Notes under the pieces: generated by a model | What the model was told of the DNA's origin: nothing | Database searches by the model: none | Seen by the model: only the letters and a program-made list of their open reading frames with translations | Position numbers and translations under genes: made by a program | Shown: positions 1 through 64,000 of the stretch, in pieces | How positions within the stretch are numbered: position 1 is the first letter of the stretch | Layout of the letters: each line of letters starts with the position of its first letter | Origin: Actinoplanes sp. L3-i22 | Lineage (GTDB): Bacteria > Actinomycetota > Actinomycetes > Mycobacteriales > Micromonosporaceae | Length of the DNA: 64,000 nucleotides | Assembly: GCF_019704555.1 (NCBI RefSeq) | Contig: NZ_AP024745.1 | Location: forward strand, 5,402,501 to 5,466,500 | Direction: 5' to 3'

Positions 1-92
1 CGGCCTACGTCATCGACGAGCAGACGGCGATCACGGTGGTGGACGGCTCGGTCGAGGTGGTCTCGGAGGGCCGGTGGACGAAGCTCGGCTGA
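1..92 (+). CDS. C-terminal end of a probable peptidase E (S51 family), partial
   Basis: The window opens inside a reading frame whose last 29 codons can be read, ending in TGA at 90-92. The visible tail contains IDEQTAI, then a VVDG turn and VEVVSEG. This resembles the C-terminal strand pair of S51 peptidases (peptidase E/cyanophycinase type), which hydrolyse N-terminal Asp-X dipeptides in the cytosol. The catalytic Ser and His would lie upstream of the window, so the assignment rests on the tail alone and could be wrong. Confidence 0.4.
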   Translation, partial: AYVIDEQTAITVVDGSVEVVSEGRWTKLG

Positions 93-212
93 GCGGGCGC
101 CGGCTCACGCCGTACCCAAGCAAGGTTTTGATCGTCGAAACCCGCACGTGACATCGGCGTGATCGTCGTGCGAAGCTACCCATCGGTAACTTCAGTGACG
201 AAGGGCGGCACC

Positions 213-1100
213 ATGACCAGCGCGACCGAACCCGCGGCGATCGATCACGCGCTGGTGCGCCACACCTGGCGGGTGGCCGAGCCGCTGCACGGCATGATCT
301 ATTTCGTGCCCGAGGGGCCGGAGCGCTACGCCGCGCTCGGCATCGGCGCCCGCGAGGGCTATTTCGCGTCGCGGGCCGCCGCTCTGGGCGCCGTCGGCGC
401 CGGCCCGGTCGTCGCCACCTTCTTCAACTTCAACCCGCGCCTGGTTGCCGCCGCCCTGCCCGCGGCCTGGGCAAAGGCCACCCCGGAGGCGATGCTGGCG
501 GCCCGGCTGGACGCCGCCGGCGCGGCCCTGACCCGCGGTCTCGGCGACGCGGTGCACGGCCCGGAGGTGGCCGAGGCCGCCGAACTGGCCCGCCGGGCCG
601 CCGAATCCGTCGCCGATCGTCCCGAGGGCCGCCCGCTGTTCGCCGCGCACGCCGCGCTGCCCTGGCCGGACCAGCCGCATCAGGTGCTCTGGCAGGCGCA
701 GACGCTGCTGCGGGAGTTCCGCGGCGACGGGCACGTCGCGGCGCTGCTGCTCGCCGGGCTGACCGGGCTGGAGGCGCTGGTGCTGCACGCGGCCTCCGGT
801 GACGTGCCGGAACGCTTCCTGCGCCGCAGCCGGGGCTGGAGCCAGGAGCAGTGGGACGGCGCCGTCGACGAGCTGCGGCACCGCGGGCTGATCGAGGCCG
901 GCGAGCCGGTCCTGAGCGAGGCCGGCCGGGCGCAGCGCGCCGAGATCGAGGCGGCCACCGATCGGCTCGCCGCTCCCGCGTACGCGATCCTCGGCGTCGA
1001 GGGCTGCAACCGGCTGGCCGAGCTGGCCCGTCCACTGAGCCGGGCGATCGTCGCCGCCGGGCTGTTGAACGTGGACAACGCGATCCGCAAGGAGGGGTAA
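213..1100 (+). CDS. SCO6745-family helix-turn-helix-like protein
   Basis: A 295-residue cytosolic protein. It resembles the actinobacterial SCO6745 family, which has a MarR-like winged-helix C-terminal half and no proven biochemical role. Visible elements are an N-terminal RVAEPLHGMIYF segment, a central LWQAQTLLREFRGDGHVAALL helix pair, and a SQEQWDGAVDELRHRGLI winged-helix-like stretch near residue 215-235. The ATG at 213 is preferred over an in-frame ATG at 159 because it follows AAGGGCGG at suitable spacing and matches where homology is expected to begin. The gene stands alone and is followed at once by a GC-rich hairpin. Function is inferred from family resemblance only. Confidence 0.7.
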   Translation: MTSATEPAAIDHALVRHTWRVAEPLHGMIYFVPEGPERYAALGIGAREGYFASRAAALGAVGAGPVVATFFNFNPRLVAAALPAAWAKATPEAMLAARLDAAGAALTRGLGDAVHGPEVAEAAELARRAAESVADRPEGRPLFAAHAALPWPDQPHQVLWQAQTLLREFRGDGHVAALLLAGLTGLEALVLHAASGDVPERFLRRSRGWSQEQWDGAVDELRHRGLIEAGEPVLSEAGRAQRAEIEAATDRLAAPAYAILGVEGCNRLAELARPLSRAIVAAGLLNVDNAIRKEG

Positions 1101-1119
1101 CCCCCGGATAACCCGGGGG
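1101..1119 (+). terminator. GC-rich hairpin directly after the SCO6745-like gene
   Basis: CCCCCGG at 1101-1107 and CCGGGGG at 1113-1119 form a perfect 7-bp stem with a 5-nt loop, starting one base after the stop codon. There is no T-tract, as is common for actinobacterial terminators. Confidence 0.5.
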
Positions 1120-1171
1120 GCGATCCGGGGGTCTGCACCATTCTGCGGAGGCGCTCTGAGCAGCAGGATTG

Positions 1172-1212
1172 GTCCTGTCAGCAAGACCAGGGAACATCCC
1201 GGCAGACAGGAC
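1172..1212 (+). promoter_or_regulatory. Inverted repeat in the leader of the repeat-protein gene
   Basis: GTCCTGTC (1172-1179) and GACAGGAC (1205-1212) are perfect 8-bp arms separated by 25 bp. The second arm covers the purine-rich stretch just before the ATG at 1220, so a hairpin in the mRNA could cover the ribosome-binding site. It could equally be a protein-binding site. Confidence 0.35.
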
Positions 1213-1219
1213 AGAGACC

Positions 1220-1501
1220 ATGTGGCAGAGCAGCTACTCCTACGACGACAGCCAGACCTCCGCCTCCAGCGCGGCGGAGAGCTACCAGGGCCACTGCGGC
1301 ACCGACGACTCCCAGCACCAGGATTCCCACCAGCAGGACTCCCACCAGCAGGACTTCCAGCACCAGGACTTCCAGCACCAGGACTTCCAGCACCAGGACT
1401 TCCAGCACCAGGACTTCCAGTACGAGGAGCACTACGAGTACCAGGAGTTCCACTACTACCACGCCGAGCACCACGTCGACTCGTCCGCGTTCTGCGGCTG
1501 A
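1220..1501 (+). CDS. Small low-complexity His/Gln/Asp repeat protein
   Basis: A 93-residue protein, not recognised as a family member. It starts [14 protein letters not shown], has two SHQQD units and then four exact FQHQD units, and ends in an aromatic/acidic/His-rich tail ([18 protein letters not shown]). Only two Cys occur, one near residue 27 and one at the penultimate position. The His-x-Asp density would suit divalent metal binding, but that is inference. It has no signal peptide or membrane segment and lies 17 bp upstream of the next gene in the same direction, so the two are probably co-transcribed. The opposite-strand frame reads as Val/Leu/Glu repeats and is rejected as a shadow. 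Confidence 0.65.
1361..1420 (+). repeat. Four tandem copies of a 15-bp unit
   Basis: The unit CACCAGGACTTCCAG occurs four times without mismatch at 1361-1420, preceded by two degenerate copies. Each copy adds one QHQDF pentapeptide to the encoded protein, so copy number should vary between strains by slippage without shifting the frame. Confidence 0.9.
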
Positions 1502-1518
1502 CCGGCGGGAGGGGCCCG

Positions 1519-2583
1519 ATGACGATCACCGTCGAGCACGACGAACTGCGGGAGCTCGTCCGGCTGGTCCGGCAGGGTGCCGAGGCCAACGCGCGACCCG
1601 ACCTGATCGCCCGGCTGTCGGCGGGCCCCGTGACCGCCGATCAGGTCATCCGGTCCCTGCAGTCACTGGAGATCGACCTGCGCAACCGCCGTGCCGGGCT
1701 GTGCGAGCCGGGCCGTGGCGCCCGGCTCGCCGCCGAGGCCGGGCACGCCGAAACCCGGCTTCGCCGGTTCCGGGATCATTGCTCGCGCTGGCCCCGCACG
1801 CTCGCCGATGCGGTGGGCACGGCCGATTCGGATTTGGGGTACGGGCTTCAGCGCCACGTCCGTGCCCTCGTCGACGAGGGCACCGCGATGATCGCGGCCG
1901 GTGCCCAGCGTGCTGACGTCGACCGCTGGCTGCAGTACCGACTGGCCGCCGAGGTGACCGAATGTGATCGCACCCTGCGCCGGACCGCGCAGACCATCAC
2001 CGCCCGGATGACCGCCGCCCTCGGCCTGCCCGCCGCGATCCCGCCGGTGAACCTGGTCTTCGGCGCGCCGACCGTGATCGCCCCGCCCCGGCGCGCCCCC
2101 GGGGGCCGGCAGCCGCTGGCGACCCGGCTGATGGGCGTCCTGATGCCCGCCTACAGCGGGATCGCGATCTGCCTGGTCCTGTCCCGGAGTCTCGGGCACC
2201 GGGTGCCGGGCCCGCTGCTGGCCGCGGTCGCGGTCGTCGCCGTGCTCGCCCTGGGCGGCGCCGCGCTGGCCGGCGACCGGTGGCGGCAGGCCGACCGGGA
2301 GCGCGGCGAGACCCTGAACTGGCTCCGCTCGACCGCCGACGCGTTGCGGCCGGCCCTGGGCAAGCAGGTCCGCGACGGCCTGCGCGCCATCGAGCAGCAG
2401 GTGCACGCCGCGGCGGACGCGGCGGTCACCGAGCACACCCGGCGGCTGACCGTCGCCGCCGGCACCGCCCGGCGGGCGGCCGAGGACCAGCGCTCCGGCC
2501 GGGCCCTCACGAACATCGACGCGGATCTGGCCTCGATCCGGGAGCTCCGGGCCCGGGCGGCACGTCTCCGGCCGTCGGGGTGA
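1519..2583 (+). CDS. Helical membrane protein of unknown function with two adjacent transmembrane segments
   Basis: A 354-residue protein. The ATG at 1519 follows GGGAGGGG. Residues 1-195 are mostly charged amphipathic helix. Two hydrophobic segments follow (about 200-220 and 232-252, AVVAVLALGGAALAG). The C-terminal 100 residues are again long helices rich in Ala/Arg/Glu (EQQVHAAADAAVTEHTRRL). This helix-hairpin-helix plan recalls the membrane-facing part of bacterial dynamin-like proteins, but no GTPase motif is present, so that is only a structural analogy. It is coupled to the upstream repeat protein (17-bp gap). Its last 77 bp overlap the 3' end of the convergent kinase gene. Function unknown. 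Confidence 0.65.
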   Translation: MTITVEHDELRELVRLVRQGAEANARPDLIARLSAGPVTADQVIRSLQSLEIDLRNRRAGLCEPGRGARLAAEAGHAETRLRRFRDHCSRWPRTLADAVGTADSDLGYGLQRHVRALVDEGTAMIAAGAQRADVDRWLQYRLAAEVTECDRTLRRTAQTITARMTAALGLPAAIPPVNLVFGAPTVIAPPRRAPGGRQPLATRLMGVLMPAYSGIAICLVLSRSLGHRVPGPLLAAVAVVAVLALGGAALAGDRWRQADRERGETLNWLRSTADALRPALGKQVRDGLRAIEQQVHAAADAAVTEHTRRLTVAAGTARRAAEDQRSGRALTNIDADLASIRELRARAARLRPSG

Positions 2584-4483
2584 GCGGCAAAGGCTCGGGC
2601 GGCGGGGTGAGCGGCAGGTGCCCGGGTGTGGTGTCCCCGGCCGGTCGGGTGAGCAGCAGATGTTCACATGTCCGGACCACGGTCGCGGCGATTCTTCGGA
2701 CCCCGTGGGCGGTTCCCGGGTGCGAGGCCCGGGCCCGCCAGATCGCCAGTGCCCGGCGCGCGGCCGCCGCGACCTGCGCCGGGTCGGCGTCCGGCGCCAG
2801 CGCGAGCCGGCTGTGCGGATCGGCTCCGTCGTCGCCGAGCAGCCGGGTGGCCGCCTCGACCTCGGCCGGGCCCAGGTCACCGGGGTCCGCGCGCAGCTCG
2901 TCGATCGCGGTCACCTCGGCGAACTCGCGGCTGCCGGAGCGGATCCGGTCCAGCCGGTGCCGCAGGTACTGCGCCCCGGTCGCCGGCGGGTCGTCGCGGA
3001 CCAGCTCGTCCAGGGCCCGCAGCGCCGACCACGCCGCCAGGACGGCGTCGCGCCGGGTCGCCGGCGGGCCCAGATCGGCCCGGATCGCCGGCCGGTCCAG
3101 GCCAGTCCGGGTCGCGGGCCGGTCCAGGTCGGCCTGGGTCGCGGACCGGTCCAGGTCGGCCCGGATCCGGCGGATTCGCTCGGCCGGCTCGTCGTCGCCG
3201 TACGCGGCCGCGGCCTCCTGGATCGCCGCGCGGACCGCCCCGGCCAGCGAGGAGTCCGGCGGCGCGGCCCGCACCGGGACCCAGCCGTCGACCCGGGTGC
3301 CCGCGCCCGGCGCGGACCGGACCGTCACGAGCCCGCCGACGGCGGTCACCCGGGCCATCACGTTGCGCATGCCCCGGCCCGGCGATCCGTCCTGCGCGGT
3401 GGTGTCCCAGCCCGGCCCGTCGTCCTGGATCCCGAACCCGAGCCGGTCGCCGGTGCGGGTCAGCGCGAGGCGGATCGCCGCGCCCGGGGCGTGCTTGCGC
3501 GCGTTGTTCACCGCCTCCAGGCAGCAGAACCAGACGGCCGACTCGAGGTCCGCGGCGAACCGGCGGCCGTCGTCCATCCCGCCGACCGTGACCGGCACCC
3601 CGGTGCCCAGCTCGGCCCGCAGCGCCGCGGCCAGTCCCCGCCGGGCCAGCAGGGGAGAGGTCACCCCGGAGACGGTCCGGGCCAGGATCTCCTCGGCGTC
3701 GTCGATCCGCCCGGCGATCCGGTCCAGCGCGGCGCCGGCCTCGGCGAGGCGCCCGGCGCCGGTCTGGTGCTCGGCCAGGCCGAGCGCGAGCCGCAGCGAG
3801 ACCAGGTGGTGCTGGGCGCCGTCGTGCAGGTCGCGTTCGATGCGGCGGCGTTCGGCGTCCATCTCGGCGACCAGCCGCCGCCGTGACCCGGCGATGTCGG
3901 CGGCGTGCGCCCGCACCACCCGCAGTTGCCGTTCCAGCTCGATGCCGAGCCGGTTCGCGGCGAGCACGGCGCCCAGGCCGTCCGCGATGTCCCGGACGAG
4001 CCGGCCGCGCTGGCCGTCCGGGCCGCCGGCCGCGGCCGCCCGGTCCACGGTGATCGACCCGAGCCGCTCGGCACCACGGGTGATCGGCAGGGTGAGCTCG
4101 GCACCGCGGGTGATCGGCAGGGTGAGCTCGGCGCCGGCCGGGCCGGGGCCGGACCACGCCCAGGTGCGGTCGGGAAGTCCCGGGCGGTGCACGGTCAGCC
4201 GGCACACCCGGGCGCCCAGGGCCTGCCCGACACCCTCGGCGACCTGCGACAGGTCGGTTCCGGACAGGGCGCCGAGACCGGCCAGGACGGCGTACGGCGA
4301 AGGCCGCCGCCCGTGCAGGATGCGCTCGGCGTAACGCTCCGCCCGTACCAAAGCGGGGTTTAGAAGCAGCGCCACCGGCGCTGCCGCAAGCGGTGCGGCG
4401 AGCCTGGTGTTCAGGAGCAGGAACAGCGCGCCCAGCAGGGCGGCCACCGGAAGCACGGTGAGCAGGCGGAACGTCGGCGTCAC
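2507..4483 (-). CDS. NarL-type sensor histidine kinase with long C-terminal extension
   Basis: A 658-residue HisKA_3 kinase and the only intact kinase of its operon. Residues 1-45 are a hydrophobic membrane anchor and 50-190 a GAF-like sensor region. The dimerisation helix carries ERRRIERDLHDGAQHH with phosphoacceptor His220. The HATPase domain (about 305-402) has the N-box EAVNNARKHA and G-box DDGPG. Residues 405-658 are unusual: about 250 residues with four degenerate 9-residue repeats of ADLDRPATR type and a Pro-rich tail. The GTG start at 4483 overlaps the upstream stop by GTGA, so it is translationally coupled to the pseudokinase. It probably phosphorylates the response regulator encoded at 5651-6316. 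The signal is unknown. Confidence 0.85.
   Translation of the reverse strand: MTPTFRLLTVLPVAALLGALFLLLNTRLAAPLAAAPVALLLNPALVRAERYAERILHGRRPSPYAVLAGLGALSGTDLSQVAEGVGQALGARVCRLTVHRPGLPDRTWAWSGPGPAGAELTLPITRGAELTLPITRGAERLGSITVDRAAAAGGPDGQRGRLVRDIADGLGAVLAANRLGIELERQLRVVRAHAADIAGSRRRLVAEMDAERRRIERDLHDGAQHHLVSLRLALGLAEHQTGAGRLAEAGAALDRIAGRIDDAEEILARTVSGVTSPLLARRGLAAALRAELGTGVPVTVGGMDDGRRFAADLESAVWFCCLEAVNNARKHAPGAAIRLALTRTGDRLGFGIQDDGPGWDTTAQDGSPGRGMRNVMARVTAVGGLVTVRSAPGAGTRVDGWVPVRAAPPDSSLAGAVRAAIQEAAAAYGDDEPAERIRRIRADLDRSATQADLDRPATRTGLDRPAIRADLGPPATRRDAVLAAWSALRALDELVRDDPPATGAQYLRHRLDRIRSGSREFAEVTAIDELRADPGDLGPAEVEAATRLLGDDGADPHSRLALAPDADPAQVAAAARRALAIWRARASHPGTAHGVRRIAATVVRTCEHLLLTRPAGDTTPGHLPLTPPPEPLPLTPTAGDVPPGPGAPGSRPDPRRCS
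4071..4130. repeat. 30-bp in-frame tandem duplication inside the kinase gene
   Basis: Two 30-bp units (4071-4100 and 4101-4130) differ at one base and encode a doubled GAELTLPITR decapeptide in the sensor region. The near-identity indicates a recent duplication that adds ten residues and keeps the frame. Confidence 0.85.
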
Positions 4484-5661
4484 CGGGCCGGCTCGGCGTC
4501 GAGTCGATCGGGCAGCCGGGCGAGCAGGCGCAGCCCCTCGGCCGCGTCGTCGCACGCGAGGTCGCCGCCGAGCGCGGCCAGCCGTTCGGTGTCGTGGGCC
4601 AGCGCGGCCCGGATCTGCGCCGCGGTCACCGGCGGGTCGGCGTCCTCGACCAGCGCCCGGATCCGGCCGTCCACGCTGGTCAGACTGACCCGGATGGCGG
4701 CGCCGGGGGAGTCCGCGAGCACGGTCAGCGCGGCCGCGACGACCTGGTAGACGGCCGATTCGAGCTCCCAGGCGACCCGGACCCCGAGGTCCCCGCTGAC
4801 GTGCACGCCGCGACGCAGATCGGCGGCCAGCTCCTCCAGGGCCGGGCCGGGTCCCTGGCCGCGCAGCACCGCGGGATAGACGCCGCGGGCGATCACCCGG
4901 AACCGGTCGACCAGCTCGTCGACCTCGGCGCGGGCCCGCGCCAGGCCCGGTCCGCGCGGGTCGGCCCGGGCGGTCGTGACGTGTTCGCGCAGCGCGACGA
5001 GCCGGCCGGAGGTCGCCCGGGCCAGCTCGGTCAGCAGCCGGCGCCGTTCCACCTCGCGGGCCTGCGCGAGCCGCTGCCGGGAGGCGGCCAGCTCCCGCGC
5101 CAGGTGGTCGGCGCGGTCGACCCGCTCGGCGAGCACGGCGTTGAGCGCGACCGTACGCAGCAGCAACGCCGCCCCGTTGGCCACGTCGCGCATCAGGTCC
5201 CGATCGCCGGGCGTGACCGGCAGCCCCGGCTTCTCGATCGACAGCACGGCCCGCAGCTCGGTGCCGTCGAGCACCGGCACGACGTGCCCGACGTCGGGGC
5301 GGGCGAGCAGCACGGCCAGGTTCTCCGCGCTGTCGGTGCCGGCCTGCAGACGTGGCCCGACCGCCAGCCACACCGCGGCCCGGCGCGCGCCGGTGCCGTC
5401 GGCGAGCACCCGTTCGAGCGCGGGCAGCGCCTCCTGGATCGACGCGGCGCCCAGGTGGCGGGCCGCGTCGGCCAGCGCGGTGTACGGCGTGACCGCCCGC
5501 CGCCCGGTCACCCGTGCCACCAGCGCGTCGGCGCCGCGCCGCAGCCGGGGCAGCAGCGCGGCGACCGCGGCGCAGATCAGGAACGGCAGCACGACGGCCC
5601 GCCCGGCGAACAGCAGCGGCAGGAACGCCGCCCCGGCCAGCAGCAGCGCGCTAGGCGACAT
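4480..5661 (-). CDS. Degenerate histidine kinase (pseudokinase)
   Basis: A 393-residue protein with the plan of the neighbouring kinase: hydrophobic N-terminus (residues 5-40), GAF-like region (about 55-180), then a dimerisation helix. In the helix ERRRLLTELARATSGRL, Ala214 stands where the phosphoacceptor His should be. The ATPase-like end lacks a recognisable N-box (QVVAAALTVLADS) and DxGxG motif. Neither autophosphorylation nor ATP binding is therefore expected. It may act as a sensory or allosteric partner, perhaps heterodimerising with the 658-residue kinase (inference). The ATG at 5661 overlaps the response-regulator stop by 11 bp, and its TGA overlaps the next GTG. Degeneration with an intact frame suggests a retained function rather than decay. 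Confidence 0.8.
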   Translation of the reverse strand: MSPSALLLAGAAFLPLLFAGRAVVLPFLICAAVAALLPRLRRGADALVARVTGRRAVTPYTALADAARHLGAASIQEALPALERVLADGTGARRAAVWLAVGPRLQAGTDSAENLAVLLARPDVGHVVPVLDGTELRAVLSIEKPGLPVTPGDRDLMRDVANGAALLLRTVALNAVLAERVDRADHLARELAASRQRLAQAREVERRRLLTELARATSGRLVALREHVTTARADPRGPGLARARAEVDELVDRFRVIARGVYPAVLRGQGPGPALEELAADLRRGVHVSGDLGVRVAWELESAVYQVVAAALTVLADSPGAAIRVSLTSVDGRIRALVEDADPPVTAAQIRAALAHDTERLAALGGDLACDDAAEGLRLLARLPDRLDAEPAR

Positions 5662-6316
5662 CCGGTGCGGACCTCAGATAGGTCAGCACGGCCAGCACCC
5701 GCCGGTGGTGTTCGGCCGCGTCGGGCGGCAGCCCGAGCTTGGTGAAGATGTTCGCGATGTGCTTCTCGACGGCCTTCGGCATCACCACCAGCTGCCCGGC
5801 GATCCCGGTGTTGGACCGGCCCTCGGCCATCAGCCGCAGCACCTGCCGCTCGCGGCCGGACAGCGCGGCGACCACGTCGCGGCGTTCGCTGCTGGGCCGT
5901 TCGACCAGGCGCTGGGCCAGCATCGGCTCGATCACGATCTCGCCGTCGCGGATCCGGGTCAGCGTGTCGCTGAGGATCTCGACGCTGCCCACCTTCTCCT
6001 TGAGCCGGTAGCCGATCGCCTCGGTGCCGATCCGCAGCACCCGCATCAGGTAGTGCGTCTCCGCGTAGTGCGACAGGAACAGCAGGCCGAGCTTCGGGTG
6101 CGCGGCCCGCAGCCGTTCGGCGGTGGGCAGGCCGCCGTCCGGCTCGGGCGGCATCCGGATGTCCAGGATGGCGACATCGGCCGGCCGGGTGGCCAGCAGC
6201 TCCACCAGCGAGTCGCCGTCGGCGGTGCACCCGACCACCTCGTGCCCGGCCGCCTCCAGCAGCATGACCAGGCCGTCCCGGAACAGCGCGCCGTCCTCGG
6301 CGAGCGCTACCCGCAC
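5651..6316 (-). CDS. NarL/FixJ-family response regulator
   Basis: A 221-residue cytosolic transcription factor. The receiver domain (1-120) has acidic ED at residues 7-8, phosphoacceptor Asp52 in ILDIRMP and the conserved Lys in YRLKEK. A LuxR-type HTH follows (about 155-215, LSGRERQVLRLMAEGRSNTGIA). The GTG at 6316 is chosen because the protein then begins with the receiver strand VRVALAEDG; it overlaps the preceding gene by 10 bp. It is the only response regulator in the operon and so probably serves all three kinase-like proteins. Target genes are not evident; autoregulation is possible. Confidence 0.9.
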   Translation of the reverse strand: MRVALAEDGALFRDGLVMLLEAAGHEVVGCTADGDSLVELLATRPADVAILDIRMPPEPDGGLPTAERLRAAHPKLGLLFLSHYAETHYLMRVLRIGTEAIGYRLKEKVGSVEILSDTLTRIRDGEIVIEPMLAQRLVERPSSERRDVVAALSGRERQVLRLMAEGRSNTGIAGQLVVMPKAVEKHIANIFTKLGLPPDAAEHHRRVLAVLTYLRSAPDVA

Positions 6317-6873
6317 GGGATCCGCACCTTGAGCGTGGGCAACGCGGCACCTCCGACGATCTCGACCGCCCCGCCGAGCCACTCGATGCGGTCACGTACG
6401 GCTACGACCTGGCCAGTATCGACATTGGCCAGATCAAGAACCAGACCACTGTCATCCCTGCGTACGGTGATGTCCACCGTTCGAGTGGCATCGCGGAGGC
6501 CTTCGAGAACCTCGCGGACCGTGAAGAAGGCGACCCCCTCCACCGCGGTGTCGAACCGTCCGTCGCCGGCGTCCACCCGCACCGGCCCCGGGAGGCCGGC
6601 CGCCAGCTCCCGCAGGGCCGCGCCCAGCCCCTCCTCACGCAGCAGCGGCGGATAGATCTGGCCGGCGATCACGCGCAGCTCCTGCAGGGCGAGGTGCAGC
6701 TGGTCCTGCAGGTCCGCGATGTCCGGCCGCAGGTCGTGGGCCTTCTCGCCGAGCAGGCCCAGCCGCAGCGTCAGCGCCGCGATCCGGAGCGCCGGGCCGT
6801 CGTGCAGCCGCTGCTCCAGGGCGAGGCGGCGCCCCCAGTACTCGTCCGGCGTCATGCGGCCATTGTGGGCCAT
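6307..6873 (-). CDS. Short histidine-kinase-like protein with H-box but degenerate ATPase domain
   Basis: A 188-residue soluble protein, first gene of the four-gene operon. The H-box LEQRLHDGPALRIAAL carries His24, and the helix IYPPLLREEGLGAAL is typical of HisKA_3 proteins. The ATPase part is reduced: EVLEGLRDATRT replaces the N-box, and DLANVDTGQ replaces DxGxG. It may be phosphorylated in trans or act as a phosphotransfer or dimerisation partner (inference). The ATG at 6873 is preferred over an in-frame ATG at 6855 because GAGG lies 8 nt upstream of it. It is divergent from the Hsp70-propeller gene, with 63 bp between start codons. Confidence 0.75.
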   Translation of the reverse strand: MAHNGRMTPDEYWGRRLALEQRLHDGPALRIAALTLRLGLLGEKAHDLRPDIADLQDQLHLALQELRVIAGQIYPPLLREEGLGAALRELAAGLPGPVRVDAGDGRFDTAVEGVAFFTVREVLEGLRDATRTVDITVRRDDSGLVLDLANVDTGQVVAVRDRIEWLGGAVEIVGGAALPTLKVRIPCG

Positions 6874-6936
6874 TCGTCCGACCTCGTCCGGGTGACATTC
6901 CTAGGTTATTGCCGCAAACTGCCCAAAAATGGTCAG

Positions 6937-9159
6937 GTGGGTTACAACCTCGGCGTCGATCTGGGCACCACCTTCGTGGCCGCCGCGATCGCGCGCGACG
7001 GCCGCACCGAGATGTGCACGCTGGGCAGCCAGACCGTGGTCAGCCCGGCGGTCGTCTACCTGACCGAGGAGTCCCGGCTGGCGTTCGGGGACGCCGCCGA
7101 GCGGCGGGCGCTGAGCCGGCCGGAGCGGGTGGAGCGCGCCTTCAAACGACGCCTCGGCGATCCGACCCCGGTCGTGCTCGGCGGGGTGCCGCACGCGGTG
7201 ACCGCGCTGATGGCGGCCCAGCTGCGGGACGTGCTCGACACGGTGGCCCGGGTCGAGGGCGGGCCGCCGGACCGGGTCGCGCTGACCTGCCCGGCGACCT
7301 GGGGTCCGTACCGGCGGGAGCTGTTCGAGGAGGTGCCCCGGCTGGCCGGGCTGCACGAGCACGTGACGCTGACCGAGCCGGAGGCGGCGGCCGCGTTCTA
7401 CGGCGCCTCCCGGCTGCTCGGCGAGGGCGACACGCTCGCCGTCTACGACCTCGGCGGCGGCACGTTCGACGCCACGGTGCTGCGCAAACGCGACGGGGCC
7501 GTCGAGGTCGTGGGTGACCCGGACGGGATGGAACGCCTCGGCGGCATCGACTTCGACGAGGCGATCCTGCAGTGGCTGGACTACAAGCACGGCGGCGCGC
7601 TGGCCGACCTCGACCTGTCGGCGCCCCCGGCCGCGGCGGCGATGGCCCGGCTGCGCCAGGAGTGCGTGCAGGCCAAGGAGGCGCTGTCGGCCGACACCGA
7701 GACCACCATCCCGGTGCTGCTGCCGAACCGGCACTTCTTCGCCAAGCTCACCCGGGCCGAGTTCGAGACGCTGATCCGGGCGCCGGTCGAGTCCACCATC
7801 GGCACCCTGATCCGGGCCGTGCACACCGCCCGGCTCGACGTCGGCCAGCTCTCCGGCGTGCTGCTGGTCGGCGGGTCGTCGCGGATCCCGCTGATCGAGC
7901 GGATGGTCGCCGCCGAGACCGGCCGGCCGACGGTGACCGACGCGCATCCGAAGTACGCGGTCGCGCTGGGCGCCGCGGTCGTCGCCGGTCAGCGGCCCGT
8001 CTCGGCCGGGGCACCGCCGCCGCCCTTCCTCGCCGCCGATCCCGAGCCCGCGCCCGCGGGTCCGCCGATCGTCCTGCCGCCCCCGCCCCGGCGGCGGTTC
8101 CCGGCCGTGCTCGCGATCCTCGCCGCCGTCCTGCTCCTCTCCGGTGCGTCGATCTACCTGGCCGAACGCGGCGAGGGCCGGGTGCAGCCGGCGCCGACGA
8201 TCGCCGCCGCCACCTTCCGGGCCTCGCCCACCGTCGTTCCCGTTCCCGCGGCGGTGGCGGTGCCCTCGCTCGGCCGGGCGATCAAGCTGGCCCACACGCC
8301 CGACTTCGTCACCGCCGCGCCGGACGGGCGCCGGCTCTACATCGCCTCCGGCGAGCAGACGGTGTCCGTGCTCGACGTCGCCACCGGCACGGTGACCAGC
8401 GAGATCCCCACGCCCGGGCCGGCCCGCTTCGTGTCGTTCTCGCCCGACGGCCGCTTCGCCTACGTCAGTCTGTGGGACCAGCGCGACGGCAAGGTGCACG
8501 CGGTCAGCGTCCTGGACACCGACGACAACACCATCAAGAAGACCTTTCCGGTACGGACGAGGCCCTTCCTCGCCGCGGTGACCCCGGACGGGAAGTGGCT
8601 GTACGTGCCCAACCACGACGGTCACACGGTGACCGTGATCGACACCGGGCGACTGGTCCAGGTCGCCGAGATCACCGTCCCGCCGGAGCCGCACTACGTC
8701 TCGTTCTCGGTCGACGGCACCCGCGCCTACGTCGCCGACCACGAGTCCAACGAGATCAGCGTCGTCGACACGGCCACCCGGCGGGTGCTCGGCAACATCG
8801 GTGTCGGCCGCTCGCCGCACGCCGTCGAGCAGAACCCGCGCCGCCCGCTGCTGATCAACGTCAACTGGGACGACGCCACCGTCTGCGCGATCGACACCAC
8901 CGACGGCACCGTGCACCGGACCGTCAAGGTCGGCAGCCAGCCGCTGGGCCTGCGCTGGTCCCCGGACGGGCGCTACGCCTACGTGGTGAACAGCGGCAGC
9001 GACAACCTGTCGGTGATCCGCGCCGACACGCTGACGGTCACCGCCACCCTGCCGACCGGCGACGCCCCGACCTCGATCGCCGTCCTGCCCGACGGCTCCC
9101 GCGGCTACGTCAGCAACAGCCACGACAAAACGTTGACGGTCCTGAACCTGACCCGTTGA
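6937..9159 (+). CDS. Hsp70-type ATPase fused through a membrane segment to a YVTN beta-propeller
   Basis: A 740-residue protein. Residues 1-365 are a DnaK-like nucleotide-binding domain with phosphate-1 motif GVDLGTT, phosphate-2 YDLGGGTFD (170-178) and VLLVGGSSRIP near 308. There is no substrate-binding domain. A Pro-rich linker leads to one transmembrane helix (about 388-408), then an external beta-propeller (about 445-740) with repeated SPDGRFAYV-like blades. The predicted topology puts ATPase inside and propeller outside, suggesting transmembrane signalling or cell-wall sensing (inference). The GTG at 6937 gives the family-typical start; its ribosome-binding site is weak and a GTG at 6892 is possible. 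It is a single-gene unit divergent from the two-component operon. Confidence 0.85.
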   Translation: MGYNLGVDLGTTFVAAAIARDGRTEMCTLGSQTVVSPAVVYLTEESRLAFGDAAERRALSRPERVERAFKRRLGDPTPVVLGGVPHAVTALMAAQLRDVLDTVARVEGGPPDRVALTCPATWGPYRRELFEEVPRLAGLHEHVTLTEPEAAAAFYGASRLLGEGDTLAVYDLGGGTFDATVLRKRDGAVEVVGDPDGMERLGGIDFDEAILQWLDYKHGGALADLDLSAPPAAAAMARLRQECVQAKEALSADTETTIPVLLPNRHFFAKLTRAEFETLIRAPVESTIGTLIRAVHTARLDVGQLSGVLLVGGSSRIPLIERMVAAETGRPTVTDAHPKYAVALGAAVVAGQRPVSAGAPPPPFLAADPEPAPAGPPIVLPPPPRRRFPAVLAILAAVLLLSGASIYLAERGEGRVQPAPTIAAATFRASPTVVPVPAAVAVPSLGRAIKLAHTPDFVTAAPDGRRLYIASGEQTVSVLDVATGTVTSEIPTPGPARFVSFSPDGRFAYVSLWDQRDGKVHAVSVLDTDDNTIKKTFPVRTRPFLAAVTPDGKWLYVPNHDGHTVTVIDTGRLVQVAEITVPPEPHYVSFSVDGTRAYVADHESNEISVVDTATRRVLGNIGVGRSPHAVEQNPRRPLLINVNWDDATVCAIDTTDGTVHRTVKVGSQPLGLRWSPDGRYAYVVNSGSDNLSVIRADTLTVTATLPTGDAPTSIAVLPDGSRGYVSNSHDKTLTVLNLTR

Positions 9160-9184
9160 TCGCGGATCTGGTAGGGATAGGGGC

Positions 9185-9886
9185 ATGAAAGTCTTGGTGG
9201 TGCGCGGGGGATGGGACGGCCACCGGCCGGTCGAGGCCACCGAGATGTTCCTGCCGTTCCTCACCGCCAACGGTTACCAGGTCACGGTCTCCGCCACGAC
9301 GGCCGTCTACGCCGATCCGGCGGTGATGGTCGCGACCGACCTGATCGTCCAGTGCGTCACCATGTCGGAGATCGACCGCGCGGAGGTCGCCGGGCTGCGG
9401 GCCGCCGTCGCGGCCGGGACCGGGTTCACCGGCTGGCACGGCGGCATCGCCGACTCGTTCCGCGCCTCGTCGGACTACCTGCAGTTGGTCGGCGGCCAGT
9501 TCGCCACCCATCCGAGCAAGGAGCCCGGCGCCTGCGGCGGCGACGAGACCGACAACTTCCTCCGGCACCGGGTCGACCTGACCGCGCTGGGCCGGGAGCA
9601 CCCGATCACCGCCGGTCTCGACGACTTCGAGCTGACCACCGAGCAGTACTGGGTGCTGCACGACGACCTCTGCGACGTGCTCGCCACCACCACCCACCCG
9701 GTGCGGCCGTGGCATCCCTGGCACCGGCCGATCGTTTCCCCGGCCGTCTGGACCCGGCAGTGGGGCAGCGGCCGGATCGTCGTCACCACCCCCGGGCACA
9801 GCCTCGACGTCCTGGCGAACCCGAACGTGCGTACCGTCATCGAGAGAGGAATGCTGTGGGCGACCCGCACCGCATCGGCGTCGTAG
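9185..9886 (+). CDS. ThuA-like domain protein
   Basis: A 233-residue cytosolic protein of the ThuA family, a glutamine-amidotransferase-like fold linked to carbohydrate use. Visible motifs are MKVLVVRGGWDGHRPVEAT at the N-terminus, the GTGFTGWHGGIADSF segment (residues 78-92) typical of ThuA proteins, and late WHPWHRP and WGSGRIVVTTPGH. The ATG follows GGGATAGGGG. It overlaps the following oxidoreductase gene by 31 bp, a pairing common in sugar-catabolic loci. Its reaction is not established for the family. Confidence 0.85.
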   Translation: MKVLVVRGGWDGHRPVEATEMFLPFLTANGYQVTVSATTAVYADPAVMVATDLIVQCVTMSEIDRAEVAGLRAAVAAGTGFTGWHGGIADSFRASSDYLQLVGGQFATHPSKEPGACGGDETDNFLRHRVDLTALGREHPITAGLDDFELTTEQYWVLHDDLCDVLATTTHPVRPWHPWHRPIVSPAVWTRQWGSGRIVVTTPGHSLDVLANPNVRTVIERGMLWATRTASAS

Positions 9887-10944
9887 GCACCGGATACATC
9901 TCCGGGCAGTACCTGTCCACCCTGGCCGGGCACCCCGGGGTGCGGATCGCGGCGGTCGCCGACATCGACGCCGCCCGGGCGGCCTCGGTCGCCGCCGGCA
10001 TCGACGGGTGCCGCGCCGTCGCGGTCGACGAACTGCTGCAGGACCCGGAGATCGACACGGTTCTCAACCTCACCGTGCCCGCCGCCCACGCGGCGGTCGC
10101 GCTGGGCGCCATCGGCAACAACAAGCAGGTGTACGGCGAGAAGCCGCTCGCCGCCGACCTGGCCGCCGCGCGCGTGGTGCTGGACCAGGCGGCCGCCTTC
10201 GGTGTGCCGGTCGGCTGCGCCCCGGACACCGTGCTCGGCACCGGCATCCAGAGCGCCCGGGCCGCCGTCGACGCCGGGCTGATCGGCCGCCCGATGTCCG
10301 CGGTCGCGGTGATGGCCACGCCCGGCCACGAGCGCTGGCACCCGAACCCGGACTTCTACTACCGGCCCGGCGGCGGCCCGCTGCTGGACATGGGCCCGTA
10401 CTACCTGTCCGCGCTGATCCACCTGCTCGGCCCGATCGTGTCGGTGACCGGCGCCGGCTCCCGGCTGCGCGAGTCCCGGGTGATCGGCTCCGGGCCGCGC
10501 GCCGGCGAGCGGATCGAGGTATCGGTCGACACCCACGTGACAGGTGTCCTGCACCATGCCGGCGGCGCCCTGTCGACGATCACCACCAGCTTCGACGCGG
10601 TCCGGACCACGGCCGCCCCGATCGAGGTGCACGGCGAGACCGGCACCCTCGCCGTCCCGGACCCGAACACCTTCGACGGCGACGTCCGCCTCTTCGAGCT
10701 TGGCGCCGGGGACTGGCGCACGCTCGCCCCGTCGGCCGGGTACGTGGACGCGACCCGCGGCATCGGCCTGCTCGACATGATCACCGCGCCGGCGCCCCGG
10801 GCCGGCGGCGCCCTTGCCCTGCACGTCCTCGACGCGATGACCGCCCTGCTCCACTCGGCCGACCAGGGCCGCCGCATCGACCTCACCACCACCGCCGAAC
10901 GCCCCGCCCCGGTCCCTTTCACCACCCCGGAGCAGTGGCGCTGA
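9856..10944 (+). CDS. Gfo/Idh/MocA-family NAD(P)-dependent oxidoreductase
   Basis: A 362-residue cytosolic dehydrogenase. The Rossmann motif GVVGTGYISGQYL is at residues 7-19, EKPLA with the family Lys near 96, and the GGGPLLDMGPYYLSAL segment near 173-188 carries the substrate-side Asp/Tyr residues. The GTG at 9856 follows GAGAGAGGA with 5-nt spacing and lies inside the upstream ThuA frame, so the two are coupled. Such enzymes oxidise sugars, inositols or their derivatives. The substrate cannot be told from sequence, but the ThuA partner supports a sugar. Confidence 0.85.
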   Translation: MGDPHRIGVVGTGYISGQYLSTLAGHPGVRIAAVADIDAARAASVAAGIDGCRAVAVDELLQDPEIDTVLNLTVPAAHAAVALGAIGNNKQVYGEKPLAADLAAARVVLDQAAAFGVPVGCAPDTVLGTGIQSARAAVDAGLIGRPMSAVAVMATPGHERWHPNPDFYYRPGGGPLLDMGPYYLSALIHLLGPIVSVTGAGSRLRESRVIGSGPRAGERIEVSVDTHVTGVLHHAGGALSTITTSFDAVRTTAAPIEVHGETGTLAVPDPNTFDGDVRLFELGAGDWRTLAPSAGYVDATRGIGLLDMITAPAPRAGGALALHVLDAMTALLHSADQGRRIDLTTTAERPAPVPFTTPEQWR

Positions 10945-11024
10945 TCAGATGAGTTCGGGGAGATCAGCACGCCGCGGCGTTGGGGGCTGCCGGGGGTGTT
11001 GGTGCTGTTGGCGGCGTATGCGTC

Positions 11025-11516
11025 CTAACACTTGCCGAACGCCAGATCGCCGGAGCCGGCCGGCTTCAGCGGCAGGGAGAAGGCCCATCCGGCATCTCGT
11101 TCGTAGACGTCGAACTCCAGCATCTCGCTGAGGACGGTGTCCCGGCCGATCTCCTCGACCTGCACCGCCAGCGTCACCACCTGCCCGGACATGGCGTCGG
11201 CTCCCAGCACCGACACGCCCCAGTCGCCGGCCGCGGTGGTGGCCGCCGGCGCTGTGCCCGGCTTCGGCGTGGGAACGCGGTACGAGATCTGACCGGCCAG
11301 GACCGGCGACATCGGATCCACCGTGACGTGGCCGTCGGTGAGTACGAGCCGGTCACCCTCCGGCGAACACCAGGTGCCGAGGAAGTCCGCCTCGGCCGGC
11401 GGGGTGCCGGGCTCGAACGCGGCCGCGATCATCTTGACGCCCGCCACGACGACGAGCAGCGCGATGACCAGGAGCGCCCCGGCGAGGGCCAGTGCCCGGC
11501 TCCACCGCGTCGGCAC
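11025..11516 (-). CDS. Membrane-anchored exported protein of unknown function
   Basis: A 163-residue protein starting at GTG 11516; the frame closes 26 codons upstream without another good start. Residues 8-32 form one hydrophobic helix (ALALAGALLVIALLVVVAG) that could be an uncleaved anchor. The rest is a beta-rich outer domain with FLGTWCSPEGDRLVL and a C-terminal Cys, so a C52-C163 disulphide is possible. The pattern (FxGTWxSxxGDRLxLxxDG) is reminiscent of small lipocalin-like exported domains. It forms a single-gene unit on the minus strand. No function can be assigned. Confidence 0.6.
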   Translation of the reverse strand: MPTRWSRALALAGALLVIALLVVVAGVKMIAAAFEPGTPPAEADFLGTWCSPEGDRLVLTDGHVTVDPMSPVLAGQISYRVPTPKPGTAPAATTAAGDWGVSVLGADAMSGQVVTLAVQVEEIGRDTVLSEMLEFDVYERDAGWAFSLPLKPAGSGDLAFGKC

Positions 11517-11621
11517 GTCAGGCCGTCGCCCGGCGCGAGCCGGCCACGATGACCTGCGAGTTCCTGTTCCGAACGACCATGGGCGGGGATCCTAGGAAGG
11601 CGGCGGCCCGCCGTCAAATGA

Positions 11622-12530
11622 TCATGGCTGGGCGCCGTCGGGTCCGGCTTCGGAGCACAGGGCGGAGAGCAGGGCCTGGGCGCGGGCCGACGGGCGGGCG
11701 CGGGTCACGGCCACGGTGGCGCGACCGGCCCAGCGACTGTCGGTGACCGCCACCGTCCGGATGCCGGCCGGCAGGGCCCGCACCGCCAGGTCCGGGATGA
11801 CGGTGATGCCGAGCCCGGCCGCGACCAGCCCGAGCCGGGTCGACCAGTGCCGCGCGGTGTGCGCGATCACCGGCTCGGCCAGGGTCGGCCACGCGCCGAA
11901 CTGCGGCTCGCCGGCCGCCCCGGCGCCGACGATCCACGGCTCCTGGGCCAGGTCGGCGACGGCGACCGTCCGGCGGTCGGCGAGCCGGTGCCGTTCGCCG
12001 ACCGCCAGCAGCAGGTCGCCGTGCAGCACGGTGGTCAGGTGCAGGTCGCCGAGGTCGTAGTCCGGCAGGCCGGAACCGACGCCGAGCACCGCCACGTCGA
12101 GCCGTTTCGCGCGCAGCTGTCGCAGCAGCGCCGGGGTGGACGCCTCGGTGAGCTGCACGGCGAGGCCGGGATGGGTGGCTTTCAGCCGCGCCATGGCCCG
12201 GGGCACCAGCGCCATCGCGGCGGCCGGGAACGAGCCCACCGTGAGCCGGCCGGCCAGCCGGTCCCGCAGCCCCGCGAGCTCCTGCTCGGTCGCCGACACG
12301 TCGGCCAGGATCGCGGTGGCCCGCCTGATCACGACCTCGCCCGCGGCGGTGACGGTCACGCCGCGGCGCCCCCGCTCGAAGATCGGCGCGCCGGCGGCGG
12401 CCTCCATGGCGGCCACCTGCCGGGAGACCGCCGACTGGGTGTAGCCGAGCAGATCCGCGGCCTGGGTGAACGAGCCGGTGGCCGCCACCTGCCCGACGAC
12501 GCGCAGCCCGACCAGGGTGAACTCGGTCAT
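11622..12530 (-). CDS. LysR-family transcriptional regulator
   Basis: A 302-residue LysR-type regulator. The N-terminal winged HTH (residues 1-60) has the signature FTQAADLLGYTQSAVSRQVAAMEAAAGAPIFER. A two-lobe PBP2-type effector domain follows (about 90-295). The gene is divergent from the SnoaL-like gene with 110 bp between start codons. The usual LysR arrangement, activation of the divergent neighbour plus autorepression from sites in the shared gap, is therefore expected. A perfect 11-bp inverted repeat is present there. The effector is unknown. Confidence 0.9.
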   Translation of the reverse strand: MTEFTLVGLRVVGQVAATGSFTQAADLLGYTQSAVSRQVAAMEAAAGAPIFERGRRGVTVTAAGEVVIRRATAILADVSATEQELAGLRDRLAGRLTVGSFPAAAMALVPRAMARLKATHPGLAVQLTEASTPALLRQLRAKRLDVAVLGVGSGLPDYDLGDLHLTTVLHGDLLLAVGERHRLADRRTVAVADLAQEPWIVGAGAAGEPQFGAWPTLAEPVIAHTARHWSTRLGLVAAGLGITVIPDLAVRALPAGIRTVAVTDSRWAGRATVAVTRARPSARAQALLSALCSEAGPDGAQP

Positions 12531-12542
12531 GCCGGGAACCTA

Positions 12543-12593
12543 GCATGCGTACCTCGCATGGTTCCCAGTCCGAAACGTGTTGGGTACGCATGC
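12543..12593. promoter_or_regulatory. Perfect 11-bp inverted repeat in the LysR/SnoaL divergent promoter
   Basis: GCATGCGTACC (12543-12553) and GGTACGCATGC (12583-12593) are exact inverted copies 29 bp apart. They lie between the divergent starts at 12530 and 12641. A half-related CTCGCATGG lies beside the first arm. They are good candidates for the LysR recognition and activation sites. Confidence 0.6.
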
Positions 12594-12640
12594 CTGCGGC
12601 GCGTCATGGTGGGGGGAGATCCCGATCCGAGGAGTACGAG

Positions 12641-13087
12641 ATGACGCAGCAGTACACGCGGGACCAGCTGGTGGCGCGCCTGGTCCGGGCCGGCGAGCTG
12701 GAAGTCACCGGCGAGCACCCGGACGAGGTCGGCGACTACTTCGACACGGAGAAGTTCCGCTTCCACGGCCCGGACGGCTTCGAGTCCGACTACGCCGGCC
12801 TGACCGCCTACTTCGCCGCGGTCCGCGCCGCGTTCGACGACCGCTCGATCCGGCGCGGCATCGTGGTCGCCGAGGGGGAGCACCTGGCCTGCCAGACCTG
12901 GATCGAGGGCACGTTCGTCCGCGAGTTCAGCCAGTCACCGGTGGGCCCGCTGCCGCCGAACGGCCGGCGGGTCGTCTTCGACCTGCTCAACATCTTCCGG
13001 GTCGACGACCGGGGCCGCCTGGTCGAGGAGTGGGTGCGCACCGACAACCGTGGCCTGCTGCGGCAGCTCGGTGCCGACGCCGCCTGA
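12641..13087 (+). CDS. SnoaL-like (NTF2-fold) protein
   Basis: A 148-residue protein with the cone-shaped NTF2-like fold pattern: N-terminal helix region, DYFDTEKFRFHGPDGFESDYAGL, then strands CQTWIEGTFVREF and RVVFDLLNIFRVDDRGRLVEEWVRTDN. SnoaL-like proteins include polyketide cyclases, hydroxylases, isomerases and small-molecule binders. Nothing here selects among them. The ATG at 12641 follows GAGGAGTACGAG. It is probably controlled by the divergent LysR protein. Its 3' end is overlapped for 153 bp by the extended LacI-like gene on the other strand. Confidence 0.75.
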   Translation: MTQQYTRDQLVARLVRAGELEVTGEHPDEVGDYFDTEKFRFHGPDGFESDYAGLTAYFAAVRAAFDDRSIRRGIVVAEGEHLACQTWIEGTFVREFSQSPVGPLPPNGRRVVFDLLNIFRVDDRGRLVEEWVRTDNRGLLRQLGADAA

Positions 13088-13915
13088 GCCCCGCGGGGCG
13101 CCGGTGCTGTCGCGCTCGACGATGTGCGCCTGTGGCGCCTCGTAGATCTCGCCGGAGCTGTCCCGCATCGCGTCGAGGACGGCGTCGGCGGCGATCTCGC
13201 CCACCCGGCTGACGTCGTGGCTCATCGCCGACAGCGCGGGCACGGCGAGCTGGCAGGGCACCGAGTCGTCCCAGGCGATCACCGACACCTCGCCGGGCAC
13301 GGCCAGCCCGTACGTCTTGATCGTCGCCAGTCCGCTGAGCGCCATCACGTCGTTGTCGTAGATGATCGCGGTCGGCCGGGAGGCGAGCAACTGGGCGGTG
13401 GCGGTCCGCCCGGACGCCTGGGAGTAGTCGCCCTCGACGCTGATCAGCGTGACGCCGTGCGCGGCGGCCTCGGTCCGCAGGCCACCGAACCGCAGCTGGG
13501 TGTGCGCCAGCGCGAGCGGCCCGCTGACGTGCCCGATCCGCCGGTGCCCGCGGCCGGTGAGGAAACGGATCGCCTCCCGGGCCGAGCCGGCGTCGTCGGT
13601 CCACACGGTGGGCAGGCCGTCGGCGGTCGACGGGTCGCCGATCACCACGGCCGGCAGGTTCAGCCGGCGGACCAGGGCGACGCGGTCGTCACCGGGGGAC
13701 AGGTCGACCATGATGACGCCGCCGACCCGTTCCTCGGCCGCCCACTGCCGGTAGGTGGCGCTCTCGGCCGCGTGGTCGGCGACGACCTTGACCAGCACCG
13801 AGACCCCGGCCGGGATCAGCACCCGGTCAAGGCCCTCGATGAACTCGTGGTAGTACGGCTCGTCGCCGAGCACCTGGGACGCCCGGGCCAGGATCAAGCC
13901 CACTCGACGGGTCAC
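12935..13915 (-). CDS. LacI-type sugar-sensor protein lacking the DNA-binding domain (copy 1)
   Basis: A 326-residue protein that is almost entirely a periplasmic-binding-protein-like effector domain of the LacI/GalR type. It starts VTRRVGLILARASQVLGDEPYYHEFIEGL, where the effector domain of a normal LacI protein begins, about 55 residues in. No helix-turn-helix is encoded. The GTG at 13915 overlaps the stop of the ROK gene by GTGA, so the two are translationally coupled. A close paralogue (28496-29323) ends at ARDSTN; this copy continues about 55 residues past the matching position, antisense to the SnoaL-like gene, which suggests stop-codon loss. It may modulate the ROK repressor or act as a cytosolic sugar sensor (inference). 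Confidence 0.8.
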   Translation of the reverse strand: MTRRVGLILARASQVLGDEPYYHEFIEGLDRVLIPAGVSVLVKVVADHAAESATYRQWAAEERVGGVIMVDLSPGDDRVALVRRLNLPAVVIGDPSTADGLPTVWTDDAGSAREAIRFLTGRGHRRIGHVSGPLALAHTQLRFGGLRTEAAAHGVTLISVEGDYSQASGRTATAQLLASRPTAIIYDNDVMALSGLATIKTYGLAVPGEVSVIAWDDSVPCQLAVPALSAMSHDVSRVGEIAADAVLDAMRDSSGEIYEAPQAHIVERDSTGAPRGSGGVGTELPQQATVVGAHPLLDQAAPVVDPEDVEQVEDDPPAVRRQRAHR

Positions 13916-14976
13916 AGACGGTTCCTTTCCACGGTGTGTCCGGGTGCGACCGACGCCTGGATGACCAGCGCCGCGGCCCCGATCCCGGCCGCGTCGCGGG
14001 GCTGGGCGGAGATCTCCACGGCGACGCCGTCCAGCGCGGAGCGCAGCCGGCGGGCGTAGATCGAGCCGGCCAGGGCCACGCCCGGGCCGGTGAGCACGAT
14101 GCGTTCCAGGTTGAGCAGGTTGACCATCGAGGTGACGGCCACGCCGAGGTAGCCGGCCGCCGTCTCGATCAGGGCGAAGGCCGCCGGGTCCCCGCCGATC
14201 GCGGCCCGGGCGATCGCGTCGTACCCGCGGAACGGCAGCCCGGCGGCGCGGGCCGCCTCGACGGTCGCGGTGGTCGAGGCGTACTGCTGCACGCAGCCCC
14301 GGTTGCCGCACGGGCAGGCCCGGCCGTCGTGGCCGATGGAGATGTGGCCGAACCGGTCGCCGCGGAACAGCGCGCCGCCGAAGACCAGCCCGGCGCCGAT
14401 GCTGTCGGACAGGTAGACACAGCCGAACGCCTGCTCGCGCGGCACCCGCCGGCTCCAGAACTCGCCGAGCGCGGCCGCCGCGGCGTCGTTGTCGACCAGG
14501 ACCGGGACGCCGATCAGCCCGGCCAGCTCGGGGGCGGCCGGCACCGGGCCGGGCGCCACGATCGCCAGGCCCTCGATCCGGTCGCGGGGCAGCGCCAGGG
14601 CGGCGGTGAAGTCGTGGAACAGGTCGGCGAAGGCGGGCCAGGGCCGGGGCACGACCTCGCGGCCGATCAGCCCGCCGGTCAGGTCGGCGGCCACGCAGGT
14701 CACCGTCTCCGGGCCGAGGTGGAACCCGATGCCGACCCGGTTGGCCGGGTTGATCGCGATGAGCCTGCGGGGCCGGCCCTGCGCCGAGTCCAGCGAGCCG
14801 ATCTCGTGGATGATGCCGTCGGCGATCAGCTCCCGGACGATGTTGGAGATCGACGGCTGGGTCAGGCCGGTCAGCCCGACCAGCTCGCCGCGGCTGATCC
14901 GGGCCGCCGAGCGGATCACGTCGACGACGAGGGCCCGGCTGCCGGGCCCGGCAGCCGGTGTTTCGCGACGCGCCAT
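13912..14976 (-). CDS. ROK-family transcriptional repressor (copy 1)
   Basis: A 354-residue ROK protein with an N-terminal winged HTH (about 12-60, RISRGELVGLTGLTQPSISNIV) and a C-terminal sugar-kinase-fold domain. The zinc motif CPCGNRGC is present. However, the ExGH metal-site motif reads DRFGH here, and the Glu after GCx is Gln (GCVQQY). Its paralogue at 29403-30581 keeps ELGH and GCVER. Ligand binding may therefore differ. It is divergent from the mannoside ABC operon and coupled to the HTH-less LacI-like gene. The likely role is repression of the mannan genes through the AT-rich box at 15018-15041, relieved by a mannoside (inference). Confidence 0.88.
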   Translation of the reverse strand: MARRETPAAGPGSRALVVDVIRSAARISRGELVGLTGLTQPSISNIVRELIADGIIHEIGSLDSAQGRPRRLIAINPANRVGIGFHLGPETVTCVAADLTGGLIGREVVPRPWPAFADLFHDFTAALALPRDRIEGLAIVAPGPVPAAPELAGLIGVPVLVDNDAAAAALGEFWSRRVPREQAFGCVYLSDSIGAGLVFGGALFRGDRFGHISIGHDGRACPCGNRGCVQQYASTTATVEAARAAGLPFRGYDAIARAAIGGDPAAFALIETAAGYLGVAVTSMVNLLNLERIVLTGPGVALAGSIYARRLRSALDGVAVEISAQPRDAAGIGAAALVIQASVAPGHTVERNRL

Positions 14977-15017
14977 CGGTCCGTCCCTTCGTTGTCGAGC
15001 CTCAGTACAGCATCTAA

Positions 15018-15069
15018 TAAATTAATAATCTAATCTTGACATGCCTGTAACGACCGTCTCATGCTGGGC
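15018..15069 (+). promoter_or_regulatory. Mannan-regulon promoter/operator of the ABC operon
   Basis: A 24-bp AT-rich box (15018-15041, core ATTAATAATCTAATC) ends in a perfect -35 hexamer TTGACA (15036-15041). After exactly 18 bp comes CATGCTGGGC (15060-15069), whose CATGCT can serve as a weak -10. The box and the 10-mer recur with identical spacing upstream of the GH26 mannanase (28197-28248, minus strand). AT-rich boxes are typical ROK operators, so overlap with the -35 suggests repression by promoter occlusion. Confidence 0.75.
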
Positions 15070-15106
15070 GCTCCACAGGGCTGAACCAGCAGGACGGATA
15101 ACCGGC

Positions 15107-16423
15107 ATGATCAATAGAAGGCAGTTCCTCGGCTTCGGCGCGGCGGCCACCCTGGCACTCGCGGCCGGCTGCACCGGCGGCGCCGGCGGCGACGACACCG
15201 CCGCGAGCGGCGACTTCTCCGGCGAGGTCAAGGGCACCATCACGGTGCTGACCAACCGGACCGACCTGGTCAGCACGACGCTGCCCGGGTACGCCAAGAA
15301 GTTCGAGGCCAAGTACCCCGGCACCAAGGTCGTCTTCCAGGGCGTGACGAACTACGACGACGACGTCACCACCCAGCTCAGCAGCGGCGACTACGGCGAC
15401 GTGCTGCTGGTCCCGAACGCCGTCGCGATCGACCAGTACAGCCAGTTCTTCGAGCCGCTCGGCACGCAGGACGAGCTCAAGGCCAAGTACCGGTTCCTCA
15501 GCCCGGCGACGTACCAGGGAAAGGTCTTCGCTCTGTCCCTGGGCGGCGTGGCGAAGGGCTTCGTGATCAACAAGCGGATCTGGGCGCAGGCCGGGATCAC
15601 CGCGCCGCCGAAGACGCCCGAGGAGTTCCTCGCCGGGCTCAAGGCGGTCGCGGACAAGACCGACGCCGTGCCGTACTACACCAACTACAAGGACGGCTGG
15701 CCGCTCGCCGAGTGGAACACCCACCGGGCCGTGCTCGGTGACCCGGCGATCAACGACAAGTTCCCGGCCGACCCGAACCCCTGGCAGCCCGGCAAGATCG
15801 AATACCTGGCGGACGGGCTGCTCTACGACATCGTGCACGCCAAGCTCAGCGAGAAGGACCCGCTGACGACCAACTGGGAGAGCTCCAAGCCGATGCTCGC
15901 CACCGGTAGGACGGCGACCATGCTGCTCGGCTCGTGGGCGGTCCCGCAGATGCAGGACGCCGCCAGGGCCGCCGGGGCGAACCCCGACGACATCGCGTTC
16001 TGGCCGTTCCCGTACCAGACCGGCGGCAAGTTCCACGCCAACATCGACGGCGACAAGCTCGGCGCGGTCAGCCGGAACTCCAAGAACAAGGCCACCGCGA
16101 AGGCCTGGCTGGACTTCTTCGTCAACGAGTCCGGCTTCGCCACCGACCAGCAGGCCATCCCGCCGGCCATCGACCAGCCGCTGCCCAAGAGCCTGCAGGA
16201 CTTCACCGCGACCGGCGTCGAGCTGGTCGAGACCCCGGCCGCGACCACGAACTCCGGCAAGGAGGACGAGATCATCAAGGAGTCGGAGATCGACCTCAAG
16301 GGCAACATCTACCGGCAGAAGCTGGTCGACGTCGCCCGCGGCGCCGCCAAGGGCGACAAGGACTCCTTCTTCGCCGACCTGAACAAGCGCTGGAGCGAGG
16401 CCCAGTCCCGGGTCATGAAGTGA
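15107..16423 (+). CDS. Sugar ABC transporter substrate-binding lipoprotein
   Basis: A 438-residue family-1 extracellular solute-binding protein and first gene of the mannoside operon. The N-terminus MINRRQFLGFGAAATLAL carries a Tat-like RRxFLG motif, followed by the lipobox LAAGC, so it is probably a Tat-exported lipoprotein. The mature part has the alternating-lobe pattern of sugar binders (GDYGDVLLVPN, RTATMLLGSWAVPQM, KLGAVSRNSKNKATAKAWLDFF). The ATG at 15107 follows AGGACGG. It overlaps the next gene by GTGA. The operon context with a beta-mannosidase suggests mannobiose or mannooligosaccharide as ligand (inference). Confidence 0.88.
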   Translation: MINRRQFLGFGAAATLALAAGCTGGAGGDDTAASGDFSGEVKGTITVLTNRTDLVSTTLPGYAKKFEAKYPGTKVVFQGVTNYDDDVTTQLSSGDYGDVLLVPNAVAIDQYSQFFEPLGTQDELKAKYRFLSPATYQGKVFALSLGGVAKGFVINKRIWAQAGITAPPKTPEEFLAGLKAVADKTDAVPYYTNYKDGWPLAEWNTHRAVLGDPAINDKFPADPNPWQPGKIEYLADGLLYDIVHAKLSEKDPLTTNWESSKPMLATGRTATMLLGSWAVPQMQDAARAAGANPDDIAFWPFPYQTGGKFHANIDGDKLGAVSRNSKNKATAKAWLDFFVNESGFATDQQAIPPAIDQPLPKSLQDFTATGVELVETPAATTNSGKEDEIIKESEIDLKGNIYRQKLVDVARGAAKGDKDSFFADLNKRWSEAQSRVMK

Positions 16424-17295
16424 CGACCAGGATCAAGATCTTCAAAACCCCTTGGCCGTACGTCGCCCCGGCGCTGATCCTGTTGATCACGTTCACCTAC
16501 GTGCCGGTCGGCAACATGCTCTGGTACAGCTTCCACAAATGGGACGGCCTGGATCCCACGATGACCCCGGCCGGCCTGGACAACTACGTGCGCGTGCTCA
16601 CCGACGAGCAGTACTGGCGGGTCTTCCTGGTCAGCCTCTACTACTTCGCCGCGTCGTTCGCACAGATCGCGATCGCCCTCTACTTCGCGGTCGTGCTGTC
16701 GTTCAGCGTCCGGTTCCGCAACCTGTTCAAGGGCATCCTGTTCTTCCCGTACCTGCTCAACGGCGTCGCGGTCGGCTTCGTCTTCCTGTACCTGTTCCAG
16801 CCGGACGGCACCCTCGACACGCTGCTGGGGGTGCTCGGCCTCGGCGGGCACACCCAGCAGTGGCTCGGCGACCCGGACATCGCCAACCTCTCGCTGGCCG
16901 GCACGTCGGTGTGGCGGTTCACCGGGCTCAACTTCGTGCTGTTCCTCGGCGCGATCCAGTCCATCCCGGGCGAGATCTACGAGGCCGCGGAGATCGACGG
17001 CGCGAACCGGTGGCACCAGTTCCGGCACATCATCGCGCCCGGCATCCGGCGGATCATCAGCCTCTCGTTCATCCTGGCGATCTCCGGCAGCCTCAGCGTC
17101 TTCGAGATCCCGTTCATCATGACCGGCGGCGCGAACGGCACCCGCACGTTCGTGGTCCAGGCGTACCAGACCGCGTTCCAGTTCCGGCAGATCGGCCTGG
17201 CCTCGGCCATGGCGGTCGTGCTGCTGCTGATCGTGCTGCTGCTGACCTGGATCCAGCGCCGGATCCTGCCCGACGACGAGGTGACCCTGACGTGA
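16420..17295 (+). CDS. Sugar ABC transporter permease (MalF/UgpA type)
   Basis: A 291-residue inner-membrane permease with about six transmembrane segments. The cytoplasmic EAA loop EIYEAAEIDGANRWHQFRHI (near residue 187) contacts the ATPase subunit. GTG start and TGA stop overlap both neighbours by GTGA. It pairs with the following permease to form the channel for the lipoprotein-delivered oligosaccharide. No ATPase gene occurs in the operon, so a shared MsiK-type ATPase encoded elsewhere is expected. Confidence 0.9.
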   Translation: MTTRIKIFKTPWPYVAPALILLITFTYVPVGNMLWYSFHKWDGLDPTMTPAGLDNYVRVLTDEQYWRVFLVSLYYFAASFAQIAIALYFAVVLSFSVRFRNLFKGILFFPYLLNGVAVGFVFLYLFQPDGTLDTLLGVLGLGGHTQQWLGDPDIANLSLAGTSVWRFTGLNFVLFLGAIQSIPGEIYEAAEIDGANRWHQFRHIIAPGIRRIISLSFILAISGSLSVFEIPFIMTGGANGTRTFVVQAYQTAFQFRQIGLASAMAVVLLLIVLLLTWIQRRILPDDEVTLT

Positions 17296-18113
17296 GTACC
17301 GTGGCGCGCGCCGCCAAGTACGCCTCGCTGATCCTGGCGTCGCTGGTGGTGCTGATCCCGCTCGTGGTGGTGCTGTTCGCGGCGTTCAAGACGCACGCCG
17401 AGTACAACAGCACCGGCCCGCTGACCCCGCCGCACGACTGGCTCAACTTCCACAATTTCGCGACCGCGTGGACCGCCGGCGACATGCTGCGCGGCTTCTG
17501 GAACACCACCGTCATCCTGGTCGTCTCGCTGACCGGCACCGTGCTGGTGGGGACGCTCGCGGCGTACGCGATCAGTCGTTTCGTCTTTCCCTTCAAGCGC
17601 TTGATACTCGGCCTCTTCCTGGTCGCGGCACTCGTGCCCGGGGTGACCACCCAGGTCGCCACCTACCAGATCGTCAAATCGATGGGCCTGGTCAACACGT
17701 CGTGGTCGGCGATCGTGCTGTTCCTCGGCACCGACATCGTGTCCATCTACATCTTCATCCAGTTCATGCAGTCGATTCCGCAGAGCATCGACCAGGCCGC
17801 GATGATCGACGGCGCCGGGCGGTTCACCATCTACCGCAAGGTGATCCTGCCGCTGATGAGACCGGCGATCGCCACCGTGGTCATCATCAAGGGCATCGCC
17901 ATCTACAACGAGTTCTACATCCCGTTCCTCTACATGCGCTCGCCGGATCTGAGCGTCATCTCCACCGCGCTGTTCCGCTTCAAAGGACCCTACGGAGCGC
18001 AATGGGAGACGATCGCGGCCTGCACGATGATCGTCATCATTCCGACCGTGGTGATCTTCCTGTTGCTGCAGCGCTTCATCTACAACGGCATCACCGCGGG
18101 AGCGACCAAGTGA
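17292..18113 (+). CDS. Sugar ABC transporter permease (MalG/UgpE type)
   Basis: A 273-residue permease with six predicted transmembrane segments and the EAA-like loop SIDQAAMIDGAGRFTIYRKV near residues 166-185. It begins at GTG 17292, overlapping the first permease by GTGA, and its stop overlaps the beta-mannosidase start in the same way. Together with the first permease it should translocate mannooligosaccharides into the cell. Confidence 0.9.
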   Translation: MSTVARAAKYASLILASLVVLIPLVVVLFAAFKTHAEYNSTGPLTPPHDWLNFHNFATAWTAGDMLRGFWNTTVILVVSLTGTVLVGTLAAYAISRFVFPFKRLILGLFLVAALVPGVTTQVATYQIVKSMGLVNTSWSAIVLFLGTDIVSIYIFIQFMQSIPQSIDQAAMIDGAGRFTIYRKVILPLMRPAIATVVIIKGIAIYNEFYIPFLYMRSPDLSVISTALFRFKGPYGAQWETIAACTMIVIIPTVVIFLLLQRFIYNGITAGATK

Positions 18114-20452
18114 CCTCTGTTCAAGACCTCTCCGGCGCCTGGGAGCTGCACGGCGACGACGTCCGCATCGCGGCGAGCGTGCCCGGGTGCGTGCACACCG
18201 ATCTGCTCGCCGCGGGCCGCATTCCGGATCCGTTCCTGGACGACAACGAAAAAGCCGTCGCCTGGGTCGGACGTGCGGACTGGGCCTATCAGCGGGAAAT
18301 TGCCTGGGACGGGCCGGAGCATGAACGCGTCGACCTGGTCTTCGACGGGCTCGACACGGTTGCCGCGATCGAGCTGGGCGGGGTGGAGGTCGGCACGACC
18401 CGCAACATGCACCGCAGCTATCGGTACGACGTCACCGGGCTGCTCGCCGGCGGCCCGCAGCCGCTGAGCGTGCGGTTCACCTCGGCCTACACCGAGGCCG
18501 AGCGGGTGCGGGAGCTGCTCGGGGCGCGGGACAACGCGTACCCGGAGCCGTTCAACTTCATCCGCAAGATGGCCTGCGGTTTCGGGTGGGACTGGGGGCC
18601 GACGCTGGTCACGGCCGGGATCTGGCGGCCGGTGCGGCTCGAGGGGTGGAGCACGGCGCGACTGGCCTCGGTGCGGCCGCTGGCCACCTGGTCGGACGGC
18701 ATAGGGCGGCTCGACCTGAGCGTGGCGATCGAGCGGACCCGGCCGAGGGACCTGCGTGTCCGGGTTTCGCTGGGCGGGCGGGAAATTGCCGTACGCCAAA
18801 TTGATGGTCTTGAATTGCGGTTGTCTTTGGACGTCGACGACGTGGTTCCGTGGCGACCGCTGGAACCGGCTCTCGATGATTTGCGGGTCGAGCTCCTCGA
18901 CGGTGCCGACGTGCTCGATCATTGGGAGCGGCGCATCGGGTTCCGGAGCGTCGCCATCGACCGGAGCGGCGGTGGATTCGTCTTCCACCTCAACGGCGAA
19001 CCGGTGCTGATCAAGGGTGTGAACTGGATTCCGGACGACATCTTCCCGTCCCGGATGACCCGGGAACGCTATGCGCTCCGGCTTGGTGAGGCCGTCGCGG
19101 CCGGCGTCAATCTGATCCGGGTGTGGGGCGGCGGCATTTACGAGAGCCGTGATTTCTACGAGGTCTGCGACGAGCTCGGGCTGATGGTGTGGCAGGACTT
19201 CCTGTTCGCCTGCGCCGACTATCCCGAGGAGGAGCCGATCTTTTCCGAAGTGGTCGCCGAGGCGCGGGAGAACGTGGCTCGACTCGCGCCGCATCCGAGC
19301 CTGATCACCTGGAACGGCAACAACGAGAATCTGTGGCTGCACCAGGCGATGCCGTGGAACGCGGCCGGCGCCTATCAGACCTGGGGCGAGCGGTATTACC
19401 TGGAGACGCTGCCGGCGATCGTGGCCGAACTCGACCCGTCGCGGCCCTATCAGGCGGGTAGCCCCTGGTCCGGTTCCTGGGAGCACGAACCCAACGACCC
19501 GGAGCACGGCACGTTCCATTCCTGGGAGGTGTGGAATCGCGAGGACTATCTGAACTACCGCGATTCCACGCCCCGATTCGTCGCCGAATTCGGCTGGCAG
19601 GCGCCGCCGGCGTGGACCACGCTGCGGGAGGCGGTCTCCGACGAGCCGATGCTGCCGGACTCGCCCGGCGTGCTGCATCATCAGAAGGCCGAGGACGGCA
19701 ACGGCAAACTGGCGCGCGGCCTGGCCCCGCACTTCGGCGTTTTTGATGGAAGCACCGAGGCCTGGCACTATCTGACCCAGCTCAACCAGGTGCGGGCGGT
19801 GCGGACCGGCGTCGAGCACTGGCGCTCGCACTGGCCGCACACCGGCGGCAGCATCCTCTGGCAGCTCAACGACCTGTGGCCGGTCACCTCGTGGGCGGCG
19901 ATCGACGGGGCCGGGCGGTACAAACCGCTGTACTTCGCGCTGCGCGAGATGAACGCGGACCGGGCGCTGACCATCCAGCCCCGCGACGGCGGCCTGACGC
20001 TGGCCGTGCTCAACAACACCGCCGCTCCCTGGGTGGGGACCGTGCGGTTCTCCTCGCTCGCGGCTGTGCAGGTCAGCGTGCCGCCGCGGTCGGTGGCGCT
20101 GGTCCCGGCGCCGGCGGCGGAGATGCTCGTCGCCGATCTCGACGAGTGCCGGGCGTTGTTTTTCAAGGCCGATTTCTCGTACGAGGATCCGGGGCTGACC
20201 GTCGACGCCGTGCCGGTGCCCGGTGGACTCGACGTGCGGGTGCACGCCGCCGGCCTGGCCCGCGACCTCCTGCTGCAGCCCGACCGCATCCACCCGCGGG
20301 CGACCGTCGACCGGGGCTTCGTCACGCTGCTGCCCGGCGAGTCGACGGTGTTCCACGTCCGCGCGCCGCTCGACCTGGACCCGGCCGCGGTCAAGGCCCC
20401 GTGGGTGCTGACCGACCTGGCCACGGTCATGGCGTCGATGAATCCTCAATGA
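18110..20452 (+). CDS. GH2-family beta-mannosidase, intracellular
   Basis: A 780-residue glycoside hydrolase family 2 enzyme without signal peptide. The order is N-terminal jelly roll (SVPGCVHTDLLAAG, residues near 24-38), the FGWDWGPTLVTAGIW segment typical of beta-mannosidases, immunoglobulin-like sandwich, TIM barrel, and C-terminal beta domain. The acid/base is Glu406 in WNGNNENLW and the nucleophile Glu493 in FVAEFGWQ. It removes terminal beta-1,4-mannose from imported oligosaccharides, completing the pathway begun by the secreted GH26 enzyme. It is the last gene of the four-gene operon, coupled by GTGA. Codon use in its middle part is slightly less GC-biased than its neighbours. Confidence 0.92.
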   Translation: MTSVQDLSGAWELHGDDVRIAASVPGCVHTDLLAAGRIPDPFLDDNEKAVAWVGRADWAYQREIAWDGPEHERVDLVFDGLDTVAAIELGGVEVGTTRNMHRSYRYDVTGLLAGGPQPLSVRFTSAYTEAERVRELLGARDNAYPEPFNFIRKMACGFGWDWGPTLVTAGIWRPVRLEGWSTARLASVRPLATWSDGIGRLDLSVAIERTRPRDLRVRVSLGGREIAVRQIDGLELRLSLDVDDVVPWRPLEPALDDLRVELLDGADVLDHWERRIGFRSVAIDRSGGGFVFHLNGEPVLIKGVNWIPDDIFPSRMTRERYALRLGEAVAAGVNLIRVWGGGIYESRDFYEVCDELGLMVWQDFLFACADYPEEEPIFSEVVAEARENVARLAPHPSLITWNGNNENLWLHQAMPWNAAGAYQTWGERYYLETLPAIVAELDPSRPYQAGSPWSGSWEHEPNDPEHGTFHSWEVWNREDYLNYRDSTPRFVAEFGWQAPPAWTTLREAVSDEPMLPDSPGVLHHQKAEDGNGKLARGLAPHFGVFDGSTEAWHYLTQLNQVRAVRTGVEHWRSHWPHTGGSILWQLNDLWPVTSWAAIDGAGRYKPLYFALREMNADRALTIQPRDGGLTLAVLNNTAAPWVGTVRFSSLAAVQVSVPPRSVALVPAPAAEMLVADLDECRALFFKADFSYEDPGLTVDAVPVPGGLDVRVHAAGLARDLLLQPDRIHPRATVDRGFVTLLPGESTVFHVRAPLDLDPAAVKAPWVLTDLATVMASMNPQ

Positions 20453-20516
20453 AACGTCTACGGTGCTCGGTCATGGTTCGGGGGTAACGCATTTCAGAAC
20501 TACCGAGGGACTTCTC

Positions 20517-20876
20517 GTGGCAAGGAAACTCCGCACCGCCGCTGTCGCCGCGTGCCTGGCGATCACCGCTCTCGCCGGGGGACTGACGGTTTCGGCCGCC
20601 CCCGCGGCGGCCGCGTCCAGCACCGCGTCCCAGCTGCTCTACCTGTACAACGGGCCGGCCGGCGGGCACGCCTGGGTCTCCGGGTACGACACGGGTAACT
20701 GGTACAACTACGGGTGGGCGAACTACGACGGCTCCGGCTGGGCGGTCACCGGCAACCACCGCTGGAGTGGCGGGCAGGTCTGGTTCGACGTGTACGACAG
20801 CAACTGGACGTTCCAGTACACGCACTCCTGCTACATGCAGCCGAACACGTGGGGGCTCGACGCGTACTGCTCCTGA
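20517..20876 (+). CDS. Small secreted aromatic-rich protein
   Basis: A 119-residue exported protein. The GTG at 20517 follows GAGGGA. A Sec signal peptide (residues 1-38, KLRTAAVAACLAITALAGGL with Ala-rich cleavage region) precedes a Trp/Tyr/Gly-rich mature domain of about 80 residues with strand-like repeats (WYNYGWANYDGSGW) and two Cys that may form a disulphide. The look is of a small beta domain, possibly cell-wall or carbohydrate binding, but no family is recognised. It lies 64 bp after the beta-mannosidase and ends at a strong terminator, so it may be transcribed with the mannoside operon. Confidence 0.7.
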   Translation: MARKLRTAAVAACLAITALAGGLTVSAAPAAAASSTASQLLYLYNGPAGGHAWVSGYDTGNWYNYGWANYDGSGWAVTGNHRWSGGQVWFDVYDSNWTFQYTHSCYMQPNTWGLDAYCS

Positions 20877-20883
20877 GCACTGA

Positions 20884-20920
20884 AAAGGCCCGGCCGGTTC
20901 CCGTTGCCGGCCGGGCCTTT
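20884..20920. terminator. Bidirectional transcription terminator
   Basis: AAAGGCCCGGCCGG (20884-20897) and its exact inverted copy (20907-20920) form a 14-bp stem with 9-nt loop. The arms end in AAA/TTT, so it can terminate both converging transcripts: 20517-20876 and 20928-21992. Confidence 0.85.
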
Positions 20921-20927
20921 CGCTGGT

Positions 20928-21992
20928 TCACCTCGCCGGGGCCTCCTCCGGTGGCGCCGCGTCCGAGCCGGAACCGTGCCGGAACACCAGGTCGACGTCG
21001 AGGGCGGCGGCGTAGTCGCAGACGTTGCGGAGCGTCGGAACCTTGCGGCCCTCCTCCAGGGCCCGGAACGCCGCCAGCGGGACGCCGAGGCGTCGCGCGA
21101 CGTCCGTGGCGTCCACATCGCGGGCGATGCGCAGCTTCCGCAGGTCCCCAAGAGCCGTGGCAGCATCGGCGATGACCAGCTCGGTGCCACCGCGCCGTCT
21201 CCGCCGCCGGGCTCGCGTCTCCATCACCGCGACCGTTCCCACCACGCCCACCACCGCGGAAGCGATCGGGACGATCCGGCCGGCCCAGTCCACCCAGGAC
21301 GCGATGCTCTTCCCCGCCGGGACGGCCACGTCGACGCTCGACGTGAACGGGGCGATGGCACCCCGCGGATTCACCAGGTTGGTGTTCGACTGATCCAGGA
21401 CCTTCAGCGCCGGCTGCAGCTCCAGGATCAGCTCCTTGGCGCCGCCGGACCGGGGCGTGACCCGCCACGCCCAGCGCGCCGATCCATTCTCGAACAGCGC
21501 CTGCGACACCCAGTCGGTCTGATCGATCGTGAAGTCGTCGGTGGCGCCGCGCAACCGGGCGTAGACCTCGCACGTCACGAGGACGGGCTCGGCGGTGGCG
21601 TTCCCGTGCCCGGGGAGAATCACCGAGGGGGCCAGGCTCCGGTCATAGGTGACCACGGCCTCGACGGTGTCCGTCCGGCCCAGTTCCATGGTCAGCCTGG
21701 GGTCGAAGACGACGCGGGCCGCGGCCAGTTCACCGGCCCGTTCACGGCATCGAGCCGAGACGACCGCGAGGTCGGCGCTCGGGGACTGAGCGGCCGGCGG
21801 GCTGGTGGTACCGGCCTGCGGGCTCGTCGGAGTGGCCTGTGGGATAGGTGTCGCATGGGCGGTGCCATCGGATGAATGGCCGTCGGAGGCCAGGTACGCC
21901 AACGTCAACGCGAGCAGGATGAGCAGCGTCACCGCGGCCCCGAGCGCCAGCAGGACCGGTGCTCTCCTCGGTGGTGGGGGCGTCGATTGCAT
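20928..21992 (-). CDS. Two-pass membrane protein with cytosolic C-terminal HTH domain
   Basis: A 354-residue protein. Segment 1 (about 11-35) is hydrophobic after a short Pro/Arg N-terminus. Residues 36-238 are an external domain with a Ser/Thr/Pro-rich spacer. Segment 2 spans about 240-258 and is followed by a stop-transfer RRRRRR. Residues 283-337 (DLRKLRIARDVDATDVARRLGVPLAAFRALEEGRKVP) look like an XRE-type helix-turn-helix. By positive-inside topology both ends are cytosolic, so this could be a membrane-bound transcription regulator sensing an external signal (inference). The HTH is less canonical than a true Cro/CI domain and DNA binding is unproven. Confidence 0.7.
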   Translation of the reverse strand: MQSTPPPPRRAPVLLALGAAVTLLILLALTLAYLASDGHSSDGTAHATPIPQATPTSPQAGTTSPPAAQSPSADLAVVSARCRERAGELAAARVVFDPRLTMELGRTDTVEAVVTYDRSLAPSVILPGHGNATAEPVLVTCEVYARLRGATDDFTIDQTDWVSQALFENGSARWAWRVTPRSGGAKELILELQPALKVLDQSNTNLVNPRGAIAPFTSSVDVAVPAGKSIASWVDWAGRIVPIASAVVGVVGTVAVMETRARRRRRRGGTELVIADAATALGDLRKLRIARDVDATDVARRLGVPLAAFRALEEGRKVPTLRNVCDYAAALDVDLVFRHGSGSDAAPPEEAPAR

Positions 21993-22100
21993 CGGTGTGG
22001 CTCCTCGACCAGCAACGATGATGTCGGGGCCACGGTAACCGCGGCGACGCCGACCGGCGCGCCCGCGACGGAAACTTGTCAGCCGTCGGCGGCCTGCCGG

Positions 22101-22793
22101 TCAGCCTTCCTGCAGGAAGAACAGGAACTCCGCGGTTCCGTGGTCGGCGAGCGAACCCAGTGCCCCGTATCCCTTCGGGCCGGCGAGGTTCCAGTCGGCG
22201 AATCGGATGGGCACGGAGCCGGTGACCACCAGCCGCGAGGCGTCGCGCTGGGCGGTCACGACGGCGGTGATCGTCCGGGTGACGCCGTGCAGGGTCAGTT
22301 GCCCGGTGGCCTCCAGCGTGGTCGCGGATCCGGTGACGAAGGCGTCGTCGAGCGGAACGGGCGTGGTGAGCCGGACCGTGGCGGCCGGGAACCGGTCCGT
22401 CGCCAGGCTCGTGCCGAACTGCGGTGCGAGCTGCTTGCCGTTGTCGGTCAGGGAGAGCAGGTCGATGTTCGCCTCGACGGCGTCGATCCGGTTGTCGCGT
22501 ACGGTCATGGTGCCGGTCACGGCCTCGGTGCGCCCGGTGACGTCGCTGCTCGCTCCGAGGAAGCGCTGTTCGACGCGGAAGCCGGCCACCGACCCGGAAG
22601 TGATCCGCCAGTGTCCGGCCAGCGGCCGGGACGCGGGAGCGGCGGCGGCCGGGAGGGTGAGCGGTGCGGGAGCGGGCTGAAGCGCGACGGCCGCCGCCGC
22701 TGTCGCCAGCAGGGCGAGCACGAGCGTCACGGTGATGCCGAGTGCCCACCACCACCGGCGTCGCCGGCGGGGCCGGGCCGCGGGGGCGGTCAT
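22101..22793 (-). CDS. YceI-family protein with N-terminal membrane anchor
   Basis: A 230-residue protein. A basic N-terminus (RPRRRRRWWW) and hydrophobic helix (about 16-38) precede an external YceI lipocalin-like domain (about 58-228), seen as GHWRITSGSVAGFRVEQRF, ...RNDxIDAV..NIDLLSL and GQLTLHGVTRTITAVV. YceI domains bind long polyisoprenoids or amphiphiles. The ATG overlaps the upstream stop by ATGA, so it is coupled to the nitroreductase-family gene. A polyprenyl or quinone-related role for the pair is plausible. Confidence 0.88.
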   Translation of the reverse strand: MTAPAARPRRRRRWWWALGITVTLVLALLATAAAAVALQPAPAPLTLPAAAAPASRPLAGHWRITSGSVAGFRVEQRFLGASSDVTGRTEAVTGTMTVRDNRIDAVEANIDLLSLTDNGKQLAPQFGTSLATDRFPAATVRLTTPVPLDDAFVTGSATTLEATGQLTLHGVTRTITAVVTAQRDASRLVVTGSVPIRFADWNLAGPKGYGALGSLADHGTAEFLFFLQEG

Positions 22794-23269
22794 CGGGCCG
22801 GCTCCGCGATGTCGACCCGGAACGCCGGGTACCGGCCGGCGATGGACGCGAACTCCGCTGGCGCCGCATGCCGGTCGATCGGCAGGTGCGGGCGGGCGCC
22901 GGGGACCTGCTCCAGGAAGCATCGCAGGATCGGCGGCCGATCGGCGACCGGGATCTCGACCAGCCGGCACTCGCGGGCCCGCCCGTGCCGGATGACAGCC
23001 TTGCCGCCGGCGGCCCGGACATTGCGGACCCAGTTGCAGTCCTCGCCCAGCATCGGCACCAGATACCAGTGACCCTGCCAATCGGTCATGCCGAGCGGGA
23101 AGCGCGTGCGGCGTCCGGTGCGGCGCCCGGGAACCTCGAGGGTGATCCAGCGCGGTGGGGTGATCCCGGTCGCGTGGACAGCGGCCCAGAACCGGGCGAA
23201 CCGGCGGGCGGTGGCGTTGCCCCGGCCGCCGGAGTACATGGCGCGCAGCCGGTCGTCACTGAAGATCAT
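22790..23269 (-). CDS. F420-type nitroreductase-family (Ddn-like) oxidoreductase
   Basis: A 159-residue split-barrel protein of the deazaflavin-dependent nitroreductase family. ARFWAAVHATGITPPRWITLEVPGRRTGRRTRFPLGMTDWQGHWYLVPMLGEDCNWVRNVRAAGG is the diagnostic core: RRTG cofactor-phosphate site, then YLVPMLGxxxxWVxN. The start ATG at 23269 follows GAGGGG. These enzymes reduce quinones or nitroaromatics with F420H2. It is divergent from a TetR regulator and probably controlled by it; the YceI gene is downstream in the same operon. Confidence 0.85.
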   Translation of the reverse strand: MIFSDDRLRAMYSGGRGNATARRFARFWAAVHATGITPPRWITLEVPGRRTGRRTRFPLGMTDWQGHWYLVPMLGEDCNWVRNVRAAGGKAVIRHGRARECRLVEIPVADRPPILRCFLEQVPGARPHLPIDRHAAPAEFASIAGRYPAFRVDIAEPAR

Positions 23270-23317
23270 GGCACCCCTCGCAATAGATCGACATCTCTGC
23301 GTCATGGCGAGTATGGA

Positions 23318-23340
23318 ACTTGGGACTCCATGTCTCAAGT
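23318..23340. promoter_or_regulatory. Palindromic candidate TetR operator
   Basis: ACTTGGGA (23318-23325) and TCTCAAGT (23333-23340) are inverted arms matching at 7 of 8 positions around a 7-bp centre. They lie midway between the divergent nitroreductase (23269) and TetR (23376) starts, the usual position and size of a TetR-type operator. Confidence 0.55.
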
Positions 23341-23375
23341 ACCAAAGGTCCCGTCCTGTACTAGGCTCGTCCGCG

Positions 23376-24227
23376 ATGGAACAGCGACCCATGGCCAGCG
23401 GTTTGACCCGGCGCAATCGGCGTCTGACCGATGTCGAGACCCGGGATCGGATGCTGCGGGCCGCCATCGAGATGATCAATCGAGATGGCCTCACCGTGAG
23501 CCTTGAGCACCTCAGCTTCGAGGCGATCATCCGGGCCGCGGAGGTGTCCCGGAGCAGCGCCTACCGCCACTGGCAGTACAAGGACCAGTTCTTCGGCGAC
23601 GTGGTCAAGGAACTGGCCCGCACCGCCGGCGCGCCGGTCGTCCGGGACGAGATCGGCCTGCTCAAGGAGATCCTGGCCGAGAAGAAGGAATGGCTGTCGA
23701 CCCCGCGCGGGCGGCACGACCTGATCGTCGAGCTGATCCGGCGGCTGGCTCATTTCGACCTGCGGGCGGTGCTCGCGTCGCCGGCCTGGCGGACCTACCA
23801 TGCGCTCTGCGCCACCGTCACCGGCCTGGCCGACGGCGATCTGCGGGCCCAGGTCCAGGCCGCGCTCGCCGAATCGGAACAGGCCCGGATCACGCGCATC
23901 GCCGGTGCGTGGCAGACCCTGGCCGGGGCGTTCGGCTACCGATTGCGGCCCGAGCTCAACGCCGGATTCGACACCCTCGCCGCGGTGCTGAGCGTCAACC
24001 TGCACGGCATGATCATCACCGAGATCGCGGCGCCGGAGATCGCCGGCCGGGAGACCGTCGCCGGCCCGTTCGGCGCACCGGCCGACCAGCGCTGGTCGCT
24101 GTCGGCGCTGAGCCTCGCCGGCGTGGCGATGATGTTTCTCGAGCCCGACCCGGACGCCGAGTGGGGCGATCTCCGGCTGGTGCACCTGTATCAGGCTGTC
24201 GACGAGTGGGCGGCGCGGGACAACTGA
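23376..24227 (+). CDS. TetR-family transcriptional regulator
   Basis: A 283-residue regulator, longer than the usual 200 or so. The N-terminal HTH (about 20-68) reads DVETRDRMLRAAIEMI...EAIIRAAEVSRSSAYRHWQYKDQFF. The large C-terminal ligand domain is all-helical. Starts at ATG 23376 and 23391 are both possible. It is divergent from the nitroreductase/YceI operon and probably represses it and itself through the palindrome in the gap. The effector is unknown. Confidence 0.88.
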   Translation: MEQRPMASGLTRRNRRLTDVETRDRMLRAAIEMINRDGLTVSLEHLSFEAIIRAAEVSRSSAYRHWQYKDQFFGDVVKELARTAGAPVVRDEIGLLKEILAEKKEWLSTPRGRHDLIVELIRRLAHFDLRAVLASPAWRTYHALCATVTGLADGDLRAQVQAALAESEQARITRIAGAWQTLAGAFGYRLRPELNAGFDTLAAVLSVNLHGMIITEIAAPEIAGRETVAGPFGAPADQRWSLSALSLAGVAMMFLEPDPDAEWGDLRLVHLYQAVDEWAARDN

Positions 24228-24307
24228 CCGGCACCCACCGCCAAGCCTGCCCGGTTCGGGACCCACCACGTCGCCACCCACCGCGCTGAACGGCTCCGGA
24301 ACGACGA

Positions 24308-25480
24308 TCAATTCATGAACGCCGCGACGACGACGTTGCCGAGCACGCCGAGGACGGCACCACCCACGAATGTCCACACTGCGGTGCGATTGCTGGACCG
24401 CTGCAGTTCATTGCTCAGGACAAGGATGTGCGCGCGCAGTTTCCGATCCAGTTCCGAGTCGTCCGGTGAAGGCTGATCGGGGATCGTCACCGACGACTCG
24501 GGTACCTGCTCGGGCGAGTGTGGCCGATAGAATGCGACGGCCTGACGCAGGATCACGAGTGCGAAGATCGACACGGCGCCGGTGGCCTCGACCGTGCTCA
24601 GGATCGCACCGGACATGACTTTACCGGCCAGGAACAGCGTCACCAGGGTGAGCGGCAGGAGCGGGGTCACCGTGGAAAGCCACGTGGCCTCCTGCGGCGC
24701 TTGGTGGGCGACGCGGCGCACCGGGTGGAAGTCCGGCATGGCGACCGCCCGGACGACGAGCAGCGCGCCTGCCAGATATCCGGCGCTCGCCACCAATGGG
24801 TACCGGGCGATGGTTCCGTTCAGGTACATGCTGAACGTGATATCGGACAGCGAGTTGGCGACCAGTCCGGCGCCGATCAGTGAGAGGTGCCGCAGGTTTT
24901 CGCGAGGGATGCGGCGCGTGGTGTAAATGAGCACGACTTGCGTGATCAGCACGACTTCCGCCGCGGGCACCCAGAAGACCAGCACCGAACGCGCGGAGGC
25001 GGCCCCGAGGGCGGTCATCCAGGCGAGCAGGAACAGCGAGCCGGACACGAGGAGACTGTCGAGAACCAGCCGCACCTCCGTGCGGCTGTCCCGGTGTGGC
25101 TGACCAGCCGTTGCGTGCCGGGTAATGACGGCAAGGCCGCAGATCACCACCAGCGCGGTGACCAGCCAGGCCACGTCGGGCCAGGACGGTACGGCCGGGT
25201 CGGACCGTTCGGCCGGCCCGTACCCCGCCCACACACCTTGGCCGGTGGCGTTCGCCGCGAGGGCGGTCGCCGCCAGGACCCGCCATCGCCGCTCCCAGCC
25301 GCGGGTCCGCGCCGCGAACCATCCACAGGCGATCGCCGCGCACGTGGTGATCGCGGTGACCATCACATTGTCCACGGCCACCGCGGTCTCGCGCGGAAGG
25401 GTCAGCAGGAACAATTCATAGGAACCGAGGACCAGTGCGGCCGCGGATATTCGGTGCATTACCGATGCGGTGGCGGACAT
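24308..25480 (-). CDS. Multi-pass integral membrane protein of unknown function
   Basis: A 390-residue protein with about nine hydrophobic segments (residues 10-345) and one final C-terminal segment (VWTFVGGAVLGVLGNVVVAAFM). The N-terminal plan, with MHRISAAALVLGSYELFLL and WPDVAWLVTALVVICGLAV, resembles the membrane sensor modules that precede GGDEF domains in actinobacteria. No GGDEF, EAL or kinase domain follows, only a short cytosolic helix (about 330-365) before the last segment. The start ATG follows a strong GGGAGGAG. It could be a stand-alone sensor; no function is assigned. Confidence 0.7.
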   Translation of the reverse strand: MSATASVMHRISAAALVLGSYELFLLTLPRETAVAVDNVMVTAITTCAAIACGWFAARTRGWERRWRVLAATALAANATGQGVWAGYGPAERSDPAVPSWPDVAWLVTALVVICGLAVITRHATAGQPHRDSRTEVRLVLDSLLVSGSLFLLAWMTALGAASARSVLVFWVPAAEVVLITQVVLIYTTRRIPRENLRHLSLIGAGLVANSLSDITFSMYLNGTIARYPLVASAGYLAGALLVVRAVAMPDFHPVRRVAHQAPQEATWLSTVTPLLPLTLVTLFLAGKVMSGAILSTVEATGAVSIFALVILRQAVAFYRPHSPEQVPESSVTIPDQPSPDDSELDRKLRAHILVLSNELQRSSNRTAVWTFVGGAVLGVLGNVVVAAFMN

Positions 25481-25667
25481 GCTCCTCCCTGGATTGCGAG
25501 TCCGGCCGTCTGCGCGGGCCGAAAGATAGCAGCCCGGCAATGTCGATCGGTGGTCGGCAATACGACAAAACCAGGGTTGAACCTCGCCCATTGTGCGAAC
25601 GGCTGATGCGGTCCCAGGAGGTTGCTCCGAGGTTGCGGCCCGACCGGCCGGATAGGATCATCCGGGC

Positions 25668-26043
25668 GTGTCTCGAACGGAACAGCTGCTGCTCAGGCCC
25701 TGGCGCGAGGACGACGCCCCGGCGGTGCTCGCCGCATTCGGCGCGGACGACATGGCCACCCAGGCCGGCGAACCGATCACCGACCTGGCGGCGGCCGGGC
25801 GGTGGATCGTGAGGTGGCGCGAGGCCGCGGAGGCGTTCCCGTTCGCGGTCCGGTCCGCGGGCCGGGTCGTCGGTCACGTCGCGGTGAGCGGGGTGGACCC
25901 GCAACACTCGGTCGGCTGGGTCTCCTACTGGACGACGCAGGCGGTGCGCGGGCGCGGGTGAAAGCTTCGACGTCGAGCTGCACGCCCGGCTGCGCACCGA
26001 TCCCGCGCCCACGCCGCGGCACTCCTACGCGATCGACCGGTGA
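25668..26043 (+). pseudogene. GNAT N-acetyltransferase with internal deletion
   Basis: From GTG 25668 the frame encodes a normal RimJ/RimL-type N-terminus (EQLLLRPWREDDAPAVLAAF ... VGWVSYWTTQAVRGRG) and stops at 25959-25961. In the next frame, from about 25966 to the TGA at 26041-26043, the typical C-terminal tail of the same family is found (FDVELHARLRTDPAPTPRHSYAIDR). The middle, about 55 codons with the acetyl-CoA-binding (R/Q-x-x-G-x-G/A) region, is missing. This is best explained by one internal out-of-frame deletion at about 25960, giving an inactive gene. Confidence 0.8.
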
Positions 26044-26115
26044 CCGCTCTTACCGCCCGGCCCGGGGCGCGGTCGTGGGGCCGTACGGCGGCCTGTTCCG
26101 TGGTTTGATGATCGT

Positions 26116-26670
26116 GTGGACACTGCGGGCGGGGCCGGGCGTAGAGCGATCATCTTCCATGGGACCGGCGGCAACCCGGGGGTGGCCTGGTATCCCTGGC
26201 TCGCGGGGCAGCTCTCCGAGCGGGGCTACGTCGTCGACGTGCCGCACCACCCCGAGGTCAACGTCGAGCCGATCGGCACGTTCCTGCCGAAGGTCCTGGA
26301 CCAGCACCGCTTCGACGAGCACACCGTGCTGGTCGGCCACTCCGGCGGTGCGGCCCTGCTGCTCGCCGTCCTGGAGCACGTGCAGGTGACCGTCGCGCAG
26401 GCGATCCTGGTGGCCGGCTACAGCACCCAGCCCAACACGTCGGAGGAGCCGGTTCTTCAGGCGGACTACGACTGGGACGCGATCCGGTCGCACGTTCGCG
26501 ACATCTACTTCGTGAACTCCCGGAACGATCCGTACGGCTGCGACGACCGCCAGGGGCGGGCCATGTTCGATCGGCTCGGCGGCACGCAGATCGTCCGCGA
26601 CGACGGCCACTTCGGCGACTACAACCAGGAGTACGACACGTTCGAGCTGGTGAACCGGCTCATTCCCTGA
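26116..26670 (+). CDS. RBBP9/YdeN-type alpha/beta hydrolase
   Basis: A 184-residue small serine hydrolase. It has an early oxyanion loop IIFHGTGGNP, nucleophile motif GHSGG (near residues 75-79), Asp in NSRNDPYG (about 139) and catalytic His in DDGHFGDYN near 161. This matches the compact RBBP9/YdeN family, whose substrates are mostly unknown. The start is GTG 26116 with a poor ribosome-binding site. The 3' end overlaps the convergent Nudix gene by 11 bp. Confidence 0.85.
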   Translation: MDTAGGAGRRAIIFHGTGGNPGVAWYPWLAGQLSERGYVVDVPHHPEVNVEPIGTFLPKVLDQHRFDEHTVLVGHSGGAALLLAVLEHVQVTVAQAILVAGYSTQPNTSEEPVLQADYDWDAIRSHVRDIYFVNSRNDPYGCDDRQGRAMFDRLGGTQIVRDDGHFGDYNQEYDTFELVNRLIP

Positions 26671-27127
26671 GGTGCCCGGTGGCGCGCAGCAGCGCCCGGG
26701 CGAACCGGTTGAGCTCGATCTCGGCGAGCTGGAGCGGGGCGAACCAGCCCAGCTCGCTGATCTCCTCCTGGTCCGGGGCGGGCGTCCCGCCGGCGACCCC
26801 CGCCTGGTAGACGGCGGTGACGTAGGCGACCCGGTCCCCGTTGGGGTAGGTCACCTCGAAGTCGGCGCCGCCGAGCACGTCCAGCAGGCGCGGCTCGCCG
26901 ATCCGGAGGCCGGTCTCCTCGTGGATCTCCCGCGCGGCCGCCTGGACGGGGGACTCGCCGATCTCGACCGCGCCGCCGGGCACCGCCCAGCCTTCCCGGT
27001 GCCCGGCGTGCCGCACCAGCAGCAGCCGCCCGTGCCCGTCGACGACGACGACCGCCACGGACGGCAGCTGGATCAGTTCGTGACCGATCATCGTGCGGAG
27101 CCGGGCCAGGTGCGCGGAGATACCCAT
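26660..27127 (-). CDS. Nudix hydrolase
   Basis: A 155-residue cytosolic pyrophosphohydrolase. The complete Nudix box GGAVEIGESPVQAAAREIHEETGL (about residues 56-79) fits Gx5Ex7REUxEExGU, and the following strands fit the MutT fold. It hydrolyses a nucleoside diphosphate linked to some moiety; the substrate cannot be predicted. It starts at ATG 27127, 35 bp downstream of the GH26 stop on the same strand, so read-through from the mannanase promoter is possible. Confidence 0.9.
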   Translation of the reverse strand: MGISAHLARLRTMIGHELIQLPSVAVVVVDGHGRLLLVRHAGHREGWAVPGGAVEIGESPVQAAAREIHEETGLRIGEPRLLDVLGGADFEVTYPNGDRVAYVTAVYQAGVAGGTPAPDQEEISELGWFAPLQLAEIELNRFARALLRATGHLRE

Positions 27128-27162
27128 CTGGTCACGGTAGCCGCGGCGTACCCAATCGGCTC

Positions 27163-28158
27163 TTAGAAGTTGATCTCGCCCTGGTTGAGGACGCGGGGCA
27201 GGAAGTAGGCCGTCTGGATCTCGGCGTTGGTGTTGTTGCCGCGCAGTTGCTCGGACCAGATCATGAACCAGGCCCATTTCGGCTGGCTGTTGAGCAGCGC
27301 CGCGGTCGGCATCTTGCCCATCTCGGCGATCGCGATCGGCTTGCCCGCGGCGATCGACTGGATCTGGTTGTAGTCCGACGTCGACGGATAGTTCTTGTAC
27401 CAGGCGTCGAGCGAGACCACGTCGACATAGTTGCTGCCGGGGTAGTACTGCGCCCAGTTGGCGGTCGGGTTGTCCTGGACGTTCCAGACCCAGATCAGGT
27501 TGTCCAGGCCCTGGCTGTCGAAGTAGTCCCGCATCTGCTGGTAGATCTTGGCCCCGCCGTTCGTGCCGGGCCGGGCGCCCCACCAGTTCCAGCTCTCGTT
27601 CATCTCGTGGAACGGCCGCCACAGCACCGGGATGCCGGCGTCCTTGAGCTGCTTGAGGTACGGCACGACGGCGGCCATCCGGCTGCGCCACACGGCGTTC
27701 AGGTTCGTGCCGCCGGTGACGATCTCCTGGAACTGAGCGTTGGTGATGCTCGTCTTCACGCCGCCGTCGAAGTTGCAGGTGGCGCCGACCGTGGGGGAGC
27801 AGGCGTGCCAGGTCAGGGCCACGAGCGAGCCGTTGGCCCACTCGGTCTTGGCCTGGTTGATCACGGACTGCCGGTTGGCGATGTCGGTGGAGGTGAACAT
27901 CATGTCGCCGCCCCACAGCCCCGGGTACTGCCCGGTGACGGCCTTGACCTGGGCGGTGTACTGGCCGGGGTTGCTCGCCGGCTCCTTGTTGTGCTGGCCG
28001 GAGACGATCGATGTGCCGGTGATCGACCTCAGGTAGCTGAGCACCGTGGACTTCGGCGTGGCGGCGAAGGCCGAGGCCTCGGTCGCGCTGTAGATCAGGC
28101 CCGAGCCGAGCAGCGCGAGGACAGCGCCGAGGGCCCAGACGGGACGGGGGATTCTCAT
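27163..28158 (-). CDS. Secreted GH26 beta-1,4-mannanase
   Basis: A 331-residue exported glycoside hydrolase family 26 enzyme. The signal peptide covers residues 1-32 (VWALGAVLALLGSGLIYSATEASAFA). The TIM-barrel catalytic domain has acid/base Glu185 in RPFHEMNESWNWWG and nucleophile Glu279 in IAIAEMGKM. It is compact, with no carbohydrate-binding module. It cuts mannan backbones outside the cell and supplies oligosaccharides for the ABC importer and GH2 beta-mannosidase encoded at 15.1-20.5 kb. ATG 28158 follows GGAGG. Its promoter shares a 24-bp box and -10 region with that operon, so the two are almost certainly co-regulated. Confidence 0.92.
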   Translation of the reverse strand: MRIPRPVWALGAVLALLGSGLIYSATEASAFAATPKSTVLSYLRSITGTSIVSGQHNKEPASNPGQYTAQVKAVTGQYPGLWGGDMMFTSTDIANRQSVINQAKTEWANGSLVALTWHACSPTVGATCNFDGGVKTSITNAQFQEIVTGGTNLNAVWRSRMAAVVPYLKQLKDAGIPVLWRPFHEMNESWNWWGARPGTNGGAKIYQQMRDYFDSQGLDNLIWVWNVQDNPTANWAQYYPGSNYVDVVSLDAWYKNYPSTSDYNQIQSIAAGKPIAIAEMGKMPTAALLNSQPKWAWFMIWSEQLRGNNTNAEIQTAYFLPRVLNQGEINF

Positions 28159-28196
28159 CGACAGACCTCCGTGGGGACGGATTTTTGGGAAGCGGG

Positions 28197-28248
28197 GCCC
28201 AGCATGCGACCGCATCCATCGATGTGTCAAGATTAGATTATTAATTTA
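28197..28248 (-). promoter_or_regulatory. Mannan-regulon promoter/operator of the mannanase gene
   Basis: On the minus strand the 24-bp box at 28248-28225 is identical to 15018-15041 and ends in TTGACA (28230-28225). After 18 bp the 10-mer CATGCTGGGC (28206-28197) is also identical to the ABC-operon copy. The bases between and outside are unrelated, so the match reflects selection on operator and promoter rather than recent duplication of a long segment. Confidence 0.75.
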
Positions 28249-28495
28249 AGCAAAGACGATTTGCCCGTACGGACATGAGCCGCCTGCCCGCCGAGCAGCA
28301 TGATCTTGTAACTTCCGTGGATGACAACGTTCCGCACGGTGCCGAGCCGGCCCGCGCAGCCTGAATGGTGAGGACTCCGGTTCTTGGCCGTCCACCGGCG
28401 ACGTCGGTGAGCGCGGCGTTCAGAGCGACGACGGCCGAGGCCGGGCCGATTTCGGCGAGCGTGACAAGCGCCGCGTCCGGCCCTTCCGGCGTGGC

Positions 28496-29323
28496 TCAGT
28501 TCGTGCTGTCGCGGGCGACGATGTGGGCCGGCGGTGCCTGGTAGACCGTGGCCGGGCGGCCGGCCATCGCGTCCAGCATGGCGTTCGCGGCCAGCTCGCC
28601 GATGCGGACCACGTCGTGGCTGATCGCGGACAGCGCCGGCGCGGCCAGCTGGCACAGCGCCGAGTCGTCCCACGCGACCACCGACATGCGCGCCGGCACC
28701 GCGATCTCGCGTTCGCGCAGCAGGTCCAGGGCGGCGAGGGCCATCAGGTCGTTGTCGCAGACGAGCGCGGTCGGCGCGTGGGTGAGCAGGTCGCCGGTGG
28801 CGGTGCGGCCCGACTCGTACGAATAATCGCCCTCGGCCTGCACCAGCGTGACCCCCAGCTCGTCGGCCTCGGCCCGCGCGCCGTCGCGGCGCAGCTGGGT
28901 GTGCACGAAGGACAGCGGCCCACTGAGCTGCCCGATCACCGTGTGCCCGCCCTCGGCCAGGAACCGGATCGCCTCCCGCGCGTAGCCGGCGTCGTCGGTC
29001 CACACCGTCGGCAGCCCGGGGGCGGTCGACGGGGCGCCGAGCACCACCGCCGGCAGTCCGAGCCCCTCGACCAGGGCGACCCGGTCGTCGCCGGGCACCA
29101 GGTCGACCAGGATGACCCCGCTGACCCGGTCCTGTTCGGCCCACCGCTCGTAGGTGCGGCTCTCCGCCTCCCGGTCGGTGACCACCTTGACCAGCACCGA
29201 GACGCCGGCCGGGGTCAGCACGCGCTCGAGTCCCTCGATGAACTCGTGGTAGTACGGCTCCTCGCCGAGCACCCGCGAGGCCCGCGCGAGAACCAGGCCG
29301 ACCCGCCGTTGCGACTGTGCCAC
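28496..29323 (-). CDS. LacI-type sugar-sensor protein lacking the DNA-binding domain (copy 2)
   Basis: A 275-residue paralogue of the protein at 12935-13915, with the same start point (RRVGLVLARASRVLGEEPYYHEFIEGLERVL) and no HTH. It ends at HIVARDSTN, the natural end of a LacI effector domain. The GTG at 29323 follows GGAGGA. The 79-bp gap to the divergent ROK gene contains a perfect inverted repeat. In copy 1 the ROK and LacI-like genes are in one operon; here they are divergent. Conserved pairing in two layouts supports a functional partnership. Confidence 0.82.
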   Translation of the reverse strand: MAQSQRRVGLVLARASRVLGEEPYYHEFIEGLERVLTPAGVSVLVKVVTDREAESRTYERWAEQDRVSGVILVDLVPGDDRVALVEGLGLPAVVLGAPSTAPGLPTVWTDDAGYAREAIRFLAEGGHTVIGQLSGPLSFVHTQLRRDGARAEADELGVTLVQAEGDYSYESGRTATGDLLTHAPTALVCDNDLMALAALDLLREREIAVPARMSVVAWDDSALCQLAAPALSAISHDVVRIGELAANAMLDAMAGRPATVYQAPPAHIVARDSTN

Positions 29324-29360
29324 CGATTCCTCCGTACTCGTTACGCCGACAGGTACGGTA

Positions 29361-29385
29361 TCGCCTGACAGTGGGGATCAGGCGA
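29361..29385. promoter_or_regulatory. Perfect inverted repeat between LacI-like and ROK genes
   Basis: TCGCCTGA (29361-29368) and TCAGGCGA (29378-29385) are exact 8-bp arms with a 9-bp spacer, 17 bp before the ROK start codon. This is a plausible operator for autoregulation of the divergent pair. It does not resemble the AT-rich mannan box. Confidence 0.55.
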
Positions 29386-29402
29386 AACGGGGATCTTGCG
29401 AG

Positions 29403-30581
29403 ATGGCACGTCGGGAAACGCCCGCGGCGGGGCCGGGCAGTCGTGCCCTGATCGTGGACGTGATCCGCTCGGCGGTCTCGATCAGCCGGGTGGAGGTCGC
29501 CGAGCGCACCGGCCTCACCCAGCCGTCGATCTCGAACATCGTCCGGGACCTGATCGCCGACGGGATCGTGCACGAGACCGGCTCGACCGGCTCGGCCCGC
29601 GGCAAGCCCCGCCAGCTGCTGGCGATCACCCCGGCCACCCGGTTCGGCGTCGGCTTCCAGCTCGGGCCGGACACGGTGACCTGCGTGGCCATCGACCTCA
29701 CCGGTGGGGTGGTGGGCCGCGAGGTCGTCCCGCTCGGCGACTCCGACCTGGCCGACCAGCTCGCCGAGCGCTTCGACGACTTCCTGCTCGACCTGGACCT
29801 GCCCCGCGACCGGATCGAGGGCCTGGCGATCGTGGCGCCGGCCGCCCCGCCCAGCAGCGGGGACAGCCCGCCGGAGTGGGCCGCGGCCCGGCGCGGGCTG
29901 GCCGAGCGGCTGGGCATCCCGGTGCTGGTGGAGAACGACGCGGCGGCCGCGGCGCTCGGCGAGTTCTGGACCCGGCGGGTGTCGCGCGAGCAGGCGTTCG
30001 GCAGCGTCTACCTGTCCGCCGGGGTCGGCGCCGGCCTGGTCTTCGGCGGGGCGCTGTTCCGGGGCACCAGCTTCGACGCCGGCGAGCTCGGACATCTGTC
30101 GATCATGTACGACGGCCGGCCGTGCCCGTGCGGCAACCGCGGCTGCGTCGAGCGCTACGCCTCGATGACCGCGACCGTCGACGCGGCCCGCGAGGCCGGA
30201 CTGGCCGTCGACCACAAGAACGTGTTCAGCGCGTACGACGCGATCGCGCACGCCGCGGTCAGCGGCGACCCGGACGCGTTCGCCGTGGTCGATCAGGCGG
30301 CCGGCTACCTCAGCGTCGCGGTGACCTCGATGGTGAACCTGCTCGACCTGGGCCGGGTGGTGCTGACCGGGCCGGGCATGGCGATCGCCGGCTCGATCTA
30401 CGCCCGCCGGCTGCGGGCCCAACTGGCCGCGACCGCGCACGCCCGGTTCCGGCACGGGATCGTCGTCGAGCTGTCCGCCCAGCCGCGCGACGCGGCCGGC
30501 ATCGGCGCGGCGGCCCTGGTCGTGCAGGCGTCGATCGCCCCCGGCCACACCACCGGAGTCTCCGGCGCCGACGAGGACTGA
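29403..30581 (+). CDS. ROK-family transcriptional repressor (copy 2)
   Basis: A 392-residue paralogue of the ROK protein at 13912-14976, sharing its first ten residues (MARRETPAAG) and near-identical HTH text (TGLTQPSISNIVRDLIADGI). The effector domain keeps ELGH, CPCGNRGCVERYAS and ENDAAAAALGEF, so the sugar and zinc sites look intact, unlike copy 1. Extra residues lie near 142-160, 263-268 and 345-355. It probably senses a mannoside and acts on the mannanase promoter or both mannan promoters. Which copy binds the AT-rich box cannot be told from sequence. Confidence 0.88.
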   Translation: MARRETPAAGPGSRALIVDVIRSAVSISRVEVAERTGLTQPSISNIVRDLIADGIVHETGSTGSARGKPRQLLAITPATRFGVGFQLGPDTVTCVAIDLTGGVVGREVVPLGDSDLADQLAERFDDFLLDLDLPRDRIEGLAIVAPAAPPSSGDSPPEWAAARRGLAERLGIPVLVENDAAAAALGEFWTRRVSREQAFGSVYLSAGVGAGLVFGGALFRGTSFDAGELGHLSIMYDGRPCPCGNRGCVERYASMTATVDAAREAGLAVDHKNVFSAYDAIAHAAVSGDPDAFAVVDQAAGYLSVAVTSMVNLLDLGRVVLTGPGMAIAGSIYARRLRAQLAATAHARFRHGIVVELSAQPRDAAGIGAAALVVQASIAPGHTTGVSGADED

Positions 30582-30593
30582 CGGGCCACCGGA

Positions 30594-30986
30594 TCAGAGC
30601 GGCGCCGGCTGGGCGAGCACCGTCGTCATCGCGGCCGGGACCGTGGCGAACATCGTGAAGACCGTGCTCAGCCGCGCCGCGCGCAGCACCTCGGTGACGA
30701 ACGGCGGCGCGGCGGCCAGCAACAGTCCGCCAGGGCCGCGGCGCGCGGCCTGACCGGCGGCGGCGAGGACGCCGAGCGCCACCGAGTCGATCGCGCCCAC
30801 CCGGCTCAGATCCACGATGATCCAGGGCTGTTCGGCGACCGCGGCGGCCAGGGTGGCCCGCAGCCGGGCGGCCACCGCCAGGTCCACGTCGCCGACCAGC
30901 CGGATCAGGCACATGCCGGTCATCGTGTGCACCACGATCCGGCATTCGTCGGCCTCGTACCCGTTCTCGACAGTCATGACATCCAC
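30594..30986 (-). CDS. STAS-domain anti-anti-sigma factor
   Basis: A 130-residue protein of the SpoIIAA/RsbV type. The STAS fold pattern spans residues 20-125, and the phosphorylatable Ser lies in VGAIDSVALGVLAAAG (about residue 68). It would bind and sequester an anti-sigma factor kinase when unphosphorylated. No anti-sigma or sigma gene is adjacent. The GTG start at 30986 follows GGGAGG. It is divergent from the small basic protein gene at 31110, whose upstream region has a SigB/SigF-like promoter, so both may belong to one stress response (inference). Confidence 0.85.
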   Translation of the reverse strand: MDVMTVENGYEADECRIVVHTMTGMCLIRLVGDVDLAVAARLRATLAAAVAEQPWIIVDLSRVGAIDSVALGVLAAAGQAARRGPGGLLLAAAPPFVTEVLRAARLSTVFTMFATVPAAMTTVLAQPAPL

Positions 30987-31044
30987 GACGAGCCTCCCGT
31001 TCGTGCGAGCGAGCGTGATCCACTCTTTCCCCGTCCGCCCGCAC

Positions 31045-31069
31045 GTTTCACCGATTTCGACCCGGGAAA
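31045..31069 (+). promoter_or_regulatory. SigB/SigF-like stress promoter candidate
   Basis: GTTT (31045-31048), a 15-bp spacer and GGGAAA (31064-31069) approximate the actinobacterial SigB/SigF consensus GTTT-N15-17-GGGTAT. It lies 41 bp upstream of the start codon at 31110. The match to the -10 element is imperfect. Confidence 0.4.
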
Positions 31070-31109
31070 TTCAAAAGACGATTTCGACGTACGACGTAGG
31101 GAGGCGACG

Positions 31110-31433
31110 ATGCCGGCCGGATCCAGTCCCAAACGGGAACGCCAGTACGAGCACATCAAGGACAGTGTCGAGAAGCGCGGCGAGTCGACCGAGACGGCCA
31201 AGGAGATCGCCGCCCGCACGGTGAACAAGGAACGCGCCCGCGCCGGCGAATCGCGGACCGCGAGCCGCACCTCGCTCGACGACGTCTCCTCGGGCCACCG
31301 CGGCGGCAAGCGCTCACACACCGGCGCGCAGGGCCGTACCAAGGAGCAGCTGTACAACGAGGCCAAGAAACGCAACATCGCCGGCCGCTCCGCGATGACC
31401 AAGGCCCAACTCGAAGCCGCCCTGGCCCGCTGA
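31110..31433 (+). CDS. Small basic 'plasmid stabilization'-like protein with Rho-N/SAP-type C-terminus
   Basis: A 107-residue, Lys/Arg/Ser-rich soluble protein. The N-terminal half (KRERQYEHIKDSVEKRGESTETAKEIAARTVNKERAR) is a conserved helix seen in actinobacterial proteins loosely annotated as plasmid stabilization proteins. The C-terminal TKEQLYNEAKKRNIAGRSAMTKAQLEAALA resembles a Rho-N/SAP DNA- or RNA-binding motif. ATG 31110 follows AGGGAGG. The charge and motif suggest nucleic-acid binding under stress; real plasmid maintenance is unlikely in this context. Confidence 0.75.
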   Translation: MPAGSSPKRERQYEHIKDSVEKRGESTETAKEIAARTVNKERARAGESRTASRTSLDDVSSGHRGGKRSHTGAQGRTKEQLYNEAKKRNIAGRSAMTKAQLEAALAR

Positions 31434-31443
31434 CCGAATCCGG

Positions 31444-32230
31444 TCACGCAACCGGGCGGCGCAGCGCGGCCAGCAGCGGCGCGTGCAGGGCCGGCCCGGC
31501 CACCACGATGCTGTCCGCGCCGACCCGCCACGGAGCGCCCGCCGCGTCGGTCACCGTCGCGCCGGACTCCCGGGCCAGCAGCACCCCCGGCAGCACGTTG
31601 GTGTCGTCGTGGCCGTACTCCCAGAAGCCGTCGAGGCGGCCCGCCGCCACGTCCGCGAGCTGCCAGGACGTCGGACCGAGGTTGCGGACCGCGCCGGCCG
31701 CGAGCAGCACCGCGCTCAGCGACCGGCCGGCCGCCCGGACCGCCTCGGGCTGGGCGCCCACCGAGCGGCGGCTGGCTGGTCGCCACGAGCGCGGCCGTCA
31801 GGTCGGTCTTGGCCGACGGCGTGATCCGCGCGCCGTCCCGGAACGCGCCCGCTCCGAGCGACGCCGTGCAGGTCTCACCCAGCCGCGGATGGTGCAGCAC
31901 CACGGCGACCGGCGTCCCGTCGCGGACCAGCGTCAGCGTCACGCACCACTGCGGCAGGCCCTGCAGGTACTGCACGGCGCCGTCGGTCGCGTCGCAGAGC
32001 CAGGCCTCCCCGGTTGCGGGCGTGGCCCCGTCGAGCTCGTCGAGCCACACCGCTCCGGGCCGCAGCGGCAGCAGCCGCTCGCGCAGCAGCGCCACCACCG
32101 GCGCGTCGACGGCGTCGAACGTGGCCCGGAACTCGGCGAACGTCGCGGCGGGCGCCGGACGCGGCAGGTCGAGCAGGTGCCGCCCGGCGGCGTGGGCGGC
32201 TTCGGTCATGGCATCGATCAGCGAGGACAT
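31444..32230 (-). pseudogene. Inositol-monophosphatase-family gene with a frameshift
   Basis: The N-terminal part, from ATG 32230, reads MSSLIDAMTEAAHAAGRHLL ... WLDELDGAT ... CDATDGAVQYLQGLPQWCVTLTLV, with the metal-binding DxTDG motif, to about SQPPL at 31763. The C-terminal half (VGAQPEAVRAAGRSLSAVLLAAGAVRNLGPTSWQLADVAAGRLDGFWEYG...) continues in another frame from 31761. Skipping one base at about 31762 restores a normal protein of about 260 residues. It is either a true pseudogene or a single-base sequence error. It is divergent from the Lrp-type regulator, 61 bp apart. Confidence 0.8.
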
Positions 32231-32291
32231 GCCACAAGCATCAAACCCGACGATCAAAACCTTTGCCCGTACGGCGTGAGACCGAGCGATA

Positions 32292-33233
32292 ATGACCGCC
32301 ATGACCTCAATGGTGGCGGATTCGGTGCTCGACGACACGGATCGCCGGCTGGTGGCGGCGCTGCAGTGCGACGGGCGGGTGAGCGTCGAGCGGGTCGCCA
32401 CGGTGCTCGGCCTGAGCGCCCGGGTCGTGCACCGGCGGCTGGGCCGGCTGCTCGGCGACGGGACCGTGCGGGTGGTCGCCGCCCCACGGGTCCGGCCGTA
32501 CGAGGCGGTCATGCTGCTGCGCATCCGGGTGCTGCGCGGCTCGGTCTCGGCGATCACCGACGCGCTCGCCGCCCGGGCGGACGTGCCGTACCTGGACGTG
32601 TCGGCGGCCGGCGACGAGATCTCCGCGGTGCTGGCCGCCGGGCGGGACCCGCGCAACCGGCTGGTGTTCCGCCAGCTCCCGGCGACCAAAGCGGTCACCT
32701 CGGTTGAGGCGCAGACCGCCCTGCACGTGTACGCGGACGCGTCCGCCTGGCGGCTCGACGTGCTGACCGCGGCGGAACGGGCGGGGCTGGCCACCGCCGT
32801 ACCCACGAATGGGGTTGATGATCTTGATTTGTCGATCCTCGACGCGCTGGCGGCGGACGCCCGCCTGCCGGCGGCGGCCGTGGCGGCGCGGCTCGGGCGG
32901 CCGGAGTCGACGATCCGGCGCCGGCTGGCCGCGCTGCCGCTGCGCACGCAGACCTATGTCGATCCGCTGCGCCTCGGCCTGCACGTCGACGCGAACCTGT
33001 GGCTGCGCCTGCCACCCGCCGACCTGGACCGGGTCGGCCTGGCCCTGGCCGTCCACCCGGCCGTGCACGGCGTGCTGAGCACCACCGGGCGGGCGAACCT
33101 GCACGTCGCGGTCTGGCTGTCCGACCTGGAGGCGCTGCACCGGTTCATCACGACGGACCTGGCCGCGCTCGGCGTGCCGGACGTGGAGACCGTCCTGGTC
33201 GGTCGAGCGGTCAAGCGCCCCGGGCTCGGCTGA
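32292..33233 (+). CDS. Lrp/AsnC-family regulator with two HTH domains
   Basis: A 313-residue protein built as a tandem: HTH 1 (about 10-60, LDDTDRRLVAALQCDGRVSVERVATVLGLSARVVHRRL), ligand-type domain 1, HTH 2 (about 177-220, DDLDLSILDALAADARLPAAAVAARLGRPESTIRRRL), then ligand-type domain 2. This duplicated form is known among actinobacterial Lrp proteins. Starts at 32292, 32301 and 32310 are all possible; the first is used. Adjacency suggests it controls the divergent phosphatase gene, now frameshifted. Confidence 0.85.
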   Translation: MTAMTSMVADSVLDDTDRRLVAALQCDGRVSVERVATVLGLSARVVHRRLGRLLGDGTVRVVAAPRVRPYEAVMLLRIRVLRGSVSAITDALAARADVPYLDVSAAGDEISAVLAAGRDPRNRLVFRQLPATKAVTSVEAQTALHVYADASAWRLDVLTAAERAGLATAVPTNGVDDLDLSILDALAADARLPAAAVAARLGRPESTIRRRLAALPLRTQTYVDPLRLGLHVDANLWLRLPPADLDRVGLALAVHPAVHGVLSTTGRANLHVAVWLSDLEALHRFITTDLAALGVPDVETVLVGRAVKRPGLG

Positions 33234-33446
33234 CCTCCGTTGCGGCTTTCCCGGCTGCCGAATGATGATCATGTGTTGACTCCGGCGACGGTGGTCGCGG
33301 GATCAGAAGCCTGTCGCCGATGGGTTCCAGGCATTTCCTGGAGCACCGGCCACGTCCAACCGGGCCACCGGCTGACATGAGACGGGTGAGCGGGCCGGGC
33401 GGCGCCCGTTCCGGGATGCGCCGCCCTGCCCGCCGCACCGTGTGAT

Positions 33447-34013
33447 TCAGCCCGCGGGCTGCGGGTTGTCCCACAGCACACACTTCATGATCTTCGCGCC
33501 ATCGAGCCACGGGTTGACCTTGACCAGGTCTTCCGTCTCCGGGAAGGTGCCCGCCCCGGCCTTGCGGATGAACTTGAAGATGGATCCGGGCGCGGTCTTC
33601 GCCAGGCACTTCATCGCGAGTTGCACGTCGTTGTCCGGCCCGCTCACCGCCTGATCGACGGGGGCGGGCTGCGGGGTGGGCACCGCGTCGATGTCGGACC
33701 AGGTGGACGGCAGGCTCGCCGAGCAGCCGGCCGGGGCGAACTCGAGCAGCGCGTCACCGGTGACCGGACCGACGGCGCCGTCGGCGGGCAGACCCGAGGA
33801 GGCCTGGAACGCCTTGACGGCGTCGTAGGTCTGCTGTCCGAACCGGCCATCGGCCGGCACGCCCAGCGTCTGCTGAATGCAGGTGACCCCTGCGGTGTTC
33901 GGCGATGGCTGCGGGCCGATCACGTCCACACCGGTCTCCGCGTACGCCGCGGTCGAACCGGTGAGTGTCAGCAAGCCGGCGGCGAAGCCGGTCACCACGA
34001 TCTTCTTGAGCAT
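33447..34013 (-). CDS. Secreted peptidoglycan-binding-domain protein
   Basis: A 188-residue exported protein. The signal peptide (residues 1-25) ends at AYAE. A PG_binding_1 domain follows (about 38-95, VTCIQQTLGVPADGRFGQQTYDAVKAFQASSGLPADGAVGPVTGDALL), then a C-terminal 80-residue domain of unknown type with two Cys. It binds peptidoglycan and may be a wall-associated effector. ATG 34013 follows GAGGGGAG. It is divergent from the membrane HTH gene, and two identical-arm palindromes lie between them. The 213-bp gap on its 3' side (33234-33446) shows no gene. Confidence 0.82.
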   Translation of the reverse strand: MLKKIVVTGFAAGLLTLTGSTAAYAETGVDVIGPQPSPNTAGVTCIQQTLGVPADGRFGQQTYDAVKAFQASSGLPADGAVGPVTGDALLEFAPAGCSASLPSTWSDIDAVPTPQPAPVDQAVSGPDNDVQLAMKCLAKTAPGSIFKFIRKAGAGTFPETEDLVKVNPWLDGAKIMKCVLWDNPQPAG

Positions 34014-34082
34014 GTCGCTCCCCTCTCGTGGACCCCTACGGCCGGTTTGCCTCGTTCGGGGTCTTGGGAATTACCGTCCATG

Positions 34083-34098
34083 CGGCAAGAATTTGCCG
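34083..34098. promoter_or_regulatory. Palindrome CGGCAA-N4-TTGCCG, copy 1
   Basis: CGGCAA (34083-34088), GAAT, TTGCCG (34093-34098). The same 6-bp arms and 4-bp spacer recur at 34159-34174, both inside the 178-bp divergent gap, so a dimeric regulator, probably the product of 34192-35094, may bind here. Confidence 0.6.
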
Positions 34099-34158
34099 TC
34101 TAGCGGCAGGCGTGGACAGAAAATTTCTCGCAGGTCAACGGCGTGCCCGGCGAGGCGG

Positions 34159-34174
34159 CGGCAATTTTTTGCCG
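34159..34174. promoter_or_regulatory. Palindrome CGGCAA-N4-TTGCCG, copy 2
   Basis: CGGCAA (34159-34164), TTTT, TTGCCG (34169-34174), 76 bp from copy 1 centre to centre, close to seven helical turns, and 17 bp before the start codon at 34192, overlapping the leader. Confidence 0.6.
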
Positions 34175-34191
34175 GGTCAAAAGGGGGAGCC

Positions 34192-35094
34192 ATGAGCGAC
34201 GGCAGGGAGGAGTCCAAGGGCACCGCGCGGCGAGGGAGGCCCTCGGACACCGCGGAACCGTCACCCGCGGCCAGTGAGCGGGCGGCTGCGGCGATCCGCG
34301 TGGCGGGCCGGACGCAGCAATGGGTCGCCGACCATCTCGGTGTCAGCGAGCGGACCCTTCGGCGATGGCTGGACGGTCGTCCACAGAACCGCGGTCCCAC
34401 CCGCGTGATGGCCGCGGCGCTTGCTGGCCTGCTCGATGCCCCGGAGTTGGTCGGGCTGTGGTGGCCGGGACCGGACTCGGTCGGGGCGCCGCCCACCTCA
34501 TCGTCTGCCGCTCCTGCCGGCGGCGGCGCCACGGATCACCGGCGCACCCCGGTGATCGTCGGGAGCATGACTGCGATCCTGGTGGTCGTGGCGGTTGTGA
34601 TCGTCGTTGCGGTCAGCCGGGGAGACAAAGCCGCTCTGCCGGTGAAAACGGCGAAGGCGCCGGTCAGCCCGGGAATCGCCTCGACAGGACCGGCGGCTGT
34701 CACGTGCGGCTCGCCGGCCGTCGGAGCATCGGCAGCCGCGGGGACCGTAACCGGGAATGTCTGTGGTGTGTACGCCGGCAACCGTCTCCCGGCCAAGACC
34801 ATCGGGCTGTGGACGAAGCCCGGCATGTCCTCGGGCTGTGATCTCGATGCCTGTCCGCCCGGTACCGTCCAGGCGGGGCGGGTCGCGGTCGGACAGACTG
34901 TCAGCGTTTCCTGCGTCGTCGGTGGCGGGCAGATGTTGCGCAACGGCTCGTCCGGGGAGCCCGGCTACTACGAGGACAAGAAGTGGGTGCGGATCGTACG
35001 AGGCCAGGAGGTGGGACAGACCGGCGACTACGATCTCTATCTCAGCAACGTCTGGTTCCTGCGCGATGCGTTGCCGCCACTGCCGGCCTGCTGA
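34192..35094 (+). CDS. Single-pass membrane protein with N-terminal HTH
   Basis: A 300-residue protein. Residues 30-65 are a helix-turn-helix (RVAGRTQQWVADHLGVSERTLRRWLDGRPQN). After a Ser/Pro-rich linker comes one transmembrane helix (about 119-142, VIVGSMTAILVVVAVVIVVAV). The external domain (150-300) has at least six Cys and SH3-like strands (GLWTKPGMSSGC, KKWVRIVRGQEVGQTGDYDLYLSNVWF). The HTH is cytosolic, so it is a candidate membrane-bound regulator sensing wall state. ATG 34192 follows GGGGGAG. Its divergent neighbour encodes a peptidoglycan-binding protein, a sensible target. It shows the same architectural idea, in reverse order, as the protein at 20928-21992. Confidence 0.75.
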   Translation: MSDGREESKGTARRGRPSDTAEPSPAASERAAAAIRVAGRTQQWVADHLGVSERTLRRWLDGRPQNRGPTRVMAAALAGLLDAPELVGLWWPGPDSVGAPPTSSSAAPAGGGATDHRRTPVIVGSMTAILVVVAVVIVVAVSRGDKAALPVKTAKAPVSPGIASTGPAAVTCGSPAVGASAAAGTVTGNVCGVYAGNRLPAKTIGLWTKPGMSSGCDLDACPPGTVQAGRVAVGQTVSVSCVVGGGQMLRNGSSGEPGYYEDKKWVRIVRGQEVGQTGDYDLYLSNVWFLRDALPPLPAC

Positions 35095-35199
35095 TGCCCC
35101 ATGCCGACGGGTTGTGGTTGCCATGCGTGTTCCCACCTCACCGCTGACCGGCTGGCTCTGAGCATTCCCGCCAGGTCGCGGCGCTGGCATGATCGCCGG

Positions 35200-35745
35200 A
35201 TGGAGCAGGTGAGCAGCCGCGTCGTGTATCGCAATCCGTGGATGACCGTGCGGGAGGACGAGGTTCGGCGGCCGGACGGCAGCCCCGGCGTCTACGGGGT
35301 GGTCGAGAAGCCGGACTTCGCCCTGGTGCTGCCACGCCGGCCGGACGGATTCTGGCTGGTGGAGCAGTTCCGCTATCCGGTGGGGCGGCGGGCCTGGGAG
35401 TTTCCGCAGGGTAGTTGGGGCCGCGGGGCCGTCGGGGATCAGGTTGCTCTTGCCCGGCGGGAACTGGCTGAGGAGACCGGCCTGCGGGCGGGGGCGTTGA
35501 CCCACCTGGGGCATCTGTTCGAGGCGTACGGATTCTCGACCCAGGGGTTTGACGTCTATCTGGCGACGGACCTCGAGGAAGGGGAGCCCGACCGGGAGGC
35601 GAGCGAGCAGGACATGGTTCATCGCGCGTTCGGCGACACCGAGATCGCCGAGATGATCCGTTCCGGACAGATCGTCGACGCGCCTTCGCTGGCCGCGTTG
35701 ACTATCTTTCAGCTTTTCACGAAGACGGCTTCCAGTACGGCGTGA
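35200..35745 (+). CDS. Nudix hydrolase (ADP-ribose pyrophosphatase-like)
   Basis: A 181-residue protein starting at ATG 35200. The core VYGVVEKPDFALVLPRRPDGFWLVEQFRYPVGRRAWEFPQGSWG leads to a Nudix-type helix ALARRELAEETGLRAG. REUxEExGU is intact, but the leading GG of the box is replaced by a GSWGRGAVGDQ insertion. The upstream EQFRYPVG...WEFPQG is typical of ADP-sugar pyrophosphatases. It acts in the cytosol. Its 3' end overlaps the convergent lactonase gene by 29 bp. Confidence 0.85.
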   Translation: MEQVSSRVVYRNPWMTVREDEVRRPDGSPGVYGVVEKPDFALVLPRRPDGFWLVEQFRYPVGRRAWEFPQGSWGRGAVGDQVALARRELAEETGLRAGALTHLGHLFEAYGFSTQGFDVYLATDLEEGEPDREASEQDMVHRAFGDTEIAEMIRSGQIVDAPSLAALTIFQLFTKTASSTA

Positions 35746-36598
35746 GCAGGCCGGCCGCATCGACGTCGGCGATGAACAGTCGGCCCGAGTCGGGGTGGTG
35801 GGCCAGGTCGGCGGGGGTGAGATCGGTTGTGGCGGTGGTGATGACGAGCAGGTTCAGGTCGGGGCCGGCGAACGTGACGCTGGTGGTGTGCGGGGCGTCC
35901 ACCGTGACCGTGGCCAGCAGGCGGCCCTGCGGGGTGCGGCGTTCGACGCGGCCGCCGCCCCAGACGGCGATCCACAGGTTGCCGTCGGCGTCGGCGCACA
36001 TGCCGTCCGGGAGGCCGTCGGTGATCCGGAACGCCTCGTGTCGTGGGCCGCAGGACGGGCCGTAGTCGCGGACCCACACCACGCCGGGGACCGTGTCGAT
36101 GCTGTACAGCCGGTCGCCGGCCGGGGACCAGGCCAGGCCGTTGGAGAGGGTGAGGTCGGCGTCCAGGGTGGTCAGGCCGTCGCGGTCGAGGCGGACCAGC
36201 ACCTCCGTCCCGGACCGCTGCCGCGGGTCGAGGCTGCCGACCAGGAAGCGGCCGGCCGGGTCGACCGCGCCGTCGTTGAGCCGGCTCGCCGAACCGTGGG
36301 GCAGGACCCGGGCCAGCTCGGTCCGGGTGCCGTCGAGGTCGATCCGGGTCAGGGTCTCGCGTTCGGCGACGAGCAGCTCGCCGGACTCGGCGACCGCCAC
36401 CGCGCAGGCCTCCGCGGTGAACCGCCACGTGCCGGTGACGCCGATCGTGCCGGCGGCTTCGTCGAGTTCGCCCTGGTGGACCGTGTGACCGTCGATGTCG
36501 ACCCAGAGCAGCCGGCGGCGGGCGGGATCCCAGACCGGGCCCTCGCCGAGGTGGTACACGCCCGCGCCGGACGGGCGGGCGGTGTAGGACTCGGTCAT
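35717..36598 (-). CDS. SMP-30/gluconolactonase-family lactonase
   Basis: A 293-residue six-bladed propeller enzyme. Metal-site motifs are visible: LGEGPVWD with Glu near residue 19, ASRLNDGAVDPAGRF (Asn/Asp near 108), LSNGLAWSP (Asn near 152) and the late DGMCADADGNLWIA (Asp near 200). It opens aldonolactones in the cytosol. It is divergent from a sugar-acid dehydratase gene (75-bp gap), so lactonase and dehydratase probably act in sequence in an oxidative sugar pathway, e.g. aldose to lactone to aldonate to 2-keto-3-deoxyaldonate. Confidence 0.88.
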   Translation of the reverse strand: MTESYTARPSGAGVYHLGEGPVWDPARRRLLWVDIDGHTVHQGELDEAAGTIGVTGTWRFTAEACAVAVAESGELLVAERETLTRIDLDGTRTELARVLPHGSASRLNDGAVDPAGRFLVGSLDPRQRSGTEVLVRLDRDGLTTLDADLTLSNGLAWSPAGDRLYSIDTVPGVVWVRDYGPSCGPRHEAFRITDGLPDGMCADADGNLWIAVWGGGRVERRTPQGRLLATVTVDAPHTTSVTFAGPDLNLLVITTATTDLTPADLAHHPDSGRLFIADVDAAGLLTPYWKPSS

Positions 36599-36673
36599 GG
36601 CGGCTCCGCCCGTACGGATCAATGGGCACTTGAAAGGTTTAGAATTTGATCCTGGTCGATCTAGGAGGTTGCC

Positions 36674-38389
36674 GTGCAGCCACGCCGCAGCGCGCAGTGG
36701 TACTCCGGCGATGACCGTAACAGTTATATCCATCGCGCCTGGATGCGGCGCGGGTTGCCGGTCGACGCATTCGACGGGCGGCCGCACATCGCGATCGCCA
36801 ACACCGCGTCCGATCTGACGCCGTGCAATGCGCATCTGGACGACGTCGCCCGCAGCGTTTCCGCCGGCATTCATCAGGCCGGCGGCATCGCGCTGAATCT
36901 GCCGGTGGTGTCGCTGGGGGAGACGCAGGTGCGGCCGACCGCGATGCTCTGGCGCAACATGGCCGCGATGGCGATCGAGGAGATGTTGCGGGCCAATCCG
37001 ATCGACGGGGTGGTGCTGCTCGGCGGCTGTGACAAGACCATTCCCGCGCTGCTGATGGGAGCGGCGTCGGTCGATCTGCCGGCGGTTGTCGTGCCCGGCG
37101 GGCCGATGCTGACCGGCACTTTTCGCGGGGTTCCGCTGGGCTGCGGGACCGGGGTCTGGCAGCTGAGCGAGGAGGTCCGCGCGGGCACGCTCAGCGCGGC
37201 CGAATTCGCCCGTTCGGAAGCCTCGATGATCAGAAGCAAAGGGCATTGCAACACCATGGGTACGGCGTCGACCATGGGCCTGCTCGCCGAGGTGCTCGGG
37301 ATGACCCTGCCCGGCGTCGCCGGAACGCCCGCCCCGGACAGCCGGCTGATCGAGGCCGCCCACGCGACCGGCGTGCTCGCCGTCGACCTGGTGGACCGGG
37401 GTCTGCGGCCGAGCGCCGTGATGACCCGCGGCTCGTTCCGCAACGCGATCGTCGCGCTGGCCGCGCTCGGCGGCTCCACCAACGCGGTCGTGCACCTGCT
37501 CGCGATCGCCGGGCGGCTCGGCGTCGAGCTGAGCCAGGACGACTTCGACCGGATCGGCTCGCACGTGCCGCTGCTGGTGGACCTGCAGCCGGCCGGGCGG
37601 TTCCTGATGGACGACCTGTACCGGGCCGGGGGCCTGCACGCGGTGCTCGCCGAGATCCGGGACCTGCTCGATCCGGCCGCGCTCACCGTCACCGGGCGGC
37701 CGCTGGTCGACTACCTGGACGCCGCGCAGGTCTACGACCGGGAGGTGATCCGGGCACGGGAACGACCATTGCAGCCCGAGGCGGGGATCGCCGTGCTCTA
37801 CGGCAACCTCGCGCCGGACGGTGCCGTGATCAAACCGGCGGCGGCCTCGCCCGGGCTGCTGACCCACCGCGGGCCGGCGGTCGTCTTCGACTCGGTCGAG
37901 GACCTGCACGCCCGGCTCGACGACCCGGATCTCCCGGTGACCGCGGACTCGGTGCTGATCCTGCGCGGGTGCGGGCCGAAGGGCTATCCCGGGATGCCCG
38001 AGGTGGCCAACATGCCGCTGCCGGCGAAGCTGCTCGCCGACGGCCTGCGGGACATGGTCCGGATCTGCGACGGGCGGATGAGCGGCACGGCGTACGGGAC
38101 GGTGGTCCTGCACGTGGCGCCGGAGGCGGCGGCGGGCGGGCCGCTCGGCAAGGTCCGCACCGGCGACATGATCATCCTGGACGTCCCGAACCGGCGCCTG
38201 GACGTCGACCTCCCCGACGAGGAACTGGCCGCCCGTGCCCCGGCGCCGGAGGCGGTCGCGGCCTACGCCCGGCCGCAGCGCGGCTGGGAGCGCCTCTATA
38301 TCGACACGGTCGGCCAGGCCAACACCGGCGCCGACCTGGACTTCCTGCTCGGCGCCAGCGGCGACCAGGTCTCCCGCGAATCCCACTGA
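36674..38389 (+). CDS. IlvD/Edd-family sugar-acid dehydratase
   Basis: A 571-residue iron-sulphur dehydratase. Family motifs are CDKTIPALLMGA (cluster Cys), KGHCNTMGTASTMGLLAEVLGM (second Cys, pyruvate-type loop) and RICDGRMSGTAYGTVVLHVAPEAAAGG (active-site Ser/Gly loop). The length and ARSVSAGIHQAGG style fit the L-arabonate/D-xylonate dehydratase branch better than dihydroxyacid dehydratase; this is inference. GTG 36674 follows a perfect AGGAGG. Divergent pairing with the SMP-30 lactonase supports aldonate use. No aldose dehydrogenase or KDG-type enzyme is adjacent. Confidence 0.88.
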   Translation: MQPRRSAQWYSGDDRNSYIHRAWMRRGLPVDAFDGRPHIAIANTASDLTPCNAHLDDVARSVSAGIHQAGGIALNLPVVSLGETQVRPTAMLWRNMAAMAIEEMLRANPIDGVVLLGGCDKTIPALLMGAASVDLPAVVVPGGPMLTGTFRGVPLGCGTGVWQLSEEVRAGTLSAAEFARSEASMIRSKGHCNTMGTASTMGLLAEVLGMTLPGVAGTPAPDSRLIEAAHATGVLAVDLVDRGLRPSAVMTRGSFRNAIVALAALGGSTNAVVHLLAIAGRLGVELSQDDFDRIGSHVPLLVDLQPAGRFLMDDLYRAGGLHAVLAEIRDLLDPAALTVTGRPLVDYLDAAQVYDREVIRARERPLQPEAGIAVLYGNLAPDGAVIKPAAASPGLLTHRGPAVVFDSVEDLHARLDDPDLPVTADSVLILRGCGPKGYPGMPEVANMPLPAKLLADGLRDMVRICDGRMSGTAYGTVVLHVAPEAAAGGPLGKVRTGDMIILDVPNRRLDVDLPDEELAARAPAPEAVAAYARPQRGWERLYIDTVGQANTGADLDFLLGASGDQVSRESH

Positions 38390-38391
38390 TC

Positions 38392-39318
38392 TCAGCGCGG
38401 CCGGGTGGCGTCCTCGGCGGGGGTCAGGTGGGTCAGGCGACGGGAGTCGGTCCAGAGTTTGGTGGCGCGGGGCTCGTCGTAGGAGAGCTTCGACGACCGT
38501 ACCGTCGACAGTTTTTCTTCTTTGGCCTGTAGGTATGTGCCGGAGACGTCGGTGTATTGCGGGGCGACGGCCAGGTCGGCGAGGGATGTGCCGGAGAAGG
38601 TGACGTCGGAGGTGGTGACGCCGATGCGCCGCATCAGGAGGCTCGCGGCGCGGCTGGCCGAGAGGCGCTGGGCGGGCCGGGGCAGGTTGCGCAGGAAGTC
38701 GGTGCCGGCGACGGCGCCGGGGTCGTAGGCGATGGACGACACGGTGCTGCCGGCCGCGCGCAGGCGGCGGTGCAGTTCGTAGGCGTGCATGATCGTGCAG
38801 AGCTTCGAGGTCGAGTAGCGCACCCCGGCGGAGAGCGTCTTGGTGCCGGCCAGGGCGACCGCGTCGGGCTCGACGGACTTGCCGACCAGGCGCCCGTCCA
38901 TCGTGTCGGGATCGTGGGTGCCGCTGACCGTGAAGACGATCCGGCCGTGCTCGGCGAGCTGCGGGAGCAGGAGCTCGACCAGCAGGAAGTGCCCGAGGTA
39001 GTTGGTGGCGAAGGTCGTCTCGTAGCCGTCGGGCGTGTAGGCGAAGCCGCCGGCGGACCGCCCGCCCGCGTTGCAGAGCAGCGCGTCCAGCGACCCGCGG
39101 AACTGATCCGCCGCCGACCGCACGGAGGCCAGCGAGGACGTGTCCAGCGGCAGGGTGGTGACGGCGACGCCGTGGGCCGCTTCCAGCTCGTCGGCGACGG
39201 CCCGCATGCGGTCGGGGCTGCGCCCGGCCAGGACGAGGTCGACCTTGCGGGCGGCCAGGCTGCGGGCCGCGGCGAGACCGATCCCCGAGTGGCCGCCGGT
39301 GATCAGGACCGTGGTCAT
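38392..39318 (-). CDS. Short-chain dehydrogenase/reductase
   Basis: A 308-residue SDR related to the WW-oxidoreductase/retinol-dehydrogenase-like group. The NAD(P) motif TGGHSGIG is at residues 7-14, NAG at 88-90 and the active-site YSTSK at about 170. Arg at AGRSP after strand 2 suggests NADPH. The substrate is unknown. It ends 2 bp from the stop of the convergent dehydratase. It lies 87 bp downstream of an MmyB-like regulator on the same strand, a frequent SDR/regulator pairing. Confidence 0.88.
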   Translation of the reverse strand: MTTVLITGGHSGIGLAAARSLAARKVDLVLAGRSPDRMRAVADELEAAHGVAVTTLPLDTSSLASVRSAADQFRGSLDALLCNAGGRSAGGFAYTPDGYETTFATNYLGHFLLVELLLPQLAEHGRIVFTVSGTHDPDTMDGRLVGKSVEPDAVALAGTKTLSAGVRYSTSKLCTIMHAYELHRRLRAAGSTVSSIAYDPGAVAGTDFLRNLPRPAQRLSASRAASLLMRRIGVTTSDVTFSGTSLADLAVAPQYTDVSGTYLQAKEEKLSTVRSSKLSYDEPRATKLWTDSRRLTHLTPAEDATRPR

Positions 39319-39405
39319 GTGGTGTTCCCCTTTGCTGAGCGACGGACAAGATCAGCCTGATCCGGCCGGCGGGGAACAACCAGGACCACGTTGTCCCTGG
39401 CAACC

Positions 39406-40239
39406 TCAGGCGAACGTGCTGAACTCCTGGGTGCCGACGACTCTGAGCAGCTCCAGCTTGTCGCGCGTGTCGGTGCCCTCGGTCGGGAACAGCGCCAGGA
39501 CACGGGTGTCCACCTCGGGTGACAGCAGCACCTCGCAGGTCAGGTGCAGGACACCGACCGTGGGGTGCAGGAAGCGCTTCCGGTCGAAACGGTGGTTGGC
39601 GACCTCGTGCCGCTCCCACAGCTCCCGGAACTCCGGGCTCCGTTTCAGCAGCGCGTGGACCAGCCGGGCGACGTCGGCGTCGTCGGAGCGCCGCGAATAC
39701 GTCGCCCGCAGGTCGTTGACGTGGGCGAGTGAGTGCCGTGGCCAGTCCTCTTCCGGGAGACGGGAGCGCAGGGCCGGCTCGGTGAACCATTTCCACACCA
39801 CGTTGTCGCCCCGGCCGGTGCGGCCCAGGGCGAGGTCGGCCAGGGTGTTCTGGTGGAGCACCTCGCCGAGGTCGGTCAGCACGCACACCGGCACGTCGGT
39901 CAGCCGGTCCAGCAGGCTGAGCAGGCCCGGCCGGAGGTGCCCGCCGTGCCGCCGGGGCGGGGCCGGGAACCCGGCCAGGTGATACAGGTGGTCGCGCTGG
40001 TCCAGGTCGCAGCGCAGGGCCCGGGTCAGCGCCGCGATGATCGGCTCGGACGGGTTCGCCCCGCGGGCCTGCTCCAGCCGGGCGTAGTAGTCGGTGGAGA
40101 TGTTCGCCAGCTGGGCCACCTCGTCGCGCCGCAGCCCGGGCGTGCGGCGGCGCGGCGTGCCGGCGAGGCCGATGTCGGCCGGGTGCAGCAGCTCCCGGCG
40201 GCGGCGGAGGAAGTCGGCGAGGCCGGCACGGTCAATCAT
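39406..40239 (-). CDS. XRE/MmyB-like transcriptional regulator
   Basis: A 277-residue regulator. The N-terminal HTH (about 5-75) contains the family-typical RTPGLRRDEVAQLANISTDYYARLEQARGANPSEPIIAALTRALRC. The C-terminal MmyB-like ligand domain (about 100-270) contains VWKWFTEP and RHEVANHRFDRKRFLHPTVGVLHLTCEVL. MmyB-type domains can bind fatty-acid-like ligands. ATG 40239 gives the expected start. It is in the same direction as the SDR and probably regulates it. Confidence 0.88.
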   Translation of the reverse strand: MIDRAGLADFLRRRRELLHPADIGLAGTPRRRTPGLRRDEVAQLANISTDYYARLEQARGANPSEPIIAALTRALRCDLDQRDHLYHLAGFPAPPRRHGGHLRPGLLSLLDRLTDVPVCVLTDLGEVLHQNTLADLALGRTGRGDNVVWKWFTEPALRSRLPEEDWPRHSLAHVNDLRATYSRRSDDADVARLVHALLKRSPEFRELWERHEVANHRFDRKRFLHPTVGVLHLTCEVLLSPEVDTRVLALFPTEGTDTRDKLELLRVVGTQEFSTFA

Positions 40240-40320
40240 GGTTCGAGTAAACCCGGACTCGCCCGGCCCAACCAGGGAGAGCCGCTCCCAGGACCCTCGG
40301 GCGGGCCCCATGGGTGATAC

Positions 40321-40367
40321 TTGGGCGTCCTACTGTCTGGCAATGGAATAGTTGGACATCCTAGTAT
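40321..40367 (+). promoter_or_regulatory. Direct repeat in the icmF promoter region
   Basis: The 16-mers TTGGGCGTCCTACTGT (40321-40336) and TTGGACATCCTAGTAT (40352-40367) match at 12 of 16 positions, three helical turns apart. The second includes TAGTAT, a plausible -10 hexamer 34 bp before the icmF start, so a regulator may bind across the promoter. Confidence 0.4.
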
Positions 40368-40401
40368 CGTGGTATCGGTCGTCCTCGAGAGCAGGTGTGC
40401 C

Positions 40402-43400
40402 ATGACGCTGCACGTTCCGATCAACCCTGTGCGGTTCGTGACCGCGGCGAGCCTGTTCGACGGGCACGACGCCGCGATCAACGTGATGCGGCGGCTGCTG
40501 CAGGCGCAGGGTGCCGAGGTGATCCATCTCGGGCACGACCGCAGCGTCGACGCCGTCGTGCAGGCCGCCGTCGAGGAGGACGCGCAGGGCGTCGCGATCT
40601 CGTCCTACCAGGGCGGCCACGTGGAGTACTTCACGTATCTGGTGGACCGGCTCCGCGAGGCCGGCGCCGGGCACGTCAAGGTCTTCGGCGGTGGCGGCGG
40701 CGTCATCGTGCCCGAGGAGATCGCGCTGCTGGCCGAGCGCGGCGTCACCATCTTCTCGCCGCAGGACGGGCAGCGCCTCGGCCTGCCCGGCATGATCAAC
40801 GAGCTGATCCGGGCCTGTGACCTGGACCTGGCCGCGCAGGAGCCGGACGTCGACGCGGTGCTCTCCGGCGACCCGGCCGCGCTGGCGCGGGCGATCACCG
40901 TGCTCGAGTCGGGCCGGTCGCCGCGGATGGCCGAGCGGCTGCGGGAGGCCGGCCGGCGCGTGCCGGTCCTCGGCATCACCGGCACCGGCGGCTCGGGCAA
41001 GTCGTCACTCACCGACGAACTGCTCCGCCGGCTGCGCCTCGACCAGGAGGACAAGCTGCGGATCGCGGTGCTGGCGATCGACCCGACCCGGCGGCGCGGC
41101 GGCGGCGCGCTGCTCGGCGACCGGATCCGGATGAACGCGCTGGAGCCCGGGCGCACGTTCTTCCGGTCCCTGGCGACCCGCACCTCGGGCGCGCAGCTGC
41201 CGGAGAACCTGGGCGACATCCTGACCGCGGTGCAGGCCGCCGGGTTCGACCTGGTGATCATCGAGACGCCCGGCATCGGCCAGGGCGACGCCGCGATCGT
41301 GCCGTTCTCCGACGTCGCGCTCTACGTGATGACCCCCGAGTTCGGCGCCGCGTCCCAGCTCGAGAAGATCGACATGCTGGACTTCGCCGACGTCGTGGCG
41401 ATCAACAAGTACGAGCGTCGCGGCGCCGAGGACGCCCGCCGGGACGTGGCCCGCCAGCTGGTCCGCAACCGCGAGGCGTTCGGCACGCCGTGGGATCGGA
41501 TGCCGGTCTTCGGGACCAGCGCGGCCCGGTTCAACGACGACGGGGTGACCGCGCTCTACCAGCACCTTCGCGAGCTGCTCGTGGGCAAGGGGCTGACGGT
41601 CGGGGCGGGGACGCTGCCGCACGTCGACGTGCAGGCGTCGTCGGGGCTGACCAGTGTCGTGCCGGCGGCCCGCTCGCGCTACCTCGCCGACATCGCCGAC
41701 GCGCTGCGGGGGTACCACCAGGTCACCGAGGCGCAGGTGGAGGTGGCGCGGCGGCGTCAGGCGCTGCGCCTGACCGCCGGCCTGCTGGGCGAGGACGCCG
41801 CCGGCGAGCGGGTGCGCGAGCTGGCTGCCGAGGCCGACGGGGCGCTGCTTCCCGACGTACGAAATCTGCTGGTGAAGTGGCCTTTGATCGTCGAGGACTA
41901 CGCCGGGGAGGAGTACGTGTACCGGGTTCGCGACCGGGAGATCCGCACGCCGCTGACCCGCACCACGTTGTCCGGCTCCCAGGTCCGCCGGGTGGCGCTG
42001 CCCCGCACCCGGGACGAGGCCGAGCTGGTGTCGTTCCTGCGCCGGGAGAACCTGCCGGGCTTCTTCCCGTTCACCGCGGGGGTGTTCCCGTTCAAGCGCG
42101 AGGGCGAGGCGCCGGCCCGGATGTTCGCCGGTGAGGGTGATCCGTTCCGGACGAACCGGCGCTTCCACCTGCTCTCCGAGGGGCAGCCGGCGACCCGGCT
42201 GTCGACCGCGTTCGACTCGGTCACGCTCTACGGCCGGGACCCGGACCTGCGGCCGGACATCTACGGCAAGGTGGGCACGTCGGGCGTCTCGATCGCGACC
42301 CTGGACGACATGAAGGTCCTCTACGACGGGTTCGACCTGTGCTCGCCGAGCACGTCGGTGTCGATGACCATCAACGGACCGGCTCCGGCGATCCTGGCGA
42401 TGTTCCTCAACACCGCCATCGACCAGCAGATCGCCGCGAACCCGGACGAACCGCGCGACGAGGTGGTCGCCCGGACCCTGGCGACCGTGCGCGGCACCGT
42501 GCAGGCCGACATCCTCAAGGAGGACCAGGGGCAGAACACCTGCATCTTCTCGACCGAGTTCGCGCTGCGCTGCATGGGTGACATCCAGCAGTTCTTCATC
42601 GACCGGAAGGTGCGCAACTTCTATTCGGTGTCGATCAGCGGCTACCACATCGCCGAGGCGGGCGCGAACCCGATCAGTCAGCTGGCATTTACGCTGGCCA
42701 ATGGGTTCACGTTCGTGGAGTCGTACCTCGCCCGGGGTATGCAGATCGATGATTTCGCCCCGAACCTGTCGTTCTTCTTCTCCAACGGCATGGACGCGGA
42801 GTATTCGGTGATCGGCCGGGTGGCGCGGCGGATCTGGGCGGTGGCGATGCGCGAGAGGTACGGCGCGGGGGAGCGCTCGCAGAAGCTGAAGTACCACGTG
42901 CAGACGTCCGGGCGGTCGCTGCACGCGCAGGAGATGGACTTCAACGACATCCGGACGACGTTGCAGGCGCTCTGCGCGATCTACGACAACGCCAACAGCC
43001 TGCACACCAACGCGTACGACGAGGCCGTCACCACCCCGAGCGAGCACTCGGTGCGCCGCGCCCTGGCCATCCAGATGATCATCGACAAGGAGTGGGGGCT
43101 CGCCGGGAACGAGAACCCGCTGCAGGGGTCGTACATCGTCGACGAGCTCACCGACCTGGTCGAGGCCGCCGTGCTGGCCGAATTCGATCGGATCGCCGAA
43201 CGCGGCGGGGTGCTCGGCGCGATGGAGACCGGCTACCAGCGCGGCCGCATCCAGGACGAGTCGATGCTCTACGAGCACCGCAAGCACGACGGCACCCTGC
43301 CCCTGGTCGGCGTCAACACGTTCCTCGACCCGCACCGATCCACCGAGCCGCCGCAGAAGGTCGACCTGGCCCGCGCCACGCCCGAGGAGAAGCAGTCGCA

Positions 43401-43593
43401 GCTGGACCGGCTGGCCGACTTCCACGCCCGGCACGTCACCGAGGCGCCGGCCGCGCTGGCCCGGCTCCAGCAGGTGGCGATGGACGGCGGGAACGTGTTC
43501 GCCGAGCTGATGAACGCGGTGCGGCACTGCTCGCTGGGCCAGATCTCCGACGCGTTCTTCACCGTCGGCGGGCAGTACCGGCGCAACGTCTGA
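40402..43593 (+). CDS. icmF: Fused isobutyryl-CoA mutase (IcmF), B12-dependent
   Basis: A 1,063-residue adenosylcobalamin enzyme. The order is B12-binding domain (1-150) with lower-ligand His22 in FDGHDAAINVM; MeaI-type GTPase chaperone (185-520) with P-loop GTGGSGKSS (Lys200), ETPGIGQGD and NKYER; then mutase TIM barrel (about 555-1063) with LPGFFPFTAGVFPFKR and GTSGVSIATLDDMKVLYDGFDL. This order and length are specific to IcmF, which interconverts isobutyryl- and n-butyryl-CoA (or related acyl-CoAs) and protects itself through the G domain. ATG 40402 follows GAGAGCAGG. A cytosolic cobalamin-binding-like protein follows after 5 bp. Confidence 0.93.
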   Translation: MTLHVPINPVRFVTAASLFDGHDAAINVMRRLLQAQGAEVIHLGHDRSVDAVVQAAVEEDAQGVAISSYQGGHVEYFTYLVDRLREAGAGHVKVFGGGGGVIVPEEIALLAERGVTIFSPQDGQRLGLPGMINELIRACDLDLAAQEPDVDAVLSGDPAALARAITVLESGRSPRMAERLREAGRRVPVLGITGTGGSGKSSLTDELLRRLRLDQEDKLRIAVLAIDPTRRRGGGALLGDRIRMNALEPGRTFFRSLATRTSGAQLPENLGDILTAVQAAGFDLVIIETPGIGQGDAAIVPFSDVALYVMTPEFGAASQLEKIDMLDFADVVAINKYERRGAEDARRDVARQLVRNREAFGTPWDRMPVFGTSAARFNDDGVTALYQHLRELLVGKGLTVGAGTLPHVDVQASSGLTSVVPAARSRYLADIADALRGYHQVTEAQVEVARRRQALRLTAGLLGEDAAGERVRELAAEADGALLPDVRNLLVKWPLIVEDYAGEEYVYRVRDREIRTPLTRTTLSGSQVRRVALPRTRDEAELVSFLRRENLPGFFPFTAGVFPFKREGEAPARMFAGEGDPFRTNRRFHLLSEGQPATRLSTAFDSVTLYGRDPDLRPDIYGKVGTSGVSIATLDDMKVLYDGFDLCSPSTSVSMTINGPAPAILAMFLNTAIDQQIAANPDEPRDEVVARTLATVRGTVQADILKEDQGQNTCIFSTEFALRCMGDIQQFFIDRKVRNFYSVSISGYHIAEAGANPISQLAFTLANGFTFVESYLARGMQIDDFAPNLSFFFSNGMDAEYSVIGRVARRIWAVAMRERYGAGERSQKLKYHVQTSGRSLHAQEMDFNDIRTTLQALCAIYDNANSLHTNAYDEAVTTPSEHSVRRALAIQMIIDKEWGLAGNENPLQGSYIVDELTDLVEAAVLAEFDRIAERGGVLGAMETGYQRGRIQDESMLYEHRKHDGTLPLVGVNTFLDPHRSTEPPQKVDLARATPEEKQSQLDRLADFHARHVTEAPAALARLQQVAMDGGNVFAELMNAVRHCSLGQISDAFFTVGGQYRRNV

Positions 43594-43598
43594 TCCCG

Positions 43599-44354
43599 AT
43601 GGACGACGACCTCGGCCATCCGGTCGCCCTGACGACGCCGCCGCGGCGGATCGTCTCGCTCGTGCCGTCGCTGAGCGAGGCGCTCGCCGTGACCGTTCCG
43701 GATCGGCTGGCCGGGGTCACCGACTGGTGCACGCACCCGGCCGGGCTCGACCTGCCCCGGGTGCGGGGCACGAAGAACCCGGACCGGGCCGCGATCGCCG
43801 CCCTGCGCCCGGACCTGGTGGTGGCCAACCAGGAGGAGAACCGGCAGCTCGACGTGGAACGGCTGCGGGCTGCCGGGATACCGGTGTGGGTGACCGCGAT
43901 CGAGTCGCTCGACGACGCGCTGCGGTCGATGCGCCGGCTCTTCACCGAGGTGCTCGCGGTCGACGAGCCGGCCTGGTTACGGGCGGCGACCGCGTCCTGG
44001 GCACAGCCGGCGCCGGCGCCGCGGCTGCGGGTGGCGGTGCCGATCTGGCGGGACCCGTGGATGGTGATCGGCTCCCGCACCTTCACCGGCGACCTGCTGA
44101 CCCGGCTCGGCCTGGACAACGTGTTCGGCGACGACGCGGCGCGCTATCCCCGGATCGAGCTCGATCGGTTGCACGCCGCGACGCCGGATCTCGTGCTGCT
44201 GCCCGACGAACCCTATGTCTTCACCGAAAAAGACGGACCAGAAGCCTTTCCTTCGGTACGGACGGTGCTCGTCCCCGGTCGGCAACTGACCTGGTACGGC
44301 CCGTCCCTGGCCACCGCCCGCCGCGAACTGCTCGACCTGATCCGGGGTTCGTAG
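43599..44354 (+). CDS. Cytosolic BtuF-like (helical-backbone) cobalamin-binding-like protein
   Basis: A 251-residue protein with the two-lobe helical-backbone fold of B12/siderophore-binding proteins (RIVSLVPSLSEALAVT ... GVTDWCTHPAG ... LRPDLVVANQEENRQLDVERLRAAGIPVWV). It has no signal peptide or lipobox, so it should stay in the cytosol. It lies 5 bp after icmF and is surely co-transcribed. The context with a B12 enzyme suggests cobalamin binding, storage or delivery (inference). Typical BtuF proteins are periplasmic or lipid-anchored. Confidence 0.8.
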   Translation: MDDDLGHPVALTTPPRRIVSLVPSLSEALAVTVPDRLAGVTDWCTHPAGLDLPRVRGTKNPDRAAIAALRPDLVVANQEENRQLDVERLRAAGIPVWVTAIESLDDALRSMRRLFTEVLAVDEPAWLRAATASWAQPAPAPRLRVAVPIWRDPWMVIGSRTFTGDLLTRLGLDNVFGDDAARYPRIELDRLHAATPDLVLLPDEPYVFTEKDGPEAFPSVRTVLVPGRQLTWYGPSLATARRELLDLIRGS

Positions 44355-44359
44355 CCGGG

Positions 44360-44391
44360 CCGGGCGGCACACCGTGGGGTGTGCCGCCCGG
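44360..44391. terminator. Strong hairpin between icmF operon and toxin/immunity operon
   Basis: CGGGCGGCACACC (44361-44373) and its exact inverted copy (44378-44390), plus one outer C-G pair, form a 14-bp stem with GTGG loop. It has no T-tract. Position between convergent genes suggests bidirectional termination. Confidence 0.75.
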
Positions 44392-44396
44392 AACCG

Positions 44397-44750
44397 CTAC
44401 AGGAACAGCATCGACTGGAAGAACGACGGGTCGGTGTAGGAGCCCTCGTCCTCGTGCCAGGCGGGTGGCCCGGCCGCCACGAAGTTGGCCCCCTCGTCGT
44501 CCAGGAAGTAGAGCGCGCCGCTGCCCCAGGTCCCGCCGAGCCCGCGCTCGACGGACTCGCGCCGCTCGTCGGAGGCCAGCGAGATGCTCAGCCCCTCGAA
44601 GACCGGCTGCAGCAGCATCCGGCGGACCCCGCCGAAGACCAGGTCGATCCGGGTCGGGTGGGCGTCGTCCCGGGTGCTGCGCAGCAGCAGGGTGGTGTGG
44701 CTCACCGAGTACCGCCAGACCTGGAAGGTGCGCTCCGAATGGAAGATCAA
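44397..44750 (-). CDS. Putative immunity protein for the adjacent polymorphic toxin
   Basis: A 117-residue soluble acidic protein of unrecognised family (FQVWRYSVSHTTLLLRSTRDD ... IDLVFGGVRRMLLQPVFEGLSISLASDERRESV ... FFQSMLFL). No ATG or GTG fits at the 5' end. TTG at 44750 overlaps the toxin stop by TTGA and follows GGGAG, so translation is coupled to the toxin. A small acidic gene directly downstream of a HINT-toxin gene is the usual place and type for an immunity protein. The role is inferred from context. Confidence 0.65.
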   Translation of the reverse strand: MIFHSERTFQVWRYSVSHTTLLLRSTRDDAHPTRIDLVFGGVRRMLLQPVFEGLSISLASDERRESVERGLGGTWGSGALYFLDDEGANFVAAGPPAWHEDEGSYTDPSFFQSMLFL

Positions 44751-47700
44751 GAGTTCATCAGCTCCCGCCAGTTCGGTTCCGGCATGTCCGCCGGGCTCAG
44801 CGGCTTGCCGTTGACGTACCACTTGATGCTGTCCCAATCCCGGAACCCCATGCGTACATAAAAACCGATCTGCCCCATCTCCCAGTCCGTCGCGCCGTAC
44901 ACGCCGCTCTTCGCCTTCTTGTAGGCGTTGAGGAACTTGGCGATCGGCGTCGCGCCGTCCATGTCGTCGATCGCGACGTGGATGGTCGAGCCCGGGCTCT
45001 TCAGCGCCTCGTTGACCTTCTTCTGCCAGCCCGCCAGACCACTCTCCGGGTCGATCGCCTTCAGATCGGCGCCGTTGTAGGTGAGGGCGTCAGCGGTGTC
45101 CGGACTCTTGCGCAGCGTATCGGCGAGCGCCTCGGAGTGCCGGTTGATGCCCAGCACGACGTTCTTGTCGCAGTTGTGCACCAGGATCGGCGTGTGGCCG
45201 GCCAGCACGTAATAGGTGTGCAGGGCGGCGACGGTGAGGTTGTACATCACCCGGTTGCCGGTGTACGTCCGGACCGCGCCCACCCGCGGCACGACCACCG
45301 TGCTGCGCAGCGCGTCACCCGGCCGCAGATCCGCCGCCTCGGTCCAGGACCGGGTGGTCTCGTCCCAGAACGGGTGCTCCTGGGTGGTGCGCAGCACCGC
45401 ACCCGAGGCGATCCGCACGTCGGCCAGGTCGGTGTCCCGGTTGCGGTGCACCTGGGTGACCCGCTCGGGCTTCGTCACCCCCAGCTCCGGGTCGGTGGCC
45501 AGCACCCGGTCGCCGGCCCGGATCGCGGCGATCGGCTTGCTGCCGCCGCCGGCCAGCAGCACCCGGGTGTCGGCGGCGAAGCTGTTGCGCGCGAGGCAGG
45601 ACTTGATCAGGTCCTCGAGGCCCTTGACGATCGGCGTGTTCCGCAGGTCCTTGAGAGCCTGCTCGACGGCGTCGATGCCCTTGACCACGATGGACCTGGC
45701 CATCGCGGCGATCTCCTCCGCGCTGAGCGTCAGCTTGATGGTCAGCGACTCGGCCAGGCTGAGCAGCCGGGCCGCGTTGAGCGCGCCGAGCTTGGTGACC
45801 GCGTTGGAGAGCAGCTCGCCGCCGTACTTGGCGGCCCCGGCCAGCAGGTCCTTCAGCCCGGCCTTGGCGATGTCCTTGGAGATGCCCTTCTCGAGCGCCT
45901 TGAAGATCGCCCCGAACCCGTCGGTCCCGATGATCGTGACCACGTCGACGATCGTCATCCCCAGGGCCCGCTGCCAGTTCTCGCCCCACTCGTTCCAGTG
46001 CAGCAGCTGCTTGGGATCCTTGACCAGCTTGGTCACCCCGTCCTGCAGCAGCTTGCAGGCCTTGTCCGGCTTCGGCCAGAAGGTGACGTCCGGAACCGTG
46101 TACTCGTCGGTCGCCGGGTCCAGGCCGATGAACGTGCCGACCGTGCAGTCACTGACGTACCAGAGCCCCTCGACCATCCCCAGCAGGCTGTCCTTGGCAC
46201 CCTTGACGATGTCGGCGCCCCACGGCATCCAGTGGTCGATCGCCTGGTCGCTCTTCTCCTGCAACCACCGCATCCACGCGGTCTCGGCCGCGGCCTGCTC
46301 GACGTCGTAGGCCTTCCACGCGGTCTCCATCAGCGTCTTGGCCAGCCCGCTCATGCCGCGGGCCATGTCCCAGACGCTGTTCGAGATCGACGTGATCGTG
46401 CCGCTCATCGTCTCGGTGTCGCCGGCCAGCAGGTTCGCGTTGTCCGAGGCGAGCTTGGCCTTGTCGGCGTAGCCGCGCGCGGCGTTCTTCGCCTGCCGCG
46501 CCACCCCGGCGTTCTGGCCGGCCTGCTGACTCTCCGCCTTGGCCGCCTGCGCGTAGGAGTTCGCCTGGGCCTGGGACCGTCGCGCGTCCTCGGCGGCGGT
46601 GGCCGCGGCCGCCGCCTCGTCACTTGCGTCCTGCGCCGCGGTCACCGCGACCTTGCTGGCCGCGACCGCCCGCTTCGCCGCCTCGGCCGCCTTCTGCGCC
46701 GCGAGGTACGCCGGTTTCACCTGCTCCTGCGCCTGCGCCGCCATCTCCGCGGCATGCACCGCGGCGGCGGCCGCGTCGTCGGCGTGCTGCTGCGCGGCGA
46801 CACTCTGTGTCGCGCCGATCGCCATCGCGTTGTTGGCCAGGTCGATGGCCATCGCGGCGTCGTTGTCGGTCTCGGCGTACACGCCGGCGACGTCCAGGGC
46901 CCGGGCCGCCGGGTCGGCGATGGCCTCCGCCGAGACCCGGGCGTCCAGGGCCGCGCGGCCCGCGATCCGGGTCTCGAACGCGGCGATCGCCGCCTGCCGG
47001 GTCGCGTCCTCGTACGCCTGCCGGGTCAGGTCGGCGTCCGCACCGGCCTGGGCGGCCCGCTGCACCGCCTCGCGGGCCGCGTCGACCGCCGCCGTGGCGT
47101 CGTTGTTGGCCTTGACGGCGTCGTCGATGGCCCGCGACGCCGCGGACGCCGCGGTCTCGGCGTCCTGGGTCGCCAGGCGCGCCTCGTTCGCCGCCCCACG
47201 GGCCGCGGCCGCCGCGGCCGCCGCAGCCGCGGCGGCCTGCCGGTAGTCATCGGCCGCCGCGTCGGCCGCCGCCGACGAGGCGGTGGCGTCGCCCTTGGCC
47301 GCCGTCGCCGCCGACCGGGCCGCGGTGGCGTCGTTCCGGGCCCGGGTGGCGTCGGCCGCGAGCTGCTGCATCTCGGCGGTGCCCGGGCAGCCGGTGCCGC
47401 TCGGGTTGTCCGGGTACTTGCAGGCCAGCTCGGCGGCGAGCTTGCGGGCCTCGGCCGCCTCGGCCTCCAGCTCCTTGGAGTGCGCGCCGTCGGCGGACTT
47501 CTTCGCCCGGTCGATCAGGTCCTTGGTCTGCTTGCCGACCTGCTCGAAATGCTGACCCGCGACCAGCGACCGGTCGTACGCCTGCTTCGCGTCGTCGTGC
47601 TTGGTGACCGCGACGTTCTGCTGGTTGATCGCCCGGACGGCCGCGTTGTAGGCCTGCTGCTCGTGGGCGATCGCGTTCGAGGCCGCCTGCTGGGCGATCT

Positions 47701-49183
47701 GTCGCTGCTGAACCGCGGTCTCGTAGTAGTCGCGGGCCTTGTTCACCCGGATCCGGGCGTCCGCTGCCGCCGCCTCGGCCCGCAACCGCTGGGCGTGCGC
47801 GTCGGCCGCCGCGGCCTGCGCGGCCGCCGCCAGCTGCTCGGCGCGCAGGGCCAGCTTCTCGGCCGCCGCCTGCTCGCGCTCGGCGGCCTGCCGGTACTTG
47901 ACCGCGTTCGCCGCGTCGACGGTGGCACTGTGGTCGGCGTCCAGCGCCTTGGCCGCCGCCTCGGTCGCCTCGGCCGCGTGGCACGCGGTCTCGGCCGCCT
48001 GCTTGCCGGCCGTCGCGGCGTCGCCCTGGGCCTGCAGCACCTCGTTCCAGTCGATGCCGTGCGTCAACCCGGTGTCGGTCAGCGTCTGCGCCGCCGTCGC
48101 CGCGACCCCGGCCTGCGCGACCACCTGGTCGGCGTTCCGGGCGGTGGTGGCCGACTCGGCGCACGCGTCCGAGCGCAGCTTCGTCAGGTCGGCGGTGTGG
48201 GTCGCGCCGCCGGCCTTGCGGATCGGGACGTCACTGGCGTAGATCGCGTCGGCCTGCTTGGCGTACCGGTTGACCAGGCCCATCGAGTTGGCCGCCACGG
48301 TCAGCGACTGGGTCGCGCTGATGCTCGCCGTGACGATCTGCCGCTGCGCGGTGGCCGCCCGGGTCGCCTTCTGCGCCAGCGTGGCCAGGTCGCTGACCGC
48401 GGTCGCCCGGGCCGTGAGGGCGGCCTCGATCTCCCGCTGCGCGTCGGTGTCCAGCTGGGCCGCCGCGAGGTAGCCGTGGTTGTAGAACTCGGCGATCACC
48501 TCCGGGTCCTCGCTGTCCAGCGCCAGCTGGCCCTGCGACTGCACCTCGTAGCCGCCGGACGCGACCAGTTGGCCGACCCGGGCCTGGATCAGCTGGGCCT
48601 GCTGCTGGGCGGTCAGGACGTCCTGCGCGTCCGCGGCGTCGGCGGCGGCCTTGCCGATCGCGATGAAGTCGGCGATCTTCGTGGCGTTGTTGGTGGCCAG
48701 CGCCGCGGCGGCCTTCTGCCGCACGATCGGGGTGCCGGTGTCGGCCCAGTGCTGGACCAGCGCCCGGTCCTCGACGGTCTTGATCTTCTTGATCTCGTCG
48801 GCGGCCTTGCGGTAGACCGGCAGACCCTTGTCCAGGAAGTCCCGGATCGTCACCGGGTCGTTGGTGTCCAGCGCGGCCTGGGCCGCCGCCCGGACCTCCG
48901 GGTCCTCGTCGTAGTCGGCCAGATCCTGACACAGCATCCGGTCCAGATCCGCGTCGTCGATCGGGCCGTCCGTGTCCGGCACCGCGGTGACCGGGCCGGC
49001 GAGCTGCTCCAGCAGCTGCTGGACAGTCAGCGGGGCCGGGGCGGCCTGCGGCACCCGCTCCCGCGGCGCCGCGTAGGCACTGCTCGGCGCGGCGATCGCC
49101 ACCGCCAGGCCGCCGGCGATCGCCGCCAGCGTCCGTCGTCGCCACCGTCCGCCGGTGAAACGGGCATGGAGCTTGAACGTCAT
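44747..49183 (-). CDS. Secreted polymorphic toxin: ALF repeats, Ala-rich stalk, HINT domain, C-terminal toxin domain
   Basis: A 1,478-residue exported protein. The signal peptide covers about residues 1-40 (RRRTLAAIAGGLAVAIAAPSSAYA). ALF repeats follow (about 80-290, e.g. VRAAAQAALDTNDPVTIRDFLDKG), then a very Ala-rich coiled-coil stalk (about 290-960) and a Trp-containing hydrophobic region (about 960-1190). A pretoxin HINT domain (1196-1338) begins at Cys1196 in CLARNSFAADTRVLL and ends VHNC, and should self-cleave. The C-terminal toxin module (1339-1478, VLGINRHSEALADTL ... WREL) is not a family I recognise. ATG 49183 is preferred to GTG 49210 for its GGGGG ribosome-binding site and signal-peptide fit. 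The stop overlaps the immunity gene. Confidence 0.88.
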   Translation of the reverse strand: MTFKLHARFTGGRWRRRTLAAIAGGLAVAIAAPSSAYAAPRERVPQAAPAPLTVQQLLEQLAGPVTAVPDTDGPIDDADLDRMLCQDLADYDEDPEVRAAAQAALDTNDPVTIRDFLDKGLPVYRKAADEIKKIKTVEDRALVQHWADTGTPIVRQKAAAALATNNATKIADFIAIGKAAADAADAQDVLTAQQQAQLIQARVGQLVASGGYEVQSQGQLALDSEDPEVIAEFYNHGYLAAAQLDTDAQREIEAALTARATAVSDLATLAQKATRAATAQRQIVTASISATQSLTVAANSMGLVNRYAKQADAIYASDVPIRKAGGATHTADLTKLRSDACAESATTARNADQVVAQAGVAATAAQTLTDTGLTHGIDWNEVLQAQGDAATAGKQAAETACHAAEATEAAAKALDADHSATVDAANAVKYRQAAEREQAAAEKLALRAEQLAAAAQAAAADAHAQRLRAEAAAADARIRVNKARDYYETAVQQRQIAQQAASNAIAHEQQAYNAAVRAINQQNVAVTKHDDAKQAYDRSLVAGQHFEQVGKQTKDLIDRAKKSADGAHSKELEAEAAEARKLAAELACKYPDNPSGTGCPGTAEMQQLAADATRARNDATAARSAATAAKGDATASSAAADAAADDYRQAAAAAAAAAAAARGAANEARLATQDAETAASAASRAIDDAVKANNDATAAVDAAREAVQRAAQAGADADLTRQAYEDATRQAAIAAFETRIAGRAALDARVSAEAIADPAARALDVAGVYAETDNDAAMAIDLANNAMAIGATQSVAAQQHADDAAAAAVHAAEMAAQAQEQVKPAYLAAQKAAEAAKRAVAASKVAVTAAQDASDEAAAAATAAEDARRSQAQANSYAQAAKAESQQAGQNAGVARQAKNAARGYADKAKLASDNANLLAGDTETMSGTITSISNSVWDMARGMSGLAKTLMETAWKAYDVEQAAAETAWMRWLQEKSDQAIDHWMPWGADIVKGAKDSLLGMVEGLWYVSDCTVGTFIGLDPATDEYTVPDVTFWPKPDKACKLLQDGVTKLVKDPKQLLHWNEWGENWQRALGMTIVDVVTIIGTDGFGAIFKALEKGISKDIAKAGLKDLLAGAAKYGGELLSNAVTKLGALNAARLLSLAESLTIKLTLSAEEIAAMARSIVVKGIDAVEQALKDLRNTPIVKGLEDLIKSCLARNSFAADTRVLLAGGGSKPIAAIRAGDRVLATDPELGVTKPERVTQVHRNRDTDLADVRIASGAVLRTTQEHPFWDETTRSWTEAADLRPGDALRSTVVVPRVGAVRTYTGNRVMYNLTVAALHTYYVLAGHTPILVHNCDKNVVLGINRHSEALADTLRKSPDTADALTYNGADLKAIDPESGLAGWQKKVNEALKSPGSTIHVAIDDMDGATPIAKFLNAYKKAKSGVYGATDWEMGQIGFYVRMGFRDWDSIKWYVNGKPLSPADMPEPNWRELMNS

Positions 49184-49362
49184 GACACACCCCCGTGATG
49201 AGTCCGCCACCGCACGACACTGATCAATGTGGCCGGTTAGTCATACCAGAGACGAACTCATCGGCGCCGCCCGATGGATTCGCCTCCGGCCGGCCGGCAG
49301 CGTCGAGTGCGACCAGGCGGTTGCCGGGGAACGCTGCGGACCCGGCCGGAACTCGGGCATCC

Positions 49363-49902
49363 TCACCCGGGGGAGCTGGCAGGGCTGCTCCATGGAAAAG
49401 CTGACAGGATGAACGGCACGGCTGGGTCCACGTCCGGCGTCAGGCGGATACAAACCTTGAACTGGCTGACTTCGCGGTACCGAGCCCGCCCCGGGCCCGG
49501 TGTGCCGCTGCCGTCGTAGCCCCGACCGACCGGGCGGTGAGCGTCCGCGACGCCCTCGTGACGGCGCCGATCCGCCAGATTGATGCGAATCATCGTCCAG
49601 TGCCGACGCACGTACGTGTTTACCGCGAAGTCCAGGGTCGGTAGATCCATCCACTGGTAGGAACGTGTCACCCTGTGCCGCCACGGTGGATCCCCGTGGA
49701 TCCGACCCTCGATCGTCTTCATACCGGCTGTGCGTCGCAAGGGGATGTCAGGTCCGTGCCGATCGAGCGTGTGCGCCCCGCGGCTGCGGTGCTCGATGTC
49801 ATTGCGGATGATGTCGAATTCCGGCACTTCGTCGCTGAGCGGACCGTATCGGGGAATTGCCGCGAAGCCGGTCAGTGGGGTGATCGAAAACTGTCCCGGC
49901 AT
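49363..49902 (-). CDS. Hypothetical protein
   Basis: A 179-residue protein from ATG 49902, preceded by GGGAGCG at 8 nt. Composition is protein-like (SITPLTGFAAIPRYGPL, WMDLPTLDFAVNTYVRRHWTMIRINL, VSQFKVCIRLTPDVDPAVPF) and not the Arg/Pro-rich pattern of antisense frames here. No signal peptide, membrane segment or known motif was found. GC bias is weaker than in neighbours, consistent with accessory DNA between the toxin and the ATPase operon. No function is assigned. Confidence 0.5.
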   Translation of the reverse strand: MPGQFSITPLTGFAAIPRYGPLSDEVPEFDIIRNDIEHRSRGAHTLDRHGPDIPLRRTAGMKTIEGRIHGDPPWRHRVTRSYQWMDLPTLDFAVNTYVRRHWTMIRINLADRRRHEGVADAHRPVGRGYDGSGTPGPGRARYREVSQFKVCIRLTPDVDPAVPFILSAFPWSSPASSPG

Positions 49903-50172
49903 GAGGCGCTCCCGTCATCTGAATTGATCACCAGCGGTTGTCCGGCGGTGATCGATGAGCAGCGGTGATCCGGGGATAGATCCGGATTTGCTGTTCGACA
50001 GGAGCCACTTGAGCAGCGAATATTCAGGTTTTCGAGCTAATGGGAGGGTTCGGGAAGTGACGGGACGGCGCCTCTTGATCAAGTCGATGAGTGTCCAGCC
50101 CATAGCGCAGCCGTCGAGGAATTCGTAAGCTGTCCCGGAACGTCCAGCGTCGGCTGCGGGAGGTAGATAACA
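49903..50172. other. Lower-GC non-coding gap with inverted repeat
   Basis: These 270 bp are clearly less GC-rich than the surroundings. GATCACC (49926-49932) and GGTGATC (49947-49953) form a perfect 7-bp inverted repeat with 14-bp spacer, and a third GGTGATC lies at 49964-49970. No convincing gene is present; short minus-strand frames lack start signals. The gap probably holds the divergent promoters of 49363-49902 and 50173-52308. Confidence 0.5.
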
Positions 50173-52308
50173 CTGACCAGCGCGCCGACATTTGATCTTT
50201 CCAAAATCGGATCATGGCAGGAGTTCGCGAAATTCCTGACCTTGAAAAAAGACCGCTCCGGACTTTCCTTCAGTGATTTCGAGCGGCAGACCCGGCATGC
50301 TTCCGGGGATAAGCGTCCGCTGAGCAGGTCCACCTTGAGCGCGGTGTTGCAGGGGCAGCGCACGCCGCAGAAACCGGTGCTGGAGAGCTTCCTCGACGCA
50401 CTGAACCCGTCAGTCGGCGAACGCGTCGAGATCATGGAAACCTGGGAGCGGCTGACCGATGAGTCACGCGAGTGGCAGTCCGGCCTGGTCCGGGTCGCCG
50501 AGGTGTCGCCGCGCGAACTCGGCGTCAACGCCGGCATCAGGCCGCTGCCCGGCTACGTTCCCCGCCACTTCGATCCGGATCTTCGGCAACTGATCGAGGA
50601 CGGCACTCGGCAGGGCTGTTTCGTTGTCCTCATCGGCGGCTCGTCGACCGGCAAGACCCGCTCATTGTACGAAGCCGTTCGCGCCAAGGCCGAGCAATGG
50701 TGGCTGGCTCAGCCGGCGGACACTCGCGACATCTATCGCCTGCTCGACGAGCCGGATCGCCGGGCCGTCATCTGGCTCGACGAACTCGCTCGCTTCTTCG
50801 ACCAGACACCCGCGCTCACCAAGCCACAGGTGGCACGTCTGGTCCGAGCCGGCCACATCGTCGTGGGCACGCTTTGGTTCGAGGACTACAAGGCCCGGAT
50901 GGATTCGCGTGTCACCGGCGCGGCCGAGCGGGAGCTGCTCGTCTTCGCGGAACCGATCGATGTCCCACCCCGCTTCCGGCCAGCGGAACAGCTGTGTGCC
51001 CGTCAGCTCGCCACTACCGACAGCGCAATACGGGCTGCGCTGGACGCATCCGAGGACGGTCTGACCCAGGTGCTCGCCGCCGGTCCTGAGTTGATGCGCC
51101 GGTGGGAACATGCGCCGCCGTACGCCCGGGCCGCGATCACGGCGGCAGCGGACGCACGTCGCCTCGGCATTCTCTCGCCGTTACCGCCGGAGTTGCTCCT
51201 CGAAGCCATGTCCGGATACCTGAGCAGGCCGGAGCAGGCCGCATCAAGGGAGAGCTGGCTGAAGGAGGTGGATGCCTACGCCGCACAGCGGATCAACGAG
51301 ACCTCAATCGCGGCGCTGCCCCAGGAAGCCGGCGATCGGCCGGGAAGTCCGCCCGGATATCGGGCCGCCGATTTCCTGGCCCAGCAGCTGCGCATTCAGC
51401 GCCGAGTGCAGTGCCCACCGGAAAGCCTCTGGACGGCGCTCATCGATCGTCTCGACAGCAAGGACGAAGTTCGGCGTCTCGGTGACGCGGCCGCGGCACG
51501 GATGCGGTACCGCATCCAGGCAAGGGCGCTGCACCGGCTGGCGACACTCGGCGACGGCAATGCCTGTGTCGAGTTGGCCACCCTGCTGGTCCGCCGTGAT
51601 GACCTGCAAGCGGCAGAGTTGGTGCTGGTAGACGGCGTGCGGGGACAGCGGGAGACCAGAACGGCGACGACTCTGGTCGAAGTGATGACCCTGCGCGAGC
51701 GGTCGGACCCGCTACGCACCTCCGACCCGACCGCGCAGAAACTTCTGTGGGACCTGCTCTATGACCGCGGTGAGAGCCTCGACCTTAGGGCGAGGGCTGA
51801 GCGGGGCGACCTCACCGCCGGCGACGATCTCGCCAACCTGCTCGCCGAGCGGGGCGAACTGGCGGAGTTGCGGGAGCTCGCGGATGCCGGGCACCGCCTG
51901 GCGCCGAACCTGCTGACGGAGCTGCTGGCCACCCTGCGGCGCACTACTGAGCTGGCCGCCCGTGCGGAGCGGGGTGATCGGGTGGCGGCAACCAGGCTCG
52001 ACCAGATTACCGGCGCCGGGGCCGCTGACTCCGTCCCCGGGATCGCCGAACTCCGCGACGAGCTGACCACCGGCGGAACGGCCGCAGCCGACCAGCTGAC
52101 CTCGCTGCTGTTCGAGCTGGGCGACGAGACCGAGCTGCGCGCCGAGGTGGATGCCGGCACCCCACGCGCCGTCGACCGGTTGCTCGCCTTGCTCATGGCC
52201 GGCTGCGGTGACGACGCGACGGCTGCCGAGAAGGTTCGACGGCTGCGCGCCTTCGGTATGCACCCCGATGGAACCCTGGCTCTGACAGAAGGAAAAGACC
52301 ATGGTTGA
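50173..52308 (+). CDS. HTH-containing P-loop NTPase with C-terminal helical repeats (operon gene A)
   Basis: A 711-residue protein if translation starts at CTG 50173, which follows GGGAGGT (50158-50164) at 8 nt. The reading TSAPTFDLSKIGSWQEFAKFL is the normal beginning of an actinobacterial HTH domain, and no ATG or GTG lies between the in-frame stop at 50164 and TTG 50242. The domains are HTH-like (1-90, GLSFSDFERQT...LSRSTLSAVLQGQ), P-loop GGSSTGKT (155-162), Walker B VIWLDE (Asp203), and a C-terminal solenoid of short Ala/Leu/Glu repeats (about 430-700, AERGDLTAGDDLANLLAERGELAELRELADAG). This STAND-like layout suits a sensor/switch NTPase. The next gene overlaps by 8 bp. Confidence 0.8.
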   Translation: MTSAPTFDLSKIGSWQEFAKFLTLKKDRSGLSFSDFERQTRHASGDKRPLSRSTLSAVLQGQRTPQKPVLESFLDALNPSVGERVEIMETWERLTDESREWQSGLVRVAEVSPRELGVNAGIRPLPGYVPRHFDPDLRQLIEDGTRQGCFVVLIGGSSTGKTRSLYEAVRAKAEQWWLAQPADTRDIYRLLDEPDRRAVIWLDELARFFDQTPALTKPQVARLVRAGHIVVGTLWFEDYKARMDSRVTGAAERELLVFAEPIDVPPRFRPAEQLCARQLATTDSAIRAALDASEDGLTQVLAAGPELMRRWEHAPPYARAAITAAADARRLGILSPLPPELLLEAMSGYLSRPEQAASRESWLKEVDAYAAQRINETSIAALPQEAGDRPGSPPGYRAADFLAQQLRIQRRVQCPPESLWTALIDRLDSKDEVRRLGDAAAARMRYRIQARALHRLATLGDGNACVELATLLVRRDDLQAAELVLVDGVRGQRETRTATTLVEVMTLRERSDPLRTSDPTAQKLLWDLLYDRGESLDLRARAERGDLTAGDDLANLLAERGELAELRELADAGHRLAPNLLTELLATLRRTTELAARAERGDRVAATRLDQITGAGAADSVPGIAELRDELTTGGTAAADQLTSLLFELGDETELRAEVDAGTPRAVDRLLALLMAGCGDDATAAEKVRRLRAFGMHPDGTLALTEGKDHG

Positions 52309-52933
52309 CGATGACTTGACGGCTTCAGACGGCGCGATTCTCCTGGTACTCATGGTTGAGGCCAGAGAGGTGCTCAACACTGAATTGGCCGAACTCTACG
52401 GGTTGGATGTGCGCAAGGGGCCGCGCGAGAAACTCGAGAAATTGAAGTACATCGCCTCGAGGAAAAGCGGCCGTACGAACGCGCTGCTCCTGACCGACGA
52501 GGGCTGGCTCCGTGTGCGCGAGGACCTTGACTTCACCCTGCGGGGTGCGGGGGCCCTGGGCAGTGCGCTCAAGGCGTTGCATGCCGCAATTCGGAATCGT
52601 GTTCTGACCCGGGCGGGCTGCGCGACGCTCGGAGAGCTTTTCTCGTCGACCGATCTTCGTGCTCCGGCCAAACAGGATCTTCGTTCGCGCATCGTCAGCG
52701 CCTACTACGCCCTTGCCGACGAGCCGAAGGACTGGGTCAGCCTGCGCCGGCTGCGGCCTTTCTTCGCCGACGTGGCCAGGAAAGACCTGGATGAAGCCCT
52801 GCGCCGACTCATCGAGGAAGACAACGTCAGTCTTGCGCCCGAGTCGAGTGGCAGGCTGGTGACCGAGGCGGACACCGAGGCGGCTCTGCGCGTGGGTGGG
52901 CAGGACAATCACCTGCTGGCGATCGGTGTGTGA
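52301..52933 (+). CDS. Small protein of unknown function (operon gene B)
   Basis: A 210-residue soluble protein, not recognised. Residues 8-75 (ASDGAILLVLMVEAREVLNTELAELYGLDVRKGPREKLEKLKYIASRKSGRTNALLLTDEGWLRV) read like a winged helix with its wing at RTNALLLTDEGW. Residues 75-150 are helical. Residues 155-200 (VSLRRLRPFFADVARKDLDEALRRLIEEDNVSLAPES) look like a second winged helix. It may be the DNA- or protein-binding adaptor of the operon. It overlaps gene A by 8 bp and gene C by 1 bp (TGATG), so the three are translationally coupled and probably form a complex. Confidence 0.75.
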   Translation: MVDDDLTASDGAILLVLMVEAREVLNTELAELYGLDVRKGPREKLEKLKYIASRKSGRTNALLLTDEGWLRVREDLDFTLRGAGALGSALKALHAAIRNRVLTRAGCATLGELFSSTDLRAPAKQDLRSRIVSAYYALADEPKDWVSLRRLRPFFADVARKDLDEALRRLIEEDNVSLAPESSGRLVTEADTEAALRVGGQDNHLLAIGV

Positions 52934-55900
52934 TGGAGGACGAGGAACGCAAGGCGCTCTCCGCGCTGCGCTTCGACTGGGCGCCGGTGCCCGATGACCT
53001 GTGGCGGCCGCAGCCCTTTCACGTCGAAGGCCTGCACGTTCCCGTCCTGCGTGAAGTGGTGGCCGGTATCGGCGAGGCGGCGGCCAGCCCGGCCGGTAGC
53101 CCCATCGGCCTGGTGATCCAGGGACAGGGTGGATCCGGCAAGACCCACCTGCTCGGCTCGGTGCGGCAGGAGGTGCACGAGCGGGGCGGCTATTTCTTCC
53201 TGGTGAGCATGCTCAACGCGAAGACGTTCTGGGAGAGCGTGCTGGAGGCGATTCTGGACGGCCTCTCCCGGCCGGTGCCGGGCAGCCGCCAGAGCCAGCT
53301 CGGCCTGCTCCTGCGCAGCCTGTCGGCGATGGTGGCGGTGCCCCGCGCGGCGCGGCGGGCCGTCATGGGGGAGACGGAGCTGACCCGCGGCGCACTCGAC
53401 GAATTCATCAAAGGCCTTGCCCAGCACGACCGGCAGGTGGCACGCAGCAGTCAAGAGACCGCGCGGGCGCTGGCCCTGAGCGCCTCGATGGATATCGGTC
53501 ATCAGTACATCGCGGAGACCTACTTCTCCTCGGGTGAGGAAACCGAAACCGGCGAACGCGACGCCTGGGGACTACGCCGAGCCGCACGCCCGGCGCAGCA
53601 GATCGTGCAGGACCTCTCCCGATTGCTGGCGCTGACCGGACCATCGGTCATCGCCATCGACCAGATTGACACGCTGGTCGCATCGCTGGACATCGAGGCC
53701 GATCCGGCTGGTAGGTCCGCGGGCCTACGGCCGGAAGACGCTCGGATGCTTGCTGTGCTCGCCGACGGGCTCATGTCCCTTCGGGAGCTGACCCGCCGCA
53801 CGCTCACCGTGATCACCTGTCTGCCCGGCACCTGGAAGAACCTTACCGGCGTCGCTGTCGCCACCGTGTCCGACCGGTTCCGTCAGACTGCTCCGCTCAA
53901 GCGGATCAGGGACAGGGCGCTCGCTCAGAAGATCATCGAGAAGCGGTTCGTCACCCGATTCGCCGAGATTGGATTCCAGCCGCTGTTCGACTCGTGGCCG
54001 GTCCTGCCAGAGGCGTTCGCCCATGCCGGGCCGTTCACTCCCCGTGAGTTGCTGATCAGGATCGACAATCACATTCGCACCTGTATCGCCACCGACCGCG
54101 TCGATCTGCTGGCGACCATCGGTGACCCGGCGCCGACCGGTCCACGGCCAGAGCCCTCGGCACCGCCTCCGGTCGCCGTCTCCGCCGGCGAGATGGCGCG
54201 GTTCGACGAACGGTTCGCCGAGCTCAAGCTGGCCGCGGACGACATCACCCCGCTCGAATACGGCTCCGAGGACGACGCGGTGCCCGGTCTGCTCGCCGCC
54301 GGGCTGACGGCCTGGATCTTGGAACGTGGCGAGGCCGGTACTGGGTTCAGTGTGGACCCGCCACCGGGCGCTCGCCCGGCACTGCACGCGCGGCTGCGGC
54401 TGACTCTCAACCCGGATACCGATGACCAGGTCCACTGGTCTTTCCGCGCGGTGAGCGCTGACCACCATTTCAACGGTGCGCTCTCTCGGCTGAAGAAGGC
54501 GACGATCGCCGCGGCTGCCGAGACCACGACCGGCAAACGCAACCTCTACATGCTCCGCAACGCGGAGTGGTCACAGGGCGGGACCACGCGCGACGAGCTC
54601 ACGAAGGTGACCGCGACGCTCGAACTCGACCCTGAGGACCTGAGCATCCTGTCCGCCCTTCAGGTCATGCTCGGTGAGGCCCCGCGGGAAATGCACGGCT
54701 GGCTCATCGAAAGACGGCCGACGCGCAACCTGAAATTCCTGGAGGAGGCGCTCGCCGACGTCGACAGATGGGTGCCCGGCGAGCACACCGCCCACGAGGA
54801 CGACATGCCAAGCCTGACAATCGGCTACGACCACGGGGACGGCACTCCGGTGACCATCCCGGTCGAGGCGTTGCGCAAGCACGCCGCGATCTTTGCCGGC
54901 TCGGGGTCCGGAAAAACCGTCCTCATCAGGCGCATCGTCGAGGAGTGCGCCCTGTACGGGGTGTCCGCGATCGTGCTCGACCCCAACAACGACCTGGCTC
55001 GGCTCGGCGACAGCTGGCCCGAGCCGCCGACAGAATGGCGGGCCGGGGACCGGGAAAAGGCCGCTTACTACCTCGCGAATACCGATGTCGTGGTCTGGAC
55101 GCCGCGGCGGTCGGCGGGCCGGCCGCTGAGCCTTCAGCCGCTGCCGGACTTTCCGAGTGTCCTCGATGACCAGGACGAGTTCCACGAGGCGGTGGAGGCG
55201 GCGGTCGCGGCACTCGTGCCACGGGCGCTGGTCGCGGGCCGGGCTGCCAAGGCACACACCGGGCGCGCCGTGCTGCGCAAGGCCATCGAGCACTACGGCA
55301 GACGGGGAGGCACCCGCCTACAAGGTCTCATCGACACCCTGGCCGATCTTCCCGACGGCACCATCGACATAGACGGCGCCGACAAGATCGCCGCAGGCCT
55401 GGCGCAGACGCTGACCGCTGAGATGGTGAACGATCCGCTCTTCGGAGGCGATGGCACCCCTCTGGATCCCGGGGTGTTGCTGACTCCGGCCGCCGGCAAA
55501 CGGGCTCGTGTCTCGGTGATCAGCATGGTGGGCCTGCCGTCGGATGCTGTTCGCCAGACATTCGTGAACCAGTTGCAGATGGCGCTGTTCTCCTGGATCA
55601 AGCAACACCCCGCCGGTGACCGGCCGCTGCTCGGCCTGCTCGTCATGGACGAGGCCCAGACCCTGGCACCGGTCAGCCCGATGACCGCATGCACGCAGAG
55701 TACGCTGATCCTGGCCGCCCAGGCGCGCAAGTACGGCCTGGGACTGCTCTTCGCGACCCAGGCCCCGAAGAGCCTGCACAATCGGATCCCGGGCAACTGC
55801 ACGACGCAGCTCTACGGCCTGCTGAACAGCCCGGTGCAGATCGAGGCGGTCCGTGAGATGGCGAAGGCCAAGGGCGGTGACGTCCCCGACATCTCTCGTC

Positions 55901-56034
55901 TCGGGGCTGGCGAATTCTATCTGGCCGCCGAGGGCACGGCGCCGCGCAAGATCAAAACCCCGCTCTCGCTGACCCACCACCCCCGGAGTCCGCTGACGAC
56001 CGAGGAGGTCCTGACGCGGGCACGCAAGGACTGA
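52933..56034 (+). CDS. Double-ATPase protein with HerA/FtsK-like C-terminal half (operon gene C)
   Basis: A 1,033-residue protein with two nucleotide-binding modules. Module 1 (about 30-400) has P-loop GQGGSGKT (64-71) and Walker B VIAIDQID (Asp243), in the style of BrxC/PglY or Orc-like AAA ATPases. Residues 405-620 are an accessory region. Module 2 (about 625-1030) has P-loop GSGSGKT (656-662) in AIFAGSGSGKTVLIRRIVEE, DPNNDLARL, Walker B LLVMDEAQ (Asp906-Glu907) and the sensor-like GLLFATQAPKSL. That set is characteristic of HerA-type DNA translocases. No nuclease motif was found. The joint presence suggests loading plus DNA pumping. The start is ATG 52933, with GTG 52930 as an alternative. 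Confidence 0.85.
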   Translation: MEDEERKALSALRFDWAPVPDDLWRPQPFHVEGLHVPVLREVVAGIGEAAASPAGSPIGLVIQGQGGSGKTHLLGSVRQEVHERGGYFFLVSMLNAKTFWESVLEAILDGLSRPVPGSRQSQLGLLLRSLSAMVAVPRAARRAVMGETELTRGALDEFIKGLAQHDRQVARSSQETARALALSASMDIGHQYIAETYFSSGEETETGERDAWGLRRAARPAQQIVQDLSRLLALTGPSVIAIDQIDTLVASLDIEADPAGRSAGLRPEDARMLAVLADGLMSLRELTRRTLTVITCLPGTWKNLTGVAVATVSDRFRQTAPLKRIRDRALAQKIIEKRFVTRFAEIGFQPLFDSWPVLPEAFAHAGPFTPRELLIRIDNHIRTCIATDRVDLLATIGDPAPTGPRPEPSAPPPVAVSAGEMARFDERFAELKLAADDITPLEYGSEDDAVPGLLAAGLTAWILERGEAGTGFSVDPPPGARPALHARLRLTLNPDTDDQVHWSFRAVSADHHFNGALSRLKKATIAAAAETTTGKRNLYMLRNAEWSQGGTTRDELTKVTATLELDPEDLSILSALQVMLGEAPREMHGWLIERRPTRNLKFLEEALADVDRWVPGEHTAHEDDMPSLTIGYDHGDGTPVTIPVEALRKHAAIFAGSGSGKTVLIRRIVEECALYGVSAIVLDPNNDLARLGDSWPEPPTEWRAGDREKAAYYLANTDVVVWTPRRSAGRPLSLQPLPDFPSVLDDQDEFHEAVEAAVAALVPRALVAGRAAKAHTGRAVLRKAIEHYGRRGGTRLQGLIDTLADLPDGTIDIDGADKIAAGLAQTLTAEMVNDPLFGGDGTPLDPGVLLTPAAGKRARVSVISMVGLPSDAVRQTFVNQLQMALFSWIKQHPAGDRPLLGLLVMDEAQTLAPVSPMTACTQSTLILAAQARKYGLGLLFATQAPKSLHNRIPGNCTTQLYGLLNSPVQIEAVREMAKAKGGDVPDISRLGAGEFYLAAEGTAPRKIKTPLSLTHHPRSPLTTEEVLTRARKD

Positions 56035-56265
56035 GGCCGGATATCGGGGCGGCGACCATACTCGTCCTGATAAATCGGGGCCAGCATTACGGGAAACGCA
56101 GGGGTGAAGGATGCCGTGGGCTAGGGGATTGGCGTCGAGTCAATAGCGGGCAGCACGTGTTGACGGCAATTGTTGATTTGTTTAGCGTCTTCAGTGCATC
56201 AATTTTCCGCAATGACATCAGCTTCGCTCATTCCGGGGAAAAGCTGAGGACGACGGGACTGTGGC
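56035..56265. other. Lower-GC gap upstream of the polyketide synthase genes
   Basis: These 231 bp include a strikingly AT-rich stretch (56160-56215, with TTGTTGATTTGTTTAG). No gene is evident. It probably carries the PKS promoter and marks the right edge of the ATPase operon. Confidence 0.5.
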
Positions 56266-59200
56266 ATGCGTGAAGACATCGCTGTGGTGGGGGTGGCCTG
56301 CCGCTACCCGCAGGCGCGGAACGCGGCCGAGTTCTGGCGGAATCTGCGGGACGGGCGAAGCGCCATCAGTGCGGTCGGCATTCGGCAGTGGGATTCCGAG
56401 ACGTATTACTCGGCGGATTCCGGGCCGGGCACGGTCAACAGCAAATGGGTGGGGGCGCTGGCCGACGCCGAATGTTTTGACCATGCGTTCTTCAATGTCT
56501 CGCCGCGTGAAGCCGTGGCCATCGATCCGCAGCATCGGCTGTTGCTCGAAGAGGCGTGGCACTGCGTCGAGGACTCCGGTCTGCCGTTGCCGGTGCTGCA
56601 AGGGGCGCGCACGTCGGTCAGCGTGGGGTTGTCAACGCATGATCATTTGCTGCGGTCCGTTGCGGACGGTCGGCCGGTGGACGTCTTCGACGGGGTCGGC
56701 AACTACGCGAGCATGGCGGCGAACCGGATCTCCTACCTGCTGAACCTGGACGGGCCGAGCCGGACCGTGGACACCGCCTGTTCCTCGTCGCTGGCCGCGC
56801 TCGGGCAGGCGCGCGCCGACCTGCTGCACGACGACTGCGAGTTCGCGCTGGTGGGCGGCGTCAACCTGATCAACTCGCCGTGGCGGTATCTGGCCTTCAC
56901 GCAGTCGCGGATGCTCAGCCCGGACGGGCGGTGCTTCACGTTCGATCATCGCGCGAACGGGTACGTGCCGGGGGAGGGCGTCGGGGTGGTCCTGCTGACC
57001 ACGGTCTCGACCGCGCGGCGGCTCGGCTGTCACGTCTACGGCGTGATCAAGGCGGTCGCCACCAACCACAACGGGCACAACCGCAGCGTCACCGCGCCGA
57101 GCGTGTCCGCGCAGGTGGACCTGATCCGGCGGGCGCTCAGGACGGCCGGGGTCGAACCCGGCCGGGTCGGCTACGTCGAGGCGCACGGCACCGGGACCAG
57201 CCTCGGTGATCCGATCGAGGTGCAGGCACTGCACGAGGCGTACGGCGTGGACCGGGACGGTCCGCTGCGGGTCGGGTCGGTCAAGACCGGCATCGGGCAC
57301 GTCGAGGCCGGCTCCGGGATGGCCGGGCTGATCAAGGTCCTGTTGATGCTCCGGCACCGGACGATCCCGCCGACGCTGAACCGCGAGATCACCAATCCGA
57401 TCATGCACGGGGCGGCCGAGCACATCGAGTTCCCCGGGACCGCGGTCGACTGGGCCGCGGACGGCTTGCGTACGGCCGGGGTCAGCGCGTTCGGGTTCGG
57501 CGGCGCGAACTGTCACGCGGTGCTCGAGGAGTACCGGTCCGAGGTCGCGGTGCCGCCCGCGGCGCCGGTGTTCACGGTCGCGGCCCGGTCCCGGGAGGCG
57601 TTGCTGGCGACCCTCGGCCGGTGGGCCGAGCAGCCGCACTCCGCCGCGGAACTGTGCGCGGCCAGCAACCAGCGGGCGCTGAACCTGCCGTACCGCTGGG
57701 GGGTTGAAGCTGTTGATCTTCCGGCGGCCCTGGCGCGGGTCCGTGCCGGTGAGGTGATCGAACCGGTCCGCGTCGGAGCATCGAAGCCGGAAGTTGTCGT
57801 GCTGCTCACCGATCCGGTGTCCGGTGACGGGTTCACCAGCGCCCTGGGGCGGCTCGAAGCGCTCACCGAGCGTGGGGTCCGGATCGCCGAGATCATCGCG
57901 ACCGGGCCGGCCGGGAGTGCCGCCGCGCTGGTGCACAGCGGTGCGGTCACGCTGCGGGAGGCGGCGGATGCCCTGCTCGGTGACGGCCGGCTGACGACTC
58001 GCGAGCCGGTCGGCTGCGGCGTGTGGGCGGGCGCCGAGCACCTCGTGCCGAACGAGCTGACGGCCGGCTACCTGCGAAAGCTGCTGGACGGGCGGGCGGA
58101 CACGGTCGAGAGCGTCGGGCGGTATGCCGGTCACGCCGCGACGCTGCTGGACCATCAGCACACGTTCCAGCGGGCGGTCGGGGAGTGGGAGAAGCTGCTG
58201 GCCGGCCGGGGGATCGACCTCGACGCCGCGATCCGGCGGTTCGGCGAGCGGGGGACGACGTTCTCGCCCGACGAGCTGGCCGCGATCGCGCTCGTGATCA
58301 ATGTGGCGCTGGTCCGCATCTACGAGGCGTGGGAGCTGACGCCCGCGCCGTGGCTGCTACCCGGCACTCACGAGCTGGCGATGCTGGTCAGCCGGGGGGT
58401 CCTCGATCCGGCCGACGCGGTGGCCGCGCTGTTCGGTGCGGCCGACCTGGCCGGGCTCGCGGCCGGCGCGGCCGAGCATCCGGCGGTCCGCTGCGCGCCG
58501 CTCGACGGGCTGCCCGTGCTGCGGGCGGTGTCCCGGGACCGTGCTGACGGCAGGCGGATCCGGCTCGGCGGCGGCGATCCGGCGGAGCTGATGGCCGCCG
58601 CGGGACGCCGCCCGGCGGTCGTGGTGCTTCTCGGGGACCCGGCTGAACCCGTACCCGATGATCTGGATGTTCTCCGGTTCGGGGATCTGCCCGGACTGCT
58701 GCTGGAGCTCTGGCGGCGCGGGGGCGAACCGGCGTGGGCGAGCCAAGGGTCGCCCGGGCTGCCCGGCCTGCCGGGATACGCGTTCGACCGCCATCCGCAC
58801 GTCCACGCCGACGCGAAAGCGGAAGAGACCCGGCCGGCCGACGCGAAAGCGGACGAGACCCGGCCGGCGGACGGGCCCGCCGAACTGGAGTCGGTGCTGT
58901 GCGGGCTGGTGGCGGCGGCGACCAGGGTGGCGCCCGCGGCGGTCCGGCCGGACACGCCCTTCGCCGACCTGGGCATCGACTCGCTGATCATCCACACGCT
59001 CAACGCGCAGCTGCGCACCCGGTTCGGGGAGATCTCGGCCACCCTGTTCTTCGAGTGCCGGGACGTGGCCGCGGTGGCGGCCCGGTTGTCGCGCGACTAC
59101 GACGTCGAGGCGACCAGAGCCCCGGCGAGTCGCCCGACCGGCCCGCCGGACGAGTCGGGCATCGCGATCATCGGCTTCGACGGGCGGTTCCCGGGCGCGG

Positions 59201-60444
59201 ACACGATCGAGGAGTTCTGGGCGAACCTCCGCGACGGGCGGGACTCGATCACCGAGATCCCGCGGTCGCGCTGGGATCACGATCGATACTTCGACCCGCG
59301 TCGCGGCGTACCCGAGAAGGTCTATGCCAAGTGGGGCGGGTTCCTGTCGGACGTGGAGCTCTTCGACGCCGACCACTTCGGGGTGGCGCCGGCCGACGCG
59401 ATCTTCATGGACCCGCAGGAGCGGCTGTTCCTGGAGTCGGTCCGCGGCTGCCTGGAGGTCGCCGGCTACTCGCGGGAGCGGCTGCGCGAGGTGCACCGCA
59501 ACGAGGTCGGGGTCTTCGCCGGGGCGACGGTCAACAACTATCAGCTGGTTCAGCACGAGGCCGGTACGGGTGCGCCGATCAACTCGCAGACCTACGCGAT
59601 CGCCAACCGGGTGTCCTACACCTGGGATCTGCGCGGGCCGAGCCTGACGGTGGACACCGCCTGCTCCTCCGCGCTGTACGCGCTGCACCTGGCCTGCGAG
59701 AGCCTGCGCCGCGGGGAGTGCGAGATGGCCGTCGCCGGTGGGGTCAACCTGTCGCTGCACCCGTCGAAGTACCAGATGCTCGCGCACTACCGGTTCCTGT
59801 CCTCGGACGGGCGCTGCCGGGCGTTCGGGGCGGGCGGCGACGGCTACGTGCCGGCCGAGACCGTCGGGGCGTTCCTGCTCAAGCCGCTGGCGGCGGCGCG
59901 GCGCGACGGCGACCGGGTGTACGCGGTGATCCGCGGCAGCGCGCTCAGCCACGGCGGGCGCACTAACGGCTTCAGCGTGCCCAGCCCGGCCGCGCAGACC
60001 GCGGCGATCGACCGGGCGCTGCGGCGGGCCGCGGTGGATCCGGCGACGATCAGCTACGTCGAGGCGCACGGCACCGGCACGCGGCTGGGTGACCCGATCG
60101 AGATCGCCGGGCTGCGCGCGGCGTTCGAGCCGCACCTGTCCCGCCGGCAGCAGTGCGCGATCGGGTCGGTCAAGTCGAACATCGGGCACGGTGAGGCGGC
60201 CGCCGGGGTGGCCCAGGTCGCCAAGGTCCTGCTGCAGATGCAGCACCGGGCGCTGGTGCCGTCGCTGCACGCGGAGCGGACCAACCCCGAGATCGACTTC
60301 GCCGCCTCCCCGGTGCACGTCCAGCGCACGTTCGCGCCCTGGGACCCGGTCGCGATGGGCTTCGGCGAGGTGCCGCGCCGCGCGGGCATCACTTCGATCG
60401 GGGCCGGCGGCACGAACGTCCACCTCGTGATGGAGGAGGCCTGA
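56266..60444 (+). CDS. Polyketide synthase, KS - degenerate AT region - ACP - KS
   Basis: A 1,392-residue PKS. KS1 (1-425) has Cys172 in DTACSSS, His307 in EAHGTGT and His345 in KTGIGH. Residues 430-860 look like one or two decayed acyltransferases: GPAGS near 547 and PGTHE near 700 stand where GHSxGE is expected, so no catalytic Ser. The ACP (about 870-950) has Ser906 in LGIDSL. A doubled DAKAxETRPA linker precedes it. KS2 (about 960-1392) has Cys1133, His1268 and His1308. The protein ends right after KS2 (GTNVHLVMEEA), and the expected post-KS linker begins the next gene. Malonyl units must come from a trans-acting AT not in this window. Confidence 0.85.
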   Translation: MREDIAVVGVACRYPQARNAAEFWRNLRDGRSAISAVGIRQWDSETYYSADSGPGTVNSKWVGALADAECFDHAFFNVSPREAVAIDPQHRLLLEEAWHCVEDSGLPLPVLQGARTSVSVGLSTHDHLLRSVADGRPVDVFDGVGNYASMAANRISYLLNLDGPSRTVDTACSSSLAALGQARADLLHDDCEFALVGGVNLINSPWRYLAFTQSRMLSPDGRCFTFDHRANGYVPGEGVGVVLLTTVSTARRLGCHVYGVIKAVATNHNGHNRSVTAPSVSAQVDLIRRALRTAGVEPGRVGYVEAHGTGTSLGDPIEVQALHEAYGVDRDGPLRVGSVKTGIGHVEAGSGMAGLIKVLLMLRHRTIPPTLNREITNPIMHGAAEHIEFPGTAVDWAADGLRTAGVSAFGFGGANCHAVLEEYRSEVAVPPAAPVFTVAARSREALLATLGRWAEQPHSAAELCAASNQRALNLPYRWGVEAVDLPAALARVRAGEVIEPVRVGASKPEVVVLLTDPVSGDGFTSALGRLEALTERGVRIAEIIATGPAGSAAALVHSGAVTLREAADALLGDGRLTTREPVGCGVWAGAEHLVPNELTAGYLRKLLDGRADTVESVGRYAGHAATLLDHQHTFQRAVGEWEKLLAGRGIDLDAAIRRFGERGTTFSPDELAAIALVINVALVRIYEAWELTPAPWLLPGTHELAMLVSRGVLDPADAVAALFGAADLAGLAAGAAEHPAVRCAPLDGLPVLRAVSRDRADGRRIRLGGGDPAELMAAAGRRPAVVVLLGDPAEPVPDDLDVLRFGDLPGLLLELWRRGGEPAWASQGSPGLPGLPGYAFDRHPHVHADAKAEETRPADAKADETRPADGPAELESVLCGLVAAATRVAPAAVRPDTPFADLGIDSLIIHTLNAQLRTRFGEISATLFFECRDVAAVAARLSRDYDVEATRAPASRPTGPPDESGIAIIGFDGRFPGADTIEEFWANLRDGRDSITEIPRSRWDHDRYFDPRRGVPEKVYAKWGGFLSDVELFDADHFGVAPADAIFMDPQERLFLESVRGCLEVAGYSRERLREVHRNEVGVFAGATVNNYQLVQHEAGTGAPINSQTYAIANRVSYTWDLRGPSLTVDTACSSALYALHLACESLRRGECEMAVAGGVNLSLHPSKYQMLAHYRFLSSDGRCRAFGAGGDGYVPAETVGAFLLKPLAAARRDGDRVYAVIRGSALSHGGRTNGFSVPSPAAQTAAIDRALRRAAVDPATISYVEAHGTGTRLGDPIEIAGLRAAFEPHLSRRQQCAIGSVKSNIGHGEAAAGVAQVAKVLLQMQHRALVPSLHAERTNPEIDFAASPVHVQRTFAPWDPVAMGFGEVPRRAGITSIGAGGTNVHLVMEEA

Positions 60445-60446
60445 CC

Positions 60447-61358
60447 ATGGCAGCCGACGACCGTCCGTTCGTCATCGCCGTCTCCGGCCACGACGACGAG
60501 TCGCTGACCGCGCGGGCCCGGGACCTGTCCCGCTATCTGCGGGAGAGCCGCCGGGAGACGGTCGCGTTCGCGCACGCGGTCACGCTGCCCGGGGTGGCGA
60601 AGACGCTGCTGTGCGGCAGGGAGACCGGGGCGCACCGGCTGTCGTTCAGCGCGGGCTCGGTCGGCGAGGTCGCCGAGCGGCTGCAGACCTACCTGGACCG
60701 GGTCGGGGACTGCCGGGCGCTGGTCCGCGACGGGATCTACCGGAACACCGTGGAGTGCGGCGTCTTCGACGAGCCGGACGACGACGGGGACCGGGCCTAT
60801 GCGGCGGGGCTGGCGGCGCGGGGCCGGCATCGGCAGCTGGCCCGGCTGTGGGCGGTCGGCTATCCGGTCGACTGGGTGCGGGTCTATCCGGAGCTGGCCG
60901 GCGAACGACCGGTGTACCTGCCGCCGACCCGGTCGTCGCGACGGCGGTACTGGCCGACGGCGGAGCGGGTCGAGCCGGCGCCGCCGGTGGTCGGCGACGT
61001 GCGGGAGGTGCCGGCGCTGGTCCGTCAGCAGCGGCTGCGGGACTACCTGCAACAGCAGATCGCGGGGGTGCTCGGGTATCCGGCCGGGGAGTTGCCCCGT
61101 ACCGAAACCGGATTTTTTGATCTTGGAATGACGTCGATCCACCTGGAGGCGGTCCGCTCGGCGATCGTGCGCGACCTGGCGGTCGAACCCGAGCTCTCCG
61201 CGGCCTTCGACCACCCGACGATCACGCAGTTCGTCCACTACCTGTCGGGGCGGCTCGACGGCGGGCCGGCCCCGTCCGCGCTGGCCGAGCTGGACGACCA
61301 GGAGATCGAGAGCCTCTCGGCGATCGATCTGGAACGTCTGCTCAGTGAGGTGGTCTAG
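60447..61358 (+). CDS. PKS fragment: post-KS docking/linker domain plus ACP
   Basis: A 303-residue protein 2 bp after the KS2 gene. Residues 1-175 are the linker that normally follows a KS in trans-AT synthases (FVIAVSGHDDESLTARARDLSRYL ... VAKTLLCGRETGAHRLSF ... YPVDWVRVYPELAG) and end in the RRRYW signature. Residues 200-275 are an acyl carrier with Ser230 in FFDLGMTSIHLE. A short acidic tail may dock to the next protein. KS2 of the preceding gene and this protein together make one module split at the KS/linker boundary. Strict co-translation and tight docking are implied. Confidence 0.82.
   Translation: MAADDRPFVIAVSGHDDESLTARARDLSRYLRESRRETVAFAHAVTLPGVAKTLLCGRETGAHRLSFSAGSVGEVAERLQTYLDRVGDCRALVRDGIYRNTVECGVFDEPDDDGDRAYAAGLAARGRHRQLARLWAVGYPVDWVRVYPELAGERPVYLPPTRSSRRRYWPTAERVEPAPPVVGDVREVPALVRQQRLRDYLQQQIAGVLGYPAGELPRTETGFFDLGMTSIHLEAVRSAIVRDLAVEPELSAAFDHPTITQFVHYLSGRLDGGPAPSALAELDDQEIESLSAIDLERLLSEVV

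Positions 61359-64000
<2,642 letters not shown>

Follow-up and report, generated by a model that had tools for sequence, protein, structure and literature searches.

In the window, i.e., the whole 64,000-nucleotide stretch of DNA analysed here, three genes, A, B and C, form an operon. It is moderately probable that this operon belongs to the Orc/Cdc6-type HerA/FtsK "capture" class of anti-invader systems, as a variant that has an associated NTPase and no nuclease. The family around its B-C core is common in Micromonosporaceae and amounts to a natural experiment, in which one putative DNA pump occurs with a nuclease, without a nuclease and with swapped partners. Such a family allows one to ask what the HerA engine itself contributes to anti-invader defence. 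The host of the operon is a soil actinobacterium, Actinoplanes.

Organization of the Operon

A, B and C were identified by ORF analysis of the window as three co-directional ORFs on the forward strand. Gene A, encoding a predicted P-loop NTPase, ends at position 52308. It overlaps by 8 bp gene B (52301..52933; 210 aa), which encodes a predicted winged-helix protein. Gene C, encoding a predicted AAA ATPase joined to a HerA/FtsK translocase, ends at 56034 and starts either at GTG 52930 (4-bp overlap with B; feature 52930..56034) or at ATG 52933 (1-bp overlap). The three overlapping genes reported in the first-pass annotation are thus confirmed. A, B and C are real and intact genes, and since the operon is seen in other genomes, it is more than a chance arrangement.

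Two starts can be considered for A. With CTG 50173, the gene covers 50173..52308 and encodes 711 aa; TTG 50242, the first in-frame ATG, GTG or TTG, would give 688 aa. The CTG is preceded, 9 nt upstream, by GGGAGG, a candidate ribosome-binding site (50158..50163, forward strand), and the same GGGAGG-CTG arrangement is present at locus L001. Because the reading frame following the CTG is conserved in A. sandaracinus, the CTG start is plausible, though not proven.

The GC content dips at both operon edges, to 0.634 (50-51 kb) and 0.649 (56-57 kb), as had been remarked at first inspection. GC3 is 0.76-0.84 in A, B and C, below the values of the adjoining toxin gene (0.96) and of the first PKS gene (0.92). 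The toxin gene, rightly annotated as a polymorphic toxin, matches PT-HINT (E 9.4e-16) and, below the Pfam cut-off, Ntox27 (E 1.3e-4; 22.4 bits for a cut-off of 24).

Predicted Domains of the Three Proteins

Two Pfam families, DUF87/HerA (E 6.9e-10) and AAA_22 (E 4.6e-9), exceed their cut-offs in C, in agreement with the HerA-like double ATPase initially proposed; an AAA_16 match (E 6.5e-7) lies below its cut-off. The AAA_22 and AAA_16 matches mark an AAA-type domain, for which an Orc/Cdc6 clade is putative. The protein is organized as an AAA ATPase (residues ~53-261), a middle region and a HerA/FtsK translocase domain (~629-1004), and it also matches the HerA 4d2i profile (E 4.2e-10). In 26 aligned proteins, the Walker A and B residues are invariant in each of the two ATPases. 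C thus joins, in a single polypeptide, an AAA ATPase to a HerA domain, and the motifs of both are intact. Using hhalign to look for an inactive REase, the middle region gave no match to B or to the nuclease domain of N, the nuclease of related operons described below. The AlphaFold model of C (3 sequences; pLDDT 32) was unusable. C is present in a single copy in the window genome. Its HerA domain shows sequence relatedness to HerA proteins of solved structure, some of which are defence proteins. This relatedness is one argument for a capture-class operon.

No significant Pfam family was found in B. Its AlphaFold model (mean pLDDT 69.7) is that of a winged-helix protein, with a first winged-helix domain at ~8-75 (block means of pLDDT 79-92 for residues 11-70). 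Residues ~127-208 may be read from the model, with lower confidence (pLDDT ~51-74), as a second winged-helix-like domain. Foldseek retrieved winged-helix regulators, with probabilities reaching 1.00 and a best E of 0.011 (no match with E <= 0.001). Together with the model, these matches bear out the winged-helix-like character first attributed to B. The best 60 of the 194 PDB matches of B are calmodulins or calmodulin fusions and were taken as spurious. B evolves fast (mean column identity 38%). On the evidence of its model, B is shown as a small winged-helix protein that accompanies C at every locus examined.

A has no significant Pfam match, the best being a weak one to the STAND NTPase family nSTAND3 (E 0.18). 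It carries, however, a P-loop/Walker A motif (GxSSxGKTR) and a Walker B motif (WLDE), which are invariant in 24 aligned proteins and which uphold its annotation as a P-loop NTPase. The helix-turn-helix and solenoid regions annotated at the same time are less firm. An HTH-like N-terminus and a repeat-rich C-terminus may be read by eye and from the names "helix-turn-helix" and "tetratricopeptide repeat" that distant relatives bear in databases, the match to a designed TPR being non-significant (E 0.13) in a PDB search that retrieved nothing significant for A. Neither Pfam nor PADLOC recognised a catalytic effector domain in A. Like C, A is in a single copy in the window genome.

A Conserved B-C Core with Variable Partners

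All 102 distinct loci (L039, a repeat of L001, being left out of the count) contain both B and C. In front of B-C are found the nuclease gene N (48 loci), A (21), both (6) or neither (27). N is therefore present in 54 of the 102 loci, while A adjoins B-C in only 27. In the gene-neighbourhood survey suggested by the first-pass annotation, the B-C pairing was thus constant and the presence of A was not. A divergent WD40-repeat gene is found in 16 of the 27 loci having neither A nor N. In a position survey that drops A matches below 240 bits and two second fragments of N matches already listed, 47 of 51 strong matches are a full-length N situated 623-972 bp upstream of C, and all 15 close A homologues adjoin the operon. 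The constancy of B-C behind N, A, both or neither supports the capture-class interpretation.

Concerning N, the DUF559 domain is detected by Pfam in four of four proteins (E 2.7e-14 to 1.6e-10), and N matches 3hrl, an "Endonuclease-Like Protein" (E 1.5e-12). Residues D264, E275, D277 and H281 are invariant in 22 aligned proteins, so that the N of relatives has both the domain and the conserved acidic residues of a DUF559 endonuclease. The fold of the DUF559 family is PD-(D/E)XK. The survey of loci shows A as an NTPase that, ahead of B-C, either replaces a nuclease of PD-(D/E)XK type or stands together with it.

N was not found in the window genome with either one N protein or the N profile as query, and neither Pfam nor PADLOC recognised a nuclease gene in or adjoining the window operon. 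Nor do A, B or C match DUF4297 or Sir2 in these databases. The initial observation that no nuclease, Sir2 or DUF4297 partner is visible is therefore correct. As a nuclease is encoded at 54 of the 102 loci, its absence is a property of the window version.

The sharing of one slot by N and A raises another possibility, which we regard as doubtful. A would be an effector causing NTP-dependent killing or arrest (abortive infection), B-C being the DNA sensor that triggers it and N and A being interchangeable effectors. It accords with this proposal that the two are never both missing in a 47-row clade, and that the WD40-repeat gene stands instead in 16 other loci. However, no catalytic effector domain is recognised in A, and the coexistence of A and N in six loci is as expected of a sensor plus an effector.

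Descent and Selection

The window and A. sandaracinus share a block (49384..56031) with 82% DNA identity over 6,677 aligned columns, which ends at the C stop and near the end of gene X; the genes beyond differ. X is a divergent ORF (49363..49902, reverse strand; 179 aa; dN/dS 0.31) without Pfam or PADLOC match, which presumably resembles RNase-A-type toxin domains. In A. sandaracinus, X likewise adjoins A, and four other loci have it next to N-B-C.

The A-B-C type is not monophyletic (p-AU 3e-6), and the nearest kin of the window A, outside the window-sandaracinus pair, is the A of an A-N-B-C locus. Moreover, at the loci of the nearest C relatives of this pair, N is present by itself or together with A. 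The lack of monophyly and the grouping of A point to a probable descent of the window operon from a nuclease-bearing one, and the placement of both A and C indicates that N has probably been lost since.

It could then be proposed that A-B-C is decaying, the loss of the nuclease having left the other genes to drift. Besides these affinities, the lack of N in the window genome agrees with this proposal. However, dN/dS is 0.17-0.21 for A, B and C between the window and A. sandaracinus, two other pairs of A-B-C loci give 0.15-0.29, no stop codons were found in the pairs compared, and the Walker residues are invariant. Moreover, one 18-row clade contains only the A-B-C type, and every row of the 47-row clade has A (21), N (20) or both (6). 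Decay is thus very unlikely. The dN/dS values show that A, B and C are kept by purifying selection without the nuclease, and they add support to the capture-class reading.

Genomic Neighbourhood and Distribution

The distribution of the operon family is patchy, with 212 of 354 Micromonosporaceae genomes positive. Two to three loci are found in 24 of 76 positive genomes, a few of which may correspond to one gene split over two contigs. N-B-C also occurs in Nonomuraea, Tsukamurella, Methylobacterium and Rhodopseudomonas. For C pairs at 75-85% identity, the downstream flank is shared in 16 of 102 cases and the upstream flank in 21 of 104, figures obtained without a control gene. Patchiness and seldom-shared flanks again favor an anti-invader system of the capture class.

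A methylmalonyl-CoA mutase gene (window 40 kb) is common to five genomes (77-89%). In four of them (~20 kb each), it is the sole match to window genes from 34 kb on; in the fifth, the contig ends after ~5 kb. Since toxin, operon and PKS are all absent at the four mutase sites, these differ from the window by more than the operon. In the 20 kb examined at L174, the two leading PKS genes are present (76%, 67%), and operon and toxin are both missing. Plasmid matches of C were rejected as proof of mobility: one record is an 11.9-Mb replicon and one carries ribosomal-protein genes. Among the plasmid records matching C, only that of Methylobacterium was typed as mobilizable.

In the flanks of relatives, 80 PADLOC families are matched (E up to 1e-8) among 145 proteins, versus 26 among 145 proteins of random regions of the same genomes (145 of 157, the other 12 being left out). 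Among the 25 families listed for each set, E 1e-30 is reached by 21 in the flanks versus 1 in the random regions. Several families may match one protein, so that the defence neighbours are fewer than the family count. These matches also argue for the capture class. In the window, however, nine further proteins encoded between 36.7 and 64 kb gave no PADLOC match with E below 6e-4. The window itself is therefore not a defence island. Some relatives have ordinary surroundings, L141 sitting inside a ribosomal-protein gene cluster and L142 being surrounded by genes of metabolic appearance on visual inspection. Both facts count against the capture-class assignment.

The lack of recognised defence genes next to the window operon would suit a DNA segregation, transfer or repair machine, in which a HerA/FtsK pump, a DNA-binding B and a regulator A possibly aid a mobile element or the chromosome. 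HerA/FtsK and winged-helix proteins serve segregation, the partition protein TubR is among the fold matches of B, and distant A relatives are carried by 46 actinobacterial plasmid records. Nevertheless, such a role is unlikely given the patchy presence at variable sites, the nuclease partner in more than half of the loci and the defence-family neighbours of relatives. Furthermore, phage records contained no C relatives, and none were detected in viral contigs with the peptide patterns employed.

Proposed Mechanism

If the operon is a capture-type system, B would bind DNA and load C, a hexamer of which would pump double-stranded invader DNA. A may sense the invader and, as a switch driven by NTP, license C. 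Where relatives have the nuclease, the captured DNA would be cut by N. In the window version, the block could come from the translocation and ATP consumption of C itself, or from a host nuclease. The action of C would stall replication, segregation or packaging of the invader. More broadly, and only tentatively, HerA immune machines might work without a nuclease of their own, A having replaced it more than once as regulator or effector. AAA-HerA plus A would then suffice to block invaders or arrest the cell, and N, A and the WD40-repeat protein would be exchangeable inputs or outputs of the conserved B-C core.

Comparison with Known Systems

The best PADLOC match of C is the mad8 model of MADS (E 1.8e-22). 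This model also matches 5 of the 145 random-region proteins (best E 2.1e-15) and is thus unspecific. Since mad1-mad7 were not found by PADLOC in A, B, C or nine neighbouring proteins, MADS membership was rejected. DndFGH also combines a HerA/FtsK protein (DndH) with a multi-wHTH protein (DndG) and a nuclease; no Dnd models are among the PADLOC matches of A, B and C. HerA-Sir2 is a two-component system in which a HerA ATPase works with an effector. DUF4297-HerA (PMC11291478) likewise pairs a HerA ATPase with an effector but is a two-component system. Membership in these two classical HerA systems was rejected, the partner being missing.

The BREX-related capture system (BRC; PMC12839542) combines HerA with an Orc/Cdc6 ATPase, an active STAND NTPase and a multi-HTH protein, a set comparable to that predicted for the window operon. 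It differs by its PglZ and DUF6079, neither being found at the window operon. PglZ, PglX and DUF6079 have no Pfam match in A, B, C or eight other window proteins, and BREX membership was rejected for want of PglZ/PglX. Neither lack of co-occurrence nor a BREX, Dnd, Ssp or conjugation set with its usual partners, the outcomes that the first-pass annotation had named against itself, was seen.

No published description of this exact gene combination was found among the literature matches listed. The statement that nothing of such composition was known is nevertheless not supported, as a similar domain set was published in 2024, and this precedent supports the assignment. That paper (NAR 2024, PMC10853773) describes a class of "HerA/FtsK capture" anti-invader systems with an Orc/Cdc6-like AAA, HerA/FtsK and wHTH, usually with an REase. 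AAA and HerA are carried by single or multiple polypeptides, an inactive REase is inserted after the AAA core, and the mobile neighbourhoods "usually" encode an active REase; a subset has a further, fast-evolving multi-wHTH gene. DUF559 is absent from the main text of PMC10853773. Compared with the class as described there, the window operon has no active nuclease, and its Orc/Cdc6 clade and inactive REase insert are putative, points which weigh against the assignment. Its AAA and HerA are fused in C, and its alternative partner is the NTPase A, replaced in some relatives by a WD40-repeat gene. It shares with the class the AAA ATPase, the HerA/FtsK translocase (C), the wHTH or multi-wHTH gene (B) and putatively mobile neighbourhoods, and its N-B-C relatives share the endonuclease as well.

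Genes A, B and C of the operon

The first-pass annotation had described 50173..56034 as three overlapping genes encoding a P-loop NTPase (A), a small winged-helix-like protein (B) and a protein that combines a BrxC/Orc-like ATPase with a HerA/FtsK-like translocase (C); an ORF check bears out this gene layout. The genome is a single contig of 12.0 Mb, and the nearest C relative among those compared is that of Actinoplanes sandaracinus (85%). Gene A most likely starts at the CTG at 50173, downstream of GGGAGG, because in A. sandaracinus the CTG and the upstream stop are identical and the in-frame peptide is nearly so. A Pfam scan gave no significant family match for gene A, and its P-loop and Walker B motifs are unchanged across 24 aligned proteins. 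The AlphaFold model of B has a winged-helix fold (mean pLDDT 69.7; first domain 79-92) with a second winged-helix domain of lower confidence, and its Foldseek matches are RosR/MarR/ArsR/TubR-like (best E 0.011). In C, Pfam and profile comparison identify domains of the AAA and HerA types, the P-loop residues of which show no variation among 26 aligned proteins.

B-C and its upstream partners

Within the window's family, 212/354 genomes carry homologues of C (E up to 1e-20); in a phylum-wide sample 6/396 do, and both counts include the genome of the window. The locus set comprised 100 fetched matches, mostly the best-scoring among those listed, plus A. sandaracinus, Rhodopseudomonas and the window, that is 103 loci, 102 of them distinct (L039 being L001 again). 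Within this mostly best-scoring set, B adjoins C in 102/102 distinct loci; the co-occurrence of homologues on which the first-pass annotation depends holds for B with C in every locus surveyed. The gene upstream of B varies: among the same 102 loci, 48 have a DUF559 nuclease gene (N), 21 have A, 6 have A followed by N and 27 have neither. One N locus reads "N C B", an artefact of the longest ORF of C beginning before B.

The N proteins measure 292-485 aa as longest ORFs, except for a 96-aa piece in L132. The DUF559 domain lies at the C-terminus in 4/4 proteins tested, and N resembles the solved "Endonuclease-Like Protein" 3hrl (E 1.5e-12). Residues D264, E275, D277 and H281 are unvarying over 22 aligned rows. 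In 16 of the 27 loci having neither A nor N, the upstream neighbour is a divergent gene of about 1,350 aa (range 1,319-1,429 aa) that occupies the A/N position within a single clade (for example L059, 12959-17068). WD40 repeats were found by Pfam in the one member scanned, and trypsin-like and NACHT-like parts seem recognizable by eye. A small gene lies between this gene and B in 8 loci, and Trypco1 has three matches among the scanned flank proteins of the loci. One of the 27 (L122) is at a contig end, and the rest have diverse other genes upstream. Seven A-B-C loci share a downstream gene on the opposite strand (in L088, 11169-12401), nucleoside phosphorylase-like by eye. In a Tsukamurella record named "plasmid 22" (NZ_LR134464.1, L141), N-B-C stands among genes interrupting a ribosomal-protein gene cluster; this record may be chromosomal rather than plasmid.

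A second sample of 121 family genomes, overlapping those of the first survey, was searched by profile scan. After merging of C fragments, it holds 103 loci across 76 genomes, with 2 or 3 loci in 24 genomes, a few of which may be one gene split over two contigs. Strong N hits lie on C's strand, 623-972 bp upstream of C, in 47 of 51 cases, a distance corresponding to the space needed for B. Of the other four, G503 has one, at the start of a contig, and the fragmented genome G534 has three, two of them with an internal stop codon. None of the 19 weak N hits is adjacent to C. A hits above 850 bits adjoin C in 15/15 cases, and those of 240-600 bits that were compared in 0/23. B-C, together with N or A, therefore forms a real gene system. 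The wider NTPase family of A (E up to 1e-15) extends to 46 plasmid records, 40 of them from Streptomyces.

Partner exchange and constraint

A tree of 102 C proteins was built by a quick method (LG+G4); it is unrooted and some long branches are flagged. The four partner labels require 11 changes on it, where shuffling gives a mean of 46.8; for the A-B-C rows, 3 changes are needed. Forcing the 21 A-B-C rows, a group chosen post hoc from the tree, into one clade is rejected (p-AU 3.2e-6). A 47-row clade contains 21 loci with A, 20 with N, 6 with both and 0 with neither, and the 23-row set holding the window and A. sandaracinus contains 20 with N, 2 with A and 1 with both. In the gene A tree, the window and A. 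sandaracinus group with L041, an A-N-B-C locus (support 100/99). On this unrooted tree, the simplest history would be that the 47-row clade arose from an A-N-B-C ancestor, A or N being dropped later, and N in the window's line.

It can be asked whether A-B-C decays once N is lost. Between the window and A. sandaracinus, dN/dS is 0.18 for A, 0.21 for B and 0.17 for C, and it is 0.15-0.29 in two more A-B-C pairs; the A-B-C pairs compared contain no stop codons. These low ratios and the lack of stops speak against decay following N loss.

Genomic surroundings

The window and A. sandaracinus have in common a block of 6.7 kb at 82% identity, limited near the end of X, a small divergent gene (49363-49902, minus strand) adjoining A-B-C, and at the stop of C. 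Outside the block are a polymorphic toxin and PKS genes in the window versus one GGDEF and one DUF4253 protein in A. sandaracinus. Flanks were compared over 418 C pairs of at least 65% identity, more than 500 bp in 3 kb counting as shared. In figures taken without a control gene, flanks are shared downstream and upstream in 23/269 and 36/263 pairs at 65-75%, 16/102 and 21/104 at 75-85%, and 18/38 and 15/38 above 85%, the upstream figure taking in, for the WD40 type, the partner gene itself. GC3 is 0.76-0.84 in A/B/C versus 0.96 in the toxin gene and 0.92 in the first PKS gene.

Gene X is found next to A-B-C in two loci (the window; L039, 7652-8395) and next to N-B-C in four (L082, L084, L133, L135). 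It has zero Pfam and PADLOC matches, and its sequence is reminiscent of RNase-A-like toxin domains. The toxin (44747-49210, minus strand; 1,487 aa) has a PT-HINT and a weak Ntox27 match. Far apart in the window, the predicted proteins at 13912-14976 and 29403-30581 have near-identical N-termini (MARRETPAAGPGSRAL...).

PADLOC models were compared between 145 proteins around 39 loci, including 14 near-duplicate pairs, and 145 control proteins, out of 157 picked, in randomly chosen regions of 19 of these genomes. The flanks match 80 families at E up to 1e-8 and the control 26, these being families and not defence genes, as one protein may match several. With 25 families listed on either side, E 1e-30 is reached by 21 in the flanks versus 1 in the control. 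The flank families listed comprise CRISPR type I-U and Csx1 proteins, LmuC, NsnB, and HEC and PDC candidates; those of the control are mainly mad, BrxH and DpdF models, whose matches are taken to be ordinary ABC transporters and helicases. The mad8 model PDLC04140 is unspecific, since it matches 5/145 random-region proteins (best E 2.1e-15). For nine other proteins of the window (36.7-64 kb), no PADLOC match goes below E 6e-4, and the operon is therefore outside any recognisable defence island. C relatives were absent from 50,697 phage records and, by six peptide patterns, from viral contigs.

Possible mode of action and comparison with known systems

The operon family has a defined composition, paired genes, exchanged partners and constrained sequences. 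In the proposed mechanism, B would bind DNA and load C, which would translocate double-stranded DNA; A may gate the machine or be its output and N, in loci having it, would cut. The main rival is that gene A itself kills or arrests the cell. The window's operon would most likely block through the pump itself or through a nuclease recruited from the host.

Among described classes, the Orc/Cdc6-type "HerA/FtsK capture" system comes closest; it comprises an Orc/Cdc6 ATPase, an inactive REase, an active REase, HerA/FtsK and a wHTH protein, with an additional multi-wHTH gene in a subset (PMC10853773). There, HerA is proposed to intercept invader DNA in segregation, transfer or packaging (PMC10853773); by analogy, this may also apply here. 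In literature searches, no title or abstract among the matches listed describes such an operon. The active REase is a usual component of the class (PMC10853773); N-B-C agrees with it in outline, whereas A-B-C is without the active REase. With the Orc/Cdc6 clade and the inactive REase at most putative here, we call the window's operon a nuclease-less variant that would work like the capture class rather than a full member of it.
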